NCBI RefSeq assembly: GCF_030811715.1
Contig: NZ_JAUSRH010000004.1
Coordinates: 186,001-250,000 of the forward strand
Reading direction: 5' to 3'
From: Sinomonas atrocyanea
GTDB lineage: Bacteria > Actinomycetota > Actinomycetes > Actinomycetales > Micrococcaceae
DNA length: 64,000 nt
The notes beneath the pieces were generated by a model. That model saw only the letters and a list, made by a program, of their open reading frames with translations. It was not told where the DNA came from and searched no databases. Shown one piece after another: positions 1 to 64,000 of the stretch. Numbering within the stretch: position 1 is the stretch's first letter; every line of letters starts with the position of its first letter. The translations under genes and the position numbers were made by a program.

Positions 1-51
1 CGGCACCCCTCCAGGCTTCCTGACCGCCCCGGCACAGACCGCCGAACGCTC

Positions 52-90
52 ATCCCGCGGGCGGGTCCCCTCAGGACCCGCCCGCGGGAT
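52..90 (-). terminator. Intrinsic terminator of lysG
   Basis: A perfect 17-bp inverted repeat (arms 52-68 and 74-90, 5-nt loop) lies directly at the 3' end of the regulator gene and touches its stop codon. It is GC-rich with no clear T-run, as is usual in this GC range. Confidence 0.75.
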
Positions 91-995
91 CAGCGCTGCC
101 GCAGCACAGCGGCGGCCCGCACGACGGCGTCGCCCACCTCTGCGAGGCCGGGCGAGTCGAGCGTCCACGACTGCCAGTAGAGCCCCAGGTCCTCTCGCCA
201 GTCGGGGGCCAGCTCCACGAGGTCGCCCCCCGGGTCCTGCTGGTCCGGCACCATCCCCCAGCCGAGCCCGGCGCGCACGGCCTCGACGTACTGGACGGAG
301 TCCGGGATGAAGTGCTGCGGCGGTGTCGCCTCGGGCGCCACCCGGGCCAGGAGCGCGAGCTGGTGGCTGTCCTTGCGGTCGTACTGCATGACGGGTGCCA
401 CCGCGAGCGCCTCCGGCGTCGCCCCGCGCGGGAACCACCGCGCCGCGAACTCCGCCGAGGCCTTGGCCCGGTACACCATGGTCCCCAGGGGCCGAACGCT
501 GCAGCCCTGGACGGGCCGCGGGTCCGCGGTGACGGCGCCGACGGCGTCGCCGGAGCGGAGGAGATCCGCCGTCGCGTGCTCGTCGTCGCGCAGGAGCTCG
601 ACGGCGATCCGGCCTCCCAGCGCCACCTCGCGGATCGCGGGGGGCAGCCACGTGGCGATCGAATCGGCGTTGGCCACGATCGGCACGCGCAGCAGCTCGG
701 TGCCGGCGCCAGCGGAACCCGGGCCGCCGGCGTCGTGCGCCTGCTCGAAGCGGAGGGCGAGCAGCGCCTCGTCGGCGAGCAGGAGCAGCTGGCGGGCCGA
801 GCGCAGGAGCCGCTCCCCCGCCGGTGTGGGCACCACCGGCTTGAGCCGGCGCACGAGCACGCTGCCCACCGAGCGCTCGAGCGCCTTGATCCGCTGGCTC
901 ACGGCGGAGGGGGTGATGCGCAGCTCGTCGGCTGCAGCCTCGAACGTCTCCTGGTCCACGACGGCCGCGAGGGCCCTCAGCTGCTCCAAGTCCAT
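90..995 (-). CDS. lysG: LysR-family regulator, ArgP/LysG type
   Basis: This 301-residue protein is the likely activator of the adjacent lysine/arginine exporter. The N-terminal winged helix-turn-helix (about residues 1-60, starting MDLEQLRALAAVVDQETF, with the ITPSAVSQRIKALE recognition helix) is typical of the ArgP/IciA/LysG branch. Residues 100-300 form the periplasmic-binding-protein-like effector domain. It is divergent from lysE with about 70 bp between the start codons, the classic lysG-lysE arrangement in actinobacteria, where basic amino acids are the co-inducers (family knowledge). The ATG start has no strong Shine-Dalgarno sequence. Length matches the family. Confidence 0.88.
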   Translation of the reverse strand: MDLEQLRALAAVVDQETFEAAADELRITPSAVSQRIKALERSVGSVLVRRLKPVVPTPAGERLLRSARQLLLLADEALLALRFEQAHDAGGPGSAGAGTELLRVPIVANADSIATWLPPAIREVALGGRIAVELLRDDEHATADLLRSGDAVGAVTADPRPVQGCSVRPLGTMVYRAKASAEFAARWFPRGATPEALAVAPVMQYDRKDSHQLALLARVAPEATPPQHFIPDSVQYVEAVRAGLGWGMVPDQQDPGGDLVELAPDWREDLGLYWQSWTLDSPGLAEVGDAVVRAAAVLRQR

Positions 996-1029
996 GAAGA
1001 GATGCTAATGCCTCTGCAGATATAGTTAG

Positions 1030-1059
1030 TTGATCTTCATACCTCGGCGCCCGTACCGT
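1030..1059 (+). promoter_or_regulatory. Putative lysE promoter
   Basis: TTGATC (1030-1035) and TACCGT (1054-1059) are separated by 18 nt. The -10 ends 6 nt before the GTG at 1066, so the transcript would be leaderless. The TTG at 1030, which could be read as an upstream in-frame start, is better explained as the -35 box. The AT-rich stretch 1005-1040 between the two genes is where the LysG operator is expected (inference). Confidence 0.45.
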
Positions 1060-1065
1060 CGAAGG

Positions 1066-1668
1066 GTGCTGCTCTCCTACCTCGCCGGACTCGGCGCCAG
1101 CCTCGGCCTGATCGTGGTGATCGGGGCGCAGAACGCGTTCGTGCTGCGGCAGGGGATCAAGCGCGAATGGGTGCTGCCCGTCGTGGTGCTGTGCGCGCTG
1201 AGCGATGCGGTGCTGATCTTCGCCGGGGTTGCCGGGATCGGCGCGGCGGTACAGGGCGCGCCCCTCCTCCTGCAGGTCATCCGCTGGGTCGGAGCAGCGT
1301 TCCTCGTGGCGTACGGGTTCTTCGCCGCCAGGCGCGCACTCCATCCCGGCGCGCTCCGGGCTGCGGGAGGAACCGGCCCGGCAGGCCTCGCGGCCACGCT
1401 CGGGACGGTCCTCGCGCTGACCTGGCTCAACCCGCACGTCTACCTCGACACCCTCGTGCTCCTGGGCTCCCTCGCCAACGCGCAGGGCGCGGGGCGCTGG
1501 GCCTTCGGGTTCGGCGCGGCGTCCGCGAGCGCCCTGTGGTTCCCGGTCCTCGGGTACGGGGCGCGGGCGCTGAGCGGATTCTTCGCCCGGCCGGCGGCAT
1601 GGCGGGTCCTGGACGGCGGCGTCGCGGTGCTCATGGTCGCCCTCGCGGCCATGCTCGTCCTCGGTTGA
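1066..1668 (+). CDS. lysE: LysE-family amino-acid exporter
   Basis: This is an inner-membrane exporter of basic amino acids (L-lysine/L-arginine) of the LysE/RhtB superfamily. The 200-residue protein is almost entirely hydrophobic, with about six membrane segments. Near the N-terminus it has the family signature GAQNAFVLRQGIKRE and a mid-protein TWLNPHVYLDT stretch (Asn-Pro motif). The GTG start at 1066 is chosen because a -10-like TACCGT lies 6 nt upstream; an in-frame TTG at 1030 would add 12 residues that look non-membranous. It is divergent from its likely regulator lysG. No intrinsic terminator is obvious before the next gene. Confidence 0.9.
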   Translation: MLLSYLAGLGASLGLIVVIGAQNAFVLRQGIKREWVLPVVVLCALSDAVLIFAGVAGIGAAVQGAPLLLQVIRWVGAAFLVAYGFFAARRALHPGALRAAGGTGPAGLAATLGTVLALTWLNPHVYLDTLVLLGSLANAQGAGRWAFGFGAASASALWFPVLGYGARALSGFFARPAAWRVLDGGVAVLMVALAAMLVLG

Positions 1669-1785
1669 GGCCCCCGCCGCTGACTCTTTCAGTTTGGCGC
1701 AGCCGACGGCGCGCCCTGATTGCCACGGGAGGAGCCGGGTAATCGCCAGACGCCCCACCTGCGCCAGAACCAAGGAGAGACTGCC

Positions 1786-2361
1786 ATGACAGAGACCCCA
1801 GCAGGCCCCACGGAACCCGACGTCGTCGACATCCTCACCCGCGACCACCAGGAGATGGTCGAGCTGATCAGCCGGATCGAGGGCGCACCCGACTCAGGGA
1901 CGCGCCGCGACCTCGCGGACACGGTGATCGCCGAGGTCATGCGCCACGCCGTCGCAGAGGAGATGTACGTCTACCCGGCCGTCGAGAAGCATGTCCCCGA
2001 CGGGAAGGAGGAGGTCGAGCATGACAAGGGCGAGCACGCCGAGATCGTCGACCTCATGAAGGAGCTCGAGGGAATCGACGCCGCGGACGCGCGCTTCATC
2101 GAGGTCGTCCGGGAGCTGGACGGGAAGCTGCGCCACCACGCCAACGACGAGGAGACGGACCAGTTCCCCAAGCTCCGGGCCCACATCCCGTACGACGAAC
2201 TGGTGGACCTCGGCAAGAAGGTGGAGAACGCCAAGAAGATCGCGCCGACCCGGCCGCACCCGCACGCGCCGCACTCGGAGCTGTTCCACAAGACCGTGGG
2301 GGCCGGGGTGGGCATGGTCGACCGCCTGCGGGACAAGCTCACAGGCCGGCACACCGGCTGA
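1786..2361 (+). CDS. Hemerythrin (HHE) domain protein
   Basis: This 191-residue cytoplasmic protein has an HHE cation-binding four-helix bundle. Candidate di-iron ligands are seen in LTRDHQEMVELI (about residue 22), MRHAVAEEMYVYP (about 55), HDKGEHAEI (about 82) and LRHHANDEETDQFPKL (about 116). Family members bind O2 or NO or take part in stress responses; the substrate here cannot be told from sequence. The C-terminus is a basic, His/Pro-containing tail after residue 150. The start follows AAGGAGAG at 1771-1778, 7 nt before the ATG. It stands alone between lysE and a convergent gene. Confidence 0.85.
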   Translation: MTETPAGPTEPDVVDILTRDHQEMVELISRIEGAPDSGTRRDLADTVIAEVMRHAVAEEMYVYPAVEKHVPDGKEEVEHDKGEHAEIVDLMKELEGIDAADARFIEVVRELDGKLRHHANDEETDQFPKLRAHIPYDELVDLGKKVENAKKIAPTRPHPHAPHSELFHKTVGAGVGMVDRLRDKLTGRHTG

Positions 2362-2364
2362 CGG

Positions 2365-2388
2365 GCTCGCCGGGGTGCCGGCCCGAGC
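2365..2388. terminator. Weak bidirectional hairpin between convergent genes
   Basis: GCTCG-CCGG pairs with CCGG-CGAGC around a 4-nt loop, with a two-base bulge. It lies in the 42-bp gap between the convergent hemerythrin and lactonase genes. Confidence 0.4.
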
Positions 2389-2403
2389 GCGCGGGTCCTG
2401 GGC

Positions 2404-3441
2404 TCAGGCGCCCGTCCCGCATTCGACCGCGACGGGGCCGGCGCTCGTCCGGGCCCTCGAGGCCTCCGAGAGCGAGCCGTCCGCGGCGATGCGGTAGCTC
2501 GTCACGGCGTGCGAGCCCTCCCCGGCCACGAGGAGGTACCGGCCGGTCGGATCGACCGCGGCGCCGCCGGGTTGCTGCTCCGTCTCGATGCGGCCGAGCA
2601 GCTCGAGCAGACCCTCCCGGAGGGCGAAGCACGCCAGGGTCCCCGTTGACCGCTCGGTCGTGTAGAGGAAGCGCTCGTCCGGGGTGATCCTCAGGTCCGC
2701 GGCCCAGACCACGCCGGGCCCCGGATCCGGCGTCTGCGCCGACCGGACGACTCCCGGCTCGAGGTCCAGCCCGTCCACGGCGGAGGTGCGCTGGAGGAGC
2801 TCGAGCCGGCCGCTCTCGGCCTGCCTGGCGTACACGGCGACGTCCCCGGAGAGCTCGTGCATGACGTACGCGCGGTCCCCTGCCCGGTTGAGCCGCAGGT
2901 ATCGGGGACCGGAGCCGGGCTCGGCCGCGACGTGCCCGCTGGGCTCGCGCACTCCCGGGCCGGCGGCGTCTCCGTCCATCGTGAACCAGCTCACCCGGTC
3001 GTCGCCGAGGGACGTCGCGTAGAGGAAGCGCCCGTCGGGGCTGACGGCCGCGCAGTGGGTGTTGCGCCCCGTCGCGAAGGTGACGGGCCCGGCGTCGTCC
3101 GCGGCTCCAGGGAGGGGGACGAGGTCCAGCCTGCCCTCGCCGTACGAGGCGCTGAACAGCCCGCGGCCGCCGGGGGCGGCCGCGATGAAGCATGTCGAGG
3201 CGGGAAGGGGGCGCTCCTCGCCGATTGCGCCGTCGGGGTGGAGGACGACGACGCGCGGCCGCTCCCCGTTGCACGCCGCGTAGAGCGTGCCGTCGGGACC
3301 GAACGCGAGGGCCGCGGCGCCGTCGAGCCCGCCGATGCGGCCCGATGGCTCGAGCTGCCCGGTCTGCGCGTCGAGGGTGAGGAGGTCGACGGCGCCTGCT
3401 TCCGCGCATGCGACGGCGACGAGGGATGTCTGCTGGGTCAC
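2404..3441 (-). CDS. Beta-propeller lactonase-family protein
   Basis: This 345-residue protein belongs to the lactonase/YbhE-like family of seven-bladed beta-propellers, which includes 6-phosphogluconolactonase of the Pgl type. Repeating blade motifs are visible, such as ALAFGPDGTLYAACNG, AAVSPDGRFLYATSLG, RITPDERFLYTTERS and AAVDPTGRYLLVAGEG. There is no signal peptide. The GTG start is preceded by AAAGGG about 7 nt upstream. It follows the SRPBCC gene by 39 bp on the same strand and is probably co-transcribed with it. Whether the substrate is 6-phosphogluconolactone or another lactone is unknown; the family is functionally broad. Confidence 0.8.
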   Translation of the reverse strand: MTQQTSLVAVACAEAGAVDLLTLDAQTGQLEPSGRIGGLDGAAALAFGPDGTLYAACNGERPRVVVLHPDGAIGEERPLPASTCFIAAAPGGRGLFSASYGEGRLDLVPLPGAADDAGPVTFATGRNTHCAAVSPDGRFLYATSLGDDRVSWFTMDGDAAGPGVREPSGHVAAEPGSGPRYLRLNRAGDRAYVMHELSGDVAVYARQAESGRLELLQRTSAVDGLDLEPGVVRSAQTPDPGPGVVWAADLRITPDERFLYTTERSTGTLACFALREGLLELLGRIETEQQPGGAAVDPTGRYLLVAGEGSHAVTSYRIAADGSLSEASRARTSAGPVAVECGTGA

Positions 3442-3480
3442 GGTCCGCCCTTTCCGTGGTCGAGTGCTGTCCTCCCGCTG

Positions 3481-3903
3481 CTACCCGCTTCGGCCCGGGG
3501 GAACACACGTGCCGCCCTCGAGCAGGCGCCGCAGGGCGTCGAGGTCGGACTGGACGGCGGCCGCGTCCGACTCGAACGCCTCGTCGGTCACGCCCTCCTC
3601 GCGGCGGAGGTGGAAGACCGCGACGCTGTGCGGACCGTCGGCGAGGATGCGGAACTGGTTCAGCACGGTGGTGCCGTCCGGGAGCACGACCTCGTGGTCG
3701 AGGATCCCGGCGGAGGTGTCGCCGACGAACCGCACCTCGACCGTGCCGAGCGGCGAGTCGGCGAGCCAGCGCCCGCGCTCCTCGCGGATGCCCGCAGCCA
3801 GTCCCGCCGCCCAGCGCGGGAGGTTGGCCGGGTTTCCGGCGAACGCGGACACGGCACGCGGGGACAGGCCGACGGGGACGCTCAGGTGGCGGAACTCGGA
3901 CAC
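3481..3903 (-). CDS. SRPBCC (START-like) family protein
   Basis: This 140-residue protein has the polyketide-cyclase/SRPBCC pattern: an N-terminal LSVPVGLSPRAVSAFAGNPANLPRWA segment, then alternating beta strands (GTVEVRFVGDTSAGILDHEVVL, TTVLNQFRILADGPHSVAVFHL), and a C-terminal helix. The fold is a hydrophobic-ligand pocket; no catalytic residue can be assigned. The GTG start lies 6 nt after TAGCGT (3910-3915 on this strand) with no Shine-Dalgarno sequence, consistent with a leaderless transcript. It appears to be the first gene of a unit with the downstream lactonase. A cluster of 32-bp repeats sits just upstream. Confidence 0.72.
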   Translation of the reverse strand: MSEFRHLSVPVGLSPRAVSAFAGNPANLPRWAAGLAAGIREERGRWLADSPLGTVEVRFVGDTSAGILDHEVVLPDGTTVLNQFRILADGPHSVAVFHLRREEGVTDEAFESDAAAVQSDLDALRRLLEGGTCVPPGRSG

Positions 3904-3920
3904 GCGCCCACGCTACCCTC

Positions 3921-4040
3921 CCCCGTTTCGGGTACGCATCTCGTCGCCATTTAGCCATTTCGGGTACGCATCTCGCCGCCATTTCCCCATTCCGGGTACG
4001 GATCTCGTCGCCATATCGGCGTTCCGGGTACGGCGCGCCG
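3921..4040. repeat. 32-bp-period tandem repeat, locus A (3 units plus a partial)
   Basis: The shared CGGGTACG core recurs at 3929, 3961, 3993 and 4025, exactly 32 bp apart. On the complement the unit reads CGACGAGATGCGTACCCGAA followed by ACGGG and 7 variable bases. The first unit is closest to the consensus and the last two are degenerate. It lies between divergent genes, in the upstream region of both. The same unit recurs at 7121-7202 and 21041-21122 in the opposite orientation. Confidence 0.9.
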
Positions 4041-4158
4041 ATGCCGGGGCGCGCCCATCCGTGCGCCGACGGACAAGCTGCGGGCACGCCACGCCAAGCC
4101 GCGCCTTCGAGGCCGGGAGCACTCTAGGAAAGACACAGCACTCGATGAGGAGGACTCA

Positions 4159-5583
4159 ATGGACGACACCCTGCAGACCACGGATTCCCTGCTGGATGCG
4201 ATCACGGCGGCGCCGGGTGCGCCCGGGCAGGAGCTCTTCGATCCGGCCACGGGCGAACTCGTCGGCGTCGCCCCGGTGCACGGCCTGGCCGAGCTCGAGG
4301 CCGCGATCGACGCGGCCAAGGCAGCGCAGCCGGCCTGGGCCGCCGCGGGGCACGAGGCCCGCTCGGCAGCGCTCGTCGTCGCGGCCGACGCCATCGAGGC
4401 CCACGCCGAGGAACTCGCCCGCATCCTCTCCCGCGAGCAGGGCAAGCCCCTCAACGGCCCCAACGCCCGCTTCGAGGTCGGCGCCTGCGCCGCCTGGCTC
4501 CGCGCCGCCGCCGCCACTGTCCTGGAGCCCGAGACCGTCGTCGACGACGGCACCACTAAGGCCGTGCTTCACTACCGGCCCCTCGGCCTCGTCGGGGCCA
4601 TCGGCCCCTGGAACTGGCCCATGATGATCACCGTCTGGCAGATCGCCCCCGCCCTGCGCATGGGCAACGCCGCCATCGTCAAGCCCTCCAGCTACACCCC
4701 ACTGTCCGTCCTGGCCCTCATCCACGTGATCAACCAGGCCCTCCCCGCCGGCGTCCTCACCGTCGTCGCCGGCGACCGGCAGGTCGGCTCCGCCCTGGCC
4801 GAGCACCCCGCCATCGGCAAGGTCATGTTCACCGGCTCCACCGGCGCCGGCAAGGCCATCATCCACTCTTCCGCAGACACCGTGAAGCGCCTCACCCTCG
4901 AACTCGGCGGCAACGACGCCGGCATCGTCCTGCCCGACGCCGACCCACAGGCCATCGCCGAGGGCGTCTTCTGGGGCGCGTTCATCAACACCGGCCAGAC
5001 CTGCGCCGCCCTCAAGCGCCTCTACGTCCACGCCGACATCTACGACCAGGTCTGCCAGGCCCTCACCGACTACGCCCGCAACGTCCCCATGGGCGTGGGC
5101 CTGGAGGAGCAGAACGTCCTCGGCCCCCTCCAGAACGCCTCGCAGTACGCGATCGTGAAGGACCTCGTCCAGGCCGCCAAGGACTCCGGCGCCCGCATCC
5201 TCCTCGGCGGAAACCCCGACGAGGACGCGCCGGGCCACTTCTACCCCACCACCCTCGTCGCCGACATCGACAACACCAACCCCCTCGTCACCGAAGAGCA
5301 GTTCGGCCCCGCGCTGCCCATCATCAAGTACTCCACGGTGGACGAGGCCGTCCAGATGGCCAACGCCCTCGAAGTCGGCCTCGGCGCCTCCGTCTGGTCC
5401 AGTGACCGCGAAAAGGCGCGCGAGGTCGCCCACCGCCTCGAGGCCGGCAGCGTCTGGATCAATGCCCACGGCGTCGTCCACCCCATGGCCCCCTTCGGCG
5501 GTGCCAAGCAGTCCGGCTACGGCCTCGAGTTCGGCGTCGAGGGACTCAAGGCCCTCGGCCAGCCCCAAGTCATCCACGGCTGA
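4159..5583 (+). CDS. NAD(P)-dependent aldehyde dehydrogenase
   Basis: This 474-residue cytoplasmic enzyme oxidises an aldehyde to the acid. It carries the full aldehyde dehydrogenase fold. The cofactor-domain motif is GAIGPWNWPMM (about residue 150), GSTGAGKAI follows, the general-base Glu is in LELGGND (about 250), and the catalytic Cys is in NTGQTCAALKR (about 285). A C-terminal APFGGAKQSGYG motif completes it. Length is normal. It resembles succinate-semialdehyde/betaine-type dehydrogenases but the substrate cannot be assigned. The ATG follows GAGGAGG at 4147-4153 with good spacing. A strong terminator follows at 5642, so it is probably monocistronic. Confidence 0.92.
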   Translation: MDDTLQTTDSLLDAITAAPGAPGQELFDPATGELVGVAPVHGLAELEAAIDAAKAAQPAWAAAGHEARSAALVVAADAIEAHAEELARILSREQGKPLNGPNARFEVGACAAWLRAAAATVLEPETVVDDGTTKAVLHYRPLGLVGAIGPWNWPMMITVWQIAPALRMGNAAIVKPSSYTPLSVLALIHVINQALPAGVLTVVAGDRQVGSALAEHPAIGKVMFTGSTGAGKAIIHSSADTVKRLTLELGGNDAGIVLPDADPQAIAEGVFWGAFINTGQTCAALKRLYVHADIYDQVCQALTDYARNVPMGVGLEEQNVLGPLQNASQYAIVKDLVQAAKDSGARILLGGNPDEDAPGHFYPTTLVADIDNTNPLVTEEQFGPALPIIKYSTVDEAVQMANALEVGLGASVWSSDREKAREVAHRLEAGSVWINAHGVVHPMAPFGGAKQSGYGLEFGVEGLKALGQPQVIHG

Positions 5584-5641
5584 CCATCACCGCTGAGGCA
5601 TACATCAACGAGATCAATAACTGACAGCTCATATATCCATC

Positions 5642-5674
5642 GAGGGGGCGTCGGCACCGTGCCGGCGCCCCCTC
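5642..5674 (+). terminator. Strong hairpin after aldehyde dehydrogenase
   Basis: Arms 5642-5657 and 5659-5674 pair along their whole length with one G-U pair, closing on a very small loop. It lies 58 bp after the dehydrogenase stop codon and before the kinase gene. Confidence 0.8.
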
Positions 5675-5759
5675 GGCCCTCTCCGGCGGAAGGAGCGCCG
5701 CAGCAGGCAGTCCACTAGGCTTGATCTACCGGATGCGGCAGGGCGAGGAGGGGCACGAG

Positions 5760-7106
5760 GTGGCCGAGAGCGACACGGGGTCGGACCCCGTCCTCGTCGG
5801 CGGCAGGTACCGGCTCCTCGAACTCGCCGGCAGCGGGGCGATGGCCACCGTCCACCGGGCCCGCGACGAAGTCCTGGGCCGCGATGTGGCCGTCAAGACC
5901 TTCCGCGCCCATGCCTCCGATCCCCGTCGCGAGGAGCGCCGGCGGAGTGAGATGCAGGTCCTCGCCCGCCTCAACCACCCCAGCCTCGTGCGGCTCTACG
6001 ATGCCGGCACCGACGCGCAGGACGACGGCACCCACCACGTGGCCTATCTCGTCATGGAATTCGTGCATGGCACGGACCTGCGGAAGCGGCTCGCCTCCGG
6101 CCCGCTGACGCACGACGACGTGCGGCAGCTCGGTCTCGATCTCGCCGGTGCGCTGGCCTGCGTGCATTCCCTCGGGATCGTCCACCGCGACATCAAGCCT
6201 GCCAACATCCTGGTGCCCGACCCGGCACCGGGGCGGCGCCAGCCCGCGAAGCTGACCGACTTCGGGATCGCACGGCTCACCGACGCATCGCGGCTCACCG
6301 TCACCAACACGACGATCGGCACGGCCAACTACCTCAGCCCGGAACAGGCACGGGGCGAGAAGGTCGGTCCGGCGTCGGACATCTACTCTCTCGGTCTGGT
6401 GCTGCTCGAGTGCCTCAAGGGCTCCATGGAATTCACGGGAGGCGCCGTGGAGGCCGCCGTCGCCCGGCTCCTGCGCTCCCCGAGGATCCCCGATGACCTG
6501 GGTGAACTCTGGGCTCCCCTGCTGGCGCGGATGACGGCGCGCGACCCTGCAGACCGGCCGACCGCGGCGGAGGTCCTGGGCGTCCTCCGCGGTGAGCTCC
6601 CGGCCGCGGGACCGGGCCCGGCGCAGAGCGGGGCGACGGAAGTCCTTCCTCCGGCCTCGCATCCTTCGCCCACGCGCGTCCTCCCTGCCCGGGACACCCG
6701 TCCCACGACAGCCCGCACCCCCGTTGTGGGCCCGGATGCCCCGGGGACACAACGGACCGCCGCCCCCGGGCCCCGAGCGACGACACCGCCGGCGGGCGCG
6801 CGCCCCGGTCGGCGGCGCACCCAGGGCCGGGCCCTCGTGAGGGCAGCGGTCGTGGTGGGAATCATCGCCGTGCTGCTCGTGGTGGTGCCCTTGGCGCTCC
6901 GCGCGGCCATGCTGCCGTCGGGGCCGGTCCAGCCCGCACCAGCGTCTCCCGCCCAGCCCGCTACGGGGGCCTCCGAGGACCCGGCAGCCCCCGATCCTGC
7001 CCTGACATCCCCGGCGTCCATGTCCGTCCCCGCGCCCCGTGAGGGGAAGGTCAAGGGCAAGGAGAAGAAGCCCCACGAGGCGCCCCCGCGCGGTTCCGGG
7101 GGGTAG
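5760..7106 (+). CDS. Membrane-anchored Ser/Thr protein kinase
   Basis: This PASTA-less bacterial Hanks-type kinase has about 448 residues. Visible catalytic features are the Gly loop in LLELAGSGAMATVHRARD, Lys in DVAVKTF, the HRDIKPANIL loop, DFG in LTDFGIARLT, and the activation segment ending NYLSPEQARG, then DIYSLGLVLLECL. After residue 260 come a Pro/Thr/Ala-rich linker, a basic patch, one membrane helix (VVVGIIAVLLVVVPLALRA) and a short basic extracytoplasmic tail with no sensor domain. The GTG at 5760 follows AGGAGG at about 8 nt; an in-frame ATG (5733) and TTG (5721) lie upstream just after a TAGGCT -10-like box, so the start is uncertain. Confidence 0.88.
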   Translation: MAESDTGSDPVLVGGRYRLLELAGSGAMATVHRARDEVLGRDVAVKTFRAHASDPRREERRRSEMQVLARLNHPSLVRLYDAGTDAQDDGTHHVAYLVMEFVHGTDLRKRLASGPLTHDDVRQLGLDLAGALACVHSLGIVHRDIKPANILVPDPAPGRRQPAKLTDFGIARLTDASRLTVTNTTIGTANYLSPEQARGEKVGPASDIYSLGLVLLECLKGSMEFTGGAVEAAVARLLRSPRIPDDLGELWAPLLARMTARDPADRPTAAEVLGVLRGELPAAGPGPAQSGATEVLPPASHPSPTRVLPARDTRPTTARTPVVGPDAPGTQRTAAPGPRATTPPAGARPGRRRTQGRALVRAAVVVGIIAVLLVVVPLALRAAMLPSGPVQPAPASPAQPATGASEDPAAPDPALTSPASMSVPAPREGKVKGKEKKPHEAPPRGSGG

Positions 7107-7120
7107 CGGAGGGACGACTC

Positions 7121-7202
7121 CCCCGTACCCGAATCGCCAATTCCGCGACGAGATGCGTACCCGAAACGGGAAAACCGCGACGAGATGCGTACCCGAAACG
7201 GG
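7121..7202. repeat. 32-bp-period tandem repeat, locus B (2 full units plus a partial)
   Basis: The GTACCCG core occurs at 7125, 7157 and 7189, each 32 bp apart. The second and third units share 26 identical bases ending CCCGAAACGGG, which can fold as a 4-bp stem with an AAA loop. It fills the space between the convergent kinase and SRPBCC genes. Confidence 0.9.
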
Positions 7203-7210
7203 CTGGGGGT

Positions 7211-7741
7211 TTAGGGGGCCTGACCCGGGATGGGAGCACCGCTCGGGAGCCCTGCCGCGACGTAGCCGTCGTAGAGCGTCCGCCAGTCGGCCGGGCCCTG
7301 GGCTCCGGAAGCGGCATGCGGTCCGGCGGCGGGGGCGCCGCCGAGCTTCCTCTCCAGCTCCCGGAGGCAGACGTGCCAGCCGGCGGCGTTCCGCGCGGCC
7401 GTCGCCGAGTCCGCGAGCCAGTTCCGGAGCGTGAGCTCCGCGGCGGTCTGGGTGCCCTCGACGGCGAACTCCAGGAGGTCGCCGCCCCAGGTGAACGCCC
7501 AACGGTTCGGCGGCTCCCAGTCCAGGATCCTCCCGCTGCTCGCCTCGGCGTTCGGGTCGCCGCTGAACGACACCGTGCCGGCCTCGGGATGCACCGCCAC
7601 GCGGGAGGGGAACCACCCGTCGAGTCCCCCGGCGGTGGCCACCGCGTTCCACAGCTGCCCGGCACCGGCCTCGTAGGAGCGGATGAAGGTCACCAGGCCG
7701 CGTCCCTCGATCTCGGCATACTGGCCGTCGAGCTCTTCCAT
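7211..7741 (-). CDS. AHSA1-type SRPBCC domain protein
   Basis: This 176-residue protein is of the activator-of-Hsp90-ATPase-like SRPBCC family. N-terminal strands GRGLVTFIRSYEAGAGQLWNAVA, the conserved GGLDGWFPSRVAV, a PNRWAFTWGGD turn and AAGWHVCLRELERKLGG near the C-terminus match this family. The last 40 residues, Ala/Gly/Pro-rich and then ADWRTLYDGYVAAG, are an extension. The ligand is unknown. An AT-rich promoter-like stretch (TTTATATTCT on this strand, near 7770) and ACGGAGC precede the ATG. It ends beside repeat locus B. Confidence 0.78.
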   Translation of the reverse strand: MEELDGQYAEIEGRGLVTFIRSYEAGAGQLWNAVATAGGLDGWFPSRVAVHPEAGTVSFSGDPNAEASSGRILDWEPPNRWAFTWGGDLLEFAVEGTQTAAELTLRNWLADSATAARNAAGWHVCLRELERKLGGAPAAGPHAASGAQGPADWRTLYDGYVAAGLPSGAPIPGQAP

Positions 7742-7775
7742 GTCGTGCTCCGTAACATGCGCATAGGAGAATATA

Positions 7776-7799
7776 AAGCCTGCCCGGTGGCGGGCCTCG
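7776..7799 (-). terminator. Intrinsic terminator of the short-chain dehydrogenase
   Basis: On the minus strand a GCCCGCC-ACC-GGGCAGGC hairpin (one C-A mismatch) is followed by TTTATATT, one of the few true T-rich tails in this window. It lies just after the stop at 7802. Confidence 0.65.
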
Positions 7800-7801
7800 C
7801 C

Positions 7802-8620
7802 TCAGTGGCGGTAGATCGCGCGGACGATCCCGTCGAACAGCCGGTCCGGGAGGACCTTCCGGAGCGCCAGGAGGGGCCGGGCCCCGGCTCCGACCCGGTA
7901 CCGCGCGTGCGGCCGGTGGGATGTTGCCGCTTGCAGGATGGCTCCCGCGACGGCCTCCGGTGGTGATGCCATTCCTGGCATATAGGCCGTCTTCATCACG
8001 CTGGCCACCCGCCGCGCCCCCTTGGCGTACGGGCCGTGGCCCGAGACCTCGAGGAGTGAAGTGCGGGCGATCGAGCTCCACTCGGACCGGATGGCGCCGG
8101 GCTGGATGACCACGACGCGGACGCCGAACGGGCGCAGCTCGATCCGCAGCGAGTCGGAGAGGCCCTCGACCGCGAACTTGGTCGCGTGGTACCAGGACCC
8201 GAGCGGCTCGTAGAACTGGCCGCCCATCGAGGACACGTTCACGATCGTCCCGGAGCGGCGTTCCCGCATGCCCGGCAGGACGAGCTGGGTCAGGCGTGCG
8301 AGGCCGAAGACGTTGACCTCGAACTGGCGCCGGGCCTCCTCGAGCGGGACCTCCTCGAGGGCACCGAAGGAGCCGTAGCCGGCGTTGTTGACGAGGACGT
8401 CGATCCGGCCCGTCTCGCCGAGGACCTTCCGTACGGCGTCGGTGAGGGAGGCGTCGTCGGTGACGTCGAGCGAGAGGAGGCGCGCGCCGTCGTGCGCGAG
8501 GGCCTCCATGCGCTCCACGCGCCGGGCCGCAGCGTAGACCGTGTATCCCGCACCGAGGAGGGCGCGCACGGTGGCCTCGCCGATTCCGCTCGAAGCGCCT
8601 GTGACGAGAGCAACCTGCAT
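7802..8620 (-). CDS. Short-chain dehydrogenase/reductase (classical SDR)
   Basis: This 272-residue NAD(P)-dependent oxidoreductase has the cofactor motif TGASSGIGEATV at residue 7, LDVTDDASL, the NNAG motif in VLVNNAGYGSFG, the catalytic Ser in VNVSSMGGQF, and Tyr/Lys in YHATKFAVEGLSD, followed by the VIQPGAIRSEW segment. Basic Arg residues after the second strand (AARRVERME) favour NADP(H). The substrate is unknown. The start is leaderless-looking: TAGCGT (8627-8632, complement) ends 6 nt before the ATG. A terminator follows at 7776-7799. Confidence 0.88.
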   Translation of the reverse strand: MQVALVTGASSGIGEATVRALLGAGYTVYAAARRVERMEALAHDGARLLSLDVTDDASLTDAVRKVLGETGRIDVLVNNAGYGSFGALEEVPLEEARRQFEVNVFGLARLTQLVLPGMRERRSGTIVNVSSMGGQFYEPLGSWYHATKFAVEGLSDSLRIELRPFGVRVVVIQPGAIRSEWSSIARTSLLEVSGHGPYAKGARRVASVMKTAYMPGMASPPEAVAGAILQAATSHRPHARYRVGAGARPLLALRKVLPDRLFDGIVRAIYRH

Positions 8621-8734
8621 GCCGCCACGCTACCCTGAGGCGGCGTGGAAAGGACACGCGATGGTCTTCCCTGCGACGATGCGCGTCGCGTTCATCCGCG
8701 CGACCGACCACAGCCTCGGGCACGGCGGAGGGGC

Positions 8735-8802
8735 GGGACCGCGAGGGCCCCGGGCCATGGTGGGAAGGGGGGCTCCCACCATGGCTCGGCGCCCGCGGTC
8801 CC
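8735..8802. repeat. Long near-perfect inverted repeat (hairpin)
   Basis: Arms 8735-8765 and 8774-8802 pair over about 29 bp with only a small bulge and a couple of mismatches. The innermost 11 bp (CCATGGTGGGA and its complement) are perfect and the loop is 8 nt. The 333-bp space between the divergent dehydrogenase and the repressor gene otherwise holds only the operators at 8869-8910. It is much longer than the terminators in this window. Confidence 0.8.
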
Positions 8803-8868
8803 CCCAATTTACCCAACAGTAATTATGAAAACCACGACCGGCGTCCCGGTACCCGCCTCCAGTATGCG

Positions 8869-8910
8869 ATACCCAAGAGGGTATGTGCAAAATACCCTCC
8901 GGGGTACACT
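8869..8910 (+). promoter_or_regulatory. Double CsoR/CstR-type operator with overlapping -10
   Basis: Two dyads of the form ATACCC-N4-GGGTA(T/C) are centred 23 bp apart (8869-8884 and 8892-8907). The second overlaps a TACACT -10-like box at 8905-8910. This matches the pattern bound by DUF156/CsoR-family repressors, so the downstream gene is most likely autoregulated. Confidence 0.75.
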
Positions 8911-8953
8911 GGAAGGTGCCTGTCGCGCAGGCCGTGCCAGAAGGAGGAACGCC

Positions 8954-9211
8954 GTGAATGTCGAGCCGGAGTCGATGAGGGCCGCGATCAACCGCCTCAA
9001 GCGCGCCCAGGGGCAGCTCAACGCCGTGGTGCGCATGCTCGAGGAGGGCCAGGACTGCAAGGCGATCGTCACGCAGCTCTCCGCCGTCTCGAGCGCAGTG
9101 GACAAGGCCGGATTCAGCATCATCGCCACGAACCTGCAGCAGTGCCTCGCCCACCCTGAGCGCGGCGGCGACATTGCCGAGCTCGAGAAGATGTTCCTCA
9201 GCCTCGCCTGA
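8954..9211 (+). CDS. CsoR/CstR-family (DUF156) transcriptional repressor
   Basis: This 85-residue all-helical repressor is typical of DUF156 regulators that sense Cu(I), Ni/Co, formaldehyde or sulfane sulfur. The helix RAAINRLKRAQGQLNAVVRMLEEGQDC carries the first conserved Cys. The second is in ATNLQQCLAH. The His that normally completes the Cu(I) site of CsoR is replaced by Asn in NLQQC, so a Cys-Asn-Cys pattern is seen, which fits persulfide sensors of the CstR type better than copper sensors (inference). The GTG start follows AAGGAGG at 8941-8947. No sulfur-metabolism or metal-efflux gene is adjacent; the next gene is an aminotransferase 24 bp on. Confidence 0.85.
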   Translation: MNVEPESMRAAINRLKRAQGQLNAVVRMLEEGQDCKAIVTQLSAVSSAVDKAGFSIIATNLQQCLAHPERGGDIAELEKMFLSLA

Positions 9212-9235
9212 GCCGCGTATGACAAGCTGGGGCGC

Positions 9236-10450
9236 ATGAGCTCCCGCTTCGCCGCCTCGTCCCGCTCCCAGGTGCCCCCGTTCGCGGTCATGGACATCCT
9301 GGCCCGCGTCGACGCATTGAGGTCCCAGGGCCGCGACGTCGTGAGCCTGTGCGCGGGCGAGCCCTCCGGCGGGGCGCCCTCCGCGGTCTCCGCGAAGGCC
9401 GCGCAGATCCACGCATCGGGCCGGGCCCTCACCTACACGCCGGCGCTCGGCACCGCGGAGCTGCGCGCGGCGATCGCCGACCACTACCGCCGCTGGTACG
9501 GCCTCGCCGTGGATCCCGGCCAGGTTGCCGTCACCACCGGGTCCTCTGGAGCCTTCCTGCTCTCCTTCCTCGCCGCCTTCGAGGCCGGGGACCGGGTGGC
9601 GCTCGCCCGCCCGGGCTACCCGGCCTACCGGAACATCCTCGCCGCGCTCGGCTGCGAGGTCGTCGAGCTCGACGCCGGCCCGGCCTCCCGCTACCAGCCC
9701 ACCCCGGCGATGCTCGACGCCGCTGCCTCCGAGCACGGGCCCCTCGCCGGCCTCGTGCTCGCCTCGCCCGCCAACCCGACCGGCACCATGGTGGACCGCG
9801 CCGAGCTCACCGCCCTCACGGACTGGTGCGCGGCGAACGGCGTCCGGCTCGTGAGCGATGAGATCTACCACGGCATCACCTACCCCGGCACGGGCACGGC
9901 CTCCGACGCGCACAGCCCGCACGGCGTGTGCGCGTGGGAGCTGGACCGCGAGGCCATCGTGATCTCGAGCTTCTCGAAGTACTGGGGCATGACGGGGTGG
10001 CGGCTCGGCTGGATGCTCGTGCCGGAGGAGCTGGTCGGCGCGGTGGATGCCCTCGGCGGCAACGTGGCCCTGTGCCCGCCGGCCCCGTCCCAGCTCGCCG
10101 CGGTGGAGGCGTTCTCCCTCCAGTCCTACGCCGAGGCCGACGCATGGGTTGCCGACTACGCCCGCACCCGGCAGACGCTGCTCGACGCGCTGCCGGCCCT
10201 CGGCTGGGGCCCGGCGGCCCCGGCCGACGGCGCGTTCTACCTCTACGCCGAGCTCGGCGACCAGCTCGCCCGGTTCGGCGACTCGCGTGAGTACGCCCGG
10301 GCGCTGCTCGAGGCCGAGGGGGTGGCGCTCGTGCCGGGCACCGACTTCGACGCCGTCCACGGAACCCGCGCGGTCCGCCTCTCCTTCGCGGCCGGCCAGG
10401 CCGCGGTCGAGGCTGCCATCGAGCGGATCCTGCGCTTCCAGGGCGCCTGA
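9236..10450 (+). CDS. Class I/II PLP-dependent aminotransferase
   Basis: This 404-residue cytoplasmic aminotransferase is of the aspartate-aminotransferase I-beta type. Visible are the LCAGEPSGGAP N-terminal motif, TGSSGAFLLSFLAAFEAGD, the ASPANPTG loop, DEIYHGITY, and the PLP-lysine segment SSFSKYWGMTGWRLGW (about residue 245). A C-terminal Arg that would bind the substrate carboxylate lies in TRAVRLSFA. The amino donor is unknown. It follows the CsoR-family gene by 24 bp and may share its promoter. It is convergent with the next gene, with one base between the stop codons. Confidence 0.88.
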   Translation: MSSRFAASSRSQVPPFAVMDILARVDALRSQGRDVVSLCAGEPSGGAPSAVSAKAAQIHASGRALTYTPALGTAELRAAIADHYRRWYGLAVDPGQVAVTTGSSGAFLLSFLAAFEAGDRVALARPGYPAYRNILAALGCEVVELDAGPASRYQPTPAMLDAAASEHGPLAGLVLASPANPTGTMVDRAELTALTDWCAANGVRLVSDEIYHGITYPGTGTASDAHSPHGVCAWELDREAIVISSFSKYWGMTGWRLGWMLVPEELVGAVDALGGNVALCPPAPSQLAAVEAFSLQSYAEADAWVADYARTRQTLLDALPALGWGPAAPADGAFYLYAELGDQLARFGDSREYARALLEAEGVALVPGTDFDAVHGTRAVRLSFAAGQAAVEAAIERILRFQGA

Positions 10451-10451
10451 T

Positions 10452-11945
10452 TCAGAAGCTGGACGAACTGCCCGAGCCGGAGAAGCTCCCTCCGCTGCTG
10501 CCGTAGCCGGTGCTCGAGGAGGACGAGCGCGCGGAGTCCACGGCCGAGTAGCCGGCGGCGATGCCGGTGTTGAAGCTCCAGATGCTGATCACCGGCAGCT
10601 GCGGGTAGGCGACGTCGAGGATGCTGCCCTGGGTCCGGTGCGTGCTGCGCCAGGACTTCGTGGACGCCGCGAGCTTGGCGTGCATGAGGTCGCTCTCCTT
10701 CTGCGTCCTGGCGTGCTGGTCGATCACGGCCTCGGCGTGCGCCCCGAGCAGCGCGCCGATCTGCTCGCGCTGGGCCTTGAGCCCGTCGAGGGCCGCCTCC
10801 GGGGTGAGCGTCCCGTCCTCGAGCCCGGCCCCGAGCCGCTCGATCTCGGCCCGGGCGAGGGCGACGCCGGACTGCAGCGCGGCGGCGCTCTCGGGCGTGC
10901 CCGCGGTCGTCTTGGCCGCGAGCATGGTGTCCACGCCGTCGAGCTGGCCGGTGAGGTCCTCGGTCTGGCGCTGCCACGCGGAGCGCCAGCTCGAGCCCCG
11001 GTTCAGGATCGAGTTGGTGTCCGCGATCGCATCGTCGAGCCCATCGAGGGTCTGGGCGAGCTCCTCGTACTTCCGGGCCTCCTTGACACTGGCGGACCTC
11101 GAACGCTCCCGTGCCGTCATGGGGGTGAGGCGGTCCCGGAGCCTGGTGGCCTCGCGGTGCTTCGCCCGGAAGCCCTCCCACCGCTCGAGGACGAGGCCGC
11201 CGTAGGAGGAGTCGGCGGGGATGGTCGAGGCGTTGAGCTCGGTCTCGTCGAGCGCGAGGGTGACGGAGGAGTAGGACCGGTCCCCGGAGGCGAGCGCCTC
11301 CGCGAACTTCCGCCGGCGCCAGGCCCGCACGCCGGCCCACGCGCCCGCGCCCCCGAGGACCACGACGCCGGCGATCCCGCCGCCGATCAGGAACGCGGGG
11401 GAGAGGTACCAGGGCCGCCCGATCCGGGATGCCGCCGACTTCACGCCCGCGATCGTCCCGTCGGTCCACTGCGCCGCGCGGAAGAGGTCCTTGGTGTCGT
11501 CCTGGATCGCCTTCTGCTCGTCCAGGCCCACCTTGCGGTCCTCGCCGAAGTACGTCCCGACGTGCCGCCCGGTCGTGTCGAGGGCGAAGATGAACAGCCC
11601 ATCGGCCCACTTCTGCCCGTCGGCGCTGATCCACTCGGGATGGTTGGCCCGCGCGTACCGCAGGACCTCCTCGTTGAGGTTGTCCGCCGCCGCACCGGCG
11701 CGCGTGAACACCACGACCTTGGTGGGCTCGTAGAAGGAGATCTTCGCGAGGGCCGGGTCGAGCTGCGCCCGGTACAGTGCTCCCGCGGTGTCCTCGACCA
11801 CGATCTGGGTGGGCGGGACCGCGGATGCCGGCGGTGCGGACACGAGCAGCGCCCCCGAGGCGGCCGCCAGCCAGGCGGCGACGAGAAGCAGGGCAGCGCC
11901 CCCGGCCACGAGCGCCCGCACGGCGCCCCCCACGAACCGACCCAC
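10452..11945 (-). CDS. TPM/DUF5129-like membrane protein
   Basis: This roughly 497-residue protein begins with an N-terminal membrane/signal segment (ALVAGGAALLLVAAWLAAASGALL). A region of about 130 residues resembles the TPM/DUF5129 extracytoplasmic domain (VVEDTAGALYRAQLDPAL, VVVFTRAGAAADNLNEEVLRYARANHP, GLFIFALDTTGRHVGTYFGED). A second membrane helix follows (SPAFLIGGGIAGVVVLGGAGAWAGV), then a long helical, partly coiled-coil cytoplasmic part and a Ser/Gly-rich C-terminus (SSGGSFSGSGSSSSF), a typical TPM-protein tail. The GTG start at 11945 follows AGAGGGGGA. Function is unknown; TPM proteins are linked to photosystem or membrane protein maintenance in other groups. Confidence 0.75.
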   Translation of the reverse strand: MGRFVGGAVRALVAGGAALLLVAAWLAAASGALLVSAPPASAVPPTQIVVEDTAGALYRAQLDPALAKISFYEPTKVVVFTRAGAAADNLNEEVLRYARANHPEWISADGQKWADGLFIFALDTTGRHVGTYFGEDRKVGLDEQKAIQDDTKDLFRAAQWTDGTIAGVKSAASRIGRPWYLSPAFLIGGGIAGVVVLGGAGAWAGVRAWRRRKFAEALASGDRSYSSVTLALDETELNASTIPADSSYGGLVLERWEGFRAKHREATRLRDRLTPMTARERSRSASVKEARKYEELAQTLDGLDDAIADTNSILNRGSSWRSAWQRQTEDLTGQLDGVDTMLAAKTTAGTPESAAALQSGVALARAEIERLGAGLEDGTLTPEAALDGLKAQREQIGALLGAHAEAVIDQHARTQKESDLMHAKLAASTKSWRSTHRTQGSILDVAYPQLPVISIWSFNTGIAAGYSAVDSARSSSSSTGYGSSGGSFSGSGSSSSF

Positions 11946-12006
11946 GACATCCCCCTCTGCGCGGCCCGGGTGGGCCGACAACGCCAGCCTACGCAACGCC
12001 GTCGTG

Positions 12007-12036
12007 CGCCCGCAGGGGAGAAGTCCCCTGCGGGCG
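12007..12036 (-). terminator. Terminator downstream of aldo/keto reductase
   Basis: A perfect 12-bp stem (12007-12018 with 12025-12036) with a 6-nt loop lies 34 bp after the reductase stop and before the TPM-like gene, so these two minus-strand genes are probably separate units. Confidence 0.75.
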
Positions 12037-12069
12037 TCGAGGCGCGCCCCGCGGATCCGCGGGCCCGGT

Positions 12070-13071
12070 CTAGGCGGCCGCGAAGTCCTCCGTGTCGACG
12101 TCGGCCTGCGCGGCCGGCGAGTACCGGCCGCCGGAGACCGTGCGCTCGTTGACCAGCTCGTCCACGGAGGCGAGCACCCGCGCGGGGAGCTCGAGGGACC
12201 CGGCCTCGAGGTCCTCGTCGAGGTGCGCCGCGCTGCGCGTCCCGGGCAGGGCGATGACATGCTCGCCGCGGGAGAGGACCCAGGCGATCGCGAGCTGCGC
12301 GGGCGAGCAGCCGGCGTCGCGCGCGAGCTCGCCGAACCGGTCCAGGAGGGAGAGGTTCGCGGGCCAGTGCTCGGCGTCGAACCGGGGCATCGACCGGCGC
12401 AGGTCCCAGTCCGGCAGCGCGGCGGGGTCGCGCAGCACCCCGCCGAAGGCGCCGCGGCCCACGGGGCTGAAGGCGACGAACGCGATGCCCAGCTCCCGGC
12501 ACGCCTCCAGCGTGCCCAGCTCGGGGTTGCGCGTCCACGGCGAGTACTCGTTCTGCAGCGCGGCGACGGGGTGCTCGGCGTGGGCGCGGCGCACCGTGTC
12601 CGCGCCGATCTCGGAGAGGCCGACGGCGCCGATCTTGCCCTCGCGCTCGAGCTCGCCGAGCGCCCCGACGGACTCCTCGATCGGCACCGTGCGGTCCCAG
12701 CGGTGGAGGTAGTAGAGGTCGATCCTCTCGGTGCGCAGCCGGGCGAGCGAGGCCTCGACGTGGGCGCGCAGGGCCTCGGGGCGGCCGTCGATGACGCGGC
12801 GCCCTTCAAGCGAGGACATGCCGCCCTTGGAGGCGAGGAAGAACTCGTCGCGGCGCCCCGCGAGCGTCTCCCCGAGGAGGGTCTCGTTGGCGGTCGCGCC
12901 GTAGATGGTGGCGGTGTCGAAGTGGGTGACGCCCGCATCGAGCGCGTGCAGGAGGAGCTTGGCGGCGTCCTCGCGGGAGGGCAGGGGGCCGTAGGACTGG
13001 CTCAGGTTCATCCAGCCGAAGCCCACGGGGCCGACGTCGGTTCCGGCGATCGTTCGTGGAGTGGAGGTCAT
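12070..13071 (-). CDS. Aldo/keto reductase
   Basis: This 333-residue NADP-dependent TIM-barrel reductase shows the catalytic tetrad: Asp in THFDTATIYG, the Tyr of IYG, Lys in FFLASKGGM and His in YYLHRWD. The second family motif is VGLSEIGADTVRRAH, and the cofactor segment VIALPGTRSAAHLDEDL lies near the C-terminus. It resembles the general stress/oxidoreductase AKR clade; the substrate cannot be told. It is flanked by hairpins on both sides (12007 and 13090), so it looks monocistronic. Confidence 0.88.
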   Translation of the reverse strand: MTSTPRTIAGTDVGPVGFGWMNLSQSYGPLPSREDAAKLLLHALDAGVTHFDTATIYGATANETLLGETLAGRRDEFFLASKGGMSSLEGRRVIDGRPEALRAHVEASLARLRTERIDLYYLHRWDRTVPIEESVGALGELEREGKIGAVGLSEIGADTVRRAHAEHPVAALQNEYSPWTRNPELGTLEACRELGIAFVAFSPVGRGAFGGVLRDPAALPDWDLRRSMPRFDAEHWPANLSLLDRFGELARDAGCSPAQLAIAWVLSRGEHVIALPGTRSAAHLDEDLEAGSLELPARVLASVDELVNERTVSGGRYSPAAQADVDTEDFAAA

Positions 13072-13089
13072 CCTCCGATCCTGTCAGAT

Positions 13090-13113
13090 CCGCCCGGGAG
13101 GAATCCCGGGCGG
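13090..13113 (-). terminator. Terminator of S4-domain gene
   Basis: A perfect 10-bp stem (13090-13099 with 13104-13113) closes on a GGAA tetraloop, 13 bp beyond the S4-protein stop codon. Confidence 0.7.
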
Positions 13114-13125
13114 AACCCCGGGGGC

Positions 13126-13521
13126 CTAGTGCTGCTCGCCGCGCAGCCGCTCCAGCTCGCGCCGGTCCTTCTTGGTGGGCCGCCCGGCGCCGCGGTCGCG
13201 CTGCGGCAGGCCGAGGAACGGCGCGGGCGGACGCTCGGGGGTGTGGTCCGTGTAGCACCTCGAGGCCGCCTCGGCGCCCACGCGCTTGACGATGAGGACG
13301 TGCACCTCGAGGATGCGCTCGAAGCCCGGCTGGCGGAGCCGGATCGTGTCTCCCGGGACCACCGTCTGCGAGGCCTTGACCGCGTTGCCGTTGAGCCGGA
13401 CGTGCCCGGCCCGGCACGCGGCCGTGGCGGCGGAGCGCGTCTTGAAGGCGCGCACGGCCCAAAGCCAGGAGTCGATCCTCACGGCCGAGGGGGACGATGC
13501 AGGTGCGTTGGAAGGAGGCAT
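13126..13521 (-). CDS. S4-domain RNA-binding protein (Hsp15-like)
   Basis: This small basic protein of about 131 residues has an N-terminal S4 RNA-binding domain: VRIDSWLWAVRAFKTRSAATAACRAGHVRLNG followed by VVPGDTIRLR. This is the Hsp15/YrfH-like architecture, which in other bacteria binds free 50S subunits with nascent chains. The C-terminal part is charged (PTKKDRRELERLRGEQH). The ATG at 13521 is preferred because TAGGAT (13532-13537, complement) looks like its -10; an alternative ATG at 13533 would overlap that box. It is divergent from a small conserved-looking ORF. Confidence 0.82.
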   Translation of the reverse strand: MPPSNAPASSPSAVRIDSWLWAVRAFKTRSAATAACRAGHVRLNGNAVKASQTVVPGDTIRLRQPGFERILEVHVLIVKRVGAEAASRCYTDHTPERPPAPFLGLPQRDRGAGRPTKKDRRELERLRGEQH

Positions 13522-13584
13522 GGTGCCCAGCATCCTACCGGCGTATCGTCGTGTGAATCGGGGGACGATCAAAGGAGCTCTGAC

Positions 13585-13731
13585 ATGCCTGACAAGCAGC
13601 CTCACCAGCCCGAGACCCACAAGAAGCCGTCGAAGACCATCAAGGAGCAGCGCGCGGCGAAGAAGGCCAAGAGGGCTGTCGCCCTGGACGCCGATCCGGT
13701 GGCGCACCTGCGCAAGCCCCGCAGCAAGTAG
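13585..13731 (+). CDS. Small basic hypothetical protein
   Basis: This 48-residue, Lys/Pro-rich protein starts MPDKQPHQPETHKKPSKTIK and ends AHLRKPRSK, with a central alpha-helical KEQRAAKKAKRA. The ATG is preceded by AAAGGAGC at 13571-13578, and a very strong terminator follows 10 bp after the stop, so it looks like a complete independent gene. There is no membrane segment. Function is unknown; the charge would suit nucleic-acid binding (inference). Confidence 0.7.
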   Translation: MPDKQPHQPETHKKPSKTIKEQRAAKKAKRAVALDADPVAHLRKPRSK

Positions 13732-13741
13732 CCCTCACGCA

Positions 13742-13789
13742 ACGGAAGCGGACGACGCCGGCCGGGTGGCCGCCGTCGTCCGCTTCCGT
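13742..13789. terminator. Very strong bidirectional terminator
   Basis: The outer 16 bp of the inverted repeat are perfect (13742-13757 with 13774-13789) and inner GGCC-GGCC pairing extends the stem. It lies between the convergent small ORF and the glycosylase-like gene. Confidence 0.85.
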
Positions 13790-13818
13790 GCCTCTGGGCT
13801 GCTGCGGGAGCCGGTGGG

Positions 13819-15276
13819 CTATTGGCGGCCGGCCTGCAGGCCCGCGCGGGCCATCGCGTCCGCGTACGCGCGGCCCATCTCGATGAGCCACTCGGTCTGG
13901 CGCTCCTTGGAGCCGGCGAACGCCCGCCCGTGGAGGGCGCGGGCCTTGTAGACCTTGAGGCCGCGGCGCCAGATGAGCGGGTTGTCCGTCTTGAGGAGCA
14001 TCTGGGCGAGCCGGTTGGCCTCGGTGCCGTGGGCCACGATCGCGGACACCCTGGGGACGGTCTTGAGGAAGGTCAGCAGCGGCTTGAGGCCGGCGTGCAG
14101 CTGCTCGGGGGTGAGCTTGCCGTTGGCCTCGCCCGGGGTGAACCACGGGTAGGCGTTCCACGGCATGATCCACTCCGGCCGCAGGCCCAGCTGGTACTGG
14201 AGCCCGAGCAGGCGGGTCGCGGCGGCGTCGTCGCCGGCCCAGACGTAGCCGCGCGGACTCGCCTCGCCGGTGTTGGAGAACAGGCTCACGATCCGGCACT
14301 CCTCTACCGAGTGCATGGGGTCGACGTACGGGACCTCGAAGCCGGGCCGCAGCTTGCGCAGGAACTCGACGTGCTGGTTGACCGGGGCGATGTGGGGGGC
14401 GAAGTTCGGGTCGCCGGGCGCCACGTCAGCGGCAGCGGCGGGCTCGGCCTCCGCCGCCGGCTCCTCGTCCTCCGCGGCGACGGGCTCCTCCTCCTCGTCG
14501 GCCGAGGTCACCCCGGAGGACGCCGAGGTCGGGTCCAGGGACGCCGACGTCACCCCGTCTGACGCCGAGGTCGGGTCCAGGGACGCCGACGTCACCCCGG
14601 CGGCGAGCACGAGCTCGAGCTGGGCGGCGGCGCGCAGGGCATCCTGCTCTGCTGCCGTCGAGGCGTCGAGCGCTGCCTGGGCGGCCTGCTCCGCGGCGGA
14701 CGCCTCGGCAGCGGCGGCCTTCGCGGCAGCGGCCTTGGCCACGGCGTGCGCGACCGCCTGCTTGGCCGCGGCAGCGGCGTCATCGGCGGCGGCGCGGGCC
14801 TTCTCGGCCGCGCGGCGGGCCGCGGCAGCGACGTCATCGTCCGCAGAAGCCGACTCGGCAGCAGGAGCCGGCGCGACCTCGGGAGCCACCTCGGCAGCGG
14901 CCACAGCAGGCGCCGCGGCAGCGGGCCCCGGGGCGGCCGGCTCCTCGGCGGCGGCAGAGCGGCGCTCGGCAATGGTCGTCACGACCACCTCGGACGCGGC
15001 GGGCCTGCCCTTGGCGGTGGCACCCCTCGGCGCGGCAGGTCCCGAGGACGCCTTGGCCGCGGCGGCCTTCTTCGGCGCGGCCTTGGGCCTCACGGGCTCC
15101 TCGTCGTCGTCCTCGTCGTCGTCGAAGATCCCGGCGAAGAGGTCATCCAGCCCGTCGTCGTCCTCGTCCTCCATGTGGGGGCTGTAGCCGAACCCCTCCT
15201 CGTACTTCGCGTCGAGCTCGGAGCGGAAGTCGGAGTCGAAGTCGTCGTAGTAGTCGGGCTCGGCCAAAGCGGTCAT
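13819..15276 (-). CDS. Uracil-DNA-glycosylase-like protein with long Ala-rich N-terminus
   Basis: This 485-residue protein has two parts. Residues 1 to about 285 are low-complexity: acidic (DEDDDGLDDLFAGIFDDDED), then Ala/Glu/Lys-rich and helical, then two copies of a 14-residue Ser/Thr-rich repeat and an acidic stretch. Residues about 290-485 form a globular domain resembling the UDG superfamily, with RIVSLFSNTGEASP, WIMPWNAYPWFTPGE and SAIVAHGTEANRLAQML. A canonical GQDPY motif is absent, so activity is uncertain. The start follows AGAGGAGA. A TACACT -10-like box lies near 15389 (complement), giving a leader of roughly 100 nt. Confidence 0.7.
   Translation of the reverse strand: MTALAEPDYYDDFDSDFRSELDAKYEEGFGYSPHMEDEDDDGLDDLFAGIFDDDEDDDEEPVRPKAAPKKAAAAKASSGPAAPRGATAKGRPAASEVVVTTIAERRSAAAEEPAAPGPAAAAPAVAAAEVAPEVAPAPAAESASADDDVAAAARRAAEKARAAADDAAAAAKQAVAHAVAKAAAAKAAAAEASAAEQAAQAALDASTAAEQDALRAAAQLELVLAAGVTSASLDPTSASDGVTSASLDPTSASSGVTSADEEEEPVAAEDEEPAAEAEPAAAADVAPGDPNFAPHIAPVNQHVEFLRKLRPGFEVPYVDPMHSVEECRIVSLFSNTGEASPRGYVWAGDDAAATRLLGLQYQLGLRPEWIMPWNAYPWFTPGEANGKLTPEQLHAGLKPLLTFLKTVPRVSAIVAHGTEANRLAQMLLKTDNPLIWRRGLKVYKARALHGRAFAGSKERQTEWLIEMGRAYADAMARAGLQAGRQ
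14515..14598 (-). repeat. 42-bp in-frame tandem repeat
   Basis: The unit starting at 14521 recurs at 14563, a period of 42 bp, or 14 codons, encoding GVTSASLDPTSAS(D/S). The two copies are almost identical at DNA level, which suggests a recent slippage duplication inside the linker of the glycosylase-like protein. Confidence 0.85.
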
Positions 15277-15461
15277 GAGGTCGGGGATCTCCTCTTTTCG
15301 GGCGCACGCCGTTTCCGGGCGCGAAGGGGGGCTGCGTCCGTGTCGGGCTGTCGTGGGGTGGCGAGCCGTGGGTGGCTCAGCTGTCCGAGTGTAGCAAGCT
15401 GCAGTTGGGCCTGAGGTCGCCCCCGGTTCACCTTCCGTGGCGGAGCGCGTAAGCTCGGGCC

Positions 15462-15905
15462 GTGGATGCGGACAACGCGCCCAACATCACACTCCGCCGC
15501 CTCGGCCCGCACGACGCCGGCCGGCTCACCGCCGCCTCGGACCTGTTCGACGCGCCGGTCACGGAGGCGGGCGCGCGGGAGTTCCTCACCAAGCCGGGCC
15601 ACCACCTGCTGCTCGCCGAGACCGCGGACGGCCGGGCGATCGGGTTCGTGAGCGGCGTCGAGACGGCCCACCCGGACAAGGGCACCGAGATGTTCCTCTA
15701 CGAGCTCGCGGTCGACGAGGGCTGGCGCCGCCGAGGCGTGGCCTCGCACCTCGTCAACGCCCTCGCGGAGATCGCCCGCGAGGCGGGGTGCTACGGCATG
15801 TGGACGGCCGCGGATCGGGACAACGAGGCGGCCCTGGCGACCTACCGCTCCACGGGAGCACGCCTCGAGCCCGGGACCACCGTCGTCGTCTACGACCTCG
15901 CCTGA
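15462..15905 (+). CDS. GNAT acetyltransferase, AAC(3)-I-like
   Basis: This 147-residue single-domain acetyl-CoA-dependent N-acetyltransferase shows motif A in LYELAVDEGWRRRGVASHLVNAL (V-x-x-x-x-R-x-x-G-V-A) and motif B in GMWTAADRDNEAALATYRSTGA. The family includes aminoglycoside 3-N-acetyltransferases; resistance is possible but not shown. The GTG start has no Shine-Dalgarno sequence, and a TAAGCT box (15450-15455) ends 6 nt upstream, indicating a leaderless mRNA. The ABC exporter genes follow 12 bp downstream on the same strand, so the three may form an operon. Confidence 0.85.
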   Translation: MDADNAPNITLRRLGPHDAGRLTAASDLFDAPVTEAGAREFLTKPGHHLLLAETADGRAIGFVSGVETAHPDKGTEMFLYELAVDEGWRRRGVASHLVNALAEIAREAGCYGMWTAADRDNEAALATYRSTGARLEPGTTVVVYDLA

Positions 15906-15917
15906 AGGGCCCGGCAC

Positions 15918-16913
15918 ATGGTCACCCCGGTGAGCATCACGGGCCTGGTGAAGACCTTCGGCCGGGTGCGCGCCCTCGACGGGCTGGACCTCGAGGTCCG
16001 CGAGGGCGAGGTCCTCGGCTTCCTGGGGCCGAACGGGGCAGGCAAGTCGACCACGCTGCGGATCCTCCTCGGCCTGCTCCGGGCCGAGGCCGGCCATGTC
16101 GAGCTGCTCGGCGGGGACCCGTGGCGCGACGTGGTGCGCCTCCACCGCCGCATCGCCTACGTTCCCGGGGACGTGAGCCTGTGGCCCTCCCTCACCGGCG
16201 GCCAGGCCATCGACCTCATCGGGCGCCTCCGCGGCGGCCTCGACGAGCGGCGCCGGGCCGAGCTCATCGACACCTTCGAGCTCGACCCGTCCAAGCGCGG
16301 CCGCGCCTACTCGAAGGGCAACCGGCAGAAGGTCGCGATCGTCGCCGCCCTCGCCTCCCGCGCCGAACTCCTCATCCTCGACGAGCCCACAGCGGGCCTG
16401 GATCCGCTCATGGAGGCGCTGTTCCGCCAGGAGATCCGGCGGGAGAAGGCCGCGGGCCGGAGCGTGCTGCTCTCGAGCCACATCCTCGCCGAGGTAGAGG
16501 CCCTCGCGGACCGCATCAGCATCGTGCGCCAGGGCCGGGTCATCGAGACCGGCACGCTCGAGCAGATGCAGGTCCGCGCCCGCACCACCGTTGCTGCGAC
16601 GCTCGAGGACGGCGAGGCGCGGCCCGAGGCGCTCTCTGCCCTGCCCGGCGTCGCGGACCTGCACATCGATGACGGCCGCGTCCGCTTCAGCGTCGACGGC
16701 GAGGGGCTCGGCACGGCGATGAACGCCCTGGCCGCCCACGGCCTCCGCGCGCTGACGGTCACCCCGCCGAGCCTCGAGGACCTCTTCCTCCAGCACTACG
16801 GCGACCGCCTCCCGCCCGGCACCGAGGGGAAGGCGGGCGGGACGCACGACGCCGCCACTCGCCGTCGTGCGCGGGGTCGCCACCGCGGCGGGCCCGGGCA
16901 GGAGGAGCCATGA
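15918..16913 (+). CDS. ABC exporter ATP-binding protein
   Basis: This 331-residue ATPase pairs with the next gene's permease. Walker A is GPNGAGKSTTLR, the Q-loop region is IAYVPGDVSLWPSLTGG, the signature is the divergent YSKGNRQKV instead of LSGGQ, Walker B is LLILDEPTAGLDPL, and the H-loop is LLSSHILAEVE. The C-terminal 100 residues match the accessory domain of drug/polyketide-antibiotic exporters. The tail is Arg/Gly-rich. Its stop overlaps the permease start by 4 bp (ATGA), which implies translational coupling. Confidence 0.88.
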   Translation: MVTPVSITGLVKTFGRVRALDGLDLEVREGEVLGFLGPNGAGKSTTLRILLGLLRAEAGHVELLGGDPWRDVVRLHRRIAYVPGDVSLWPSLTGGQAIDLIGRLRGGLDERRRAELIDTFELDPSKRGRAYSKGNRQKVAIVAALASRAELLILDEPTAGLDPLMEALFRQEIRREKAAGRSVLLSSHILAEVEALADRISIVRQGRVIETGTLEQMQVRARTTVAATLEDGEARPEALSALPGVADLHIDDGRVRFSVDGEGLGTAMNALAAHGLRALTVTPPSLEDLFLQHYGDRLPPGTEGKAGGTHDAATRRRARGRHRGGPGQEEP

Positions 16914-18499
16914 GCGGGTTCGCGGGCACGGGGCGCCTGCTCCTGTTCGCGCTCCGGCTCGACCAGCTGCGGCTCGCCCCGTGGGTCCTCATCATCGCGC
17001 TCTTCCCTTTCGGCGTGTACAACAGCTACTCGACCGTGTTCTCGGGGCCCGACGAGGCGCGCGCGCTCGAGCAGAGCCTCAGCACCAACCCGGCGTTCAT
17101 GCTCCTGCTCGGCCCCGCGGACCGCCTCGACGACCCCTTCGGCTTCACGACGTGGCGCATGCAGGTCTTCGCGATGTTCTTCGCCGCGCTCATGGCCGTC
17201 TTCGCCGTGACCCGGCACGCGCGGGGCGCCGAGGACACCGGGCAGGCGGAGCTCATCGACTCGGGCGCGGTGGGCCAGCACGCGCGCCTCGCCGCCGCCG
17301 TCCTGCTCGCCTGGATCGCATCCGCCGCCGTGGCCGTCACCATCGGCGCCACGCTCACCGCGTCCGGTGCCGCGGTCCAGGAGGCGTTCGCGCTCGGCGC
17401 GCTCATCGGCGGGGTGGGGTTCACGTTCGCCGGGATCGCGGCGATCACCTGCCAAATCGGCTCGTATGCCCGCACGGCCAACACGCTCGCTGCGGCCGTC
17501 CTTGTCCTCGCCTACGTGGCGCGCGGGCTCGCCGACACGCTCACGGGAGGGGAATGGGCCCTGTGGACGAGCCCGCTGGGCTGGGCGGAGCTCGTCCGCC
17601 CGGCCACCGGGCTCAGCCCGGCCCCGCTCGCGCTGCTCGTCGCCGCTGGCGCCGCGGCGGCAGGGGTCGGGGCGTGGCTCGCCGGGCGGCGTGACTACGG
17701 CGCGGGACTGGTCCGGGAGCGCCCAGGGCCCTCCCGGTGGCGCGCGGGGGTGTGGGGCCATGCGGCCGCCCTCTACCGGGCGCCGACCCTGACCTGGACG
17801 GCGGCCTTCGTGTTCCTCGGCTTCGTGTACGGGCTCGTGACCGGGACGCTGCGGGACTTCTACGAGGGCAACGCGTTCATCCGCCAGCTCCTGGCCGCCC
17901 ACGCCGCGACGGAGGCGGACCTGACGTTCACGTTCGTCTCGCTGCTCCTGCTCATCCTGGCGCTGACCGGGGCCGTGTTCGGGATCCAGGTCGCCGCGCG
18001 GTTCGCCGCCGAGGAAGAGGAGGGCCGCGCCGAGTGGATCCTCTCCACCGCCGTCTCGAGGCAGGGCTACCTCGTCCCCACCGCCGTGGCCGCGCTCCTC
18101 GCGCCGTCGGCCACCCTGGCGGTGGGCGGCGTCGTGCTCGCGACGACCGCGGATGCGACGGGCGCCCAGATCGGCGCCTGCGACATCATGCGCCAGACGC
18201 TCGCGACCCTTCCAGCACTGTGGCTCGCGGCCGCCGCCGGCCTCGCCCTGGTCGGGGCCGCGCCGGTGCTGCGGTGGATCGCGTGGCTCCTCGTGGTCTA
18301 CTGGCTCCTCGTCACGGTCTTCGGCCCGGTGCTCAAGGCGCCGGACTGGCTGCTGGACACCAGCCCGTTCCACGTCATCCCCCGGGTCAAGGCGGCCGAC
18401 GCGAACTGGGCACCGGTCGCGTGGATCCTCGCCATCACGGCAGCCCTCCTCGCCGCGGCCCTCCTCGGCTACCGGGCGCGGAGCATCCGCGGAGCCTGA
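16910..18499 (+). CDS. ABC exporter permease, polyketide-antibiotic type
   Basis: This 529-residue integral membrane protein has about 12 hydrophobic helices in two similar halves (first half residues 20-270, second half 290-525). It fits the tetronasin/anthracycline-type exporter permease family, where a single long permease dimerises or acts as a fused pair. Each half begins with a membrane helix followed by a soluble GPDEARALEQSL- or REDFYEGNAFIRQLL-like segment. The substrate is unknown and no biosynthetic cluster is nearby, so export of toxic compounds is more likely than of a self-made antibiotic (inference). Confidence 0.85.
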   Translation: MSGFAGTGRLLLFALRLDQLRLAPWVLIIALFPFGVYNSYSTVFSGPDEARALEQSLSTNPAFMLLLGPADRLDDPFGFTTWRMQVFAMFFAALMAVFAVTRHARGAEDTGQAELIDSGAVGQHARLAAAVLLAWIASAAVAVTIGATLTASGAAVQEAFALGALIGGVGFTFAGIAAITCQIGSYARTANTLAAAVLVLAYVARGLADTLTGGEWALWTSPLGWAELVRPATGLSPAPLALLVAAGAAAAGVGAWLAGRRDYGAGLVRERPGPSRWRAGVWGHAAALYRAPTLTWTAAFVFLGFVYGLVTGTLRDFYEGNAFIRQLLAAHAATEADLTFTFVSLLLLILALTGAVFGIQVAARFAAEEEEGRAEWILSTAVSRQGYLVPTAVAALLAPSATLAVGGVVLATTADATGAQIGACDIMRQTLATLPALWLAAAAGLALVGAAPVLRWIAWLLVVYWLLVTVFGPVLKAPDWLLDTSPFHVIPRVKAADANWAPVAWILAITAALLAAALLGYRARSIRGA

Positions 18500-18642
18500 G
18501 CCTCCCGCGCCTGTCCGATTCGCCCACGGTCTGGAAGAATTGGCAGCCTCCCCGCGTTGGACTCCACATCGGACCTGCGCCGGGCGCCCCGGGGGCCCGC
18601 CGCGTTCCCCCTGTCCTTCCCTGAAGCACCTCAGGAGCACCC

Positions 18643-20187
18643 TTGCCTTCCGCACCCGAGCACCCCTCGCCGTCGTCCGCGGCGGCGCGCCCCGCGTCGC
18701 CCCGCGAGGCCCACCCCATCAGCCCGGAGAACCGGCTCATCGTCACCGTGCTGGTCATCGCTGCCTTCGTGGTGATCCTCAACGAGACGATCATGAACGT
18801 CGCGCTGCCCCGGCTCATGGCGGAGCTGCACGTCGACGCGCCGACGGTCCAGTGGCTCTCCACGGCGTTCATGCTGACGATGTCGGTGGTCATCCCCACC
18901 ACCGGCTTCCTCCTCCAGCGGCTCTCGACCCGCACGGTGTACATCCTCGCGATGAGCCTGTTCAGCGCCGGAACCCTGCTCGCCGCCCTGGCGCCGGGCT
19001 TCGGCGTGCTGCTGCTCGCCCGCGTGGTCCAGGCATCCGGGACCGCGATCATGATGCCGCTGCTGATGACGAGCGTCCTGACCCTCATCCCCGTCCCGCG
19101 CCGCGGCCAGGTCATGGGCACCGTCAGCATCGTCATCTCGGTGGCCCCCGCCGTGGGGCCCACCCTCTCCGGCCTGATCCTGCAGTTCTTCTCCTGGCGG
19201 TTCATGTTCCTCACCGTCCTGCCGATCGCGGTCGCCGCCCTGCTGTTCGGCGCCGCGAAGCTGCGCGGGGCGTCCGGCGGGGAGCGGAGCGCCCTCGACG
19301 CGCTCTCCGTGCTGCTCTCGGTGCCGGCCTTCGGCGGCGTGGTCTACGGGCTGAGCCAGCTGGGCGGCGAGGGGTCGGGCGGTCTCGGCCCCGTGGTGCC
19401 CCTCCTCGTCGGCGCCGCCGCGCTGGTGGCCTTCGTGCTCCGGCAGCTCGCGCTGCAGCGCTCCGGCTCGCCGCTGCTGGACCTGCGCGCGTTCACCTAC
19501 CCGATGTACACGGTCGCCACGGCACTGCTCATGGTCGGCATGATGGCCCTGTTCGGCGTCGTCATCCTCCTGCCGCTCTACCTCCAGCAGCTGCGCGGGC
19601 TCGACACGCTCGGCACCGGCCTGCTCCTCCTGCCGGGCGGCCTGGTCATGGGGTTGCTCGCCCCCACGGTGGGCCGCTGGTTCGACCGGGTGGGCCCGGT
19701 TCCCCTGACCCTCACGGGGACCTCGCTCATCACCGCAGTCCTCGGGGCGCTGGCCTTCATCACCGCGGAGACGTCGGTGTGGCTGGTGATGGGCCTGCAC
19801 ATCGTCCTGTCGCTCGGGCTCGCCTTCCTGTTCACCCCGACGTTCACGAGCGGACTGAATCCCCTGCCGCCGCGGCTGTACAGCCACGGCTCGGCGATCC
19901 TGAGCACCCTGCAGCAGGTCGCGGGCGCCGCCGGCACGGCCCTCCTCGTCGCCGTGATGGCGGGCACGGCCCGCGCGGCCAGCGCTTCCCTGCCGGGGCC
20001 GGACGCGGCGATGGCGGGCTTCCGCGCGGCGTTCCTCGTGGCGGCGGCGGCCGGGGTCGCGGCGATCGTGCTCGCCGCCTTCCTCCGCAATCGGCCCTCG
20101 GACGCGGCGGGGGAGCACGGGGCCTCTGGGCCTCCCGCCCAGTCCGAGCCGCGTCCTGCAGCCCAGGAGCGCCGGCAGGCGGTCTGA
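18643..20187 (+). CDS. MFS multidrug efflux transporter, DHA2 (EmrB/QacA) family
   Basis: This 514-residue transporter has about 14 hydrophobic segments. The DHA2 signature is seen in helix 1 (VVILNETIMNVALPRLMAELH), helix 2-3 (TVQWLSTAFMLTMSVVIP) and the motif-C-like SIVISVAPAVGPTLSG in helix 5. It is a proton-coupled exporter of lipophilic drugs by family. The TTG start at 18643 is supported by CAGGAG 5 nt upstream. A 143-bp gap separates it from the ABC permease, so it may have its own promoter. Confidence 0.88.
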   Translation: MPSAPEHPSPSSAAARPASPREAHPISPENRLIVTVLVIAAFVVILNETIMNVALPRLMAELHVDAPTVQWLSTAFMLTMSVVIPTTGFLLQRLSTRTVYILAMSLFSAGTLLAALAPGFGVLLLARVVQASGTAIMMPLLMTSVLTLIPVPRRGQVMGTVSIVISVAPAVGPTLSGLILQFFSWRFMFLTVLPIAVAALLFGAAKLRGASGGERSALDALSVLLSVPAFGGVVYGLSQLGGEGSGGLGPVVPLLVGAAALVAFVLRQLALQRSGSPLLDLRAFTYPMYTVATALLMVGMMALFGVVILLPLYLQQLRGLDTLGTGLLLLPGGLVMGLLAPTVGRWFDRVGPVPLTLTGTSLITAVLGALAFITAETSVWLVMGLHIVLSLGLAFLFTPTFTSGLNPLPPRLYSHGSAILSTLQQVAGAAGTALLVAVMAGTARAASASLPGPDAAMAGFRAAFLVAAAAGVAAIVLAAFLRNRPSDAAGEHGASGPPAQSEPRPAAQERRQAV

Positions 20188-20224
20188 TACCTGCCCGCCG
20201 GGGAATATGCCCTTTAAGGCATGA

Positions 20225-21022
20225 TCAGTGGGGCGCCGAGAAGCCGCCGTCCGCGCGGAGCAGCTGTCCGTTGATCCAGCCACCGGGGCCGCTCAGGAGG
20301 AAGGCCACGACGCCAGCGATGTCGGCCGGGGTGCCGAGGCGTCCCCAGGGCTGCCGGGCGCTGAGGGCAGCTCTGGTTTCATCGTCCATCCAGCCGGTGT
20401 CGACCGGGCCCGGATTGAGCGCGTTGGCTGCGATGCCCTGTGGTGCAAGCTCCCGCGCTGCCGCCAGGACGATGCGGTCGAGCGCGCCCTTGCTTGCCCC
20501 ATAGGGCATATTCCCCGCGGTATGGTCCGAGGTGAGGGCGACGATGCGCCCCCCGCCGTGCCAGTCCGCGGGGAACTGCCGGGCATAGGCGCGGATCAGG
20601 AGCCACGACGCCCGGGCGTTCACGGCGAAGTGCCGGTCGAAGGATTCGAGCCCCGTGTCGAGCAGCGCCGAGTCAACCGACTCCGCATGGCTGAGCACTA
20701 GCGCTCTCACCGGCCGCGCGGCGCCGGCCTGGGCCAGAAGCCGGTCGGGGGCTGTGGGATCGGCGAGGTCTGCCTCGGCCCTGGTCACCGAGGCTCCGAG
20801 CCCCCGCAGTTCCTCCGCGACGGCTTCGGGGTCCTCGGCTCGGACACCCCAGGGCATGCGGCCGTCATAGGGGCTCCAGTAGGAGAGGGCGAGGTCCCAC
20901 CCCTGGCGTGCGAGTTCGCGGGCGATCCCGGCGCCGATGCCGACGGTGCGCCCCACCCCGGTGATGAGGGCGAGCGGCCGAGCGCCTCCCGCCGGCGGCT
21001 GTTCCTCCAGAGTGGGCTCCAT
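20225..21022 (-). CDS. Short-chain dehydrogenase/reductase
   Basis: This 265-residue SDR of the FabG-like group has an atypical cofactor motif (TGVGRTVGIGAGIARELA, one residue longer than TGxxxGIG), ADLADPTAP, a degenerate NNAG region (LVLSHAESVD), Ser in VALTSDHTAG and Tyr/Lys in MPYGASKGALDR, then NPGPVDTGWM. The missing NNAG and longer glycine loop resemble the SDRs often annotated as 3-ketoacyl-ACP reductase-like. The substrate is unknown. The start is leaderless-looking: TAGCAT (21029-21034, complement) ends 6 nt before the ATG. Confidence 0.82.
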   Translation of the reverse strand: MEPTLEEQPPAGGARPLALITGVGRTVGIGAGIARELARQGWDLALSYWSPYDGRMPWGVRAEDPEAVAEELRGLGASVTRAEADLADPTAPDRLLAQAGAARPVRALVLSHAESVDSALLDTGLESFDRHFAVNARASWLLIRAYARQFPADWHGGGRIVALTSDHTAGNMPYGASKGALDRIVLAAARELAPQGIAANALNPGPVDTGWMDDETRAALSARQPWGRLGTPADIAGVVAFLLSGPGGWINGQLLRADGGFSAPH

Positions 21023-21040
21023 GCGGCCATGCTAGCCGGG

Positions 21041-21122
21041 GCCCCGTACCCGGAGAGCGGATCGGGCGACGAGATGCGTACCCGAAACGGGAGAAGGGCG
21101 ACGAGATGCGTACCCGAAACGG
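21041..21122. repeat. 32-bp-period tandem repeat, locus C (2 full units plus a partial)
   Basis: The GTACCCG core occurs at 21046, 21078 and 21110, again exactly 32 bp apart. The two full units share a 26-bp identical block with locus B. Here the repeat lies just upstream of a short-chain dehydrogenase gene and next to a DnaA-box cluster. Confidence 0.9.
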
Positions 21123-21165
21123 GGCGGTGGGGGTTGTTCAGGGGGTGTGCACAGCGCCGGCCGAG

Positions 21166-21261
21166 TTATCCACAAGTTGTGGGAAAACCCGTGGATACCG
21201 GGGCGCCGCACGGAACTACATCGGTGTGAGTTATCCACGGCGTGGACAACGCTGTGGACAA
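21166..21261. other. DnaA-box cluster C1
   Basis: Perfect actinobacterial DnaA boxes are TTATCCACA at 21166-21174 and TGTGGACAA at 21253-21261. Near-matches are TTATCCACG at 21231, CGTGGACAA at 21241 and CGTGGATAC at 21190. The cluster lies about 17.7 kb left of oriC, between a repeat cluster and the 3' end of the pirin-acetyltransferase gene. Confidence 0.75.
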
Positions 21262-21264
21262 GGT

Positions 21265-22659
21265 TCAGTCCTCGTCCATCACGAAGCCGTCCTCGACGAG
21301 ATCCGCGTAGTCCTGATGCCGCTTGATGAACGCCCGGACGTAGGGGCAGTATGGGCGGATCCGGCGCCCGGCCGAGCGCACGTCGTCGAGCGCGTACGTG
21401 ACGAGCTTGCTCGCGAGGCCCATCCCCGAGTAGCCGTCGGCCACCTCGGTGTGGTCGAACGCGTACACGGAGCCGCCCTCCTTCTCGCGGTACTGGGTGA
21501 AACCGGCGACCACGCCTCCCACATGCACCTCGTAGCGGTGCCGCTGGTCCGCATGGACGAATTCCGTCTTCCCCGACTGCCTCTCGGATTCCTGCACGGT
21601 CATGGGTGTCCCTCTCTTGACTGTTCCTGAAGTGCCGTCCGGCGTAGGTGCGCCCGGCCTCGGCCGGAGCCTGACGTTCGGCAGCGGGGGAGCGGGCAGG
21701 GCCGCCTCGCCCCCGGTGAGCTCGACGACGGGACCGAACGGCGCGCCGTCGTCCGCCGGGACCTGCTCCGCGAGCTGGGCGTTCCACGCGTCGCGGAAGG
21801 CAGCGATCTCCTCGTGCGATCGGCCCACGAAGTTCCACCACATGGTGATCTCCTCGGGGAAGGGCGGCCCGCCGAGGATCACGGCCCGGACGGGCCGCGG
21901 CCCGGGATTGGCGAGCCGCACACGGCCGCGTCCCGGTGCGAGGAAGGCCAGATGCGCCTCGGCCAGCGCGCCGTCCTCGACCTCGAGCGCCCCGCCGTCG
22001 GCCAGGATCGCGTGCTCGAACTCCTCCGCGACCTCGAGCACCGCTTCACCTCCAGGCTCGAGGACTGCCTCGGCCCCCAGCAGCGCCGTGTAGGTGCGCA
22101 CAGGGGAGGCCGAACCGTGCAGCGAGCCGAGGAAGACGCGCAGCTCTCCCGCGCGGCCTCCGCTGCCGTCGCGGAGCACGACGGCGGGCGGCACGTACCG
22201 CTCGAACCCCGGCGGGGCGGAGCGGAACGGTGCAGGAAGGGCCGTCCACAGCTGGACCCCATGCAGCGTGGTCGTCTGGGGGGTCGAATACTCGGAGTGG
22301 TTGATGCCCCGCCCCGCCGTCATGAGGTTGAGCTCGCCGGGGCGGACCGTCGCCTGGTGGCCCGCGCTGTCCCGGTGCTCGATCTCGCCGGTGAAGAGCC
22401 AGCTCACGGTCTGCAGGCCCGTGTGGGGGTGCGGCGGGACGCGCATGCCCCCTGTGGCCGAGACGTCATCGGGTCCGTAGTGGTCGAGGAAGCACCACGC
22501 GCCCACGAGCGAACGCTGCCGGGACGGGAGCGTGCGGCGCACGGGCATGGCCCGCGGCCCTCCGAGCGGGACGTCCCGGGGTTCGATGACCTCGATCCCC
22601 TGCACGGCGGGCTCGTCCGCGCAGAGGGTCTCGGGCGGGTCGAGTTCAAGATTGCTCAC
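21265..22659 (-). CDS. Pirin-GNAT fusion protein
   Basis: One uninterrupted reading frame of about 464 residues joins two domains. Residues 1 to about 325 are a pirin (bicupin): AWCFLDHYGPDDV, MRVPPHPHTGLQTVSWLFTGEIEHRDS with the metal-binding His residues, LNLMTAGRGINHSEYS and GPRPVRAVILGGPPFPE. After a Pro-rich linker, residues 375-464 are a YjdJ-like GNAT acetyltransferase (YEVHVGGVVAGFTQYREKEG, EVADGYSGMGLASKLVTYALDDVR). The GTG start at 22659 follows AGGAGG at 8 nt. An internal ATG at 21603 has its own AGAGAGGG, so a separate short acetyltransferase could also be made, but there is no pirin stop codon before it. Confidence 0.8.
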   Translation of the reverse strand: MSNLELDPPETLCADEPAVQGIEVIEPRDVPLGGPRAMPVRRTLPSRQRSLVGAWCFLDHYGPDDVSATGGMRVPPHPHTGLQTVSWLFTGEIEHRDSAGHQATVRPGELNLMTAGRGINHSEYSTPQTTTLHGVQLWTALPAPFRSAPPGFERYVPPAVVLRDGSGGRAGELRVFLGSLHGSASPVRTYTALLGAEAVLEPGGEAVLEVAEEFEHAILADGGALEVEDGALAEAHLAFLAPGRGRVRLANPGPRPVRAVILGGPPFPEEITMWWNFVGRSHEEIAAFRDAWNAQLAEQVPADDGAPFGPVVELTGGEAALPAPPLPNVRLRPRPGAPTPDGTSGTVKRGTPMTVQESERQSGKTEFVHADQRHRYEVHVGGVVAGFTQYREKEGGSVYAFDHTEVADGYSGMGLASKLVTYALDDVRSAGRRIRPYCPYVRAFIKRHQDYADLVEDGFVMDED

Positions 22660-22745
22660 GCCAACTACCTCCTGGCCCGAGCCTACGCCCGGCCGCCGAC
22701 ATCCGGGAGGAGCCTGATCCGTTGTCAACAGCGTTATGCCCAGAG

Positions 22746-22876
22746 TTATCCACAGGCTGGGGACAAGACCTGTGCGTCAGCCCCGGGTGTGCCGGCGATG
22801 GCGCGGTCCGGCGCCCCGGCGACCATGAACTACACCGCTGTAAGTTACGCACACTGTGGACATGCGCTGTGGATAA
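22746..22876. other. DnaA-box cluster C2
   Basis: Perfect boxes are TTATCCACA at 22746-22754 and TGTGGATAA at 22868-22876. Near-matches are TTACGCACA at 22845 and TGTGGACAT at 22855. The right half (22828-22877) is clearly homologous to 21213-21262 of cluster C1. It lies in the 339-bp space upstream of both the pirin fusion and the ArsR gene. Confidence 0.75.
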
Positions 22877-22883
22877 CGGTCCC

Positions 22884-22937
22884 TTGACCGGCATTGCAGG
22901 GCGGCGTAGAGTCGATGTATTCAACCGATCGGTTGAA
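22884..22937 (+). promoter_or_regulatory. Promoter and operator of arsR-AHSA1 operon
   Basis: A textbook promoter is visible: TTGACC (22884-22889), 17 nt, TAGAGT (22907-22912). A perfect 18-bp palindrome TTCAACCGATCGGTTGAA (22920-22937) covers the expected transcription start and is followed by another ACAACCGAGG half-like element. It is the obvious binding site for the ArsR-family product (inference). Confidence 0.8.
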
Positions 22938-22998
22938 CAACCGAGGTATTGAAGAAGCGTCCCCGCCAACGCGGGGCGCCACCGGAGGTCGAGCCACC

Positions 22999-23412
22999 AT
23001 GAGCACCGCCCCACCCGTCACCCCGACCTCGGCGGACGAAGACCGGCTCAACCGCGCCTTCGCGGCCCTGTCGGATCCCCTCCGGAGGAAGCTCGTGGCG
23101 CGCCTGGCTCTGGGGGACGCCACGGTCAACGAGCTCGCGGCGCCATTCGCCGTGACCGTCCAGGCCGTCTCGAAGCATCTGAGGGTGCTCGAGGACGCCG
23201 GCCTGATCACCCGCAGCCGCGACGCCCAGCGCCGCCCCTGCCACTTGGAACCCACCGCCTTCGGCCCGTTGGCCGCATGGATCGAGGCCTACCGGGTGCG
23301 CACCGAGGAGAAGTACCGGCGCCTCGACGCCGTCCTCGCCGCCGAGCCGGACCGGGACGGCGGGCAGGACGCGGCCCAGAGTGCCGCGCAGCAGAGAGGA
23401 CACCAGCCATGA
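22999..23412 (+). CDS. ArsR-family transcriptional repressor
   Basis: This 137-residue winged-helix regulator contains AFAALSDPLRRKLVARLALGDATVNELAAPFAVTVQAVSKHLRVLEDAGLITRSRDAQRRP, typical of the ArsR/SdpR-like regulators that pair with AHSA1 genes. No metal-binding Cys motif is present, so it is not a classical metal sensor. ATG follows GGAGGTC. It overlaps the next gene by 4 bp (ATGA), and a palindrome in its own promoter suggests autorepression. Confidence 0.88.
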   Translation: MSTAPPVTPTSADEDRLNRAFAALSDPLRRKLVARLALGDATVNELAAPFAVTVQAVSKHLRVLEDAGLITRSRDAQRRPCHLEPTAFGPLAAWIEAYRVRTEEKYRRLDAVLAAEPDRDGGQDAAQSAAQQRGHQP

Positions 23413-23897
23413 CCGCCACCCAGACCTCCACCGTGACCGCCGAACCCGGGCTGCCGTTCGTCGACGTCGTCCGCGAGTTCGATGCCCCCGCCGAGCGCGT
23501 GTTCCGCGCCCACACCGACCCCGCACTCTTTGCCCAGTGGATCGGCCCCCGCGCCTACACCACGGTCATCGAGCGCTTCGACGCCCGCAGCGGCGGTTCG
23601 TACCGCTTCACCCAGACCGATGCCGAGGGCGCGAGCTACAGCTTCCACGGGTCCTTCCACGAGCTGAGCGCACCGCGGCGCATGGTCCAGACCTTCGAGT
23701 TCGATGGCGCCCCCGGGCACGTCTCGCTCGACGCAGCCGTCCTCGAGGACCTCGAGGGGGGCCGGTGCCGGCTCAGCGTCCACTCGTCCTTCCAGACCGT
23801 GGAGGCGCGGGATGCGATGCTGGCCGCCGGGATGACCGAGGGGATGAACGAGGGCTACCAGCGGCTCGACGAGCTGCTCGCGTCGGGTGCCGCCTGA
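23409..23897 (+). CDS. AHSA1 (SRPBCC) domain protein
   Basis: This 162-residue protein is of the AHSA1/CalC-like SRPBCC family: VDVVREFDAPAERVFRAHTDPALFAQWIGPRAY, GGSYRFTQTDAEG, SFHGSFHELSAPRRMVQTFEFDG and MTEGMNEGYQRLDELLA are all diagnostic. Members bind hydrophobic ligands in a helix-grip pocket; the ligand is not predictable. It is translationally coupled to the ArsR gene, the common two-gene module in which the repressor controls its SRPBCC partner. Confidence 0.88.
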   Translation: MTATQTSTVTAEPGLPFVDVVREFDAPAERVFRAHTDPALFAQWIGPRAYTTVIERFDARSGGSYRFTQTDAEGASYSFHGSFHELSAPRRMVQTFEFDGAPGHVSLDAAVLEDLEGGRCRLSVHSSFQTVEARDAMLAAGMTEGMNEGYQRLDELLASGAA

Positions 23898-23947
23898 ATC
23901 CACAGCGGTCCACAGCCTCAGCCGGGAGTTGTCCACAGGCTGGGGAC
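23896..23947. other. DnaA-box cluster C3
   Basis: A perfect TTGTCCACA lies at 23939-23947, with near-matches AATCCACA (about 23898) and CGGTCCACA (23907-23915) upstream. A TTGTGCACA at 24038 and TGTGG motifs inside the following terminator add weaker copies. It starts at the end of the AHSA1 gene. Confidence 0.6.
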
Positions 23948-24051
23948 CCGGGCGGCCGGGCGGCGTGCCCCTCGCCCCGGATCGCCGCGTCGCCCCCGCG
24001 ACGACGGGGCCGCGGGCGCTGGGCGCGGTCCCGCAGTTTGTGCACAGATGT

Positions 24052-24091
24052 GGAAAACCCCTGTGGAGAAGGCCCTCCACAGGGGTTTTCC
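24052..24091. terminator. Perfect 17-bp bidirectional terminator
   Basis: Arms 24052-24068 and 24075-24091 are fully complementary with a 6-nt loop. GGAAAACCCC on one side and GGGGTTTTCC on the other give an A-run before and a T-run after the core stem, so it can end transcription from both sides. It separates the ArsR-AHSA1 operon from the convergent rhomboid gene. Confidence 0.88.
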
Positions 24092-24114
24092 GGAGCCGCG
24101 TTATGGCCAGTGGG

Positions 24115-24996
24115 CTACAGGGAGATTCCGCCGAGGGCGGGAACGCTCGATACCCTCACGAGCGTCGCGATCGCCAGGACGACGGCGACCGCGACGAGGC
24201 CGCCGGCCTGGACCGCGAGGCGGGAACGCCCCCGCGGCGCGTAGGCGATGACCGCCGTCGCGAGTGCCCCCGTGACGAGGCCCCCCAGGTGCGCCTGCCA
24301 GGCGATCCCGGGGACCACGAAGCCGAGCGCCGCGTTGATCACAATCAGCACGACGAGTTGGCGGACGTCGCCGCCGCGCTGGCGCTGGACCACGAACAGG
24401 CCGCCGAACAGTCCGAAGATCGCCCCAGAGGCGCCGATGACGGCGACCGGCTGCCCAGGGGCGAGCAGCAGGAAGCCGACCGATCCACCGATCGCCGAGA
24501 GCAGGTACACGGCCAGGAACCGGGCCCTGCCCAGGAGCGGCTCGAGGGCCTGGCCGAACAGCCACAGCATGTACATGTTCAGGACGATGTGGAGCACGAA
24601 GCCCTGCGAGTGCAGGAACGCGCTCGTGAGCATGCGCCACGGTTCGGCGGCCGTCAGCGTGGCCGAGTTCGCGTAGGCGAAGCCCAGGTAGACGGCGTTG
24701 CCCGGGATGAGCCACTGCAGCGCGTACACGAGCGCGCACACGGCGATGATGCCGATGGTCACGAGGGGCCGGGTCCCGGGCCGTGCACGGCCTCCGTACA
24801 CGGTCCGGGGGGCGCGGGCGGCGCCGGAGAGCTCGCGGACGCAGTCCACGCAGTGGAAGCCCACGGCGGCCGGCCGCTGGCACTCGGGGCACGCCGGCCG
24901 GCCGCAGCGCTGGCACGTCACGTAGGAGACGCGGTCAGGGTGGCGGGGGCAGACGGGGACGGCCTCGGGGCCGGCCGCCGGGCTTCCTTCAGTCAC
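24115..24996 (-). CDS. Rhomboid-family intramembrane serine protease
   Basis: This 293-residue protein has an N-terminal Cys/His-rich zinc-binding segment (CPRHPDRVSYVTCQRCGRPAC and then CPECQ and FHCVDC), followed by about six or seven membrane helices. The catalytic Ser is in VIGASGAIFGLFGG and the catalytic His in WQAHLGGLVTG. HIVLNMYMLWLFGQALE is the conserved second-helix motif. The zinc-ribbon plus rhomboid arrangement is common in actinobacteria. It starts 9 bp after the cyclophilin gene on the same strand and is probably co-transcribed with it. Confidence 0.9.
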   Translation of the reverse strand: MTEGSPAAGPEAVPVCPRHPDRVSYVTCQRCGRPACPECQRPAAVGFHCVDCVRELSGAARAPRTVYGGRARPGTRPLVTIGIIAVCALVYALQWLIPGNAVYLGFAYANSATLTAAEPWRMLTSAFLHSQGFVLHIVLNMYMLWLFGQALEPLLGRARFLAVYLLSAIGGSVGFLLLAPGQPVAVIGASGAIFGLFGGLFVVQRQRGGDVRQLVVLIVINAALGFVVPGIAWQAHLGGLVTGALATAVIAYAPRGRSRLAVQAGGLVAVAVVLAIATLVRVSSVPALGGISL

Positions 24997-25005
24997 GTCA
25001 GCGGG

Positions 25006-25551
25006 TCAGAGCTGCTCGACGTCGATCGAGCTGATGACGACGTCCTCGACCGGGCGGTCCTGCATGCCCGTGCGGACGGCCTCGATGTCGTCGACGACCT
25101 TCTTCGACGCGTCATCGGCGACCTCGCCGAAGATGGTGTGCTTGCCGTAGAGCCAGCTCGTGTCCACGGTCGTGATGAAGAACTGGGAGCCGTTGGTGCC
25201 CTTGCCGCCCTGGATGCCGGCGTTAGCCATCGCGAGCTTGTAGGGCTCCTTGAAGTTCAGCTCGGGGTGGATCTCGTCGTCGAACCGGTAGCCCGGGCCG
25301 CCGATGCCCTTGCCGAGCGGATCGCCGCCCTGGATCATGAAGTCCTTGATGATGCGGTGGAAGACGGTTCCGTTGTAGAGCGGGGTGCCCTTCTTCTCCT
25401 CGCCGGTCTCGGGGTGCGTCCAGGCCTGCTCGCCGGTCGCGAGGCCCACGAAGTTCTTGACCGTCTTCGGGGCGTGGTTGCCGAAGAGGTTGACCACGAT
25501 GTCGCCGTGGTTCGTGTGGATGGTTGCCTTGGCAGTTGCGATTGCGCTCAT
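25006..25551 (-). CDS. ppiA: Peptidyl-prolyl cis-trans isomerase, cyclophilin type
   Basis: This roughly 181-residue cytoplasmic cyclophilin catalyses proline isomerisation in protein folding. The catalytic core FHRIIKDFMIQGGDPLGKGIGGPGYRFDDE, the GTNGSQFFIT segment and the LYGKHTIFGEV block are all present. The start at 25551 (MSAIATAK) follows GGAAG; an in-frame ATG 9 bp upstream is possible. Its promoter is probably the TAGGCT (complement 25654-25659) in the shared divergent region. It heads a two-gene unit with the rhomboid protease, as in other Micrococcaceae near gyrA. Confidence 0.92.
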   Translation of the reverse strand: MSAIATAKATIHTNHGDIVVNLFGNHAPKTVKNFVGLATGEQAWTHPETGEEKKGTPLYNGTVFHRIIKDFMIQGGDPLGKGIGGPGYRFDDEIHPELNFKEPYKLAMANAGIQGGKGTNGSQFFITTVDTSWLYGKHTIFGEVADDASKKVVDDIEAVRTGMQDRPVEDVVISSIDVEQL

Positions 25552-25715
25552 GGCGGCCATTCTTCCACGGGGCGCCGGGGCGTCCCCGGGTGCGGGGACG
25601 GTTCCGCGCTCGGTGAAATCCGGGAACGCCGAGGGCACTCCGGCCGTGTGACCGTAGCCTATGCCCCGTGTGGCACGTAGGCTGGCGTTGGTCCAGCAGA
25701 CTCCCGGAGGTAGCC

Positions 25716-26762
25716 GTGAAGAAACCAGTCGAGAAGAGCCTGAACGCATCCGAGTCGCTTGCCCGCGACGTCCAGCAGAATGTGAGCGCAGGCGTCGAGA
25801 GCGCGCGCGACTGGGCCCAGCCCCGTGTCGATGCGGCCGTGCAGTGGGCCGTTCCGAGGATCCAGCAGGGACTCGACACGGCGTCCCCGCGGATCCAGGA
25901 GGGCCTCAAGTCCGCCGCACACAACATCGCCGAAGGCGTGGCCACCGTGACGCCGAAGATCCAGGACAGCCTCTCCCAGCTCGCACCGCGGATCACCGAC
26001 GCGGTCGACAGCGCCGCACCGCACATCCACCACGCGGTGGACAGGGCGGTCCCGGCGATCAAGGGTGCCGCTGACGAGTACCTCCCGAAGATCTCGGAGG
26101 GCATCGCCCACGCCGCGGACTCCGTGAACCGTGGGCTCTCCACCGCCCCGGGGCGAGTCGATGCCGTCGCGCAGAAGCTCGCCGACTCGGGCGTGGTGCG
26201 CCAGGCCGACGCCGCCGCGAAGGAGGCGGTGAGCAGCGCACAGAAGGCGGTCCGCAAGGCCGCCAAGGAGGTTTCCGGGCCGGCCCCGAAGAAGAAGGGC
26301 CGCGGCCTGCTGATCTTCGGGGTGATCGCGGCCGCGGTGGCTGCCGGCGTCGCGGCGTGGAAGGCCGCCAAGCCGATAGAGGATCCGTGGAAGACTCCGG
26401 CCCCGGTGGCCCCGGCCCCCAAGCCGGCCGCGCCGACCGCCTCGACGTCCACCGGCAGCGCCGCAACCCCTTCCCCCGTCCCCGCCACCGGCGGCGCGGC
26501 CGCCGAGCGCGTCGTGACGGCTGAGAAGCCGGTCGACGAGGCTCCGGATGCGGCCGAGGCCGAGGCTGCGGCCACGCTCGACGCCGGCCAGGCCGCCGTC
26601 CTCGAGGGTGAGAAGGCCGGCGAGGAGGCAGCGGAGAAGGACGCCGCCGAGAAGGACGCGGCCAGCGAGGGCAAGCACGTCGCCCCGGATGCCACGACGG
26701 CCATGAAGAACATCCACGCCGCCTCGAACGGCGGCGAGGGCAAGGAGACCCCGGGCGCCTGA
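25716..26762 (+). CDS. Membrane-anchored protein with 11-residue amphipathic repeats
   Basis: This 348-residue protein of unknown function has nine nearly perfect 11-residue units at residues 36-134, most starting with Pro-(Arg/Lys/His)-(Ile/Val), for example PRIQQGLDTAS, PKIQDSLSQLA and PRITDAVDSAA. Such 11-mers form amphipathic helices as in apolipoproteins or LEA-like proteins. A Lys-rich segment and one membrane helix (GRGLLIFGVIAAAVAAGVAAW, 195-215) follow. Then come an Ala/Pro-rich stretch and an acidic-basic tail. The GTG start follows CGGAGG; TAGGCT at 25677 is the likely -10. Confidence 0.75.
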   Translation: MKKPVEKSLNASESLARDVQQNVSAGVESARDWAQPRVDAAVQWAVPRIQQGLDTASPRIQEGLKSAAHNIAEGVATVTPKIQDSLSQLAPRITDAVDSAAPHIHHAVDRAVPAIKGAADEYLPKISEGIAHAADSVNRGLSTAPGRVDAVAQKLADSGVVRQADAAAKEAVSSAQKAVRKAAKEVSGPAPKKKGRGLLIFGVIAAAVAAGVAAWKAAKPIEDPWKTPAPVAPAPKPAAPTASTSTGSAATPSPVPATGGAAAERVVTAEKPVDEAPDAAEAEAAATLDAGQAAVLEGEKAGEEAAEKDAAEKDAASEGKHVAPDATTAMKNIHAASNGGEGKETPGA

Positions 26763-26784
26763 GGCTCCCCTTCCACCGCCTGAG

Positions 26785-26824
26785 ACGGGCGCGGGAGACG
26801 CGATCACGCGTCGCCCGCGCCCGT
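26785..26824 (+). terminator. Terminator after the repeat-protein gene
   Basis: The outer 11-bp stem ACGGGCGCGGG with its complement, a 2-bp internal mismatch and an inner 5-bp ACGCG-CGCGT stem end in TTTCCC. It lies 23 bp after the stop codon. Confidence 0.75.
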
Positions 26825-26903
26825 TTCCCGTGCCGCCGTCATCCACGGCCGGCTCACCCGCCGCGGCCCCACGGGGCGGGGGCCCTTTGCTAGATTTGTG
26901 GTG

Positions 26904-27773
26904 ATGTCCCCGGACCCTGCCCTCCCCGCCACGACGGCCGCCCCCGAGCCGCCGAGCGTGTCGATCGTCGTGCCGGCGTACAACGAGGAGAGCGTCATCC
27001 GCCAGTGCGTCACTGCGGCGATCTACCAGTCCGTCCCGGCGCACGAGATCATCGTCGTCGACAACAGGTCGAAGGACGCCACAGCGCAGATCGTGCGCCA
27101 GCTGCAGTCCGAGTACCCCGAGTCGCCGATCATCCTGCTCACCCAGGTGGGGGAGCAGGGACTGATCCCCACCCGCAATTTCGGCCTGAACGCCGCCACG
27201 GGGGACGTGATCGGCCGCATCGACGCCGACTCCCTCCTCGAGCCGGACTGGGTGGAGGAGGTCCAGCGCGCGTTCATGGACAGCTCGGTCCAGGCGGCGA
27301 CGGGGCCGGTGATCTACTACGACATGCCGATGCGGCGGTTCGGCCTCAAGGCCGATGACAAGGTGCGCCAGCTCCTCCTCAAGCTCTCACGGCACGAGTA
27401 CCACTTCCTGTTCGGCTCGAACATGGCGATCCGGCGCACCGCGTGGGAGGCCATCCGGGACTCGACGTGCCGGGATGAGAAGGACGAGATGCACGAGGAC
27501 ATCGACCTGTCCCTGCACCTCGCGGAGCGGGGGCTCAAGATCCAGTACTGCCCCGACATGGTTTCGGGGATGTCCGCCCGCCGGCTCGAGGACTCGCCCA
27601 AGGACTACCGCTACTACGTGCAGCGCTTCGACCGGACGTACAAGGCGCACAACATCAAGAAGATCGCGCTCCGCGCCCCGATGGCGGTGATCTTCTCGGT
27701 GTACTACCCCGCCAAGCTCCTGCGCGCCATCCACTCGGCCAACCAGCCGCCGGTCAAGCGCGGCGGCGTCTAG
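26904..27773 (+). CDS. Glycosyltransferase family 2
   Basis: This 289-residue GT-A fold transferase contains SIVVPAYNEESVIRQCVTAA, IIVVDNRSKDATAQIV, GDVIGRIDADSLLEPDWVEEV (the DxD-like metal/nucleotide-sugar motif) and DEMHEDIDLSLHLAERG (the ED catalytic-base region). No membrane domain is evident apart from a hydrophobic C-terminal segment (APMAVIFSVYYPAKLLRAI). The acceptor is unknown; cell-wall or glycolipid synthesis is plausible. The ATG is 7 nt after TAGATT (26891-26896) with no Shine-Dalgarno sequence: a leaderless start. Confidence 0.88.
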   Translation: MSPDPALPATTAAPEPPSVSIVVPAYNEESVIRQCVTAAIYQSVPAHEIIVVDNRSKDATAQIVRQLQSEYPESPIILLTQVGEQGLIPTRNFGLNAATGDVIGRIDADSLLEPDWVEEVQRAFMDSSVQAATGPVIYYDMPMRRFGLKADDKVRQLLLKLSRHEYHFLFGSNMAIRRTAWEAIRDSTCRDEKDEMHEDIDLSLHLAERGLKIQYCPDMVSGMSARRLEDSPKDYRYYVQRFDRTYKAHNIKKIALRAPMAVIFSVYYPAKLLRAIHSANQPPVKRGGV

Positions 27774-27775
27774 CG

Positions 27776-28681
27776 TCAGTCCGCGCCGAGTTCCGGCGCG
27801 GTCCGCGGCTCGCGGCGGGTGCGCCGCTGGCCGAGGACGACGACGGCGAGCCCCGCGAGGATGAGCCCCAGCCCCGCGTAGGTCCCTCCCGGCAGCACCT
27901 CTCCGAGGAACACGGCGGCCAGGAGCGCCGCGCCGGGGATCTCGAGCAGGATGAACATCGACACGACGAGCGGGCTCAGGGTCGCGACGAGGTGGTTGAA
28001 CGCCGTGTGGCCGACCAGCTGGGCCGCGGCGGTGATCGCGAGGATCCACACCCAGCCGGCCGGTTCGAATCCGATGAGCCGCTCGCCGGTGGCGAGGGCC
28101 ATGACGGCCACGAGCGCGGCGCATACCCCGTAGCAGAGGGCCGTGTAGGTCCCCGTGCCCATGGTCTGGCGGGCCTTGCCGCCGGCCATCGTGTAGAGGC
28201 CGGCGAGGATGCCGCCCGCGACGGCGAGGAGGTCTCCGAGCACCGCCTCGTGCGAGAACCCGAGGTCCAGGCCGGTGATGGCGACGACGCCGAGGAACGC
28301 GAGCCCGAGGCCGGCGAGGACGGGCACCGGCAGCTTGCGGCCGCGCAGCACCGAGAAGACAGCGATCCAGCCCGACTGGAGGCACACGAGCGCCGTGGAC
28401 GCCGCGACCGAGGTCAGCGTCAGGGACACGATGAAGCACACGAAGTGGAAGGCGAGGGCCACGCCGGCGAGGGAGGACCAGAGGAGGTCCCGCCGTGTGA
28501 GCAGGCGGAACTGTCGCGGGCTCCTCACGGCGACCGGCGCCGCCATGACGAGGGACGCGATCGCGTTGCGCCAGAACGCTATCGCGAGCGCGGTCACGGA
28601 CGTGCCCGCGAGCGTGCCGGCGATGAGCGGCCCGGACGCGGAGACGCCGAGCACGCCGAGCACCACGAGGAGGGGGACCAC
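27776..28681 (-). CDS. EamA/DMT-family transporter
   Basis: This 301-residue drug/metabolite transporter has ten hydrophobic helices as two five-helix repeats (AFWRNAIASLVMAAPVAV in helix 2; VSMFILLEIPGAALLAAVFLGEVL in helix 8-9). Substrates in the family range from amino acids to nucleotides and are not predictable. The GTG start is 6 nt after TAGAGT (28688-28693, complement), again leaderless-looking. Its stop is 2 bp from the stop of the convergent glycosyltransferase. Confidence 0.85.
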   Translation of the reverse strand: MVPLLVVLGVLGVSASGPLIAGTLAGTSVTALAIAFWRNAIASLVMAAPVAVRSPRQFRLLTRRDLLWSSLAGVALAFHFVCFIVSLTLTSVAASTALVCLQSGWIAVFSVLRGRKLPVPVLAGLGLAFLGVVAITGLDLGFSHEAVLGDLLAVAGGILAGLYTMAGGKARQTMGTGTYTALCYGVCAALVAVMALATGERLIGFEPAGWVWILAITAAAQLVGHTAFNHLVATLSPLVVSMFILLEIPGAALLAAVFLGEVLPGGTYAGLGLILAGLAVVVLGQRRTRREPRTAPELGAD

Positions 28682-28710
28682 CAGCCCACTCTAGTGCCGC
28701 CCCGGACGGC

Positions 28711-28747
28711 AGAAGGTCCCGGCACCTGAACGGTGCCGGGACCTTCT
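28711..28747 (-). terminator. tRNA-Ala terminator
   Basis: A perfect 16-bp stem (28711-28726 with 28732-28747) and 5-nt loop lie 8 bp beyond the 3' end of tRNA-Ala. Confidence 0.85.
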
Positions 28748-28754
28748 CTCACGG

Positions 28755-28827
28755 TGGAGGCAAGGGGACTCGAACCCCTAACCCCCTGCTTGCAAAGCAG
28801 GTGCGCTACCAATTGCGCCATGCCCCC
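28755..28827 (-). tRNA. tRNA-Ala (anticodon TGC)
   Basis: The complement reads GGGGGCA at the 5' acceptor strand pairing with TGCCTCC (one G-U) and an A discriminator. The anticodon arm is CTGCT-TTGCAAG-CAG with TGC, and the T-loop GGTTCGAGTCC is standard. Length is 73 nt; CCA is not encoded. Confidence 0.95.
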
Positions 28828-28843
28828 GTGTTCAGGGAACGGG

Positions 28844-28963
28844 CTACTCGACGGTGTCCGTCGAGCCGCTCCAGATTCCCTTCTGGGCCTCGGATTCCTT
28901 GGCCTTCCGATACAGGAAGGCACCCGCAAGAGCTGCGACTGCGATCGCAATCAGTCTCTTCAC
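28844..28963 (-). CDS. DLW-39 family small protein
   Basis: This 39-residue protein starts KRLIAIAVAALAGAFLYRK after the initiator, with a single N-terminal membrane helix and a short acidic tail (ending IWSGSTDTVE). The exact length of 39, the helix followed by a basic patch, and the position between tRNA-Ala and tRNA-Ile near gyrA match the actinobacterial DLW-39 family; the eponymous Asp-Leu-Trp appears here as Gly-Ile-Trp. The GTG start follows GGAGGT with short spacing. Function is unknown. Confidence 0.8.
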   Translation of the reverse strand: MKRLIAIAVAALAGAFLYRKAKESEAQKGIWSGSTDTVE

Positions 28964-28997
28964 GGGCACCTCCACATGGTTCGGACACCAGGATCCG

Positions 28998-29071
28998 TGG
29001 GCGTACCAGGACTTGAACCTGGGACCTCTTCGTTATCAGCGAAGCGCTCTAACCGCCTGAGCTATACGCCC
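28998..29071 (-). tRNA. tRNA-Ile (anticodon GAT)
   Basis: The complement gives acceptor GGGCGTA pairing with TACGCCC, A discriminator, D-arm AGCTCAGGCGGTTAGAGC, an anticodon stem-loop with GAT, and a normal T-arm. Length is 74 nt. Its place downstream of gyrA next to tRNA-Ala is conserved in many actinobacteria. Confidence 0.96.
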
Positions 29072-29134
29072 TCACGTGGCCCTCGGGCCGAGATATGACT
29101 CTACAGCACACCTCGGCCCGCGGCCAAATCAGCC

Positions 29135-29746
29135 TCAGTCGTCAGTAAGGGTGACTCCGACGCCGCCCACGAGGGTGGCCGAGATGTTGTAGAGCACGGC
29201 CGTGAGCATCGACAGCGCGGTCAGGAGCACCACGTTGACCACCGCGATGATGGTCGCGAACGAGGCCACCTGGCCGAGGGAGGCGATCTTCTTCAGGTCG
29301 AGCGCCCCGCCGCTCTCCGAGCCGCCGATCTCGCCGAGCAGGCCGTTGATCTTGTCGAAGATGCCGGTGACATCCAGGACCATCCACAGCACAATCGACG
29401 CGACGACGGTGACGATCCCGAGCGCCACCGAGAGCAGGAAGGACATCTTGAGCACGGACCACGTGTCGACCTTGCTCACGATCAGGCGCGCGCGGCGCTG
29501 CTTGGCCTTCGGCGCCGGCCGCACCAGGCCAGCCTGCCCCGGGCGCTGGGCCGGGCCGGCGGGCCGCTGCGCGCCGGCACGCTGCGCCGCCGCCGCGGTG
29601 AGCGGACGCTCCGCGGGGCGGGCACCCGGCCGCTGGCCCACGGAGTTCGCCGACTGCGGCGGCACCGTGGGACGCTGCGGCGGCCGCGACGGGGACGCGG
29701 CCTGCGGATAGCCCCCGGACGACGGCGTGTTCTCGGGCGTGCTCAC
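29135..29746 (-). CDS. DUF3566 membrane protein
   Basis: This 203-residue protein has about 90 N-terminal residues of Pro/Ala/Gln/Arg-rich disordered sequence, then a DUF3566 domain: [45 protein letters not shown] (first membrane helix), [46 protein letters not shown] (second helix). The family is consistently found after gyrA in actinobacteria. Its GTG start overlaps the gyrA stop (GTGA), so it is translationally coupled to gyrA. Function is unknown. Confidence 0.92.
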
Positions 29747-32391
29747 TCGTTACCTCCCGGAGTCTGGTCAGAGTCTGGGGACAACGTTACGGCATGAGCC
29801 TCCACCGCTGCCTCCTGCTCGTCGCCGGACGCACCCTCCGGGGCGCCCTCGTCGCCTTCCTCCGCGTCGGCTCCCTCGACCGCGAGCGAACGCTCGCTGT
29901 TCTTGGCGACGGCGATGATGCGGTCGCCCTTGTCCGGCTTGGCGAAGATGACGCCCATGGTGTCGCGCCCGGTGGCCGGGACCCCGGCCACCGAGGAGCG
30001 GACCACCCGGCCGCCGCCCATGACCACGAGGACCTCGTCCTCGTCGGTGACGATGAGGGCACCCATGAGGTGCCCGCGGCCCTCTGCGTACTTGCCGACC
30101 TTGATGCCGAGGCCGCCGCGGCCCTGGCGGCGGTACTCCTCGACGCTGGTCTTCTTGGCGTAGCCGGCCTCGGTGACGATGAAGACGTACGAGCCCTCGG
30201 CCACGACGTCCGCGGCGAGCAGCTCGTCGTCGTCACGGAACTTCATGCCCGTCACGCCGCTCGTGGCCCGGCCCATGGGGCGCAGGGCGTCGTCGTCCGC
30301 CGTGAAGCGCACCGACTGGCCGTGCCGCGAGACGAGCATGAGGTCGTCGTCCTCGGAGACGATCTGCGCGGAGACGAGCTCGTCGCCGTCGCGCAGGTTG
30401 ATCGCGATGACGCCGGCGGAGCGGTTGGTGTCGTAGTCCTCGAGTCGGGTCTTCTTCACGAGGCCGGCCTTGGTCGCGAGGACCAGGTACGGCGCCTGCT
30501 GGTAGTCCCGCAGGTCCAGGACCTGGGCGATGCGCTCATCTGGCTGGAACGCGAGCAGGTTCGCCACGTGCTGGCCCTTCGCGTCGCGGCCGCCCTCGGC
30601 GAGCTCGTACGCCTTGGCCCGGTACACGCGTCCGAGGTTGGTGAAGAACAGGAGCCAGTGGTGCGTCGTCGTGACGAAGAAGTGCTCCACCACGTCGTCT
30701 CCGCGCAGCTGCGCGCCCCGGACGCCCTTGCCGCCGCGGTGCTGCTGGCGGTACTGGTCGCTGCGGGTGCGCTTGACGTAGCCGCCGCGGGTGATGGTGA
30801 CGACCATCTCCTCCTCGGGGATGAGGTCCTCGACGCTCATGTCGCCATCGAAGCCCGCGAGGATGCGGGTGCGCCGGTCGTCGCCGTGCTTCTCGACGAT
30901 CCCGGTGAGCTCCTCCGAGATGATCTGCCGCTGGCGGGCCGGATCGGCGAGGATCGCGTTGTACTCGGCGATGAGCGCCTCGAGCTCGTCGTTGCGGTCC
31001 TGGATCTTCTGCCGCTCGAGCGCCGCGAGGCGGCGCAGCTGCATGTCGAGGATCGCTCGGGCCTGGATCTCGTCGATGTCGAGGAGTTCCATGAGCCCGT
31101 CGCGGGCCTGCTCGACCGTGGGGGAGCGGCGGATGAGGGCGATGACCTCGTCGAGCATGTCGAGCGCCTTGAGCAGGCCGCGGAGGATATGGATCTCCTC
31201 CTCGGCCTTGCGCAGCCGGAAGCGGGTGCGCCGGACGATCACGTCGATCTGGTGGGTGACCCAGTGCCGCACGAACGCGTCGAGCGAGAGGGTGCGCGGG
31301 ACGCCGTCGACGATCGCGAGCATGTTCGCGGCGAAGTTGTCCTGCAGCTGGGTGTGCTTGTAGAGGTTGTTCAGCACGACCTTCGCCACGGCGTCGCGCT
31401 TGAGTACGATCACGAGGCGCTGGCCGGTGCGGCCGGAGGTCTCGTCGCGCAGGTCCGCGATGCCGGAGATCTTGCCGTCCTTGACGAGCTCGGCGATCTT
31501 CATCGCGAGGTTGTCCGGGTTCGCCATGTAGGGCAGCTCGGTGACCACGAGGCACGTGCGGCCCTGGATCTCCTCGACGTTGACCACGGCGCGCATCGTG
31601 ACGGAGCCGCGCCCGGTCCGGTAGGCGTCCTCGATGCCGCGGCGGCCGAGGATCGTCGCCCCGGTGGGGAAGTCCGGGCCCTTGATGCGCAGCAGGAGCG
31701 CCTCGAGGAGCTCCTCGCGGGTCGCCTCGGGGTTCTGCAGGTACCACTGCACGCCGTCCGCGACCTCGCGCAGGTTGTGCGGCGGGATGTTCGTGGCCAT
31801 GCCGACGGCGATGCCGGAGGACCCGTTGACCAGCAGGTTCGGGAACCGTGCCGGCAGGACCGTGGGCTCCTGGTTCTTGCCGTCGTAGTTGTCCTGGAAG
31901 TCGACGGTCTCCTCGTCGATGTCCCGGACCATCTCCATGGCCAGCTGGGCCATCTTGGTCTCGGTGTACCGGGGGGCCGCGGCGCCGTCGTTGCCGGGGG
32001 AGCCGAAGTTGCCCTGCCCGAGCGCGAGCGGGTACCGCATCACCCAGTCCTGGATGAGGCGGACCAGGGCGTCGTAGATCGCCATGTCACCGTGCGGGTG
32101 GTACGTGCCCATGACGTCGCCGACCACGCGCGCGCACTTGTTGAAGGCGCGGTCGGGCCGGTAGCCGCCGTCGAACATCGCGTACAGCACGCGGCGGTGG
32201 ACGGGCTTCAGCCCGTCGCGCACGTCCGGCAGCGCCCGGCCGACGATCACGGCCATCGCGTAGTCGAGGTAGGACCGCTGCATCTCCGTCTGGAGGTCGA
32301 CCTGCTCGACGCGGTCGCCCTCGGGCACGAAGGCCGTCGGGTCGGTTCCCGGCGTGCCCGCGGTGGGGTCCTCGGGAGTCTCGTCGCTCAA
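29743..32391 (-). CDS. gyrA: DNA gyrase subunit A
   Basis: This 882-residue subunit of the topoisomerase that introduces negative supercoils pairs with GyrB encoded just upstream. The breakage-reunion domain shows the catalytic Tyr142 in AAAPRYTE and the quinolone region [11 protein letters not shown]. The C-terminal beta-pinwheel begins near residue 515, with the GyrA box QRHRGGKG (as [11 protein letters not shown]). The tail after 840 is acidic. Position 103, equivalent to E. coli Ser83, is Met, while the acidic Asp107 is kept. The TTG start is supported by GAGGAGAG 5 nt upstream. Confidence 0.97.
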
Positions 32392-32425
32392 AGATTCTCT
32401 CCTCTAATTGCTTTCCGACCCGAGA

Positions 32426-34534
32426 TCAGATGTCCAGGAAGCGGACGTCCTTGGCGTTCTGCTGGATGAAGTGGCGCCGGGACTCGACGTCGTCGCCCAT
32501 CAGGACGGTGAACGTCTGGTCCGCGGCCGCGGCGTCCTCCATGGTGACCTGCAGGAGCGTGCGCCGGTCCGGGTCCATGGTGGTGTCCCACAGCTCGGTG
32601 TAGTCCATCTCGCCGAGGCCCTTGTAGCGCTGGATCCCGTTCTCCTTGGGCAGCCGCTGGCCGTTCGCCAGGCCCGCCCGGATCGCCTCGTCCCGCTCCC
32701 GGTCGCTGAACACGTAGTCGTGCGCGTGGTTGGACCACTTGATGCGGTAGAGCGGCGGCTGCGCGAGGTACACGTAGCCGTTGTCGATGAGCGGGCGCAT
32801 GTACCGGAACAGCAGCGTCAGGAGCAGCGTGGTGATGTGCTGGCCGTCCACGTCGGCATCGGCCATGAGCACGATCTTGTGGTAGCGCAGCTTGGCGATG
32901 TCGAAGTCCTCGCCGATCCCCGAGCCGAACGCGGTGATCATCGACTGGACCTCGGCGTTGCCGAGCGCCTTGTCGAGGCGTGCGCGCTCCACGTTGAGGA
33001 TCTTGCCGCGCAGGGGCAGGATCGCCTGGGTCTCGGGGTTGCGTCCGCGCTTGGCGGAGCCGCCCGCCGAGTCGCCCTCCACGATGTAGACCTCGCAGCG
33101 CGACGGGTCCTTGCTCGAGCAGTCCGAGAGCTTGCCCGGCATCCCGAAGGACTCGAGCGGGCTCTTGCGGCGCGCGTTGTCGCGGGCCTTCCGGGCGGCC
33201 ATGCGGGCCTGCGAGGCCTGGATGGCCTTGCGGATCACATCCTTGGCAGGACCGGGGTTGCGCTCGAGCCAGTCGCCGAGCTGGTCGGTCACCACGCGCT
33301 GGACGAAGCCCTTGGCCTCGGAGTTGCCGAGCTTGGTCTTGGTCTGGCCCTCGAACTGCGGCTCGGCGAGCTTGATGCTGATGACGGCGGTCAGGCCCTC
33401 GCGGATGTCGTCGCCCGTGAGGTTGTCGTCCTTGTCCTTGAGGATGCCCTTCTCCCGTGCGTAGCGGTTGACGAGCGAGGTCATCGCCGCACGGAAGCCC
33501 TCCTCGTGGGTCCCGCCCTCGTGGGTGTTGATCGTGTTCGCGTACGTGTGCACCGACTCCGCGTAGGCCGTGGTCCACTGCATTGCGACCTCGAGCGCCA
33601 TCTTGCGCTCGTGGTCCGTGCTCTCGAACGCGATGACCTCCTCGTGGATCACCTCGATCTTCTTCGAGGAGTTGAGGTGCTTGACGTAGTCGAGGAGGCC
33701 GTCGTCGTACTTGTAGTCGACCACCCGGCGGGTGGGGGTGGACTTGGACTCCTCGGCGGGGACGCCGGCCTCGGCGCTCTCGCCGGCGACCTCGCTCTCC
33801 TCCTCCTCGCCGCGGCGCTCGTCCGTGAGGGTGATCCGCAGGCCCTTGTTGAGGAAGGCCATCTGCTGGAACCGGGCGCGGAGGGTCTCGAAGTCGAATT
33901 CGGTGCTCTCGAAGATCGCCGGATCGGGGTAGAAGGTCTGGATCGTGCCGGTCGAGTCCGTCTCCTCGCCCTCGATCAGGTCGCCGACCGGATGGCCGCC
34001 GTCGCGGAAGGACATGCGCCAGGCACGGCCCTGCCGCCGCACCTCGGTCTCGACGCGGGTCGAGAGCGCGTTGACCACGGAGATGCCGACGCCGTGGAGG
34101 CCGCCCGAGACGCTGTACCCGCCGCCGCCGAACTTGCCGCCGGCATGCAGGATGGTCATGACGACCTCGACGGTGGGTCTGCCCTCGGTGGGGTGGATGT
34201 CGACCGGGATGCCGCGGCCGTTGTCCTCGACGCGGACGCCGCCGTCGTCCTGGAGCGTGACCTGGATGTGGTCGCAGTACCCGGCCAGCGCCTCGTCGAC
34301 CGAGTTGTCCACGACCTCGTACACGAGGTGGTGGAGGCCGCGGGGCCCGGTGGAGCCGATGTACATGCCGGGCCGCTTCCGGACGGCCTCGAGGCCTTCG
34401 AGCACGGTGATGCTGCTGGCCCCGTATTCCCGGGGCTCGGGGCTGGATCCTGAGGGCTGCGATGGAACCTGCTGCCCGCTGGGCTGGTGCTCGTTCTGCT
34501 GGGTGTTTGGGTCCACTCGACTCTCGTCAGCCAC
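32426..34534 (-). CDS. gyrB: DNA gyrase subunit B
   Basis: This 702-residue ATPase subunit of gyrase has a GHKL ATPase domain with [14 protein letters not shown] and [14 protein letters not shown], a transducer domain, and a TOPRIM domain with [15 protein letters not shown] and [12 protein letters not shown]. It ends KDVRFLDI, the conserved C-terminus. A charged insertion of about 35 residues ([16 protein letters not shown]...) lies in the ATPase/transducer region. The GTG start is preceded by GGAAGAGGGG at a rather long distance. gyrA follows 34 bp downstream, so the two are co-transcribed. Confidence 0.97.
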
Positions 34535-34578
34535 AGGCGTTCTCGACCCCTCTTCCGTTCGGCAGGCTTAACGTGTCA

Positions 34579-34584
34579 ATTCTA
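34579..34584 (-). promoter_or_regulatory. Putative gyrB -10 box
   Basis: TAGAAT on the minus strand lies 45 bp upstream of the gyrB GTG in a 206-bp intergenic space. A convincing -35 is not seen. The rest of the space (34585-34740) shows no gene. Confidence 0.4.
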
Positions 34585-34740
34585 CCGGTTCCCGCGCGCG
34601 GGGGCCGACAGCGGCACCCCGATTGCCTCTGGGAGGGGCGCAGACGGCTCATGGCGACTCGCGGCGGCGGCCTTCCAAGGGGGAGTGTGGGTCCCGGGCT
34701 GCCGGGCGCCCCACGCGCCGTCCACGGGATCGGCCCCCGC

Positions 34741-35280
34741 TCACCCGTAGGTGTCCCGCGGTCCGCGGCCGCGGACGTGCCGCGGGCCCTTCCGCCAGCT
34801 CGGCGCCGAGGGCCCCAGGACGTGGATCCGGGTCACGATCCCGTCCCCGAGCTCGCGGCGGAAACGGTCCATGAGGGTCGGGGCCATGAGGCGGAGCTGG
34901 GTGGCCCAGGCCGTGGAGTCGCAGCGGACGCGCAGCTCGGTGCCCTCGAAGCTCTCGGGAGTGCAGTGCGCCGAGATCTCCGGGCCCACGAGTTCCGCCC
35001 ACCGGGACATGACCGAGCCGACGGACACGGGGGAGTTCCAGCCGCGCTCGGCGACCATGCGGCTGACCACACTGCCGAGCCCCTGCGGGTCCCGGCCGCT
35101 GTAGCCGGCCGCCGGCCGCTGCCGGCTGCGCGGACGGGGCGCGTTCGGATCGGCTACCAGCGGGCCCGTGGCGCGGACGCGCACCTCGCCGCGCGCCTCG
35201 GCGGCCTGGCGCACCCGGTTGAGGGCCGCGCGGGCGGCGTCGATCCCGTCGGGGAGCGCGGCGTCCTTGTCCTCAGCCAT
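34741..35280 (-). CDS. dciA: DciA/DUF721 family protein
   Basis: This 179-residue protein between recF and gyrB has the DUF721 core: [60 protein letters not shown], a KH-like alpha/beta fold. Homologues load or assist the replicative helicase in bacteria that lack DnaC (family knowledge). The N-terminal 90 residues are charged and poorly ordered. Its ATG overlaps the end of recF by 8 bp, indicating coupling, and its position is conserved in actinobacteria. Confidence 0.88.
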
Positions 35281-36577
35281 CCCCGTGCTCCGGGCGCGCG
35301 GCGTCCCCGTCCTCGACGGCTCCCTCTTCGACGGCTCCGGGGAACACGCGGATCCGCCGCCCGCCCAGCTCGGGCGGGATGTCGGCGTCGACCGCGGCCG
35401 TGACCAGGACCTGCTCGGCCTTGGCCACGATCGCGGCAAGCCGGGCCCGCCGCGTTGCGTCGAGCTCGGCGAACACGTCGTCGAGGATGAGGATGGGCTC
35501 GTCGCCCGACACGGCCGAGTCGTCGAGCATCACGTAGTAGGAGGCGAGCCGCAGGGCGAGCGCGAACGACCAGGTCTCGCCGTGGGAGGCGAACCCCTTC
35601 GCTGGCGCCTCGCCGAGGAGCAGCTCGAGATCGTCCCGGTGCGGGCCCACGAGCGTCAGGCCCCGCTCGAGCTCCCGCGGCCGCGCCGCCGCGAGGGCGG
35701 CGAGGAAGCGCTCTGCGATCTCATCGACGCCGAGGCCCGCGAGGCCGGTCGAGCCGGCCTCTGCGGCGGGTTCCGCGACGGACGACGGCGAGCGGTCGCC
35801 GTCGTCCGCATCCTCCTCCGCGTCGGGGACGGCGCCCTCGACGCTCGAGCGGTAGACGGCGCGGGCCACCTTCGATCCATCTGTCAGCTGGGCGTAGGCC
35901 GCATCGAGGTGCGGGGCGAGGCGTCCGACGAGGGCGACCCTCGCGGCCAGCAGGCGCGCGCCGGCCTGGGCTAAGTGCGTGTCCCACACATCGAGCGTCG
36001 ACTCGACGCTGGCACCGCCCGAAGCGTCACGGGCGTCGGAGCCGCCCCCGCGGCGCGAGAACCTCGCGGACCGGGCGCTCTTCAGGAGCGCGTTGCGCTG
36101 CTTGAGCACACGGTCGTAGTCCGCGCGGGTCCCCGCGAGGTGGGGCAGGAGGACGGTCAGGAGCTCGTCGAGGAACCGGCGCCGGGCCGAGGGATCGCCC
36201 TTGACGAGCGCGAGGTCCTCGGGGGCGAACAGGACCGTGCGGGCGATCCCGAGCAGATCCCGGGCGCGGACCGTGGCCCCGCGGTTGATCCGACCGCGGT
36301 TGGCGCGCCCCGGGTTGATCTCGAGCTCGAGCGCCGAGCGCTGAGTGCCCCGCACGAACGCGGCCCGCACCAGCGCGCGCTCCGCGCCGAAGCGCACGAG
36401 CGGGGCATCCGAGCTGACCCGGTGCGAGCTGAGCGTCGAGAGCATCCCGAGCGCTTCCACGAGGTTGGTCTTGCCGACTCCGTTCTGGCCCACGAGGACC
36501 GTCGCACCCGGGGACAGCTCGAGGTCGAGCTGGGCGTAGGAGCGGAAGTCGGTCAGGGAGAGGCGTTCGACGTACAC
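35273..36577 (-). CDS. recF: DNA replication/repair protein RecF
   Basis: This 434-residue SMC-like ATPase loads RecA at gaps. Walker A is [18 protein letters not shown], the signature is near [15 protein letters not shown], and Walker B is [19 protein letters not shown]. It is longer than the usual 360-400 residues because of an acidic insertion around residues 240-275 ([16 protein letters not shown]) and an acidic tail. The GTG start lies 20 bp after gnd. It belongs to the dnaN-gnd-recF-dciA run. Confidence 0.95.
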
Positions 36578-36596
36578 CGGTCGGCGGGGCTCGGCT

Positions 36597-37481
36597 CTAC
36601 TTCGCCGGGCGCGTCGCGTGCCCGCCGAACTGGTGGCGGAGGGCGGAGACCATCTTCATCGCGGGGGAGGAGTCCTCGCGCGACTCGAAGCGTGCGAACA
36701 GCGCTGCGGTGATCGCGGGAGCAGGCACCGCGTTGGCGATCGCCTCCTCGACCGTCCAGCGGCCCTCGCCCGAGTCCTCCACGTAGTCGTCGATGTTCGC
36801 CAGGCCGGGGTCCTCCTCGAGGGCCTTGACCAGCAGGTCGAGCAGCCACGAGCGCACCACGGTGCCCTTCTGCCAGGCCCGGAAGGTCCCCGGAAGGTCG
36901 GTGATGATGTCCTTGGCAGCCAGCAGCTGGTAGCCCTCGGCGTAGGACTGCATGAGCCCGTACTCGATCCCGTTGTGGACCATCTTGGCGTAGTGGCCTG
37001 CGCCCGTGGCGCCCACGTGGACGAAGCTGTCGGCCCGCTCGCCTTCGGGGCGGAGGGCGTCGAAGACGGGCAGCGCGCGCTCCACGTCCGCCGCGTCGCC
37101 GCCGGCCATGAGCCCGTAGCCGTTCTCGAGGCCCCACACGCCACCGGAGACGCCGCAGTCGACGAAGCGGATCCCCTTCTGGGCGAGCTGCTCGGCGTGG
37201 CGCTGGTCCTCGGTGAAGCGCGAGTTGCCGCCGTCGATCACGAGGTCGCCCTCCTCGAGCTTCTCCGCGAGGTCCGTGATGACGGCATCGGTGACCGCGC
37301 CGGAGGGCACCATGACCCACACGATGCGCGGGGCCGGCAGTGCTGCGACGAGCTCATCGACGGACGCGGCGTCCGAGACGTCCGGGTTGCGGTCGTAGCC
37401 CGTGACCTCGAGGCCTGCGCGGCGCAGCCGCTCACGCATGTTGAAGCCCATCTTGCCGAGGCCGATGAGTCCGATGTGCAT
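36597..37481 (-). CDS. gnd: 6-phosphogluconate dehydrogenase, short (GndA/YqeC-like) type
   Basis: This 294-residue oxidoreductase decarboxylates 6-phosphogluconate to ribulose 5-phosphate in the pentose phosphate pathway. The Rossmann motif [13 protein letters not shown], the [24 protein letters not shown] signature and the [19 protein letters not shown] catalytic segment are clear. It is the short, presumably NAD-preferring form (about 300 instead of 470 residues). Its location between dnaN and recF is characteristic of Micrococcales origins. Confidence 0.93.
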
Positions 37482-37541
37482 AGCCGGGTCTCCCTTCGTG
37501 GGGCTGTGGTCGTCGGAGCGGCGGGGTGTGCCGGACCCGGG

Positions 37542-38666
37542 TCAGTTCGGCAGGCGCACGGGCATGACGAGGTAGCGGTAGTCGACCTCGTCCTCGCCGT
37601 CGAGCTCCCGCTGGGCCGTGATCATCGCCGGCTTCGGGGCGCTCGTGAACGAGAAGCGCACAAAGGGCGTCTCGATCACGGCGAGGCCTTCGATGAGGTA
37701 GTGCGGGTTGAACGCGACCGTGATTGGCTCTCCGTCGAGCTTCGCCTCGAGCTCCTCGGAGGCCTGGGCGTCCTCGCCGGTTCCGGCGTCCAGGGTCACG
37801 AGTCCGTCGGTGAATGCGAGGCGGACCGGAGTGTTGCGCTCCGCGACGAGCGAGACGCGGCGCACGGCCTCGACGAGCTCCTGCGTGGCGACGACGGCAT
37901 GGATGGGGGTCGACTCGGGGAAGAGGGATCGGATCTTCGGGTAGTCGCCGTCGACCAAGAGCGAGGTCGTGGTGCGGCCGCCGCTCTCGAAGCCGATGAG
38001 CCGCGAGTCGTCATCGGCGAGGGCGAGGCTCAGCTCGCCCGAGCCGCCCAGGGTCTTGGCGACCTCACTGAGGGTCTTGGCCTTCACGAGGGCTGCCGTG
38101 GATGTGCCGGGGTTCGCCGGATTCCATGGGATCTCGCGCATCGCGAGGCGATAGCGGTCGGTGGCCAGCAGGGTGATGAGCTCGTTCTCGATCTCCATCC
38201 GCACGCCGGTCAGGATCGGCAGGGTGTCGTCCTTGCTCGCGGCGATGGTCACCTGGGCGACGCCCTTCGCGAACGTGTCACCGGAGACGGAGCCGAGGAT
38301 GGCGGGCAGCCCCGGAAGAGGCGGGTACTCGGCCTCGGGCATCGTGGCGAGGTGGAAGGAGCTGCGGCGGCATGTGAGGGTGACCTTGGTGCCGTCCGTC
38401 TCAACATCCACCGGGGCGGCGGGGAGGCTGCGGCAGATGTCCGCGAGGAGCCGGCCGGAGACGAGGATGGTGCCCTCTTCGCGGATTTCGGCCGGGATCT
38501 CGAGGCGTGCCGACGTCTCGTAGTCGAAGCTGCTGAGGCTCACGACGCCGTCGTGGGCTTTGAGCAGCAGGCCGGCCAGGACGGGCACAGGGGGACGCGG
38601 GGAGAGCGAGCGGGCCGCCCAGCTCACGGCCTCGGTGAGGACATCCCGTTCGACTCGGAACTTCAC
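37542..38666 (-). CDS. dnaN: DNA polymerase III beta sliding clamp
   Basis: This 374-residue processivity clamp starts MKFRVERDVLTEAVSWAARSL and has the three-domain structure, with GGRTTTSLLVDGDYPKIRSLFPE in the middle and the C-terminal YRYLVMPVRLPN that forms the partner-binding pocket. Length is typical. The GTG start has AAAGG somewhat far upstream. oriC lies immediately upstream. Confidence 0.97.
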   Translation of the reverse strand: MKFRVERDVLTEAVSWAARSLSPRPPVPVLAGLLLKAHDGVVSLSSFDYETSARLEIPAEIREEGTILVSGRLLADICRSLPAAPVDVETDGTKVTLTCRRSSFHLATMPEAEYPPLPGLPAILGSVSGDTFAKGVAQVTIAASKDDTLPILTGVRMEIENELITLLATDRYRLAMREIPWNPANPGTSTAALVKAKTLSEVAKTLGGSGELSLALADDDSRLIGFESGGRTTTSLLVDGDYPKIRSLFPESTPIHAVVATQELVEAVRRVSLVAERNTPVRLAFTDGLVTLDAGTGEDAQASEELEAKLDGEPITVAFNPHYLIEGLAVIETPFVRFSFTSAPKPAMITAQRELDGEDEVDYRYLVMPVRLPN

Positions 38667-39180
38667 GGACGCGTTCCGCCTTTCATCGCTGTCTCATTGG
38701 CCGCGGGGGCACACGTTCAGGGGTGCCGGCCGGGTCCGGCCAGGGCCTCGGTTCGAGGCGGCGGACCCACAGCAAGCGTTGAGCACAGCTTAGCCCCATG
38801 GGAGCTCACGGGTTCAAGCCAGAGCGGCTGGCGCCGGTTGGCCTTCGGTCGAGGACTCGTGCTGTCCGGTCGGGGCGGGGCAACTGTTGGCTAACGGTCT
38901 GGAGATTCTTGTAATTGGTGGTGTTAATAAGTGCTGTGGAAACTGTGGATAACCGGCTCTGGCCGCGGACTGGCGCGGAACTGGCCTGTTCATCCGGTGT
39001 TGATCCCGGCCGTCGAGCCTGAGGGCGGCCTGTGGATGCCCGGATTCGTGTCATTCGGGCTCTCCACAGCGGGCCTGGGGGTTTTAAGCCCATGGGGGCA
39101 GGATGTGCACTTAACCATCCACAGGCTTGTCCACAGGTGCCTGTTAATAAGGCACGCACGGGCGCGCGAGGCTCTGTTGG
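38667..39180. other. Chromosomal replication origin (oriC)
   Basis: The 514-bp space between dnaA and dnaN has perfect DnaA boxes TGTGGATAA (38944-38952) and TTGTCCACA (39127-39135). Near-matches are at 38935, 39031 (TGTGGATGC), 39060 (CTCTCCACA) and 39115 (CCATCCACA). An AT-rich unwinding candidate around 38905-38935 (TTCTTGTAATTGGTGGTGTTAATAAG) adjoins the left box. A second TTAATAAG occurs at 39144. The genes diverge functionally from here, as expected for the initiation site. Confidence 0.92.
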
Positions 39181-40605
39181 CTACAGGCCTCGCTGGGCCT
39201 GCTTGATCTTGTTCGTCAGCTCCGTCACCTGGTTGTAGATCGCGCGGCGCTCGGCCATCAGCTCGCGGATCTTGCGATCGGCGTGGATGACCGTGGTGTG
39301 GTCGCGGCCGCCCAGGACCTGCCCGATCTTCGGGAGCGACATGTCCGTCAGCTCGCGGCACAGGTACATCGCGATCTGGCGGGCCGTCACGAGCGTGCGG
39401 GTGCGGGACTTGCTGTTGAGCTCGTCGACCGTGAGCTTGAAGTAGGCCGCGGTCTCCGTCAGGATCTGCTCCGCCGTGATCTCGAGGGCGGACTCGTCGG
39501 TGATGAGGTCCTTGAGCACCATCTCGGCCAGGGCGACGTCGACGGGCTGCTTGTTCAGGCTCGCGAACGCTGTCACACGGATCAGGGCGCCCTCGAGCTC
39601 ACGGATGTTCGCCGAGATGCGGGACGCGATGTACTCGAGCGCGTCGTCCGGCGCCGAGAGGCCCTCGCTGTTGGCCTTCTTGCGGAGGATCGCGATACGG
39701 GTCTCGAGGTCCGGCGGCTGGATGTCGGTCAGGAGGCCCCACTCGAAGCGGGACTTCATGCGGTCCTCGAACCCGTGCAGCGCCTTGGGGGGCTGGTCCG
39801 AGGTGATGACAACCTGCTTGTTGCTGTTGTGCAGGGCGTTGAACGTGTGGAAGAACTCCTCCATGGTCCCCGTGCGGCCGGCGAGGAACTGGATGTCGTC
39901 GATCAGGAGCAGGTCCACGTTGCGGTACGTGGTCTTGAAGCTCGTGCCCTCGTCGTCGCGGATGGAGTTGATGAAGTCGTTGGTGAACTCCTCGGAGTTC
40001 ACGTACCGGACCCGGATGCCGTTGTAGAGGCGGCGGGCGTAGTGGCCGATCGCGTGCAGGAGGTGCGTCTTGCCGAGGCCGGAGTCGCCATAGATGAACA
40101 GCGGGTTGTACGCCTTGGCCGGCGCCTCCGCCACCGCGACCGCGGCCGCATGGGCGAAGCGGTTCGAAGCGCCGATCACGAACGTGTCGAACACGTACTT
40201 CGGGTTGAGGCGGCTGACCTCCTGGGACGTGCTCGGCGGCGTCGGTGCCGGCCGCAGCTCCTCGCGGATCGCCTCGCGCATCTCGGGACGCTGGACCGGC
40301 TCGAACGTCTCGGCCCGGACGGGGACGAGGTCGGTGTCGACGTCGATCGCGCACCGGATGTCCTCGGAGAAGACCGAACGGAGTGCGTCGTCGAGGGCAG
40401 ACTTGACCTGCCCCTGCAGGACCTCGCGCGTGAGCTCGTTGGGAACGGCGACCAGGAGGGTGGAGCCGATCAGCCCCTGCGCCTGCGCCAGCGAGACGAA
40501 GCCGCGCTGGCGCGGCGAGACCCGGTCATCCTCCTCGAGGAGGCGCACCACGCGGCGCCACGAACTGCCAAGGGTGTTGGCTTCGTTGGCTTCCTCTGGT
40601 CCCAT
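39181..40605 (-). CDS. dnaA: Chromosomal replication initiator DnaA
   Basis: This roughly 474-residue AAA+ initiator binds the DnaA boxes and melts oriC. Domain I is residues 1-90; a short Pro-containing linker follows. Walker A is FIYGDSGLGKTHLLHAIGHY, Walker B is LLLIDDIQFLAG, sensor motifs follow, and domain IV ends with the DnaA signature LGGRDHTTVIHADRKI. The ATG at 40605 is preferred over an upstream in-frame start at 40632 because AGAGGAG lies 5 nt before it. It is transcribed away from oriC's far side from a promoter in 40606-41206. Confidence 0.97.
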   Translation of the reverse strand: MGPEEANEANTLGSSWRRVVRLLEEDDRVSPRQRGFVSLAQAQGLIGSTLLVAVPNELTREVLQGQVKSALDDALRSVFSEDIRCAIDVDTDLVPVRAETFEPVQRPEMREAIREELRPAPTPPSTSQEVSRLNPKYVFDTFVIGASNRFAHAAAVAVAEAPAKAYNPLFIYGDSGLGKTHLLHAIGHYARRLYNGIRVRYVNSEEFTNDFINSIRDDEGTSFKTTYRNVDLLLIDDIQFLAGRTGTMEEFFHTFNALHNSNKQVVITSDQPPKALHGFEDRMKSRFEWGLLTDIQPPDLETRIAILRKKANSEGLSAPDDALEYIASRISANIRELEGALIRVTAFASLNKQPVDVALAEMVLKDLITDESALEITAEQILTETAAYFKLTVDELNSKSRTRTLVTARQIAMYLCRELTDMSLPKIGQVLGGRDHTTVIHADRKIRELMAERRAIYNQVTELTNKIKQAQRGL

Positions 40606-40749
40606 GTGCTCCTCTACCTGCCTGCTTCGCATCTCACGCCCTCGCTGCCCTCGCGTCCGTGACGCGACGATGACCGGGGGCGAACCGGACGCGGGCTGGG
40701 AGGTTTTTGTCCCCCCGTGGGTGCGCCCGCATCCTCTGAACCGCTTGTT

Positions 40750-40919
40750 TCATCCACAGGGATACCCACAGGCGTGGAGGAGGGCGCTCGAACAGACTAG
40801 ATGATGGGACAACCCAGAAGATAGCTGGCATCGGCGGGCGGAGGAATTACACTGGTGAAGTTCTCGACGGGGGCCGTGCAGGGGCGCTGTCCACAGGCCT
40901 GTGAGTGGAGTTGGCCACA
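40750..40919. other. DnaA boxes and putative promoter upstream of dnaA
   Basis: Near-consensus boxes are TCATCCACA (40750-40758), ATACCCACA (40762-40770), CTGTCCACA (40887-40895) and TTGGCCACA (40911-40919); none is perfect. A TAGTCT -10-like box for dnaA (complement 40794-40799) sits among them, suggesting autoregulation. GAATTACACTGGTG (40844) resembles an element beside clusters C1 and C2. Confidence 0.65.
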
Positions 40920-40985
40920 GCTGGGGACAACCTCGGCAAGAGGGGTCCTGGCTGCACGGGCGCAGCCGGTGATCGGCACGGCGAA

Positions 40986-41015
40986 TTGACGCCGCCCCTT
41001 GCCGTGCCCTAACGT
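40986..41015 (+). promoter_or_regulatory. Promoter of the rpmH-rnpA operon
   Basis: TTGACG (40986-40991), 18 nt, TAACGT (41010-41015). Transcription would start near 41022, leaving a leader of about 185 nt before rpmH. Confidence 0.6.
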
Positions 41016-41206
41016 CGTTAAGTCCTTTGTGTCTGCCTACTTCTCCTGTCGCATGCCCTCGGCACGCCCCACGCACAGCCCCTCCTGGCGCTCGTGCTGC
41101 GGATGCCGGCATGAGGCGCGGCGGGGGCGGCAGGCCGTGAATACATAGCGTCCGCCAGCACTTCGACCCGTCCGGCAGACGCGCTCGATCTACTGGAGTG
41201 AGAGAA

Positions 41207-41344
41207 GTGAGCAAGCGGACTTTTCAGCCGAACAACCGCCGTCGTGCCAAGAAGCACGGCTTCCGTCTGCGGATGCGCACCCGCGCCGGCCGCGCCATCC
41301 TGGCTGCGCGCCGGTCCAAGGGCCGCGTTGAGCTCTCGGCCTGA
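41207..41344 (+). CDS. rpmH: Ribosomal protein L34
   Basis: This 45-residue, very basic 50S subunit protein has the full L34 sequence pattern [20 protein letters not shown] followed by [18 protein letters not shown]. The GTG start follows GGAGTGAGAG. It begins the conserved rpmH-rnpA-yidD-yidC-jag-rsmG operon. Confidence 0.98.
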
Positions 41345-41393
41345 GTCCTGACTCGGCCGGGTCGGATCGCGGGCACGCGCTGATGGCGGACTG

Positions 41394-41795
41394 ATGCTCG
41401 CCGCGGCCCATCGCCTGCGCTCCGGCGCGGACTTTACGCATACCGTACGTTCCGGCGTCCGCCAAGGGCGCCGGAACGTCGTGCTGTATGCGGCCCCCAA
41501 CGGCGAGCGTGCCAGCCGGTTCGGTTTCATCGTGTCCAAGGCCGTGGGGAACGCTGTCACCCGCAACCTCGTTAAACGGAGGCTGAGGGAGGCTGCCGCC
41601 TCGACGGTGCGTGCGCGCCCGGTGGGACTAGACGTCGTGGTCCGCGCACTCCCTGCCTCGTCGACGGCGAGCTGGGGCGACCTCAGCACGGACTACGAAT
41701 CGGCGCTCGGCGCAGCCCTGCGCCGCCTCGAGCGGGGCACCGGCCCTGACGGGGCCGCCGGACGGGAGAGGACAGCGGATGGCAGCGGTGGCTGA
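41394..41795 (+). CDS. rnpA: Ribonuclease P protein component
   Basis: This 133-residue basic protein assists the RNase P RNA in tRNA 5' processing. The conserved RNR motif region is seen as [20 protein letters not shown], and the N-terminus [21 protein letters not shown] is typical. The C-terminal tail ([19 protein letters not shown]) is longer than usual. It overlaps yidD by 17 bp. Confidence 0.95.
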
Positions 41796-42198
41796 GATGC
41801 CCGCCGGCGCGCGGCGACCGGCGGCCGTCAGGTGGGTGGCCTGCGTCGGCCGCTTCGTCTGGACCCTCCCTCAGCACGTGCTCATCCTGCTGCTGAAGGC
41901 CTACCGCGCCGTCGTCTCCCCGCTGTATGGGCAGGTGTGCCGGTTCTTCCCCTCCTGCTCGGCGTACGCCCTCGAGGCCGTCACCGTGCACGGCGCTGTG
42001 CGAGGATCGTATCTGGCGGTGTGCCGGCTGGCCCGATGCCATCCCTGGAACGCCGGGGGCATCGATCCCGTCCCCGAAGGCCATCGCCATTGGCCCGAGG
42101 ACCGCATCCCGCGGATCGTCGTGCTGAACCACCCGGACCGCTTCTGGACCGACGGTGCTGGCCCCGCAGGGCCGCGCCCCAACGACACGAGTAACTGA
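41779..42198 (+). CDS. yidD: Membrane protein insertion efficiency factor YidD
   Basis: This 139-residue protein carries the YidD core: [63 protein letters not shown], with the conserved Cys residues and GG(I)DPVP motif. It aids YidC/Sec-dependent membrane insertion. Both ends are longer than the usual 70-90 residues, with an N-terminal 25-residue extension and a 35-residue C-terminal tail. It overlaps rnpA. Confidence 0.95.
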
Positions 42199-42219
42199 CA
42201 TGAGGAACAGGGAAAACGC

Positions 42220-43185
42220 ATGGACCCTCTAGGGACAATACTTCTGCCCTTCGAGTGGCTGGTCTCCTTCGTCATGGTGGCCTTCCACGAGGCCCTGTCC
42301 TTCATCGGCCTGCCTGCAGCGAGCGGCTGGACGTGGACGTTCTCCATCATCGGGCTCGTCCTGGTGATCCGCGGAGCGCTCATCCCGGTCTTCGTCAAGC
42401 AGATCAAGGCCCAGCGCGGCATGCAGCTGCTGCAGCCTGACCTCCAGAAGCTCCAGGCGAAGTACAAGGGCAAGACCGACCAGCTCTCCCGTCAGGCCAT
42501 GGCCCAGGAGCAGATGGCGCTCTACAAGCAGCACGGGACCAACCCGTTCTCGGCCTGCCTCCCCATGCTGATCCAGATGCCGTTCTTCTTCGGGCTCTTC
42601 CGCGTGCTCTCGGGGATCAGCAACGCTCAGGCGAACAACACCGGCATCGGCGCGATGACCCACGACCAGGTCGAGCAGTTCCACAACTCGAGCATCCTGG
42701 GGGCGCCGCTCTCCGCCTCGCTGCTGCACGGCGGTGGCGGGGACGCCGTCGCCGTGGCCATTCTCTCCATCCTGATGATCGTGGCGATGACGGCCTCGCA
42801 GTTCATCACCCAGAAGCAGATCATGGCGAAGAACATGTCCGACGCGGCCATGGCCAGCCCGTTCATGCGCCAGCAGAAGATCCTGCTCTACATCCTCCCG
42901 CTCGTCTTCGGCATCGGCGGCATCAACTTCCCGATCGGCGTGCTGATCTACTGGACCATCTCCAACCTGTGGACCATGGGGCAGCAGTTCTACGTGATCC
43001 GCCGGATGCCCGCTCCCGGGTCGCCGGCCGCACGGGCCCTCAACGAGCGCAGGGCCGCAAAGGGCCTTGCCCCCATCGACGTCACCACGGGCAAGGTCAT
43101 GCGGGCCGAGGACATGCCGCCTCCGCCGCAGCCCAAGACGCAGCGCCAGCAGCCGCAGCGGAAGAACAGGAAGAAGAAGTCATGA
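42220..43185 (+). CDS. yidC: Membrane protein insertase YidC
   Basis: This 321-residue inner-membrane insertase has five core membrane helices and no large N-terminal periplasmic domain, as in Gram-positive bacteria. Key segments are the FSIIGLVLVIRGALIPVFVKQIKAQR helix with its conserved Arg, the cytoplasmic hairpin QKLQAKYKGK, and NPFSACLPMLIQMPFFFGLFRVLS. The C-terminus is basic (QPQRKNRKKKS) and likely binds the ribosome. Its stop overlaps jag (ATGA). Confidence 0.97.
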   Translation: MDPLGTILLPFEWLVSFVMVAFHEALSFIGLPAASGWTWTFSIIGLVLVIRGALIPVFVKQIKAQRGMQLLQPDLQKLQAKYKGKTDQLSRQAMAQEQMALYKQHGTNPFSACLPMLIQMPFFFGLFRVLSGISNAQANNTGIGAMTHDQVEQFHNSSILGAPLSASLLHGGGGDAVAVAILSILMIVAMTASQFITQKQIMAKNMSDAAMASPFMRQQKILLYILPLVFGIGGINFPIGVLIYWTISNLWTMGQQFYVIRRMPAPGSPAARALNERRAAKGLAPIDVTTGKVMRAEDMPPPPQPKTQRQQPQRKNRKKKS

Positions 43186-43721
43186 CCTCCGAGAGCACTG
43201 CCGTGAACGTCCCCGAGGACCACGACGCCGAGGACGCCGCCTCCGAGACGCCGCTCAGCCGGCTCGAGGAGGAGGGCGACGTCGCCGCCGACTATCTCGA
43301 GGAGCTCCTCGACATCGCCGACATCGACGGCGACATCGACATCGAGGTGCGCAATGGGCGAACCTACCTCTCCGTCGTCGGCGACGACGAGGCCGAGGGC
43401 CTCGACACCCTCGTAGGTGCTGACGGCGAGGTCCTCGAGGCCCTCCAGGAGCTCACGCGCCTGTCCGTGCTCTCTGCCACGGGGAACCGCTCGCGGCTCG
43501 TCCTCGACATCAATGGGTACCGCGGCGAGCGGTCCGTGCGCCTCCAGGAGATCGCCGAGAAGGCAGTGGAGCGGGTCAAGGCCGGCGAGTCGACAGTCCA
43601 CCTCGACCCCATGAGCTCCTACGAGCGCAAGATCGTGCACGACGCCGTGGCGGAGCTCGGGTTCGTCAGCGAATCCGAGGGCGAGGGCGCCGCCCGGCAC
43701 ATCGTCGTCTCGGCCGACTGA
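43182..43721 (+). CDS. jag: Jag/KhpB-type KH-R3H RNA-binding protein
   Basis: This 179-residue cytoplasmic RNA-binding protein has an acidic N-terminus, a KH-like domain (LVGADGEVLEALQELTRLSVLSATGNRSRLVLDINGYR) and an R3H domain (LDPMSSYERKIVHDAVAELGFVSESEGEGAARHIVVS). The linked Jag_N domain of Firmicutes is absent, as normal for actinobacteria. It is translationally coupled to yidC. Confidence 0.95.
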   Translation: MTSESTAVNVPEDHDAEDAASETPLSRLEEEGDVAADYLEELLDIADIDGDIDIEVRNGRTYLSVVGDDEAEGLDTLVGADGEVLEALQELTRLSVLSATGNRSRLVLDINGYRGERSVRLQEIAEKAVERVKAGESTVHLDPMSSYERKIVHDAVAELGFVSESEGEGAARHIVVSAD

Positions 43722-43725
43722 CGCC

Positions 43726-44403
43726 GTGGCCGAGAAGTCGCCCGCTGAGGTCGCACTCGGCGGCGTACCCGAACTGACGGGAAGCGATCTGGCTGCTGCC
43801 GAGCACCTCTTCGGCGACCGCCTCGACCTCGCCCGCCGCTACGTGCGCCACCTCGCCACGTCCGGCCTCGAGCGCGGTCTCATCGGTCCGCGAGAGGTTC
43901 CGCGGCTGTGGAGCCGGCATGTCCTCAACTGTGCGGTCATCGAGTCCGAGTTCCCTGCCGGGGCTCGGGTTGCAGACGTGGGGAGCGGCGCCGGTCTGCC
44001 CGGCCTGTGTCTGGCGATCGCGCGGCCCGACCTGCACCTGACGCTCATCGAGCCGCTCGAGCGGCGTGTTCTGTGGCTCGAAGAGGTCATTGCCGATCTG
44101 GGCCTCACCAATGCCGCCGTGCTCAGGGGACGGGCCGAGCAGGTTGCCGGCGAGGTCGATGCTGACTTCGTCACCGCCCGTGCAGTGTCCGCGCTCGCGA
44201 CACTAGTGCCCATGACGCTCCCGCTCCTGCGGGGATCCGGGACACTCGTGGCGATCAAGGGCCGCAGCGCGGCGGAAGAAGTGGAGAAGGCCGCCAAGGC
44301 CATCCGGAAGTTCAAAGGCCACTCCGTAGACGTGCACCCCGTGGGCGAGAGCCTGCTGGAGGAGCCGACGACCGTCGTGAGGATCGATGTCGGCGAGGCC
44401 TGA
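43726..44403 (+). CDS. rsmG: 16S rRNA (guanine527-N7)-methyltransferase
   Basis: This 225-residue SAM-dependent methyltransferase (GidB) modifies 16S rRNA G527; loss gives low-level streptomycin resistance in other bacteria. The SAM site is VADVGSGAGLPGLCLAIARPDLHLTLIEPLERRVLWLEEV, with the WSRHVLNCAVI segment before it and FVTARAVSALATLV after. The GTG start lies 4 bp after jag, closing this operon. Confidence 0.96.
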   Translation: MAEKSPAEVALGGVPELTGSDLAAAEHLFGDRLDLARRYVRHLATSGLERGLIGPREVPRLWSRHVLNCAVIESEFPAGARVADVGSGAGLPGLCLAIARPDLHLTLIEPLERRVLWLEEVIADLGLTNAAVLRGRAEQVAGEVDADFVTARAVSALATLVPMTLPLLRGSGTLVAIKGRSAAEEVEKAAKAIRKFKGHSVDVHPVGESLLEEPTTVVRIDVGEA

Positions 44404-44476
44404 ACTCCCGCGGGAGGACGGGTTGAGCCGTTAGTCTAGGGAGAGGCAATCGACGCGAATCGAGAGTGAGTTGACA

Positions 44477-45517
44477 GTGACCAGTGGCGAGACGTCGGCC
44501 CAGCGCATACCTCCCTTTTTGACGCTGGGGTCTGCGCGCGCCACGGCCGGCGGGACCACGGAAGCCGGTCCCCAGCCACCGTCGGTCCCGACCGAGCTCT
44601 TGGCTGCGCCGAAGGGCGATGCCCAGTCCTTCCTGCAGAACCTCGACGAGGGCAGCCCGATCGCGAGCCAGCTCGCGAGCGAGGCGCGGCGCCGCGAGAG
44701 ACTCAGCGGACGCACGCTCCGCCGTCCCGAGCGGACCCGCGTCTTCACCGTGTCGAACCAGAAGGGCGGGGTCGGCAAGACCACGACGACCGTCAACATC
44801 GCTGCGGCCCTGGCCTCGGCGGGGATGCAGGTCCTCGTCATCGACATCGACCCTCAGGGCAACGCGTCGACAGCACTCGGCATCGAACACCATTCTGAAG
44901 TCGAGAGCATCTACGACGTCCTCATCAACGATGCCCCACTCAAAGACGTCGTCGCCCCGTGCCCGGACGTTCAGAACCTCGTCTGCGCGCCGGCGACGAT
45001 CCACCTCGCGGGAGCCGAGATCGAGCTCGTCTCGCTGGTGGCCCGCGAGCAGCGCCTGCGCCGCGCCATCGACAACTATGCCGCGGAGCGCGAGAAGGCG
45101 GGGCTGGAGCGCCTCGACTACATCTTCATCGATTGCCCGCCGAGCCTCGGCCTGCTCACCGTCAACGCCTTCTGTGCGGCGACCGAAGTGCTGATTCCGA
45201 TCCAGTGCGAGTACTACGCGCTCGAGGGATTGAGCCAGCTGCTCAAGAACATCGAGATGATTCAGAAGCACCTCAACGCCGAGCTGCGCGTCTCAACGAT
45301 TCTCCTCACCATGTACGACGGCCGTACGAACCTCGCGGCCCAGGTGGCGGCGGAAGTGCGGGAGCACTTCCCCGATCAGGTCCTGGAGGCAGTGGTGCCG
45401 CGCTCTGTCCGGATCTCGGAAGCACCTAGCTACCAGCAGACGGTGCTGACGTACGATCCGACGTCGACGGGTGCACTGTCCTACCTCGAGGCCGCGGCCG
45501 AGATCGCGGAACGCTAG
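44477..45517 (+). CDS. parA: Chromosome-partitioning ATPase ParA
   Basis: This roughly 346-residue Walker-type ATPase moves ParB-parS complexes over the nucleoid. The deviant Walker A is [22 protein letters not shown], followed by [32 protein letters not shown] and the C-terminal KEVVPRS-like [15 protein letters not shown] 90-residue N-terminal extension rich in Pro/Ala is longer than in most ParA proteins. The GTG at 44477 fits GAGTGAG at 6-7 nt; a TTG at 44471 is in frame but too close to that site. Confidence 0.95.
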
Positions 45518-45596
45518 CTCGTTGGCGGGTCACCAGTCTCGCACCACCTGTGAACAGCCAGTGCCCGGGCGAACGGGCTCAAGGGAGGAAACCGCT

Positions 45597-46760
45597 ATGA
45601 GCGAGAAGCGCCGAGGACTGGGCCGGGGCCTAGGAGCCCTCATCCCGAGCACGGCCCCGGCTAGCGGCTCGGCGACTCCGTCACGCCCTGTCGACCTGTT
45701 CTTCCCGGATAGCGGACGGCGGACCGGCCAGGAGCCGCAGGAGAAGGCGGAATCCCGCGCGCCAGAGGCGGAGGCAGCCGCCGAGGAGCATGCCGACAGC
45801 AGCGGAAGCCAAGCCGCTCTGAAGTCTTCGTCGTCTGCGGAGGCGAGCTCGGGCGCCGACTCGGCAGAGGCTGAGCAGCCGGTAGCCAAGGCGCCGCGCG
45901 GTCGGTCGAAGCGCGCGCAGGGCGAGGATGAACTTGACCTCGTTGAGGTCCCGGGAGCCCAGTTCGCTGAGGTCCCCGTGGAGGACATCCACCCCAATCG
46001 GAAGCAGCCTCGCACCGTCTTCGATGAAGAGGACATGGCCGAACTCGTGCACTCCGTGCGGGAGATCGGCATCCTCCAGCCCATCGTCGTACGGAAGTCA
46101 ACCGAATCCGGTAGCGAAAGCTATGAACTTGTCATGGGTGAGCGCCGCTGGCGCGCTGCCAAGGCGGCTGGACTCACCGCGATTCCCGCGATCGTCCGCG
46201 ACACCGGTGACGACGCACTGCTGCGCGATGCTCTGCTGGAGAACCTCCACCGGAGCCAGCTGAATCCTCTCGAAGAGGCCGCGGCCTACCAGCAGCTCCT
46301 CGAGGACTTCGGAACCACGCACGAAGAGCTTGCGGACCGTCTGGGCCGTTCGCGGCCGCAGGTGTCCAACACCATCCGGCTTCTGCGCCTTCCTCCGCTC
46401 GTGCAGCGGCGGGTTGCTGCGGGTGTACTGAGTGCTGGCCATGCCAGGGCGCTCCTCTCTCTGCCTGACGACGCGGCCATCGAGAGGATGGCCCAGAAGA
46501 TCGTCGCCGAAGGATTGTCTGTGCGGGCCACCGAGGAGGCCGTCGCCCTGTATCAGGAGCCCCAAGAGGCGCGGCGCGCTTCGACTCGGAACAATGCGCG
46601 TCACGAGCGGCTCGACTTCCTCGCGTCGAGCCTGGCCGATCGCCTCGACACCAACGTCAAGATCACCCTCGGTGCGCGCAAGGGGAAGGTCAGCATCGAG
46701 TTCGCCTCGGTTGAAGACCTCAACCGCATCATGACCCTCATCAGCCCGGAAGAAGAGTAG
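45597..46760 (+). CDS. parB: Chromosome-partitioning protein ParB
   Basis: This 387-residue CTP-dependent clamp loads at parS and spreads. The N-terminus [18 protein letters not shown] contains the ParA-stimulating arginine patch. A 100-residue acidic/Ala-rich linker follows. The ParB core has [27 protein letters not shown] (CTP pocket), [16 protein letters not shown], and the helix-turn-helix [23 protein letters not shown] that reads parS. The C-terminal dimer domain ends [12 protein letters not shown] follows GGGAGGAA. The six parS sites lie directly downstream. Confidence 0.96.
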
Positions 46761-46808
46761 TCTTTCATCGCTGAGATGCATTAGAGGGATGAGCTGGGGA
46801 AGGGGCCC

Positions 46809-46822
46809 GTTTCACGTGAAAC
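46809..46822. other. parS site 1, embedded in the parB terminator
   Basis: GTTTCACGTGAAAC is the centre of a perfect 36-bp palindrome (46798-46833) that also forms a GC-rich hairpin and ends CCTTCC. It lies 38 bp after the parB stop, so the same DNA looks able to serve as centromere site and terminator. Confidence 0.92.
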
Positions 46823-47593
46823 GGGCCCCTTCCTCGTTCTGCAATGGCACCAACAGGCTGCGTTCGGAGGCCTTTGAACCGTGGGCGCGTGTGCCTGGGC
46901 TGAGGTGGCCTTCTCCGGGGAGAGTACCGAACGCACACCGACAGTGCCGGTACCGCCCGCGTGGGCTCGCGTGATGTTTGGCCCGATCACGTTGTTGACG
47001 GGTATCACCACCGCGACGGCGGGGCTTTCGTCCCGCTCTGCTCGCCATTAGCTCACGGCCCAAAGAGCAAACCGCGGTGCGGCAAAGGGATCCGCTGGCG
47101 CGATCCCTACTGGGCGGGGCGCATTGTCTGAATCCAAAGGCGAAATGGCCCCAACTAGGCGGTGTCGGCGCTGCTGCTGGGGCGGATTGTCGCTCGGCGC
47201 CGAGTCTCGATGGCTTGAGCGATGGACGTTGAGCTCGTCTCGTAAGCGTTGAAGCGAGTATCTTCTGTCAGCAGTGCGGGTCATGAGAAATCGATCGCAG
47301 CGCAAAGGGTGCGACAAGCCGCGCGTCGGCGATCAGCCGAGGGATCTCGTGGGATCGATAGAGTTTTTCTCCGGTATGGGCGGCCCCGCTGGATGCCTGC
47401 ACGTGGCCACGAGCCATGCGCGTGCGCTCCACGCCGTGCGGGTGTGGATGCCGCGATATACGCTCAATGCCGGCCGCGGCAGGCCACCGCGCGACCTGGT
47501 GCAAGATCACGCCCCACAACTGCAAGAGCTCACTGACGGGCCGTCCCCATGACGCGGTCCGAGACGCGGAGCTCGACTGTTCTCTCTGGGGTC

Positions 47594-47607
47594 GTTTCAC
47601 GTGAAAC
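47594..47607. other. parS site 2
   Basis: GTTTCACGTGAAAC, a perfect match to the 14-bp core of the bacterial parS consensus. Confidence 0.95.
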
Positions 47608-48041
47608 GCTCGGCTCCTCTGGTCCGCCCATCGCACCAGAGACTCACGTGAAGCTGCCGCGTCGACGTCTTTTAGGAGGCTGGCGCCATGACGCGGCTGG
47701 CTGGCTTGTGGCGGCCGGTCGACGTGGACGAGCCTAGGTTCGCACCGATAAGTCGCCACATTCGTCCGCCCAGGTCGGTCTACACGCCTGCGCGGCGATC
47801 ATCGGGAGCCTCGACAGCTATCGGTGGACCGCGATGAGTGGCGGCTCCGTACGATGCCGATCTCTCGGGGCGCCCTGCTGGCAGCTACCAGGGCCGGCGA
47901 AGGCTCCCGACCCGTGGCTCCCGGCGGGGAAGCCTCGGCGGCATCTCATGAGCCCTGCCAGCGTCAAAGAGTGCTTTGGGGCGCGTCGCATGTCCCCAGT
48001 GCGCCTCCCGAGATTGACCGCCGCGACTGTCGAACACACTG

Positions 48042-48057
48042 TGTTTCACGTGAAACA
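48042..48057. other. parS site 3
   Basis: TGTTTCACGTGAAACA, a perfect match to the full 16-bp parS consensus. Confidence 0.97.
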
Positions 48058-48543
48058 TGCTCGGTCTTTGGCCGTGCGTCCGGAGTCCGGTGGGTACATG
48101 AGATGTGCAGGCGCAGTGTTTGACCACGGTCTAGAGGCGACCCGTCCGACGATGCGGAAGAGGGAGCCTCGCTTCTCATCGGGCATAGCTGAAGCGGATT
48201 GGGGTCACACAGCCCGTGGACAGCGGGAACCGGGCTGGCGGCGGGTCGCTCCCTCGGCCTCCGGCGGTGGGCTGGAAAGAGTCGCCGATCTATACTCCAG
48301 CCGGCGTTTTCGCCACAAGGCAGGGACTGGAGCGGCGCGCGGCCCAGGGGCACACCGATCATCGAGCGAGGTTGGGCAGGGAACAAGCCAGGGCACGGTC
48401 CAGTACCTATTCGTGGCGCCCGGTTTAGCCGGCCTCTAGACAGGCTGCCAGACAGGCTGGCTGTGGATCGCTCACGCGCGTCGTGGCTTGCCGCAGTTGA
48501 GGCACGCGATCTACACGAGAATGTCCGAGTGCCGCGACAGCCC

Positions 48544-48621
48544 TGTGGATATCCCTGTGCGTGGCCGCGGCAGTTCCGATCGCGGCCTGTGGATAACACT
48601 GGGGATAAACTCTGTGGATTG
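48544..48621 (+). other. DnaA-box cluster D1
   Basis: TGTGGATAT (48544), perfect TGTGGATAA (48588-48596), GGGGATAAA (about 48601) and TGTGGATTG (48613), all in the same orientation, lie between parS sites 3 and 4. Confidence 0.7.
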
Positions 48622-48923
48622 CACCACTTCTCGGCACCTCCGTTGCTCACGAAAGAGGGCGCAGGCACCGGGATCCTCCGATGGGTGCCGACCACACTGG
48701 GTATCTCCGTGCCGGGAAGCGGCGGAGATGGCTGGTGCCGTACTCGCTCCGCTCGCCCTACAGCGACCGCGCAGTAAATGAGACGAGATCAGGACGAATA
48801 TCGCGCCAAGATTGGCACCGCAGACGGCGCCGATGTCGCTTGACTTCCGCTTCTGCTCGCCCCGGGTACCTCGATAAGGGCCGCCACCCAGACCCGACGC
48901 TGCGGCTTCCGACCCAGCGTGCC

Positions 48924-49027
48924 TGTGGATTGCCGAAGCTGGCTGGACCGTGGGCAGCCAACTGTGGATAGCGGCTGTGGATAACGCTGTGGAGAACGAC
49001 CAGTCAGTCAGCCTGTGGTGTGGATAA
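48924..49027 (+). other. DnaA-box cluster D2
   Basis: TGTGGATTG (48924), TGTGGATAG (48963), perfect TGTGGATAA (48976-48984), TGTGGAGAA (48988) and perfect TGTGGATAA (49019-49027), all in one orientation, lie 65 bp before parS site 4. Confidence 0.75.
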
Positions 49028-49091
49028 CTGTCGAGGCTTGCGCACGACCTCGCGGTGAGCGGCCCCTAGGCAAGGGCAAGGGCGTGATGAA

Positions 49092-49105
49092 GTTTCACGT
49101 GAAAC
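49092..49105. other. parS site 4
   Basis: GTTTCACGTGAAAC, a perfect match to the 14-bp parS core. Confidence 0.95.
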
Positions 49106-49996
49106 CTCCTGGGCGGTTCGTTCTGTCAGTGCGAAGTGCGCGTCAACAGGCCCGTCCTTTTGGTGCCATGCCCTCTCCATCGCGAATCAGCGGACCCCCC
49201 TGGCACCGTGGACACCCTTCGTGAGCGAAGCACCAGCGCAGGAACACCCCTCGCACCAGCCGGCAAATGAGGGCTGCCGAGCAGGCGGGCTGCGAACGAA
49301 GGCGCTGCATGATGGCCCGCGCGGGTGGTGTAGGGCAGGTCCTGCCGCAGACCGGGCTGCGACCGGTATCCTCGTCGTCTTGCCCGCCTCATCGTTGTCC
49401 TGGAGTGTCACGATAGATTCTCGATCGGAAGGCCGCCGTGTCGGCGGCAGCACGGCGCCGTGGGCAGGAGCTGACCGGTGGCCTGTGGGGCCTAGACCCA
49501 ATGGATCGCTCCAAGAGGTCACGCTGTCGAGTACACCCAGTCGATCTATTGCGTTCCATGGCCTCATGATGGCGTCGACAGGGCAGCTTCTGTGCCTGTC
49601 TGCCGAGGGCAATCCTGGGGGCCACAGCCGGGAGCTCCGCCGAGCGGTTCCCCCGTCCACGGTCGAGACGCAGCGACGTACTCCTTTGTGCGATGTAGAC
49701 CAGGGGGATAGCGGCAGCCACTCGTGGAAATTGCCTCGCGGCCGCTGGTTCCGCCGCAGCTCGTGGCAGGGGTAGTGAGGGAACAGGGTAACGCATCTTT
49801 GAGCATCCGAATCGTGCGCGGATCCATTACGCACAGAACCACGATGGGCATCATTGGCGTGGCTCAAAGGGGCGTCGTCGCTTGGCCAGCGGGCGGTCTC
49901 GGCTCAACTTTGCGGTTCTGAACGCTGCCAGCTGGCTCTAATGCGCGCGTGCAGCGGGGTGGGAGGTGATCCAATACAGCGCGAACCGGCAGGGCA

Positions 49997-50012
49997 TGTT
50001 TCACGTGAAACA
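49997..50012. other. parS site 5
   Basis: TGTTTCACGTGAAACA, a perfect match to the full 16-bp consensus. Confidence 0.97.
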
Positions 50013-50333
50013 ACGCGCCCGGCGCGCAGCGGCACTGCGATCCTGCCCGCGCCCTAGCGTACATAGGTCGTCGTACCAGCTGCCCGATGTGGAAGTGCGA
50101 GTGAGTAGAGCGTACCCGGTAGCCTTCTGTCCGCTGAGCGATCCCGGTTTGCGAGCGCAGAGACGAGACAGCATGCATGCCCAGCATGCTTTGCCCTCGC
50201 GACCGTGCCGGGGGACAGAGATGGAGCCCTATGCGTAGCTACCGGCGCCGGAAGACTTTCCCCTTTCGTGCTGATTCCCCTCCTGCGGCTGTGCAGGCCT
50301 CGCGGGAAAAGTGTGGCGTCGTGGTCCGGAGCT

Positions 50334-50347
50334 GTTTCACGTGAAAC
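50334..50347. other. parS site 6
   Basis: GTTTCACGTGAAAC with a T before it, 45 bp from the trxA terminator; it marks the right end of the parS array seen here. Confidence 0.95.
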
Positions 50348-50391
50348 GTCGACCGCCGTGGCGTACTTTCGCATTCTTGGGGGCATAGGAA

Positions 50392-50424
50392 AAGGGGAGG
50401 ACGCGTCTACCACGTCCTCCCCTT
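50392..50424 (-). terminator. trxA terminator
   Basis: A perfect 12-bp stem (50392-50403 with 50413-50424), rich in AAGGGGAGGACG, has a 9-nt loop. It lies 20 bp after the trxA stop. Confidence 0.8.
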
Positions 50425-50444
50425 GAGCCAGGGTCGCGAGAGAG

Positions 50445-50774
50445 CTACTTCGCGAGAACCTCGTTCCACTCCTTCTCGAAGTACTGCTTCGGCCGCGCGC
50501 CGATGACGGTGCCCGTGACCTTGCCCTTCTCGAAGAGGTACACGGCAGGAATCGACGTGATCCCGTACTCCGCAGCGATGTTCGGGTTGTTGTCGACATC
50601 GACCTTCACGACATCCACCTTGTCGGCGTACTCGACCGAGATGTCGTCGAGGATGGGGCCGAGCTTGCGGCACGGCCCGCACCATTCAGCCCAGAAGTCC
50701 ACAATCACAGGCTTCTCGGACATGAGGACCTTGTCAGTGAACTCGGCGTCGGTGACGTTCTTGGCGTTGCTCAT
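50445..50774 (-). CDS. trxA: Thioredoxin
   Basis: This 109-residue cytoplasmic disulfide reductase has the active site FWAEWCGPCRKLGP and the cis-Pro loop GITSIPAVYLFEKG. It is reduced by the thioredoxin reductase encoded 27 bp upstream on the same strand. ATG follows an AGAGAT-type weak ribosome site. It ends the trxB-trxA unit before the centromere region, and is transcribed toward the origin. Confidence 0.97.
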   Translation of the reverse strand: MSNAKNVTDAEFTDKVLMSEKPVIVDFWAEWCGPCRKLGPILDDISVEYADKVDVVKVDVDNNPNIAAEYGITSIPAVYLFEKGKVTGTVIGARPKQYFEKEWNEVLAK

Positions 50775-50801
50775 CTCTTCTGATCCGATCTCTAGGGGGT
50801 C

Positions 50802-51776
50802 TCAGGACTGGGCTGCGAGGGAACGGGCCTCGACGTCGGCCAGATAGTGCTCGACGTCGAGCGCGGCGACGCAACCCGAACCGGCTGCGGTGATCGCCTG
50901 GCGGTACGTCGGGTCGACAACATCGCCGGCGGCGAAGACGCCCGGGATGCTGGTCTTGGAGGACCTTCCCTCGACCGCAATAGTGCCCTCGGGAGTGAGT
51001 TCGAGGACGTCCTTGACCAGGCTCGTCCGCGGATCGTTTCCGATGGCCACAAACACGCCGGTCACTGCAATCTCGGACTCAGTGCCGTCCACGGTGCTGC
51101 GCAGGCGCAGGCCGGTCACCTTGTCGCCGCCAACCACGTCGGCGACCTCGGAGTTCCATACAAAGGTGATCTTCTCGTGCGCCAGAGCGCGGTCGGCCAT
51201 GATCTTGGACGCGCGCAGGCTATCGCGACGATGCACGACAGTGACGGAGCGGGCGAACTTCGTGAGGAACAGCGCCTCCTCCATGGCGGAGTCACCGCCG
51301 CCGATCACGGCGATGTCCTGGTCCTTGAAGAAGAAGCCGTCGCAGGTGGCGCACCAGCTGACCCCATGGCCGGACAGGCGCTTCTCGTTCGGGAGGCCGA
51401 GCTCGCGGTACGCGGAGCCGGTCGCGATGATGACGGTGCGGGCCCTGTAGCTCTCACCGCTGGCCAGGGTCACGGTCTTGACCTCGCCCTGGAGATCGAG
51501 CGACTCGACGTCTTCGAATTCGATCTGGGCACCGAACTTCGAGGCCTGCTGCTCGAACTTGTCCATCAGCTCAGGACCCTGCACCCCCTCGGGAAAGCCG
51601 GGGAAGTTCTCCACCTCGGTGGTGTTCATGAGCTCGCCGCCTGCGGTCACCGAACCGGCGAAGATCAACGGATTCAGGTTGGCTCGCGCGGTGTAGATGC
51701 CGGCGGTGTACCCCGCGGGACCAGAACCGACGACGATGACGTCGCGGATCTCTGCGCTCGTCTCTGCAGTGCTCAC
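50802..51776 (-). CDS. trxB: Thioredoxin-disulfide reductase
   Basis: This roughly 324-residue NADPH-dependent flavoenzyme reduces thioredoxin. FAD is bound by [20 protein letters not shown], the redox-active pair is [16 protein letters not shown] is bound by [17 protein letters not shown], and the second FAD motif is [22 protein letters not shown]. The GTG start at 51776 has GGAAGAGG about 10 nt upstream. It forms a two-gene unit with trxA, as in most actinobacteria. Confidence 0.96.
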
Positions 51777-51928
51777 GGAGTGCGTACCTCTTCCTTGGCA
51801 AACAACGGTTGGCGTCAGCATCCACAACACGCCGATGGATATCGATATTCCGGGACGCTGTCTGGTCCAAGGGTACCCATCCGGCCCGGCTGCATCCCAA
51901 GCGTGGGTCACACGTCGGGGAAGCAGCA

Positions 51929-51955
51929 GGGGCCCCGGGCATCGCCCGGGGCCCT
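51929..51955 (-). terminator. Terminator of the pseudokinase-like gene
   Basis: GGCCCCGGGC pairs with GCCCGGGGCC around an ATC loop and extends by a few bases with a G-U pair. It lies 25 bp after the stop codon and upstream of trxB. Confidence 0.7.
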
Positions 51956-51979
51956 GTGAGGCTGCGTCGCGACCGGCCG

Positions 51980-53671
51980 CTACTCGACCTTGATCTCAGC
52001 GAGCCGCAGTCCGAACGGGTACTGCGTCTTGGGAGCAGAGAGCCGGGGTAGCGCGTTGATCTGGATGATGACGTACTGCGCGGTCGGAGTGCCGCTGACG
52101 GGCACGGACACCTGCGGCCCGGTGAAGGACGTCGTGCCCGCGAGGGTTGCACCGCTGAGGCTCGGCTGGCTGTTGGTGTAGATGCTCAGGTTGCCGCCCG
52201 ATCCTCCGGACTGGATGAGCGTGACCTGCTTGACCTGGGCAGGGTTCGTGAGCTTGACCGAGAGGGCAACGCTCTTGGTGAACCCGCCCCAGTCCTCACG
52301 GGCGAACTCCATGTCGGACCAGTAGGTTGCCGTGTTCCCGTCGAACGTCAGCGGGAGCCTGCTGTCGAACGAGTCCGCGAAGGAGAGGTCCTGCGGGTTG
52401 AGTCGGGTGACCGAGTCGATGGCCGGCGGCGCTGCAGGGGCCGTGGGCTCGGCCGAGGCGGACGCACTCGGCTCCTGGCTGGCGGTCGGCTGCTGGCTGG
52501 GCTGGCTCGTGCTGTTGGCTGTTCCCCCCTGTGGCTGGAACAGCCCGCCGAGCGTGGTGAAGGCGAAGATGAGCGCGGCAATGAGCACGACGGCGAGCAC
52601 CCCGCCGACCAGCCACGGCATGGATCGCGGCCGCGTCGACTCGTCGTCCTCGTAGTCGACGTCCTCGTTGGCGGGCGACGACGGCCTGACCGCCGCCGGC
52701 AGGAACGGTGCGGCGCCCGCGGAGGGCTCCGGCTGGCGCTGCTGCGGCTGCGCGGCGGGCCGCTGCTGCGGGGAAGCCGCCGTCGGGACGTCCCCGGAGG
52801 AGTCCCGGTTCCCGGCGGAGGACCAGGGCGTGACCTTGGGGGAGGCGGTCTCGGATGCCGGCTCGGCACCGGCACTCGCCGCAGCGCCCGCCGCGGCAGC
52901 AGCGGCACCAGGAGCCGCGGCTCCGAAGGACTGAGTGGATGTATCGGCCGACGAGGACGGGCTGCCCGCCGGCCGCGGAGGGGCCTGCGGGGGCGGAGGG
53001 ACTACTCCGGAAGCGCCGGCACCCCCCTGCGCCGTGCGCGGCTGCGGCTGGGCGGACCGGCCCTGCGCGGGGCTGCCCTGTCCGGGCCGGAGCCCGCCGG
53101 GCTCGCTCTGCTGGTGCTCCTGCCGTGCGGCGGCAGCCGCACCCGCACCCGCAGCCCCACCGGCGGCAGCTGCGCCGGCAGCCCCACCGCGCGCGGTGTC
53201 ACCCTCGTGGTGCTCCGGCTGGCCGTAGTCGTCGTAGCGGATGTACTGGTCGGGACGCCCGGGGTCCACCATGCCGTCGTACGTCTCCGGCTCCCGGGAC
53301 CGCGACTCACCGAAGATCTCGCTGCCGAGGGTGTCGGTGAAGAACGGCTCGACGTACGGTGTCTCCTGCGGCACGATCAGGTCCAGCAGGTCCGCGGGCG
53401 AGGTGTGGTTCGTGATGAGGTACGTGGACCCGTGGCTGATTCCGAGGTCCAGCACCTGGACGGCACCGTGGCGCTCGCCCATGGCCACCTCGCGGGCGCT
53501 CTGGGCCAGCTGGTCGGCGTTCGAGGGCCCGGCGACGAGGATGCTCACGGGCCGGTTCAGGACCTGGTCCACGCCGCCGAGGACGAGATCGCTCTCGTGG
53601 GACGTCACGATCGAAGACGTGACTTTGTACCGCCCCCCGAGCACGGTGCCGACGTCGATGGACTGGGCCAC
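51980..53671 (-). CDS. Pseudokinase-like membrane protein, MurJ partner type
   Basis: This roughly 563-residue protein starts with a kinase N-lobe-like segment ([67 protein letters not shown]), but HRD and DFG catalytic motifs are absent. Residues 150-330 are Pro/Ala/Gly/Gln-rich disordered sequence. One membrane helix follows ([22 protein letters not shown]), then an extracytoplasmic galactose-binding/discoidin-like domain ([32 protein letters not shown]...). Mycobacterial MviN carries these parts fused to MurJ; here they are a separate gene downstream of murJ. The GTG follows AGGAGGTATCC. Confidence 0.8.
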
Positions 53672-53748
53672 GGATACCTCCTGGTCGCTGGCGCGGGCAC
53701 GACCGGTGGCCGCGCTTGTGCTGCTAGTGATCCTAGCGGACGGGGCTG

Positions 53749-55722
53749 TCAAGCCTCGGGGCGGCGGTGATCCGAATCGTCCGGGAAGTGCGGATTCTCT
53801 CCGGGAGGGCCCTGGAACGTGTGCCGGCCCGGGATCCTCTCGACAGGCGCTGTGGCCGGTCTGGCCCGATACATGACGGGATCGAACTGGCCCGAGATGC
53901 GCGGAATGATGCCGGTATCGTCCGAGAGCGTGCTGAGCGCGGCGGTGATGGGCTCCTCGGCGGGCTCCGGGCGGGAGCCGGCGGCAGCGCCGGCGTCGTG
54001 CGCGGGAGCGGCCGACGGCGCGGCGCCGCCACTGAACCGGCCGCCGAGGCGCCCGAGGATGGGGCCGAGCAGGTCCTGCACCTCGGTGACGCGGAAGAGC
54101 CGCAGGAGCACGAAGTAGACCACGAGCATCGGGACGGCGATGATCACGATCGCCGCCAGTGCCGCCCAGTTGGAGCTCCAGATGAAGCCGCTCGGGTTGT
54201 AGCCGCCCAGCAGCCCGACGGCGAGGGCGCCCACCACGGCCGAGCCCGTCGCCGCGTAGCCCATCCGGACGTACGAGCGGGCGACCGTGGGCCCGTCGAG
54301 GTGGCCGAGCTGGCGGCGGAGGTAGTGGCTGCTGAGGACCACCGAGAGGATGTTCCCCACGGTGTAGAGCCCGGCGATAGAGAAGATGATGTACCGCGGC
54401 GGCAGGAACTGGATCGCGAAGGCGCCCACCACGTTGAGGATCGCGAGCCACAGCTGGATCTTGAACGGGGTCCGCGCGTCCTCCTTGGCGTAGAAGACGC
54501 GGGCCATCATGAAGTTCGCGCTCATGAAGGGCGTGCTGAGCGCCAGGATGCTCAGGGTCTGGGCGAGCATGACGCCGTCGGACGCGCGGCCCCCGGAGAA
54601 GAACATGCCCAGCGGCGCCGCCAGCGCGAACAGCGCGAGGGCGGCGAAGACGGTTGCGACGGCCATGGTGCGCAGGCCATGGGAGAGCGCCTCCCGGACC
54701 CCGGCCCGGTCGCCCGCCTGGGACGCCTCGGTCATCCGGTTGAAGAGCACCGTGGCGAGGGACAGGGCGATGATCGAGTGCGGCAGGAGGTACAGCTGCG
54801 ACGCGATCTCGAGGACGGTGTTGCCGGGGACCTGCTGCCACAGGGGGTTGCCGGCCTCTTGGAGCCGCTCGCGCTCGGCGCCCGGCTGCGAGGCGACCTT
54901 CATGACATAGAGGAACGTCAGCTGCCCCACCGCGGTGGTCGCGAGGGTCCAGATCCCGAGCCGGGCCGCGGCCCCGAGGCCCACGCCCCGCCAGCCGAAG
55001 CGGGGCGCCAGGCCGAGCCGGAGCTTGAGGACCGGGATGAACAGCAGCGCCGTCTGGATCGCGACGCCGATGGTGGACACCGCGGCGATGAAGAAGGTGT
55101 GGGAGCCGGTCCAGTTGTCGAGGCTGTGCGGATTGCTCCGGTTGGCCCCGAAGATCCACACGAACATGCCCAGGCCGCTGATCGCGACGATGTTGTTCAC
55201 GATCGGCGCCCACATCGCCGGGCCGAACGCCCCGTGCGCGTTGAGCACCTGGGTCAGGAGGGCGTAGAGCCCATAGAAGAAGATCTGCGGCAGGCACCAG
55301 TAGGCGAAGACCGTCGCGAGGGCCAGCTGCTGGGGGCTGTACCCGGACGTGGTCAGCTGCATGACCCAGGGGGCGGCCACCGTGACCGCGGCCGTGAGGA
55401 CCAGCATGACGATCACGCCGAGCGTGAGGAGTCGGCTGATGTAGTCAGCGCCTCCGTCTGCGGCCTTGCTGGCCTTGATGATCTGCGGGACGAGGACGGA
55501 GTTGAACACGCCGCCGGCCACGAGCAGGAAGATCAGGTTCGGCAGGTTGTTCGCGTTGACGAACGTGTCCGCGACGGTCGAACCCAGGCCGAGGGCGAGG
55601 ATGAGCATCCACGAGCGGATGAAGCCGAGCGCCCTCGAGACGAGGGTGCCGGCCGCCATGATCGCGCTCGAGCGGGCCTCGGAGGCAGGTGCGGACTTGG
55701 GTGACGCCACGGCCTGCCTCAC
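53749..55722 (-). CDS. murJ: Lipid II flippase MurJ
   Basis: This 657-residue MATE/MOP-type flippase is essential for peptidoglycan synthesis. About 14 membrane helices are visible from SSAIMAAGTLVSRALGFIRSWMLILALGLG, with GSTVADTFVNANNLPNLIFLLVAGGVFNSVLVPQI as the diagnostic N-terminal region. The C-terminal 110 residues are cytoplasmic and Pro/Ala-rich. The GTG start overlaps the NUDIX stop. The pseudokinase-like gene follows 77 bp downstream on the same strand. Confidence 0.93.
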   Translation of the reverse strand: MRQAVASPKSAPASEARSSAIMAAGTLVSRALGFIRSWMLILALGLGSTVADTFVNANNLPNLIFLLVAGGVFNSVLVPQIIKASKAADGGADYISRLLTLGVIVMLVLTAAVTVAAPWVMQLTTSGYSPQQLALATVFAYWCLPQIFFYGLYALLTQVLNAHGAFGPAMWAPIVNNIVAISGLGMFVWIFGANRSNPHSLDNWTGSHTFFIAAVSTIGVAIQTALLFIPVLKLRLGLAPRFGWRGVGLGAAARLGIWTLATTAVGQLTFLYVMKVASQPGAERERLQEAGNPLWQQVPGNTVLEIASQLYLLPHSIIALSLATVLFNRMTEASQAGDRAGVREALSHGLRTMAVATVFAALALFALAAPLGMFFSGGRASDGVMLAQTLSILALSTPFMSANFMMARVFYAKEDARTPFKIQLWLAILNVVGAFAIQFLPPRYIIFSIAGLYTVGNILSVVLSSHYLRRQLGHLDGPTVARSYVRMGYAATGSAVVGALAVGLLGGYNPSGFIWSSNWAALAAIVIIAVPMLVVYFVLLRLFRVTEVQDLLGPILGRLGGRFSGGAAPSAAPAHDAGAAAGSRPEPAEEPITAALSTLSDDTGIIPRISGQFDPVMYRARPATAPVERIPGRHTFQGPPGENPHFPDDSDHRRPEA

Positions 55723-56273
55723 GAGAGAAGGTGCTCGGGCAGCACCTCGCGGGCCAGGTCCGCGATGCGGCGCTCATTCGGGAAGGAGAGGCGCCGGGTG
55801 AGTTCCGAGATGGGGATCCACGCGACGTCGACCGCCTCGTGGTCGGGATCGTTCTCGATGGTCAGGTTCCCGCCCACGGCCCGCAGGAGGTAGTGGTGCA
55901 CGGTCTTGTGGACGCGGTGGCCCGTGACGGTGAACCAGTAGTCGATGCTGCCCAGCGGGGCGAGGATCTCGCCGGAGATGCCCGTCTCCTCGCTGATCTC
56001 CCGGATCGCTGCGCGCTCGTTCGACTCCCGGCCTTCGGGATGGCCCTTGGGCAGGCACCATTCGAGGCGGCCGCCGCGGTTGAGGCGGGCGATGATCGCC
56101 ACCGGGAGGTTGGGGTCCGCCGTGTCGACGACGACTCCGCCTGCCGAGACCTCTTCGACGGTGGGGAGCGAGGAAGGATAGGCGTGCCCGGCCGGGGCGA
56201 TGTGCGGCCCGACGGCCGACGGCAGGGGCGCACTCCTCCTCTTCTGAGGATCGCTCGGCAACGGGATGACCAT
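55719..56273 (-). CDS. NUDIX hydrolase
   Basis: This 184-residue pyrophosphohydrolase has the NUDIX box GHPEGRESNERAAIREISEETGI exactly in the GX5EX7REUXEEXGU pattern, following LEWCLPKG. The N-terminal 50 residues are variable. It may sanitise nucleotides; the substrate is unknown. The gene next to murJ and cca is a typical actinobacterial neighbour. The ATG is 7 nt after TAGAGT (56281-56286, complement), a leaderless start; an upstream in-frame GTG would fall inside the promoter. Confidence 0.9.
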   Translation of the reverse strand: MVIPLPSDPQKRRSAPLPSAVGPHIAPAGHAYPSSLPTVEEVSAGGVVVDTADPNLPVAIIARLNRGGRLEWCLPKGHPEGRESNERAAIREISEETGISGEILAPLGSIDYWFTVTGHRVHKTVHHYLLRAVGGNLTIENDPDHEAVDVAWIPISELTRRLSFPNERRIADLAREVLPEHLLS

Positions 56274-56362
56274 GCAGTCCACTCTAACCAACGAGCCCCG
56301 ACCGGGACGGCACCGGGGGTGCGGAACGCGCACGCGCCGGGATCTGCCAAGCTTTAAGGACT

Positions 56363-57844
56363 ATGGCAGCAGATGACACGGCAGCGCAGGGGCCCCGGTT
56401 CGAGGTGGACCCGGTGGTCCTGGAGCTCGGGCGGAGGTTCGCAGAGGCGGGGTTCGAGCTCTCCCTCGTGGGCGGCCCCGTGCGCGACCTCTTCCTCGGA
56501 CGCACCTCCCCGGACCTGGACTTCACGACGAACGCGACGCCGGACGAGACGCTCGCCGTGGTGAAGGGGTGGGCGGACGCCCACTGGGACATCGGCCGCG
56601 AGTTCGGCACCATCGGGCTGCGCAAGGGCAGGCACCAGATCGAGGTCACGACCTACAGGGCCGAGGCCTACGACTCCGACTCCCGCAAGCCCGAGGTGGC
56701 CTTCGGCACGAGCCTGGAGGCCGATCTCGGCCGGCGCGACTTCAGCATGAACGCGATGGCCCTCCGCCTGCCCACGCTGACCCTGGTCGACCCGTTCGGC
56801 GGCCTGGCCGACCTGCGCGCCGGGATCCTGCGGACGCCGGGTGCCCCCGAGCTGTCCTTCTCGGACGACCCCCTGCGCATGATGCGCGCGGCCCGCTTCG
56901 CCTCCCAGCTGCGCGTCGGGGTCGCCCCCGAGGTGCGGGCGGCGATGGCCGGCATGGCCGAGCGGATCGCCATCGTCTCGGCCGAGCGGGTCCGCGACGA
57001 ACTCGTGAAGCTCGTCAACGGCGCCGAGCCGCGCACGGGGATCGACCTGCTCGTGGAGACGGGCCTCGCCGAGCACGTGATCCCGGAGGTCCCCGCGCTG
57101 CGCCTCGAGGCGGACGAGCACCACCGCCACAAGGACGTGTACCACCACTCGCTCAAGGTCCTCGAGCAGGCCGCCGACCTCGAGACGGACCCGGACGGCC
57201 CCGTGCCCGGCCCGGACTTCGTGCTGAGGTTCGCGGCGCTGATGCACGACGTCGGCAAGCCGGCCACGCGGCGCTTCGAGCCCGCCGGCGGGGTCACCTT
57301 CCGCCACCACGACGTCGTGGGATCGAAGCTCGTGAAGAAGCGCATGAAGGCGCTGCGCTTCGACAACGACACGATCAAGGCCGTGGCACGGCTCGTCGAG
57401 CTGCACATGCGTTTCTACGGATACGGCGACGCCGGGTGGAGCGACTCCGCCGTGCGGCGCTACGTGACCGACGCCGGCCCCCTCCTCGAACGCCTGCACC
57501 GGCTCACCCGCTCCGACGTCACGACCCGCAACCAGCGCAAGGCGGACCGCCTCGCGTTCGCGTACGACGACCTCGAGCGGCGCATCGCGGAGCTGGCCGA
57601 GCAGGAGGAGCTCGCGTCGATCCGCCCGGACCTCGACGGCCAGCAGATCATGGCGATCCTGGGCGTGGGCCCGGGCCCGCTCGTGGGCCGCGCGTACAGG
57701 TTCCTGCTCGAGGAGCGCATGGAGCACGGCCCCGCCTCCGAGGAGGAGGCGAGGGAACGCCTGCTCGAGTGGTGGGCGCGGCAGCCCGAGGCGGCACCAG
57801 CGGCCGCAGAGAACGTCAAGAGCGTCGAGAGCAAGGAGCACTAG
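56363..57844 (+). CDS. cca: CCA tRNA nucleotidyltransferase
   Basis: This 493-residue enzyme adds or repairs the tRNA 3' CCA; both tRNAs in this window lack an encoded CCA. The nucleotidyltransferase head has LVGGPVRDLFLGRTSPDLDFTTNATPDE (GG and DxD), GTIGLRKGRHQIEVTTYR, LGRRDFSMNAMALRL and SFSDDPLRMMRAARFASQL. An HD domain follows: HHRHKDVYHHSLKVLEQA and RFAALMHDVGKPATR. Length fits the HD-containing actinobacterial type. ATG follows AAGGA at 5 nt. It overlaps the phosphatase gene by one base. Confidence 0.95.
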   Translation: MAADDTAAQGPRFEVDPVVLELGRRFAEAGFELSLVGGPVRDLFLGRTSPDLDFTTNATPDETLAVVKGWADAHWDIGREFGTIGLRKGRHQIEVTTYRAEAYDSDSRKPEVAFGTSLEADLGRRDFSMNAMALRLPTLTLVDPFGGLADLRAGILRTPGAPELSFSDDPLRMMRAARFASQLRVGVAPEVRAAMAGMAERIAIVSAERVRDELVKLVNGAEPRTGIDLLVETGLAEHVIPEVPALRLEADEHHRHKDVYHHSLKVLEQAADLETDPDGPVPGPDFVLRFAALMHDVGKPATRRFEPAGGVTFRHHDVVGSKLVKKRMKALRFDNDTIKAVARLVELHMRFYGYGDAGWSDSAVRRYVTDAGPLLERLHRLTRSDVTTRNQRKADRLAFAYDDLERRIAELAEQEELASIRPDLDGQQIMAILGVGPGPLVGRAYRFLLEERMEHGPASEEEARERLLEWWARQPEAAPAAAENVKSVESKEH

Positions 57845-58443
57845 TGGACGGGATGGGCCTTCCGGGCATGGAGGACTTCGGTCTCACGCGGCTGTGGCTC
57901 CTGCGCCACGGCGAGACCGAATGGTCCAGGAGCGGGCAGTACACCGGGCTGACCGACCTGCCGCTCACCCCGGTCGGCGAGGATCAGGCCCGGGCCGCCC
58001 ACCGCGCGCTCGACGGCGTCCACTTCGGCCTCGTGCTGACCTCGCCGCTGGTGCGGGCACGCCGGACGGCGGAGCTCGCCGGCTTTCCCGAGGCGCAGCC
58101 CGAGCCCAACGCCGTCGAGTGGGACTACGGCGACTACGAGGGCGTCCGGTCCGCCGACATCCGTGCCGAGAACCCCGACTACCTCATCTGGAAGGACGGC
58201 GTGCCCAACGGCGAGGCACTCGAGCACGTCGGCCAGCGCGCCGACAGGATCGTCGAGCGCGTGCGCACGGCCGGCGTCGAGAACGCCCTCGTGGTGGCCC
58301 ACGGACACTTCTGCCGGATCCTCGCCGCCCGGTGGCTCGGCCTCCCCGCCTCCGCGGGGCGCCATTTCGTGCTCGGCACGGCAAAGGCCTGCCGCCTCGG
58401 CTGGGACAAGAGGACGCCCGCTATCGAGGCATGGGGGCTCTGA
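57844..58443 (+). CDS. Histidine phosphatase family protein
   Basis: This 199-residue phosphoglycerate-mutase-like phosphatase has the catalytic His in LWLLRHGETEWSRSGQYTGLTDLPLT, the second His in VVAHGHFCRILAARWLG, and the conserved Arg residues in SPLVRARRTAEL. The substrate (sugar phosphate, phosphoserine or other) is not predictable. The GTG start overlaps the cca stop (TAGTG), so the two are translationally coupled. Confidence 0.9.
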   Translation: MDGMGLPGMEDFGLTRLWLLRHGETEWSRSGQYTGLTDLPLTPVGEDQARAAHRALDGVHFGLVLTSPLVRARRTAELAGFPEAQPEPNAVEWDYGDYEGVRSADIRAENPDYLIWKDGVPNGEALEHVGQRADRIVERVRTAGVENALVVAHGHFCRILAARWLGLPASAGRHFVLGTAKACRLGWDKRTPAIEAWGL

Positions 58444-58497
58444 CGTCAGCCCCGCGCGGCTGACTGGGAATTCTTTCAGAACTTCCTGTTTTTCCGC

Positions 58498-58526
58498 TTG
58501 CGGTTTATCGGACCAATGGGTATTTT
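58498..58526 (+). promoter_or_regulatory. Promoter of a small orphan ORF
   Basis: TTGCGG (58498-58503), 17 nt, TATTTT (58521-58526) in a local AT-rich patch that contrasts with the surroundings. Confidence 0.5.
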
Positions 58527-58602
58527 ATTGGTGCACGGCCTTTTCGGGCCGTTCCCGAAGCAGTTGCCCAAAGACCTACTGGAGAAGAAGGAGGCTGGAC
58601 CG

Positions 58603-58698
58603 ATGACGATCACCAAGGTTCTCAACCGTGGTTGGACTGCGTTTGCGACGGGCCGTCGCCGCGGCCTCCTGCCGGTCTTTGGCGCCTTCGGCGCCTGA
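58603..58698 (+). CDS. Small ORF, 31 residues, unknown
   Basis: The peptide MTITKVLNRGWTAFATGRRR followed by GLLPVFGAFGA is basic in the middle and hydrophobic at the C-terminus. AAGGAGG (58588-58594) lies exactly 8 nt before the ATG, the best ribosome site in the region, a promoter-like sequence lies about 75 bp upstream, and a hairpin follows 41 bp after the stop. The same frame extends upstream without a good start. No family is recognised. Membrane-active peptide, leader peptide or toxin are all possible and unproven. Confidence 0.45.
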   Translation: MTITKVLNRGWTAFATGRRRGLLPVFGAFGA

Positions 58699-58739
58699 TC
58701 CATCGGCCAGCAGGCCTCTGCACCACACCTCGTCCGTGA

Positions 58740-58760
58740 GCGCCACCCGGTAGGTGGCGC
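58740..58760 (+). terminator. Hairpin after the small ORF
   Basis: GCGCCACC pairs perfectly with GGTGGCGC around a CGGTA loop. Confidence 0.55.
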
Positions 58761-59085
58761 GTCCGGACTGGTGCTTGAGGCCCGCCGCGGAGTGATCAGC
58801 AACCCCGACGTGACTTCACAGCCGTCCGGGGCAGCCGCCACGCTTCTCTTCCCCCGCCGTCCCTGACGCCCCCAGTGGGCCCCGCGACGGCGGCACGTCC
58901 CGCGGACCCTCCATATTCCGCGGGTCATTCTGGGCCGCCAATTCCCCTGCATTCTCTGCAGGCGAATTGTGCTGCGGAATTCGACGCCTTATTCCTTTCC
59001 GCCCTAACGCCTGCCCTTTTCGTCGCCCGCCGCGATGATCCGCCCCGGCCGCGCCCTCCGCGCTGCCCCCTGCCCTGGAGCTCCC
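58761..59085. other. Intergenic space without a recognisable gene
   Basis: The 325-bp space contains a CCTGCA-TTCTC-TGCAGG hairpin near 58948-58965 and a possible promoter TTGTGC-17-TATTCC around 58969-58997. Nothing else is supported. Confidence 0.5.
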
Positions 59086-59334
59086 ATGCCCTCGCGCACC
59101 CTGCCCTCGACCGACCCCCGAGCCCGGCCCGCCGAGCGCGACGCGGCCCCTGCGCCGTCGTCCGCCACCGTGTCCCCGCGGCCCCAGATCCCCGATGAGG
59201 AGGTGACCCCCGTGGCCCATCGCATCCGCCGCGCCCTGCGCGCCCTCGGCCTCGCCCGGATCGACGCAGAGCGCATCGACGCGCACCGCGACGCCGTCCA
59301 GCGCGAGCTCGTCCTCTCCCGGCCGATCCTCTGA
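59086..59334 (+). CDS. Small hypothetical protein
   Basis: This 82-residue frame starts at an ATG 5 nt after GGAG. The first half is Pro/Ala/Arg-rich; the second half, from residue 43, is a basic amphipathic helix (AHRIRRALRALGLARIDAERIDAHRDAVQREL). A second candidate start, GTG at 59212, has GAGGAGG 8 nt upstream and would give a 40-residue protein consisting of that helix only. No family is recognised. Confidence 0.45.
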   Translation: MPSRTLPSTDPRARPAERDAAPAPSSATVSPRPQIPDEEVTPVAHRIRRALRALGLARIDAERIDAHRDAVQRELVLSRPIL

Positions 59335-59370
59335 CCGGCCCTTCACAGGCCTGTGGCCATCATGAAGAAT

Positions 59371-59407
59371 CCCTTTCACGTGCACTGCACCCGTGCACGT
59401 GAAAGGG
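59371..59407 (+). promoter_or_regulatory. Hairpin covering the protease ribosome-binding site
   Basis: CCCTTTCACGTGCAC (59371-59385) pairs perfectly with its complement at 59393-59407 across a 7-nt loop. The 3' arm ends AAAGGG and the next base extends it to AAAGGGG, the only Shine-Dalgarno sequence for the ATG at 59413, so the site is buried in the stem. Confidence 0.65.
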
Positions 59408-59412
59408 GAACC

Positions 59413-60267
59413 ATGCACAGGAAACTCGCTGCCCTCGTGGCGGCTCTGGCCACGGCCTTCGGCCTGGCCTTCATCGCGGCGCCCGCTCAGGCGAGCACCG
59501 GCGGAACCGCCGACGGCGACACCCACCCGGGCGTCGCGATGATCGCCTTCTACGACGGCACCGGCAGATACCGCTGCTCGGCGGCCCTCGTCGCGCCGAC
59601 GGTGCTGCTGACCGCCGCGCACTGCACCTCCGGCACCGTCGGCAAGGTCTACGTGGACTTCCGCTCGGTCGTCGCGGAGCAGCCGGCCCCCGGCGTCCTG
59701 CCGTCCGCAGCCGACCCCAGCGTCGGGTACACGGCCGCGGACCTCGCGGGCAAGGTCTCGGGAACCGCCCGGACGCACCCGGGCTACTCCGACTTCACCG
59801 ACATGAAGAACTGGAACGACGTGGGCGTGGTGGTGCTGGATGCTCCGGCACCGGCAGGCCTGCCCACCTATCCGATAGCCGCGGCCGGCACGCTCGACGC
59901 GATCCGGCCCGGCGACGTGCCCAAGACCCTCGTCACAGCGGTGGGTTATGGCACCGAAGTCCGCAAGCCGGACTCCGGCCCGCAGAAGCCGACCCCGATG
60001 AGCTACCCGCTCATCCGCCGCCACGTCGACATGCCGCTGCAGAAGGTAGCCCCGCAGGTGTTCCAGGCCAACGGCAACCCGAACGACACCAAGGGCACCG
60101 GCGGCACGTGCTTCGGCGACTCGGGGGGACCGGTGTTCTACCAGGGCGCGATCGTGGGCGTCACGAGCTACGGCCTCACCTCGAACTGCCGGTACATCGA
60201 CGGGTACCAGCGCGTCGACATCCCGGCGGCCCAGGCCTGGCTCACCGGGTTCGGCGTGACACCGTGA
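59413..60267 (+). CDS. Secreted trypsin-like serine protease (S1 family)
   Basis: This 284-residue protein has a Sec signal peptide (MHRKLAALVAALATAFGLAF followed by IAAPAQAS; cleavage after AQA likely). The chymotrypsin-fold triad is complete: His in LLTAAHCTSG, Asp in NWNDVGVVVLD, Ser in CFGDSGGPVFY. A Cys pair after the catalytic Ser (TSNC) is also present. The start codon follows a Shine-Dalgarno sequence that is sequestered by a hairpin, which suggests translational control. A terminator follows, so it is monocistronic. Confidence 0.9.
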   Translation: MHRKLAALVAALATAFGLAFIAAPAQASTGGTADGDTHPGVAMIAFYDGTGRYRCSAALVAPTVLLTAAHCTSGTVGKVYVDFRSVVAEQPAPGVLPSAADPSVGYTAADLAGKVSGTARTHPGYSDFTDMKNWNDVGVVVLDAPAPAGLPTYPIAAAGTLDAIRPGDVPKTLVTAVGYGTEVRKPDSGPQKPTPMSYPLIRRHVDMPLQKVAPQVFQANGNPNDTKGTGGTCFGDSGGPVFYQGAIVGVTSYGLTSNCRYIDGYQRVDIPAAQAWLTGFGVTP

Positions 60268-60293
60268 CCGGGGACGCCTGAGGTCCCGCACCC

Positions 60294-60330
60294 AGGACGG
60301 CCCGCCGGAGATGCCGGGGCGGGCCGTCCT
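60294..60330 (+). terminator. Protease-gene terminator
   Basis: A perfect 13-bp stem (60294-60306 with 60318-60330) lies 27 bp after the protease stop codon. Confidence 0.8.
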
Positions 60331-60352
60331 GCCAGCCGGTAGGCTCGACGCC

Positions 60353-61813
60353 ATGGTGGTGCGCCCCGACGAGAAGCCCGAAGCACGGCAGGCGGTCATC
60401 TCGCCGACCCGCAACGACCCCCTGCTCCACACGCTCTCCGAGGCCGTGGGCGGACCCCTCGGCGAGCACGCCGCCCCGGGGATCATCCGCAGCGGATTCT
60501 GGACCCCCGAGCGGGTCCTCGTGATCCTCACCGTGCTCGCGGCGATGCTCGGTGTGGTCCTGAAGGGCTACTGCCGGGTCAACGGCTGGACCACCCCCCA
60601 GCAGTTCTACGCCACCTGCTACTCCGACTTCCCGGTCCTGTTCAAGGAGCGCGGGCTCGCCGACGGGGTTCTGCCCTTCCTCAACGCCAACGCTCCGTTC
60701 GAATACCCGGTGCTCACGAGCCTCATCGCCGGCCTCACCGCCCTCCTCGTGCCGGGGACCGGGAACACGGCGGCGCGGGCCGCCGGCTACTTCGACATCA
60801 ATGCCGTGCTCGTCGCCGCGATGTGGATCGTCGCCGTCGTCGCGACTGCACGCTCGAACTCCCGGCGCCCCTGGGATGCCGCCATGCTCGCCGTGGCCCC
60901 GGGAGCCGTCCTCGCCGGGTTCATCAACTGGGACATGTGGCCCGTCGCGCTGCTGGCGCTGGGCATCTACGCGTTCGCCCGCCGCCAGCCGCTCTGGGCC
61001 GGGGTGTTCATCGGCCTCGGCGCGGCCACGAAGCTCTACCCCGTCCTCGCCCTCGGCGCCATCCTGCTCCTGGCTGTGCGCACGGGGCGGTACAGGCCGC
61101 TGTGGATCACGCTCGGTGGAGCCGGGGGCACCTGGCTCGCAGTCAACCTGCCGTTCATGCTCCTCGACCCGCGCGGCTGGCTGTACTTCTTCAACTTCAC
61201 CCGGGATCGGCAGGCGGGGTTCTCCTCGGCGTACTACGCCTGGAACCTGGTGGCCGGCCGCCTGCGCTGGGCCGCGCTCGACACCCCCGCCGTCAACACG
61301 ATCGCGGCGGTCTCCTTCGCGCTCGCGTGCCTGCTCATCGCCTTCGTGTCGCTCCACGCCCCGCGCCGCCCGCGCCTCGCCCAGCTCGTGTTCCTGCTGG
61401 TGGCCGCGTTCATCCTCACCAACAAGGTCTACTCCCCGCAGTACGTCCTGTGGCTCATCCCGCTGCTCGCCCTCGCCAGGCCACGCTGGCGCGACTTCCT
61501 CGTCTGGATGGCGGTCGAGGCACTCCACTGGTGGGCCGTCTGGATGTACCTGGGCGCGATCACGGGCGGCGGCCCGGCCACCAACAACATCGACTCGCCC
61601 TACTACGTCGGCGCCGTCCTGGCCCACATGGGCGCGGTCGCCTACCTCTGCATACGGGTGCTGATGGACATCTACGAGCCGTCCGCCGACCCCGTCCGCC
61701 GCAGCCGCCAGGACGACCCCCAGGGCGGCGACTTCGACCGCGCCGCGGACGCCCTCACGGTGCGGTCCCTCGCGCGCCGGCCGGCCTCCGGGAGGGAGAC
61801 CGCAGATGCCTGA
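60353..61813 (+). CDS. Glycosyltransferase 87 family membrane protein
   Basis: This 486-residue polytopic membrane protein (about 10-12 helices) is related to GT87/DUF2029 polyprenyl-phosphate-mannose-dependent mannosyltransferases. Typical segments are NANAPFEYPVLTSLIAGL, a loop after the first helix (the FEYP motif region), GFINWDMWPVALLALGIYAF and GLGAATKLYPVLALGAILLL. It likely adds a sugar to a cell-envelope glycan on the outer face. ATG is 7 nt after TAGGCT (60340-60345), without a Shine-Dalgarno sequence. It overlaps the histidine kinase gene by 8 bp. Confidence 0.87.
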   Translation: MVVRPDEKPEARQAVISPTRNDPLLHTLSEAVGGPLGEHAAPGIIRSGFWTPERVLVILTVLAAMLGVVLKGYCRVNGWTTPQQFYATCYSDFPVLFKERGLADGVLPFLNANAPFEYPVLTSLIAGLTALLVPGTGNTAARAAGYFDINAVLVAAMWIVAVVATARSNSRRPWDAAMLAVAPGAVLAGFINWDMWPVALLALGIYAFARRQPLWAGVFIGLGAATKLYPVLALGAILLLAVRTGRYRPLWITLGGAGGTWLAVNLPFMLLDPRGWLYFFNFTRDRQAGFSSAYYAWNLVAGRLRWAALDTPAVNTIAAVSFALACLLIAFVSLHAPRRPRLAQLVFLLVAAFILTNKVYSPQYVLWLIPLLALARPRWRDFLVWMAVEALHWWAVWMYLGAITGGGPATNNIDSPYYVGAVLAHMGAVAYLCIRVLMDIYEPSADPVRRSRQDDPQGGDFDRAADALTVRSLARRPASGRETADA

Positions 61814-63215
61814 GGCGGGCACCCCGGCCGCGCCAGCGAAGACCGTGCCGCCGCGGGCCGTCCCGGCTCAGGCGGTGCCGGGTCAGGCCGTCCCGGCGCC
61901 CGCGGCCCGGACCGAGCAGGTGCTGCGCTGGCTCCGGGTGGCCCTGCACGTCGGCTTCGCCGCGCTCCTGCTGGTCGCAACCGTGCGCTCGCTCCTGCCG
62001 GTCGCCGCGGCCGAGGCGGGCGTGCCCGCTGAGGCGCCGGCCGGCGTCGTCCTTCCCCTCGCCGTGCTCCTCGCGCTCGTCTACCTCGCCGGGACGGTGC
62101 TCGAGAAGCGGCACTTCCAGGGTGCTGCCCCGGATCCGGCCCGGTACTCGCTGCCGTGGCTCGGGGTGGTGTGCGGCCTGTGGCTTGCCCTCGTGGCGGC
62201 CAGCGGGGAGTTCGCGTGGGTCGCGTTCGCCCTCTTCTTCCTCCAGCTGCACCTGCTGCCGCGGTGGTGGGGGGCGGGCGCCGTCGCCGTCACGGCCGCC
62301 CTCGTGGTCCTGGGCCTGGGGTGGCACGCCGGCGGCCTGTCCCCGGCGATGATGCTCGGCCCCCTCTTCGGGGCCGCGTTCGCGGTGGTGACAGCGTTCG
62401 CCTACCGCGCGCTGTACGCCGAGGCGGAGGCCCAGCGCGCCGCGGCTGACGAGTTGCGCCGCACCCGCGCCGAGCTCGCCGAGAGCCAGCACCGGGCGGG
62501 GGTCCTGGCCGAGCGGGAGCGGCTCGCCCGCGAGATCCACGACACCCTCGCGCAGGGCTTCTCCTCGGTGGTGCTCATGGGGCGCTCCGCTGCGGCCGCG
62601 CTGGACGACGGCGACACAGGCGCCGCCCGCGAACGGCTCGGGATCGTGCAGGCCACCGCTGCCGAGTCCCTGACCGAGGCCCGCGCGTTCGTGCGCGGGC
62701 TCGGCTCGCCGGCGCTCAGGCCCGAGCGGGAGGATGGGGCCCCCGACGAGCTGCCTCGAGGAACGGCGCCGGCCGCCTCGCCGCTGGCCGACGCGCTCCG
62801 CAGGCTCTGCGAGAAGACGGCTGCCGCCTCTGCCGCCCGCGGCACCGGGCTCACGTGCCGGTTCGAGGCCGACGGCGCGCCGCGCCCGCTCGCCGCCCCG
62901 GCAGGGGAGGCGCTCCTGCGCGCCGCCCAGACGAGCCTCGCGAACGTGTGGGCGCACGCGCGGGCCGCCACCGCCGTCGTGAGCCTTGCCTACCTCGACG
63001 GGGAGGTCACACTGGACGTCTCCGACGACGGGGTGGGATTCGACCCGGCAACGCTGCCCCAGGAGCTGCGCCCGGACGGGACAGGATACGGGCTGCGCGG
63101 GCTGCGGCGCCGGGTCGAGGGGGCCGGCGGGGCACTCACACTCGAGTCCGCTCCCGGCGAGGGAACGGTGGTGGCGGTCCGGCTGCCTGCGGGCCCGCAC
63201 GGGGAGGAGCCGTGA
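61806..63215 (+). CDS. Two-component sensor histidine kinase (HisKA_3 type)
   Basis: This 469-residue membrane kinase has about six N-terminal membrane helices (residues 40-200), a short coiled coil (AEAEAQRAAADELRRTRAELAESQ) and the DesK/NarX-type dimerisation helix with the phospho-accepting His in ERLAREIHDTLAQGFSSVVL. The ATPase domain has SLANVWAHARAATAVVSL (N box), DVSDDGVGFDP and GTGYGLRGLRRRVEGAGG. Signal is unknown; there is no extracytoplasmic sensor domain, so a membrane or envelope signal is likely. It is coupled to its response regulator. Confidence 0.92.
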   Translation: MPEAGTPAAPAKTVPPRAVPAQAVPGQAVPAPAARTEQVLRWLRVALHVGFAALLLVATVRSLLPVAAAEAGVPAEAPAGVVLPLAVLLALVYLAGTVLEKRHFQGAAPDPARYSLPWLGVVCGLWLALVAASGEFAWVAFALFFLQLHLLPRWWGAGAVAVTAALVVLGLGWHAGGLSPAMMLGPLFGAAFAVVTAFAYRALYAEAEAQRAAADELRRTRAELAESQHRAGVLAERERLAREIHDTLAQGFSSVVLMGRSAAAALDDGDTGAARERLGIVQATAAESLTEARAFVRGLGSPALRPEREDGAPDELPRGTAPAASPLADALRRLCEKTAAASAARGTGLTCRFEADGAPRPLAAPAGEALLRAAQTSLANVWAHARAATAVVSLAYLDGEVTLDVSDDGVGFDPATLPQELRPDGTGYGLRGLRRRVEGAGGALTLESAPGEGTVVAVRLPAGPHGEEP

Positions 63216-63841
63216 TCCGCGTCCTGCTCGTCGACGACCACCCCGTGGTCCGCGCCGGACTGCGCGCGATGCTCGCGGGCTTCGAGGGTGTGGAGGTCGC
63301 CGCCGAGGCATCCGACGGCGCCGCGGCCCTCGCCGAGCTCGGCCGGGCCCGGGCGCTCGGGGAGACGGTCGACGTGGTCCTCATGGACCTGCAGATGGCC
63401 GGCACGGACGGGGTCACGGCCACGGCTCGGCTCCGCGAGCTCGGGGATCCGCCGCCAGTGCTCATCCTCACCACCTACGACACCGACGCGGACATCCGGG
63501 CTGCTCTGGACGCCGGCGCCGCCGGCTACATGCTCAAGGACGCCCCGCCCGAGCAGATCCGCCGGGCCGTGCTGGACGCCGCCGCGGGAGCGCGCGTGCT
63601 GGCACCCGGCGTCGAGGCGCGGATCGAGCGCACACGGCTGGAGGACGCACTCTCGGACCGCGAACTCGAGCTCCTCGCCCTGCTCGCGGGCGGCGCGAGC
63701 AACCGGCAGCTCGCGAAGGCCCTCTTCATCTCCGAGGCCACGGTGAAGACGCACCTCGTGCACATCTACGCCAAGCTCGGCGTGGACAACCGGACGGCGG
63801 CGATCGCCGAGGCGCGGCGCCGGCGCATCATCCGGGCGTAG
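63212..63841 (+). CDS. NarL/LuxR-family response regulator
   Basis: This 209-residue regulator has a receiver domain with acidic LVDDHPVV, the phospho-acceptor Asp in VVLMDLQMAGTDGV, Thr in ILTTYDTDADI and Lys in GYMLKDAPPEQI. The C-terminal LuxR helix-turn-helix is LSDRELELLALLAGGASNRQLAKALFISEATVKTHLVHIYAKLGVDNRTAAI. Its GTG overlaps the kinase stop (GTGA). Target genes are unknown; the glycosyltransferase just upstream of the kinase is a candidate. Confidence 0.94.
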   Translation: MIRVLLVDDHPVVRAGLRAMLAGFEGVEVAAEASDGAAALAELGRARALGETVDVVLMDLQMAGTDGVTATARLRELGDPPPVLILTTYDTDADIRAALDAGAAGYMLKDAPPEQIRRAVLDAAAGARVLAPGVEARIERTRLEDALSDRELELLALLAGGASNRQLAKALFISEATVKTHLVHIYAKLGVDNRTAAIAEARRRRIIRA

Positions 63842-63884
63842 GCGCTCGGCGATCCCAGCACCCTCCGCCCGGCACAATGGACCG

Positions 63885-64000
63885 GTGACCTCCCGCCCGC
63901 CCGTGCCGCCGTTCGACCTGGCCCGCATCGGCGCCGGCCTCACGTTCGCCGGCTCGCTCGCGGAGCTCGGGGCGGCCCTCGCGGACCCGGGGGCCGCGGC
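63885..64000 (+). CDS. Partial CDS, runs off the window end
   Basis: An open frame begins at GTG 63885, 6 nt after CACAAT, and stays open to the end (VTSRPPVPPFDLARIGAGLT...). Too little is present to assign a family. Confidence 0.4.
   Translation, partial: MTSRPPVPPFDLARIGAGLTFAGSLAELGAALADPGAA

Follow-up and report, generated by a model that had tools for sequence, protein, structure and literature searches.

We are highly confident, from its sequence, that the 3.7-kb interval between parB and trxA, close to the replication origin of this Sinomonas chromosome, is a maintained, gene-free chromosomal centromere, and comparison with relatives makes a centromere role well supported. The middle of the gap (48544-49027) contains a bipartite array of DnaA boxes in two head-to-tail clusters, which the first-pass annotation had missed; it appears that a single piece of DNA serves both chromosome segregation and the control of replication. 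Our overall reading, to which we assign a probability of about 0.6, is a ParB/SMC loading zone that is bounded by two hairpins and encloses a datA-like DnaA-binding locus.

The analyzed window spans 64 kb of contig 4 in a draft genome of 4.23 Mb, and the closest named match to its ParB comes from Sinomonas cellulolyticus (76%). The gene order is dnaN and dnaA on the minus strand, then rnpA, yidC, rsmG, parA, and parB on the plus strand, followed by the gap and by trxA and trxB on the minus strand. ParB, DnaA, DnaN, RsmG, TrxA, and TrxB are assigned above curated cut-offs. The names rnpA and yidC rest on position and sequence alone, and the parA matches fall below cut-offs, to models that are mostly of the plasmid type. 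The genome also encodes SMC and ScpA (TIGR02168 and PF02616, both over cut-off), and it thereby has the sequence features expected with a ParABS centromere: several consensus parS near oriC, parA and parB, and an SMC-ScpA condensin. The main features of this region are:

39181-40632, minus strand, dnaA (TIGR00362 above cut-off)
44471-45517, plus strand, parA, ParA-type partition ATPase directly before parB (ParA-superfamily matches; start codon uncertain)
45597-46760, plus strand, parB, ParB/Spo0J family (TIGR00180 above cut-off)
46761-50444, no strand, parB-trxA interval, gene-free, probable centromere region; without coding signal; 15 further Sinomonas loci are likewise gene-free, save for a far-end gene in one
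50445-50774, minus strand, trxA, right neighbor, convergent with parB (TIGR01068 above cut-off)

Exact GTTTCACGTGAAAC cores occur six times over 3.5 kb of the gap and nowhere else in the 4.23-Mb genome. When up to three mismatches to the 16-mer are allowed, the 64-kb window still yields the same six parS, against a chance expectation of 0.02. The earlier count of six perfect cores is therefore correct, and four of its positions are exact; those given as 48042 and 49997 are off, one outer base having been counted in. The parS sites and border hairpins are:

46797-46834, plus strand, terminator-like hairpin of parB (17-bp stem, -35 kcal/mol, z -6.4), whose inner stem is parS 1
46809-46822, no strand, parS 1, within the parB terminator-like hairpin, exact core; the arms reach 11 bp past the core
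47594-47607, no strand, parS 2, exact core
48043-48056, no strand, parS 3, exact core
49092-49105, no strand, parS 4, exact core, start-to-start 73 bp past the last DnaA box
49998-50011, no strand, parS 5, exact core
50334-50347, no strand, parS 6, exact core
50392-50424, minus strand, trxA terminator-like hairpin at the right border (14-bp stem, -28.2 kcal/mol), a conserved island

Most Arthrobacter-type and some Sinomonas genomes (among L006-L030 and others) carry an extra parS close to the start of parA, some 2.2 kb ahead of the parB end, where the genome of the window has none.

Both parB and trxA converge on the gap, and a strong hairpin stands at either border. The parB hairpin is stable and lies directly 3' of the stop codon, as expected of an intrinsic terminator; the U-tract expected behind it is absent (tail CTCGTTCT). 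A consensus scan of the window for U-tailed terminators flagged neither border hairpin because their U-tracts are weak. U-tracts are often missing in high-GC actinobacteria. A T-rich tail does follow the parB hairpin in L026 and L042. Three other parS of the window were tested, and none forms an unusual hairpin. Across species, where a parS lies no more than 120 bp from the parB stop, its palindromic arms continue past the core by a median of 8.5 bp (n = 42), versus 0 for the 474 other parS. Where the gap is short, as in Psychromicrobium (69 bp), one parS-bearing hairpin with T-rich tails makes up the whole junction. The parS within the parB terminator-like hairpin had gone unnoticed before, and we found no report of parS within terminators, the parB terminator included, in the open-licence literature.

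The gap has no coding character. Everywhere between 46801 and 50400, the best-frame codon score stays within -0.26 to -0.49 bits/codon, the level of genuine intergenic DNA, and most neighboring genes score about +0.2 to +1.0 bits/codon. The coding fraction is 0.00 in the gap versus 0.92 in its flanks. No Pfam match above cut-off was obtained for ten of the longest ORFs of the gap, no Rfam family or tRNA was found in it, and no ORF is conserved across 15 related gaps, except where ORFs overlap the DnaA boxes. The first-pass annotation had seen no convincing gene in the interval, and codon score, Pfam, ORF conservation, and coding fraction all agree with it; the codon-bias analysis that it had proposed scores the interval as intergenic, with no frame coding. 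Its remark on a visibly lower GC content stands against most of the window (0.64 in the gap, ~0.70-0.75 elsewhere), but the adjoining trxA and trxB are equally low (0.63-0.65), so the drop by itself is not distinctive. In two complete relatives (G198 and G104), no non-coding stretch within 200 kb of dnaA is longer than the gap core, bar one of 6 kb in each, which in G198 is an rRNA operon.

For the comparison across relatives, Sinomonas was represented by 16 loci, with 14 other genomes of the genus searched. All 16 gaps measure 3.1-6.8 kb and carry four to seven parS, and their coding fraction is near zero except in L110, which has a gene at the far end. This gene, a strongly coding 540-codon ORF at the trxA end (4970-6590 of the L110 gap), may have been inserted into the gene-free zone recently. 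Most gaps of Arthrobacter, Pseudarthrobacter, and Paenarthrobacter are also gene-free, at 4-9 kb with 5-11 parS. One Arthrobacter gap (L032) extends to 9.2 kb without coding signal, and a few Arthrobacter-type loci (L007, L025, L027, L029, and L037) hold one or two genes. The junction is short and bears one parS in several Rothia loci, in that of Kocuria, and in both of Psychromicrobium. The slot mostly holds genes, and no parS, in Cellulomonas and other families. It is only to these other families that the earlier expectation of protein genes in the slot applies; it fails for Sinomonas and for most Arthrobacter-type genomes.

Between close relatives, the gap shows an identity of 0.44-0.48 versus 0.82-0.86 for parB. 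We read the former as the level of unrelated sequence; what stands out as conserved islands is parS, both clusters of boxes, and the hairpins at the borders. The parS are spaced more evenly than random (combined p about 2e-5 in Sinomonas), and their number increases with gap length (rho 0.49), though the p-values for spacing and number are nominal only because related genomes are not independent. The parB-trxA comparison suggested in the first-pass annotation thus finds the gene-free state and the number of parS kept, with the DNA between them diverged past alignment. A gene-free, parS-rich gap that is retained in otherwise unalignable sequence fits a selected centromere and not the debris of gene loss. 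The conserved site number and gene-free state also favor the dedicated loading zone that had been put forward earlier, where ParB and condensin would load.

The DnaA-box array is arranged as follows:

48544-48608, minus strand, DnaA-box cluster 1, with boxes at 48544 (one mismatch), 48588 (TTATCCACA), and 48600 (one mismatch)
48609-48962, no strand, unconserved spacer between the box clusters; the box-to-box distance here is 388 bp
48963-49027, minus strand, DnaA-box cluster 2, with boxes at 48963 (one mismatch), 48976 (TTATCCACA), 48988 (TTCTCCACA), and 49019 (TTATCCACA)

Cluster 1 is a conserved island in comparison with L105 and L106, as is cluster 2, and the distance from the last box to the parS 4-type site is similar in both of these loci (72-75 bp). 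A distance of 354 +/- 33 bp separates the two clusters in the 31 loci where both can be scored with exact boxes; such a pair was not obtained in three loci (L007, L011, and L109). The spacer sequence is unconserved despite its steady length. Orientation is nearly uniform across species, with 109 forward and 2 reverse exact boxes (185 to 9 when up to one mismatch is allowed), and neighboring boxes are most commonly phased by 12 or 13 bp, then by 24-25. In every Sinomonas locus, parS flank the array on either side, and its first exact box falls 37-51% of the way along the gap. Genome-wide, the array is the only place with at least three same-strand exact boxes inside 500 bp. Scored as at least two exact forward boxes on a tree of ParB, DnaA, and ParA, it is present in 32/32 members of one clade (SH-aLRT 99, quick method) and in 0/42 others, which points to a single gain. 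The array flanks are unrelated between loci, and a full multiple alignment of them was not achieved. Many relatives have parS-rich gaps that lack the array, so it is not needed for a centromere. Pseudarthrobacter-type genomes carry one parS inside the array, 104-126 bp past cluster 1, and several Paenarthrobacter-type genomes have one 72-96 bp ahead of its first box.

Two box clusters with a spacer between them resemble a bipartite origin such as that of Helicobacter pylori (PMC8235120), and the chromosome might in principle start replication at the array, within the centromere, with the array as the whole oriC or as half of a bipartite one. It supplies the DnaA-box cluster expected of oriC, its exact boxes outnumber those of the dnaA-dnaN gap, and its position is conserved. 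We nevertheless consider this reading quite improbable, and the array is probably not oriC, as judged by two-sided skew, the AT-rich element, and box layout at dnaA-dnaN. The conserved oriC features are found at the latter site:

38667-39180, no strand, dnaA-dnaN gap, likely oriC, with inverted boxes at 38944 and 39127 and an AT-rich stretch at 38903-38942

The inverted pair, about 180 bp apart, is present in nearly all family members examined, array-less ones included, and the AT-rich stretch adjoins a box, with a recurrent motif around GTGGTGTTAATAA in the genus. No AT-rich unwinding element was found at the array, where the lowest 40-bp GC averages 0.44 (range 0.40-0.50) versus 0.35 (0.30-0.40) at dnaA-dnaN. 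A change in the sign of skew is expected at a main bidirectional origin. However, on either side of the array the GC skew of non-coding DNA is positive in 16/16 Sinomonas loci (pooled 0.080 and 0.072) and, with few exceptions, in Arthrobacter-type loci, so that replication forks appear to cross the array in one direction. No strand-composition switch was thus found at the array, by a GC skew marker that is only partly validated: in two complete genomes used as a control, the intergenic skew of this replichore carries the expected sign over most bins, and that of the other replichore is near zero. No usable position for the origin emerged from simple cumulative GC skew with change-point analysis over 400 kb in two complete genomes. 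Strand-biased 6- and 7-mers favor the leading-strand form on the plus strand in both halves of the gap; 8-mers are too few. The flanking genes are also directed at the array. As a side result, CGGGGGAG-type octamers are strongly strand-biased on each side of dnaA (77 vs 16 in G198 and G104, 400 kb) and are a candidate FtsK-orienting motif for the genus.

Dense head-to-tail boxes near oriC fit either regulatory sign, and the array might instead activate initiation, through DARS-like reactivation of DnaA or by passing DnaA to oriC 9 kb away. This seems unlikely to us given that the origin-near clusters of Bacillus subtilis and Streptomyces coelicolor are reported to repress initiation (PMC4585315). 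There is little chance that the repeated TGTGGATAA words bind another protein altogether, such as a nucleoid-associated protein or an accessory protein of ParABS; they are assigned to DnaA by consensus alone, but their core is the textbook DnaA box and is identical to the dnaA-dnaN boxes of the same genomes. An equally slim prospect is that the gap is relaxed DNA left by gene loss, as the first-pass annotation had offered for a second reading, with parS placed by drift and the DnaA boxes incidental. The DNA between the sites is indeed unconserved, and other families do have genes in the slot. Yet a gene-free state of 3-9 kb persists in dozens of species without recognizable gene remnants, and neither the even parS spacing and the correlation of their number with length nor a box array of fixed orientation, phase, and spacing agrees with such an origin.

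The starting point for a loading zone with an embedded DnaA-binding locus is what is seen in the sequence, a parS-dense, gene-free zone between two convergent, hairpin-ended genes. By analogy with ParABS biology, ParB-CTP clamps would load at parS, slide over the zone, and recruit SMC-ScpAB, and ParA would move them. The border hairpins would end transcription from parB and trxA, and the loaded clamps would then meet little RNA polymerase traffic; such a transcription-free state may be the reason that the zone stays gene-free. Whether the zone is shielded from RNA polymerase in this way we regard as evenly balanced. DnaA very probably binds the array, judging from the boxes, whose head-to-tail arrangement could accommodate a DnaA oligomer, as in a datA- or DBC-like locus. 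The array is a non-coding box cluster near but outside oriC, as datA is, and lies ~9-10 kb from the origin (about 9.5-10 kb from dnaA-dnaN). At this distance it would be copied very soon after initiation; if precedents hold (PMC4585315, PMC5742627), the copied array would then sequester or inactivate DnaA and curb renewed initiation, at the very site where ParB and ParA act. We give a function as a DnaA sink or negative regulator of initiation, which is argued from analogy, about one chance in two. More speculatively, ParA or ParB might act on array-bound DnaA. It is doubtful that parS and array form one composite element coupling initiation to segregation, with DnaA in the ParB condensate handed over or inactivated by ParA or ParB; if they did, initiation control would be read out at the centromere. 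In B. subtilis, ParA control of DnaA is independent of parS location (PMC7614844), which weakens the case for a forced coupling of the two.

Clusters of parS near oriC (PMC7083940) and clusters of DnaA boxes near oriC are already known. Corynebacterium glutamicum, likewise an actinobacterium with parS clustered near the origin, has a single cluster of ten 16-bp parS, almost every one of them intergenic, with ParB and SMC loading demonstrated (PMC7083940). These parS are distributed over 35 kb and lie 73 kb from oriC, in contrast to six within 3.5 kb in one gene-free gap ~6-10 kb from dnaA in Sinomonas, and the passages on that cluster describe no DnaA array. In S. coelicolor and B. subtilis, DnaA-box clusters that are close to but outside oriC, like the Sinomonas array, are reported to repress untimely initiation (PMC4585315 and PMC5742627). 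Unlike those clusters as cited, the Sinomonas array lies among parS and is bipartite, head-to-tail, and of fixed spacing, and its function is putative. The datA locus of E. coli is also a non-coding DnaA-box locus near oriC of conserved position, but it requires an IHF site (PMC4585315). It is not known to be linked to a centromere, and E. coli is not known to have a chromosomal ParABS system. The open-licence literature, as screened by title, abstract, and term counts, yielded no report of a multi-kilobase gene-free centromere in the family or of a parB-trxA centromere, and none of a centromere-embedded DnaA array or of DnaA boxes near parB in Arthrobacter. The DnaA-box clusters near oriC in S. 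coelicolor and B. subtilis were reportedly described by Smulczyk-Krawczyszyn in 2006 and Okumura in 2012.

The parS clusters known near origins, that of C. glutamicum among them, extend through tens of kilobases of DNA with ordinary gene content. A gene-free, multi-kilobase block that is kept in dozens of species amid sequence turnover is an unusually clean natural example, suited to the study of ParB spreading and SMC loading apart from transcription. An array that was gained once and has been kept in orientation, phase, and spacing offers a tractable site for asking if replication timing and segregation are physically coupled.

DnaA boxes were also observed elsewhere. Pairs in opposite orientation, about 90-130 bp apart, occur in the window at 21166-21261, 22746-22876, and 23929-24070, in intergenic or gene-end positions. 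A small cluster of mixed orientation lies ~55 kb from dnaA in the same genome (L119 9921-10063, which is contig 4, 280320-280462).
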